Source: Syntrophorhabdaceae bacterium PtaU1.Bin034 (GTDB taxonomy: Bacteria > Desulfobacterota_G > Syntrophorhabdia > Syntrophorhabdales > WCHB1-27). Taken from it: DNA of 6,356 nucleotides. Shown in pieces: positions 1 to 6,356 of the stretch. The notes under the pieces are model-generated. The model was not told the DNA's origin. It did not search any database and saw only the letters and a list, made by a program, of their open reading frames with translations. The stretch covers positions 1-6,356 of the forward strand of contig MVRP01000224.1 of assembly GCA_002067405.1 (NCBI GenBank), read 5' to 3'. Both the position numbers and the translations under genes were made by a program. Numbering within the stretch: the stretch's first letter is position 1; each line of letters starts with the position of its first letter.

Positions 1-1
1 T

Positions 2-28
2 TGCGCAAGGACGGGTGACATGAATTGA
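2..28 (+). CDS. Possible 3' end of an upstream gene (partial)
   Basis: Only the last few codons could be present. All three forward frames close here, at 16-18, 21-23 and 26-28. The frame ending at TGA 26-28 is slightly preferred, because its stop would form a TTGA overlap with the portal start at 25. That is the same 4-nt style as the ATGA junctions at 1794 and 6192. In HK97-type head modules the gene before portal is usually the large terminase subunit, but nothing in these eight codons identifies it. The frame choice is inference. Confidence 0.25.
   Translation, partial: CARTGDMN
7..15 (+). promoter_or_regulatory. Ribosome binding site supporting a TTG start for portal
   Basis: AAGGACGGG is the only purine-rich Shine-Dalgarno-like stretch before the portal gene. 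It supports initiation at TTG 25. The next in-frame ATG, at 70, is preceded by AT-rich sequence with no such site. An out-of-frame ATG at 20 sits at better spacing from this site but opens only a two-codon ORF (Met-Asn-stop), whose TGA overlaps the TTG. Confidence 0.5.
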
Positions 29-1797
29 GTATCAGGACATGGATAGGCAAAAACCTCAATAATTTTCGCATGGCCTTTGGGCAAACCGGGGCCATAGCCG
101 ATTCATGGTATCAGCCGGGCGGTTTCTTCTACGGCGGTCTCGGTCCTCGGACAAAATCAGGTACATCAATCTCCGAATACAACGCAATGCAACTCGCCGT
201 CGTCTGGTGCTGCATCAAGATACTGTCAGAAGATTCCGCAAGCCTTCCCCTGCACCTGTACCGTCGTCTTCCGACCGGCGGCAAGATAAAAGCCGTGGAT
301 CATCCCCTTTACCGCCTCCTGCATGATTCCCCCAACCCTGAGATGACCGCCTTCACGTTCCGGGAAGCGTTGAAGGCACATATCCTTGCCTGGGGCAACG
401 GGTACGCTGAAAAGGTATATGGCCGGGGTAAGGTGGGGCGCAGCGTCATCGAACAGCTATGGCCCATCACCCCGAACCGCGTCACCGTCAAGCGTAACAA
501 GGGCGAAAAGAAAGACATTCCCCCGCGTGAAATCTATTATCACGTGAGCATGGGCGGGACCGGTCTACCCGACGTTGATTTGACCCGCCGTCAAGTCCTG
601 CACATCCCCGGCCTCAGTTATAACGGCCTCGTCGGGTACTCGGTTATCGCGGCCCACCGTGAAGCCATAGGCATGGGGAAATCCCTCGAGGAATACGGAG
701 AACTGTACTTCGGTAACGGAATCCACCCGTCAATTGTCGTGTCGATGCAAGGATCCCTGAAAGACAAGGCGGCCTTCCGGGAAGCTATGACCGAGACATA
801 TGCGGGCCTCGGTAAATCTCACCGGGTGATGCTTCTTGAAGAGGCCATGAAGGTTGAAAAACTCGGCATTCCGAACGATGAAGCCCAATTCCTCGAAACC
901 CGCAAGTATACCAACATCGACATAGGTACTCGTATCTTCCGCCTTCCTCCGCAAATGTACGGGGAGTATGACAAGGCTTCGACATATGCCAGCGCGGAGC
1001 AGTTCAGCCTCGATTACGTGGTCAAGACTCTGCGCCCATGGCTCGTTCGTCTCGAGCAGTCCTTCAATATGTCCCTCCTGTCGCCCGACGAGCAGAAGGA
1101 GTATTTCTACGAGCACCTCATAGACGGCCTCATGCGCGGTGATGCTCAGGCCCGGGCGGAATATTACACGAAGATGTTCGCGATCGGCGGGATCACAGTC
1201 AACGAGATCAATGAACTGGAAAACAGAAACCCGATAGGCCCCGATGGTGACAAACGTTTCGTGCCGTTGAACATGGTCCCCCTGGAAGATGCCGGCAAGG
1301 ACCTTGAAGAACCGGCCCCGAAGGAACAGAAAAGCCGCTCCATCTACCGCAAGCGCCTTGAAAACGCCTATCGCCGTATCTTCACTGATGCATCCGAAAG
1401 GGTTGTCAGGAAGGAAGTCAAACGCATTCGTTTCCTCGCAGAGAAACACGCCAACAACGGCATTGCGGCCGCTTTCACCGAATTCTATCGGGAAATGCCC
1501 GAATACATCCAAAAACAGATAATTCCGGCCTGTTTGAGCTATTCTGAGGCCTTTTTAGGCATGGAAGAGGAACTAAACGGGCGAGAAATGCCTGATTTCA
1601 GGGCAAAACTGGACGTTTTTGTACGTGATTTTGTCTCAAAATACGCCTCGGAACTGGCTGAAAGGAACCTCGGGGAAGTCCAGAGCAGCGCGGACATCAA
1701 CAAGACACTGGCCGATTGGGAAGAACACCGGGCCTATTCGCTGGCGGAGGAGCAGATAAATGACCTGTCGGAGGCCATAAAAGGAGCAATTTCATGA
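25..1797 (+). CDS. HK97-family phage portal protein with C-terminal extension
   Basis: The portal forms the dodecameric ring at one capsid vertex through which DNA is packaged and to which the tail connects. Family-typical segments run in order: AVVWCCIKILSEDSASLPLH (residues 58-77), FREALKAHILAWGNGYAEK (112-130), VLHIPGLSYNGLVGYSVI (191-208), FGNGIHPSIVV (229-239), LETRKYTNIDIGTRIFRLPP (290-309, clip/stem region) and AIGGITVNEINELENRNPIG (386-405). The canonical portal ends near residue 420. At 590 residues the protein is longer than the usual 380-450. The extra 170 residues are charged and probably helical, and end in LADWEEHRAYSLAEEQ (562-577). TTG at 25 is chosen as start because a purine-rich site precedes it and none precedes ATG 70. 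The stop overlaps the next small ORF by ATGA. The family call is secure; the role of the extension is unknown. Confidence 0.95.
   Translation: MSIRTWIGKNLNNFRMAFGQTGAIADSWYQPGGFFYGGLGPRTKSGTSISEYNAMQLAVVWCCIKILSEDSASLPLHLYRRLPTGGKIKAVDHPLYRLLHDSPNPEMTAFTFREALKAHILAWGNGYAEKVYGRGKVGRSVIEQLWPITPNRVTVKRNKGEKKDIPPREIYYHVSMGGTGLPDVDLTRRQVLHIPGLSYNGLVGYSVIAAHREAIGMGKSLEEYGELYFGNGIHPSIVVSMQGSLKDKAAFREAMTETYAGLGKSHRVMLLEEAMKVEKLGIPNDEAQFLETRKYTNIDIGTRIFRLPPQMYGEYDKASTYASAEQFSLDYVVKTLRPWLVRLEQSFNMSLLSPDEQKEYFYEHLIDGLMRGDAQARAEYYTKMFAIGGITVNEINELENRNPIGPDGDKRFVPLNMVPLEDAGKDLEEPAPKEQKSRSIYRKRLENAYRRIFTDASERVVRKEVKRIRFLAEKHANNGIAAAFTEFYREMPEYIQKQIIPACLSYSEAFLGMEEELNGREMPDFRAKLDVFVRDFVSKYASELAERNLGEVQSSADINKTLADWEEHRAYSLAEEQINDLSEAIKGAIS
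1781..1786 (+). promoter_or_regulatory. Strong ribosome binding site for the 31-residue ORF
   Basis: AAGGAG lies 7 nt before ATG 1794, inside the last portal codons. It is as good as the sites of the major genes here and is too far (about 80 nt) from the protease start to serve it. This is the main support for translation of the small ORF. Confidence 0.65.
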
Positions 1798-1889
1798 AAA
1801 AACAGTACGAAACCGCCGTCAAGCCCAAGCATGAGACGCGGCAGGGTAAGGAAAAGGTGAAAGACGATGGCAGAAAAACGAGTAAGTAG
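1794..1889 (+). CDS. Small lysine-rich protein between portal and protease
   Basis: This ORF encodes 31 residues, beginning MKKQYETAVKPKHE and ending KDDGRKTSK, then TAG. It has 9 Lys, 2 Arg and 1 His against 3 Glu and 2 Asp, and no hydrophobic segment, so it is soluble, basic and probably unstructured. A strong AAGGAG site stands 7 nt upstream. Its ATG overlaps the portal stop (ATGA), and its tail overlaps the protease start by 23 nt in another frame. It therefore fills the only space between portal and protease and could couple their translation. I do not recognise a family. It could be a real small protein, for instance a nucleic-acid or scaffold-binding peptide, or only a translated leader whose passage opens the protease start. 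Translation is likely; function is unknown. Confidence 0.55.
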   Translation: MKKQYETAVKPKHETRQGKEKVKDDGRKTSK

Positions 1890-2517
1890 ATTTGAACGTC
1901 GCAATTTCCCGGTTACTGAACTCAGGGCAATAACCGACGACAAGGGCCTTCGCCATATTACCGGTTATGCTGCCGTGTTCAACTCCCTGTCGGATGATCT
2001 CGGATGGTTCAGGGAAAAGATCGACCCCGGCGCCTTTTCTGAGACGATAAAGACAGACGACATTCGGGCGCTCTGGAACCACGACTCAAATTATCCCCTG
2101 GGTCGCAATAAGAGCGGCACCCTCTCCCTCAGTGAAGATGCCCATGGCCTCAAAATTGATGTTCAGCCTCCCGATACGCAGTGGGCCCGGGATCTAATGA
2201 CCAGCATCGATCGTGGCGACGTAGACCAGATGTCTTTCGGATTTGAAACACTGTCCGACAGGTGGGAAACGGTAGACAAACAGGAGATACGAACGCTGAT
2301 AAAGGTCCGGCTTTTTGATGTTTCCCCCGTGACCTTTCCCGCATATCCCGATACGGAAGTAGGGCTGAGAAGCCTTGAAGAATATAGAAAGACCGCCGGT
2401 CCCTCGACCGACGAAGCAGAGAGGACAGCCAATCCCTTGATCGGCCTCGGCCTCCTGAAAGAAGAGGATTCACTGTACCGCAAAATCAAAGGAATCAAGG
2501 AGGCAGATCATGAATAA
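1867..2517 (+). CDS. HK97-family prohead protease
   Basis: This is a serine protease of the HK97 prohead (U35/S78, herpesvirus-assemblin-like) family. It enters the procapsid, removes the N-terminal assembly domain of the capsid protein and then digests itself. The 216 residues show the expected order: an N-terminal strand with ITGYAAVFNSLSDDLG (31-46), REKIDPGAFSETI (49-61), the His motif ALWNHDSNYPLGR (68-80, catalytic His72), the Ser motif DVDQMSFGFE (118-127, catalytic Ser123), then LFDVSPVTFPAYPDTEV (149-165), which packs beside the active site. The charged tail after about 170 is probably the self-cleaved part. ATG 1867 is preceded by AAGGTG at 1854-1859 with 7-nt spacing. The gene overlaps the small ORF before it and overlaps the capsid gene by 8 nt. 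Length and motifs look intact. Assigning His72 and Ser123 rests on family knowledge. Confidence 0.95.
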   Translation: MAEKRVSRFERRNFPVTELRAITDDKGLRHITGYAAVFNSLSDDLGWFREKIDPGAFSETIKTDDIRALWNHDSNYPLGRNKSGTLSLSEDAHGLKIDVQPPDTQWARDLMTSIDRGDVDQMSFGFETLSDRWETVDKQEIRTLIKVRLFDVSPVTFPAYPDTEVGLRSLEEYRKTAGPSTDEAERTANPLIGLGLLKEEDSLYRKIKGIKEADHE

Positions 2518-3901
2518 GTTCCAGCTTCGCATGAAAGCGGCCTTTGACAAGATGGAGGCCATACGCAAGAAAGCAGAGGCAGAAGGCCGCGCCCTTACCG
2601 AGGAAGAGATACAGGAGCGGGCAAACCTGAAGGCCGAGATCGAGCAGACCGAACGCGAAATGCAGTCCTTCGAGGCTGAGGAAGAGCTCCGCTCTCGTCT
2701 TTTCGGCGAAGGTACCGGCGAGAGCAGATCGCAGACGGCGGGAAATCCCGAAGGCGGCAGCAGGATCACCGTTGAGGACCAGCCCATATATCGCGGGTCA
2801 CCGGCAAGCGCACTCGGTCAGCAGCTTCTCGACATCCGCACAATGTCCAGACCGGACATATTCGGTGGCAACGAGGTAAGGGATGCCCGATCCCGTCTTG
2901 AGCAGGTCGAAAAGCGGAACCAGGCGAAAGAGGAAGAGCGGGCGAAGAAGGAAGGTCGGGCGGCCGCAACGGGCGGCTTCACCGTCGGCGTTCCGACCGA
3001 TGGCGGTTTCTTCCTGCAGGGTGAAACCTCTGTGGACCTCATGACCAACGGTTTCAACAACTCCGAAATCCTTCCCAGAACCGCATCCAGGACTCTGGGC
3101 GCCGGTTCTCAGTTCGTTGAGATATACGGGATCGATGAGACATCGCGCAAGACCGGTTCACGCGGCGGAGGCATCAGGGTTTACACCAACAAGGAACTCG
3201 GCGAATTCACTGCGAGCAAGACCAAGTTTTCCAAAATCCGCATCGAGCCGACGAAGCTCACCGGCCTTTACAACGCATCCGGCGAGATGATGCGCAATGT
3301 GACCTTTCTCGGTCAGGAAATGCGCCAGCTTTTCGGCGAGGAATTCGCGTTCAAGTGCCAGGACCTTTGCTATCGCGGTTCGGGTGTGGGCGAGGCCATG
3401 GGCATTATGGCGGCCGGCTGTCGCGTAGAAGTAGCGAAAGAGACCGGCCAGAAAGCCGCGACCATTCTCACCGCGAACCTTTCCAAAATGTGGGCGAGAT
3501 TCGTCGGCAGAAACCCTGTCTGGTTCATTAACCGCGATTGCGGTCCCGAACTGGATCAGCTTTCGATCACGGCCGGTACTGGTGCACTGGAACCCCGCTT
3601 CGTCACGTACGACGCTCAGGGCATCATGAGAATAAAGGGCGCTCCGGTCATCCCCATTGAGCAGTGTGAGACCGTCGGAACCGCCGGCGACATTCTTCTT
3701 GCCGACTGGAGTCAGTACGTCACGGCCAACAAGGGCGACATCAACGAGGCCATGTCCATTCACGTCAATTTCCTCTACGATCAGGAAACATACCGGTTCA
3801 TCTACTACTTCGACGGACAGCCCCGCTGGTCTTCGGCCATTACGCCTTTCAAGGGTAGCAACACCGTGAGCCCGTTCGTCACACTCGCGACGAGATCATA
3901 A
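2510..3901 (+). CDS. HK97-fold major capsid protein
   Basis: This is the shell-forming subunit of the head. Residues 1-65 are a charged, coiled-coil-like helix (MEAIRKKAEAEGRALTEEE at 15-33) resembling the delta/scaffold domain. Residues 66-122 are a Gly/Ser/Pro-containing linker, and 123-150 form a second very charged helix (EQVEKRNQAKEEERAKKEGR). The mature fold probably begins near AAATGGFTVGVPTDGGFFL (151-169). The E-loop region follows at about 207-240, and the P and A domains contain KGAPVIPIEQC (376-386) and FLYDQETYRFIYYFDGQPRW (421-440). The 463 residues exceed HK97 gp5 (385). The excess lies in the N-terminal region, which the protease encoded just upstream should remove. ATG 2510 follows AAGGAGG at 2497-2503. 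The predicted cleavage point near 150 is inference. Lys-Asn crosslinking as in HK97 cannot be judged without alignment. Confidence 0.95.
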   Translation: MNKFQLRMKAAFDKMEAIRKKAEAEGRALTEEEIQERANLKAEIEQTEREMQSFEAEEELRSRLFGEGTGESRSQTAGNPEGGSRITVEDQPIYRGSPASALGQQLLDIRTMSRPDIFGGNEVRDARSRLEQVEKRNQAKEEERAKKEGRAAATGGFTVGVPTDGGFFLQGETSVDLMTNGFNNSEILPRTASRTLGAGSQFVEIYGIDETSRKTGSRGGGIRVYTNKELGEFTASKTKFSKIRIEPTKLTGLYNASGEMMRNVTFLGQEMRQLFGEEFAFKCQDLCYRGSGVGEAMGIMAAGCRVEVAKETGQKAATILTANLSKMWARFVGRNPVWFINRDCGPELDQLSITAGTGALEPRFVTYDAQGIMRIKGAPVIPIEQCETVGTAGDILLADWSQYVTANKGDINEAMSIHVNFLYDQETYRFIYYFDGQPRWSSAITPFKGSNTVSPFVTLATRS

Positions 3902-3916
3902 AAAGGAGGTTTTGTC

Positions 3917-4579
3917 ATGCAGAAGATAAATAACCAGCACGTTGTAGTGCCTCTCCTGTGGCCCGACAGCCAGGACGGAGCACTTGTCGCCGATATTCTC
4001 AGCCTGAAAAACTATCGGCAGGCTGACATCTACATCATGATTGGCGCGACCATCGGCAAGGCCGGAGCCGTCACCCTGCAGAAGGGCACCAGTGTTTCGA
4101 GCGCGGCTACAGCCATGTCCTTCACCAAGTATTTCTCCACCGGTTTTGTCCTCGACTACGATGGCGCCTCGGTCGACACTCCGGCAGAGGCGGGTGAGAC
4201 CGTCACCGGCGCCGGCGGCGGCGTGGGTTACATCTACAAGGACCTGGGAGGCAGGCTCATCTGTTACGCCTTCAACGGGACGACCTTTGTCGACAACGAG
4301 GTCCTGACCTTCTCCGGCGGCAAGACGGCCGTGGCCAATGGCATCCAGAAGAACGAGGACATCATGGTCCCCCGGACGGCGGCGAGCAACACGTTCGATA
4401 TCGCCGCGGTCGGCAGCCAGATGTATTGCATCCCTGTTACCGCCGATATGCTCGGCGACGGGTACGATTGCCTCGAGCTCAACGTGGCCGATCTGGACAC
4501 GACGGAATTGGCTGCCTGGGCGGTCCTCAGCGATCCGCGATACATGGCGGAGATCCCGGAAACGGCAATCTACGATTAA
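3917..4579 (+). CDS. Putative capsid-associated (decoration-like) beta-rich protein
   Basis: This 220-residue protein starts 15 nt after the capsid gene and follows an AAGGAGG site (3903-3909). It has no signal peptide or membrane segment. Its pattern resembles small beta-sandwich proteins often encoded right after the major capsid gene of HK97-like phages. The N-terminal strand has SLKNYRQADIYIMIGATIGK (29-48), then AVTLQKGTSVSSAATAMSF (51-69). The C-terminal part has MYCIPVTADMLGDGYDCLEL (169-188) and DLDTTELAAWAVLSDPRYM (192-210). Between them, residues about 78-146 are Gly-rich (VTGAGGGVGYIYKDLGGR at 96-113, then LTFSGGKTAVANG at 130-142) and look like an inserted small beta module. Position and pattern suggest a capsid decoration or cement protein, but no diagnostic motif proves this. 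The gene itself is secure; the role is a moderate inference. Confidence 0.85.
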   Translation: MQKINNQHVVVPLLWPDSQDGALVADILSLKNYRQADIYIMIGATIGKAGAVTLQKGTSVSSAATAMSFTKYFSTGFVLDYDGASVDTPAEAGETVTGAGGGVGYIYKDLGGRLICYAFNGTTFVDNEVLTFSGGKTAVANGIQKNEDIMVPRTAASNTFDIAAVGSQMYCIPVTADMLGDGYDCLELNVADLDTTELAAWAVLSDPRYMAEIPETAIYD

Positions 4580-4584
4580 GGAGG
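4578..4584 (+). promoter_or_regulatory. Ribosome binding site fixing the start at 4590
   Basis: AAGGAGG begins within the TAA stop of the preceding gene (4577-4579) and lies 5 nt before ATG 4590. The reading frame is open upstream to 4338, but this site plus the signal peptide beginning at 4590 shows that 4590 is the true start. Confidence 0.85.
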
Positions 4585-4589
4585 GCATC

Positions 4590-5162
4590 ATGAAAAAGCG
4601 CTTCCTGACGGCCGTCCTGATCATCGGGATCCTCTTCGTGGCGACGACGCTATGGGCGGCTGAACTCAACAATGTCACTGGCAAGGGCGTTGACGGAAAC
4701 CTGGTCTTTTACGATGCTTCCGGGAACGAGATCAATACCTGGGATGCTACCAACAGGAAGCTGTCAATTCCTTCCGGCTCGACTCTCGAAGTATCCTCGG
4801 GCGGCACTCTTACCGCGAGCGGTACCACCACGATCACCGGCGGCACCCTCGTTAGGCCCACGATATCGGGCATGTTTCTGTCGATAAGCAGCAAAGTCCT
4901 TTCCCTGGCGGATTGGTACCTCTCCGCCGCGGACAAGCTGATCACCTTCTGGACCCTGAGCTCCGGGAGCAATGGCACGAACTATATGATCGCCTGCTCC
5001 GACACCGAGGGGAGGCTGCGTGTCATTCGCAACGACACGAACGGCTCCGTCGTCATCAAAGAGGCGGGGCAGACCGGCGTTACCATCGCCAAGGGCAAAA
5101 CCGCTGTGGTCATCCACAACGGCACCGATTATGTGAGGGTCTCGGGTGATGCGACTCACTAA
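4590..5162 (+). CDS. Small exported beta-rich phage protein with Sec signal peptide
   Basis: This protein has 190 residues. Residues 1-23 form a typical Sec signal: MKKR, a hydrophobic core (FLTAVLIIGILFVATTLW at 5-22), then Ala-Ala, with likely cleavage after Ala23. No lipobox Cys is present. The rest resembles virion fibre or spike proteins. The segment at 36-52 (GNLVFYDASGNEINTWD) is followed by RKLSIPSGSTLEVSSGGTLT (56-75) and a Thr/Gly-rich stretch to 86, as in the entry strands of beta-helical tail proteins. The C-terminal part (111-190) alternates short strands and turns, with VVIKEAGQTGVTIAKGKTAV (154-173) and HNGTDYVRVSG (176-186), like a small knob domain. It begins 10 nt after the decoration-like gene and its end overlaps the membrane-protein gene. 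Export is odd for a capsid-operon product. It could be a periplasmic or surface protein, or be anchored by an uncleaved signal. No family is recognised with certainty. Confidence 0.85.
   Translation: MKKRFLTAVLIIGILFVATTLWAAELNNVTGKGVDGNLVFYDASGNEINTWDATNRKLSIPSGSTLEVSSGGTLTASGTTTITGGTLVRPTISGMFLSISSKVLSLADWYLSAADKLITFWTLSSGSNGTNYMIACSDTEGRLRVIRNDTNGSVVIKEAGQTGVTIAKGKTAVVIHNGTDYVRVSGDATH
5135..5139 (+). promoter_or_regulatory. Weak ribosome binding site for the membrane-protein gene
   Basis: GAGGG lies inside the end of the preceding gene, 6 nt before GTG 5146 and 9 nt before ATG 5149. It is weaker than the AAGGAGG sites of the capsid genes. That fits lower expression or translational coupling for a multi-pass membrane protein. 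Confidence 0.45.
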
Positions 5163-6195
5163 AACAATAAGGGGGGCGAAAGCCTCCCTTATCTCCTTTT
5201 TCAGCCATAAGGACGCCCTCGTCCTTTTCGGCATATTTGCGCTCGCCTTCGTCAATTGGGGAGACAACGTCCTTCGTGGCCAGACCTACGAGTTTATCGT
5301 CCTGGGCCTGATGGCCGCCTCTCTCCTCCTGGGAGATGCGGTCCTGTCCATTCTCGGCCTCTATCTCTCCTGCTGGTTCGCCTACCTCATGTGGGCCGGG
5401 TTCTATGGAGCGATTCCCGCTGAGATCCTTTTTCAGTCCCTCGATACCATGACGTTCATTTTCGCGGGAATGGGCGTCTACATGCTCGTGCGCAGGGGCC
5501 AGATGGAAAGGGACCGCTATATGAACTGGATATGTACCCTGACGGCCATATTCTGTGTCCTTGCCCTCGCGCAGATAACTCTTTTCCGGATGGATGTCGT
5601 AGCTACTCTGGGGAACCGCAACTTCCTGGCTGCCTGGCTGGCGATATCCTTTCCCCTGTTCTTGAGACGGAAATGGATGCGCTTCATCCCCTTGATCGCC
5701 ATTTGTCTCCTCTGCACGAAGACCTCCTCGGCGATCTCGGCGGCGCTCATGGCGACTGCCTTTTGCCTTTGGGGATGGAAAGGCGCCGGAATAGCGATCA
5801 TCCCCGCCGTCGCTTATTACCTCGTCTTCAAGCTGTCCGTCCACAACCTTTCCTTGGGGATCCGACTCGAATACTGGCAGGACGCTCTTTCGAAGATCTC
5901 CAACTCCTGGCAGACAATCCTTTTCGGTGTCGGCCCGGGCGTGTACTGGAGATGGGGCAACGAATTTCATTCCGAACCCGTCTACATCCTGTTCAACCTT
6001 GGCATATTCGGCCTGGCTATAGTGGCCGCGTACATATTCAGGTCATTCAGAGCGAAAGCGGACAGGCGGCTTCAGGCGGCCTTCCTCGCCGCACTCATTG
6101 ATTCCTTCGGCAACCACGTGATGCACGTGGCTCTGACGGCGCTGCTGATCATCATCATCCTTGCCCTGAAAGATAGAACGGAGGGCGCAACATGA
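5149..6195 (+). CDS. O-antigen ligase/polymerase-like membrane protein (Wzy_C superfamily)
   Basis: This is a multi-pass inner-membrane protein of about 348 residues, with roughly 10-11 hydrophobic segments. Numbering here is from the adjacent in-frame GTG 5146. Signature features are TLGNRNFLAAWLAISFPLF (154-172), found before the central helices of this superfamily, and a periplasmic-loop stretch with Arg240 in GIRLEYWQDAL and LFGVGPGVY (259-267). It also has HSEPVYILFNLGIFG (275-289), which exactly fits the H[NSQ]-X9-G-X2-G pattern described for O-antigen ligases. Family members join or polymerise undecaprenyl-linked glycans at the periplasmic face. The protein is a little shorter than the usual 400 or so. 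GTG 5146 and ATG 5149 are adjacent possible starts; ATG is preferred. No later start keeps the first membrane segment. The gene overlaps its neighbours on both sides, and a terminator-like hairpin lies in its first codons. Ligase and polymerase cannot be told apart from sequence. Its place in a head operon is unusual. Confidence 0.8.
   Translation: MRLTKTIRGAKASLISFFSHKDALVLFGIFALAFVNWGDNVLRGQTYEFIVLGLMAASLLLGDAVLSILGLYLSCWFAYLMWAGFYGAIPAEILFQSLDTMTFIFAGMGVYMLVRRGQMERDRYMNWICTLTAIFCVLALAQITLFRMDVVATLGNRNFLAAWLAISFPLFLRRKWMRFIPLIAICLLCTKTSSAISAALMATAFCLWGWKGAGIAIIPAVAYYLVFKLSVHNLSLGIRLEYWQDALSKISNSWQTILFGVGPGVYWRWGNEFHSEPVYILFNLGIFGLAIVAAYIFRSFRAKADRRLQAAFLAALIDSFGNHVMHVALTALLIIIILALKDRTEGAT
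5167..5201 (+). terminator. Terminator-like hairpin with GAAA loop and T tract
   Basis: ATAAGGGGGGC (5167-5177) pairs with GCCTCCCTTAT (5182-5192) over 11 bp, with one G-U wobble (5174 with 5185) and a GNRA-type GAAA loop. After CTCC comes TTTTT (5197-5201). An A-rich tract (CTAAAACAAT) precedes the stem, so the reverse strand also shows a stem followed by a T-rich tail. The stem starts 4 nt after the stop of the 4590-5162 gene, where an intrinsic terminator would be expected, but it also falls inside the N-terminal codons of the membrane-protein gene. The T tract is offset 4 nt from the stem, so partial termination is more likely than complete termination. Confidence 0.55.
6180..6184 (+). 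promoter_or_regulatory. Ribosome binding site for the last gene
   Basis: GGAGG lies 7 nt before ATG 6192, inside the final codons of the membrane-protein gene. Together with the ATGA overlap and the signal peptide that begins at 6192, it supports this start. Confidence 0.75.
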
Positions 6196-6356
6196 AAAAA
6201 CTCATCCTTTTCGCAATTATCCTGCTCATCCTTGCCCCGGTCATGGCCATGGGGGCGGGGACGGGAACATACACGACGTCCTATAACACGGTTTGGGACA
6301 ACACCTCATCTCTGGCCAAGATAAAGGTCCTGACGGTTTCCATTACCGACGACACC
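6192..6356 (+). CDS. Second Sec-signal protein, 5' part only
   Basis: Fifty-five codons are present and the frame is still open at the window end. The product begins MKKLILFAIILLILAPVMA (1-19), a clear Sec signal peptide with a short basic start, a Leu/Ile-rich core and an Ala-based cleavage site, most likely after Ala19. The visible mature part, GAGTGTYTTSYNTVWDNTS (21-39) then AKIKVLTVSITDDT, is polar, rich in Thr, Ser and Gly, and probably beta-stranded. Its ATG overlaps the stop of the membrane-protein gene (ATGA), and a good GGAGG site precedes it, so it is translationally linked to that gene. It is too short to assign to a family. With the 4590 gene, it makes two exported beta-rich proteins flanking one membrane enzyme. 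Confidence 0.8.
   Translation, partial: MKKLILFAIILLILAPVMAMGAGTGTYTTSYNTVWDNTSSLAKIKVLTVSITDDT

What the first reader, a model, noticed from the sequence alone, without database searches (positions are those of the whole stretch)
4590..6356. Envelope-directed three-gene block inside a phage head operon
Directly after portal, protease, capsid and a decoration-like gene, where head-completion and tail genes are expected, come a Sec-signal beta-rich protein, an O-antigen ligase/polymerase-like membrane protein and a second Sec-signal protein. They are joined by overlapping starts and stops, so they belong to the same late transcript. Capsid assembly is cytoplasmic, so exported products do not fit a plain head role. 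Possibilities include a late-expressed surface-remodelling unit that alters glycan receptors before lysis, reducing progeny loss to debris or superinfection, or exported proteins that are glycan carriers or targets of the enzyme. The gene content is seen; the joint function is inference.
Basis: partly seen in the sequence, partly recalled or inferred. Interest (0 to 1): 0.7.

Follow-up and report, generated by a model that had tools for sequence, protein, structure and literature searches.

The report
Phage export-and-glycan-transfer gene pair
Several unrelated bacterial viruses carry, among their particle-building genes, a coupled pair of genes for an exported, often fibre-like protein and a membrane enzyme shaped like those that attach sugar chains outside the cell membrane, which hints that the virus makes a sugar-coated protein in the host's envelope before the cell bursts.

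The parts
   Evidence: no match in Pfam, PHROGs (best E 0.073) or NCBIfam
4590..5162 (+). SP-beta: exported beta protein, 190 aa
   Evidence: 24 other proteins; model pLDDT 83.0, pTM 0.54
4590..4661 (+). Sec signal peptide of SP-beta, residues 1-24 (basic start, hydrophobic stretch, A-x-A-like site)
   Evidence: read from the sequence; not SignalP
4872..5159 (+). C-terminal domain of SP-beta (about residues 95-190), fibre-tip-like
   Evidence: viral structure library: 111 matches at E <= 0.001, 50 shown, named ones include tail and tail-fibre proteins; sequence relatives in 77 viral loci without signal peptide
5149..6195 (+). WaaL-fold polytopic membrane enzyme, 348 aa (also called Wzy-like in my notes)
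5149..5162 (+). 14-base overlap of the SP-beta end and the enzyme start
   Evidence: also exactly 14 bases in L001, L002 and L006
5167..5192 (+). terminator-like hairpin (11 pairs) after the SP-beta stop, inside the enzyme gene
   Evidence: 5 terminator-like sites found in the region, 2.2 expected by shuffling; -22.5 kcal/mol, z -4.4; no Rfam match
5665..5667 (+). codon of R173, candidate diphosphate-binding Arg
   Evidence: nearly invariant in 26 sequences
5863..5865 (+). codon of R239, candidate diphosphate-binding Arg
   Evidence: invariant in 26 sequences; the column is invariant in 17 diverse ones
5968..5970 (+). codon of H274, candidate catalytic His
   Evidence: invariant in 26 sequences; the column is invariant in 17 diverse ones
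6192..6356 (+). start of a second exported protein (SP2), cut by the window end
   Evidence: 4-base overlap with the enzyme stop, likewise in L001, L002, L016, L017

Best explanation
A late-expressed export-and-glycosylate cassette. SP-beta, a phage fibre-tip-like domain given a Sec signal, goes to the periplasm. The overlapping gene encodes a WaaL-fold enzyme that transfers a host undecaprenyl-diphosphate-linked glycan on to it, as pilin-specific O-oligosaccharyltransferases do for the protein encoded near them. The glycan-bearing protein meets progeny at lysis and most likely coats the virion or the debris, so that fewer progeny are lost. Shown here: gene content, overlap, recurrence in unrelated phages, WaaL-like predicted fold, conserved Arg/Arg/His set, co-variation of the exported domain with the enzyme. 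Inferred: that the exported protein is the acceptor, which glycan is used, and what the product does.
Against: No acceptor site or glycan is shown. Foldseek's match to WaaL is weak (E 0.086) and the residue equivalence was not superposed; an invariant Glu lies two residues from the His. Ser/Thr content of exported forms (24%, 10 proteins) is no higher than that of unexported relatives (25%, 77 loci). Co-variation can come from linkage. In L016 and L017 no exported gene precedes the enzyme, and the upstream exported proteins of L005, L013 and L018 do not match the SP-beta profile. Capsid and tail assembly is cytoplasmic.
Confidence: 0.47

Rival explanations
1. Surface remodelling: the enzyme is a phage glycan ligase that changes the host's LPS or other surface glycan late in infection, so that progeny do not re-adsorb to debris; the exported proteins are accessory (binding glycan, ligase or receptor).
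For: WaaL itself is the best fold match. The phage of L001 has further glycan genes: a GT2 glycosyltransferase, 13188-14429 (PF00535, 5.6e-26), a weaker glycosyltransferase-like gene, 14426-15091, and a beta-helix/polysaccharide-deacetylase protein with a signal-like N-terminus (L010 1991-4048). Phages with O-antigen ligase-like genes are known: D3 and VarioGold (PMC9658991, passages).
Against: Does not by itself explain why an exported protein is coupled to the enzyme, or why the exported domain tracks the enzyme.
Confidence: 0.3
2. Receptor mask: the exported fibre-tip domain binds and hides the phage's receptor from inside the envelope, and the enzyme is a secondary helper.
For: Fibre-tip-like fold with a Sec signal, late gene position.
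Against: No second copy of the domain was found in the held sequence of the phages of L001, L006 and L002 (the only other hit below E 0.001 is L002's own exported SP2, 1.5e-4), so it is not a detectable copy of the phage's own tip. Leaves the coupled enzyme unexplained.
Confidence: 0.1
3. Lysogenic conversion as in Pseudomonas phage D3: the gene alters O-antigen in the lysogen.
For: The contig of L020 has a tyrosine integrase; L002 looks like a prophage, its phage genes being followed by an adenylosuccinate synthetase gene (by reading).
Against: Gene in the late head cluster on the same strand, not in a separate unit as in VarioGold. No tyrosine or serine recombinase match in the records of L001, L013, L016 and L018, nor on the L006 contig, though records may be fragments.
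Confidence: 0.08
4. Ordinary virion parts: the hydrophobic N-termini are not cleaved and serve assembly or membrane contact during entry.
For: Other virion-like proteins of these phages have such N-termini (L013 10150-12759 by the rule; L018 9097-10266 by eye).
Against: Classical basic, hydrophobic and A-x-A-like regions, and in the domain scan the signal occurs only where the enzyme adjoins.
Confidence: 0.05

Closest known systems
Pilin-specific O-oligosaccharyltransferases TfpO/PilO, TfpM and PglS with their pilin-like substrates (PMC12645811 and PMC6385209, passages read)
   Same: WaaL-like enzyme encoded beside one exported protein; no PglL_A or Wzy_C_2 domain found in the window's enzyme, as in TfpO and TfpM
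   Different: Exported partner is a phage fibre-tip-like protein, not a pilin; genes lie in phage head clusters; no sequence match to a named family; transfer not shown
O-antigen ligase WaaL (structure 7tpg)
   Different: Shorter, about 14% identical over the aligned part, phage-borne and coupled to an exported protein
Phage O-antigen polymerase or ligase genes of D3 and VarioGold (PMC9658991, passages read)
   Same: Phage-borne, polytopic, O-antigen ligase-like
   Different: VarioGold's gene lies opposite to the late genes in a supposed moron cluster; the present family had no match in 50,697 phage records
Capsid glycosylation suggested for mycobacteriophage Maravista (PMC11256854, abstract in the listing)
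   Same: Phage genes thought to put sugar on a phage structural protein
   Different: Glycosyltransferases of a kind that I recall as cytoplasmic; here the transfer would be outside the inner membrane and of a preassembled glycan

Membership tests
WaaL/Wzy_C (O-antigen ligase) superfamily | WaaL-type membrane fold | tested here: met
WaaL/Wzy_C (O-antigen ligase) superfamily | Two Arg and a His in ligase-like order | tested here: inconclusive
   R173, R239, H274 conserved in an order and spacing like 7tpg's; positions not superposed
WaaL/Wzy_C (O-antigen ligase) superfamily | Sequence match to Pfam PF04932 above its cut-off | tested here: not met
   None for P0002 at E <= 1; the relatives P0025 (24.6 bits) and L018 (17.3 bits) match below the cut-off of 31.7
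Dedicated O-oligosaccharyltransferase (TfpO/TfpM/PglS type) | Substrate gene encoded close by | tested here: inconclusive
   An exported partner gene adjoins the enzyme in 12 of 12 contigs, but that it is the substrate is not shown
Dedicated O-oligosaccharyltransferase (TfpO/TfpM/PglS type) | Transfers a lipid-linked glycan to Ser/Thr of the partner | not testable with these tools
   Needs an assay; a C-terminal Thr is common in exported forms (18 of 20) but lies in or near the overlap with the enzyme start, and an unexported relative has it too
Dedicated O-oligosaccharyltransferase (TfpO/TfpM/PglS type) | Match to a named O-OTase family | tested here: not met
   No O-OTase family in Pfam, PHROGs or NCBIfam for P0002
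D3-type seroconversion unit | Expressed apart from late genes, with inhibitor (Iap) and O-acetylase (Oac) | tested here: not met
   On the late strand within head genes; no library match to such genes among the block's products; the features themselves are from PMC9658991 passages
Phage fibre or spike tip domain | Structural and sequence kinship of the SP-beta C-domain with phage fibre-like proteins | tested here: met
   many of the matches have no name, a few are giant-virus proteins, and the PDB matches are all weaker than E 0.001

The most novel reading that the evidence does not exclude
Tailed phages encode a dedicated extracytoplasmic protein glycosylation system: a WaaL-fold transferase puts host surface glycan on an exported protein derived from a virion fibre-tip domain, which coats progeny or debris at lysis. 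To my knowledge it would be the first phage-encoded O-oligosaccharyltransferase/substrate pair, and a case of a tailed-phage structural domain matured outside the cytoplasm.
Probability: 0.33. Interest if true: 0.87.

Novelty: new variant of a known kind. Interest (0 to 1): 0.63.

Why it matters
Phages are known to alter host glycans, and some are thought to glycosylate their own particles. A glycan-transferase gene coupled to an exported fibre-like protein inside late head genes, kept across unrelated tailed phages, points to a step of the lytic cycle in the envelope that annotation misses (no Pfam, PHROG, NCBIfam or PADLOC family for the window's pair). It can be tested in laboratory E. coli, and a compact O-oligosaccharyltransferase with a natural partner would also be of use in glycoengineering.

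Tried and rejected
Scans of viral contigs with single sequences P0002 and P0001 found no relative; alignments were needed. tblastn against 50,697 phage records found nothing for P0002, P0053, P0054 (E <= 0.01) or P0001, P0055, L020 SP2 (E <= 0.001). A profile search of PDB sequences with the enzyme family found nothing up to E 10. PADLOC: nothing for 6 proteins. Rfam over 3850-6356: nothing.

Considered and dropped. (1) 'The host of the L006 phage has no LPS, so the acceptor cannot be LPS': the MAG has no match to LpxC or Omp85 and has Spo0A (a ribosomal control was found), but the L006 contig reads as a 40-kb phage whose two ends share about 470 bases (not identical) and in which I saw no host gene, so it may only have been binned there. 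(2) Ser/Thr richness as evidence of glycosylation: equal in unexported relatives. (3) The Thr of the C-terminal DATH as acceptor: it lies in the overlap with the enzyme start and occurs in the unexported L028 protein too. (4) The hairpin as a family-wide element: strong in the window, L001 and L020, absent from the other 9 loci folded (z -1.6 to +1.5). (5) A decoy copy of the phage's own tip.

Limits. Signal peptides were called by a rule that I wrote and by eye, not by SignalP. Of the 10 neighbours that the rule scored negative I read 4 as failures of my gene caller or rule (both window neighbours, L002 upstream, L020 downstream), which would make 17 of 23; the 133 other genes were not re-read in the same way. 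Four of the 11 pairs were matched only by equal contig length in two protein searches. The domain scan kept 80 of 130 relatives, and many of the 77 unexported loci are related to each other. L016 and L017 are close relatives. Protein searches scored at most about 8000 candidates for the enzyme. PHROGs was run on chosen genes only; the remaining gene names in fetched loci are my reading.

Full report
What is there. The window holds portal, S78 protease and HK97 capsid, a 220-aa gene of no known family at 3917-4579, then the block. SP-beta (4590-5162) starts 10 bases further on and has a clear Sec signal. The membrane protein (5149-6195) starts inside the last codons of SP-beta, a 14-base overlap, and its stop overlaps the start of a second Sec-signal gene by 4 bases. 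One addition: a hairpin of 11 pairs with a T-rich tail at 5167-5192, directly after the SP-beta stop and inside the enzyme gene (the region has 5 terminator-like sites where shuffles give 2.2, so the count alone says little). Its stretch folds at -22.5 kcal/mol, z -4.4. Hairpins of other sequence stand at the same place in L001 (-16.5, z -2.2) and L020 (-19.3, z -3.8), not in the other 9 loci folded. Downstream of 76 other gene ends in six loci the mean is -7.6, and three are below -19.3. It may end or protect most transcripts after SP-beta, so that much SP-beta and little enzyme is made; that is inference.

What SP-beta is. Its model (pLDDT 83.0, pTM 0.54, so domains are surer than their arrangement) has 111 matches at E <= 0.001 among predicted viral structures. 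Of the 50 shown, most have no functional name; those named include tail, tail-fibre, baseplate and tail-collar proteins. PDB matches are weak, the best being 6o38 (a chaperone-substrate complex, 2.6e-3) and a phage capsid spike, 9ny6 (4.3e-3). One search gave 24 other proteins. The C-terminal domain is widespread in viral contigs: 130 relatives, of which the best 80 were kept.

Recurrence. Alignment-based scans gave 11 contigs besides the window with the enzyme: L001-L006, L013, L016, L017, L018 and L020; L007-L009, L014, L015, L019, L021 and L024 are second copies of contigs already held. Major head proteins of nine of them fall in five PHROG families, 10, 212, 334, 264 and 283 (L002 and L017 show none), so the phages are far apart. 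The enzyme lies among head genes in 10 of 11 (L017 by its likeness to L016); the L002 contig begins just before it. By reading, the upstream neighbour is exported in 9 of 11 (not in L016 and L017), the downstream one in 6 of 10 (L001, L002, L013, L016, L017, L020; the L005 contig ends), at least one in 11 of 11. With the window these become 10 of 12, 7 of 11 and 12 of 12. The rule-based count is 13 of 23 neighbours against 4 of 133 other same-strand genes (Fisher p 6.7e-10); genes are not fully independent, as L016 and L017 are close. The upstream exported proteins of L001, L002, L003, L004, L006 and L020 match the SP-beta profile at E <= 0.001; those of L005, L013 and L018 do not, so in those the partner is another protein or has diverged beyond reach.

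The comparison least open to bias is the scan for the beta domain itself. Of its 80 loci three encode an exported form (L020; L021, the contig of L001; L024, the contig of L002), and all three have the enzyme next to it. The other 77 show no signal peptide, and none has the enzyme in the fetched flanks of up to 4 kb. The L024 copy begins at the contig edge and failed the rule for want of a basic residue, but has the hydrophobic stretch and cleavage-like site. Within this set the domain is exported where, and only where, the enzyme stands beside it.

Coupling and co-variation. The exported gene overlaps the enzyme gene in 8 of the 10 contigs with an upstream exported gene, by exactly 14 bases in the window, L001, L002 and L006 (L018 and L020 have gaps of 8 and 42 bases). 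Over 11 pairs the distance of the last 92 residues of the exported protein follows that of the enzyme (Mantel r 0.87, p 2e-4; Spearman 0.47); the stem does so less (r 0.44, p 0.008; Spearman 0.23). Between the window and three close relatives the enzyme is 78-85% identical, the C-domain 96-98%, the stem 30-42%. The stem is swapped while domain and enzyme travel together. Neighbours would also do so by linkage, so this supports a unit without proving contact. Four of the pairs rest on equal contig lengths.

The second exported gene. The window's SP2 is cut short; beyond its signal it has weak likeness to that of L020 (31% over 54 residues, E 3e-4 in a comparison with five sequences). Those of L001 and L020 are related (29% over 129, E 1e-7), that of L013 resembles unexported proteins of L051 and L052 (34%, 1e-11), and those of L002 and L016 matched nothing else among the fetched loci but their own copies and L017. 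SP2 is a variable companion.

How it most likely works. Dedicated O-oligosaccharyltransferases of type IV pilins (TfpO, TfpM, PglS) are WaaL-like and often encoded close to their one substrate; TfpO and TfpM lack the extra domains of general PglL enzymes (PMC12645811, passages). PMC12800693 (passages) reports that PglS was modelled on WaaL and is inactive when the equivalent His is changed. The phage pair has this layout: exported protein, then WaaL-like enzyme, overlapping. I take the exported protein to be the acceptor of a host lipid-linked glycan (0.47). A late glycan-bearing fibre-tip protein in the periplasm would meet progeny only at lysis, as a coat on virions or a mask on debris; this last step is a guess. 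The main rival (0.30) is that the enzyme acts on the host's surface glycan and the exported protein helps; further glycan genes in the L001 phage lend it some support. Results against my reading: Ser/Thr content is the same with and without export, L016 and L017 lack the upstream partner, and no acceptor site stands out.

Novelty. O-antigen ligase-like genes of phages are known from D3 and VarioGold, in the latter opposite to the late genes (PMC9658991, passages). This enzyme family had no match in 50,697 phage records, and ten searches of an open-access library showed me no paper on such a pair (listings, with passages of five papers read), which does not prove absence. The enzyme kind is known; its coupling to an exported, often fibre-like protein in late head clusters of diverse phages is a new variant. 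If protein transfer is shown, it becomes something new.

Noticed in passing
L010 1991-4048 (minus strand; contig of L001): A 685-aa protein near the tail genes with a signal-like N-terminus, a beta-helix and a polysaccharide-deacetylase match (9.7e-7): possibly an exported glycan-modifying spike.
   Followed up: partly
L001 13188-14429 and 14426-15091: A GT2 glycosyltransferase with a methyltransferase-like part, and a second glycosyltransferase-like gene, inside the tail gene cluster.
   Followed up: partly
L013 10150-12759 and L018 9097-10266: Large virion-like proteins (tail region) with signal-like N-termini in phages that also have the cassette: export of structural proteins may be wider than the cassette.
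   Followed up: no
P0046: SP-beta-like protein whose C-terminus (TPTALLAIIIIALMERERKEGT) reads like the end of the enzyme, as if the part between had been lost by deletion; seen in 2 member sequences on 2 contigs, or an assembly artefact.
   Followed up: no
L012 4148-6799 (contig of L002): A reverse transcriptase (phrog_1423, 2.1e-116) after a tail-end gene, looking like a diversity-generating retroelement, followed by a host-type adenylosuccinate synthetase gene.
   Followed up: partly
G006 contig C36 (L006, L103, L104): 40,012-base contig in a Spo0A-bearing MAG that reads as a phage with about 470 bases shared between its ends and no integrase or resolvase match on it; its true host is not established.
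   Followed up: partly
window 5167-5192; L001 after 9957; L020 after 4576: Hairpins of different sequence right after the SP-beta stop, in the window and L001 within the enzyme's coding sequence.
   Followed up: partly
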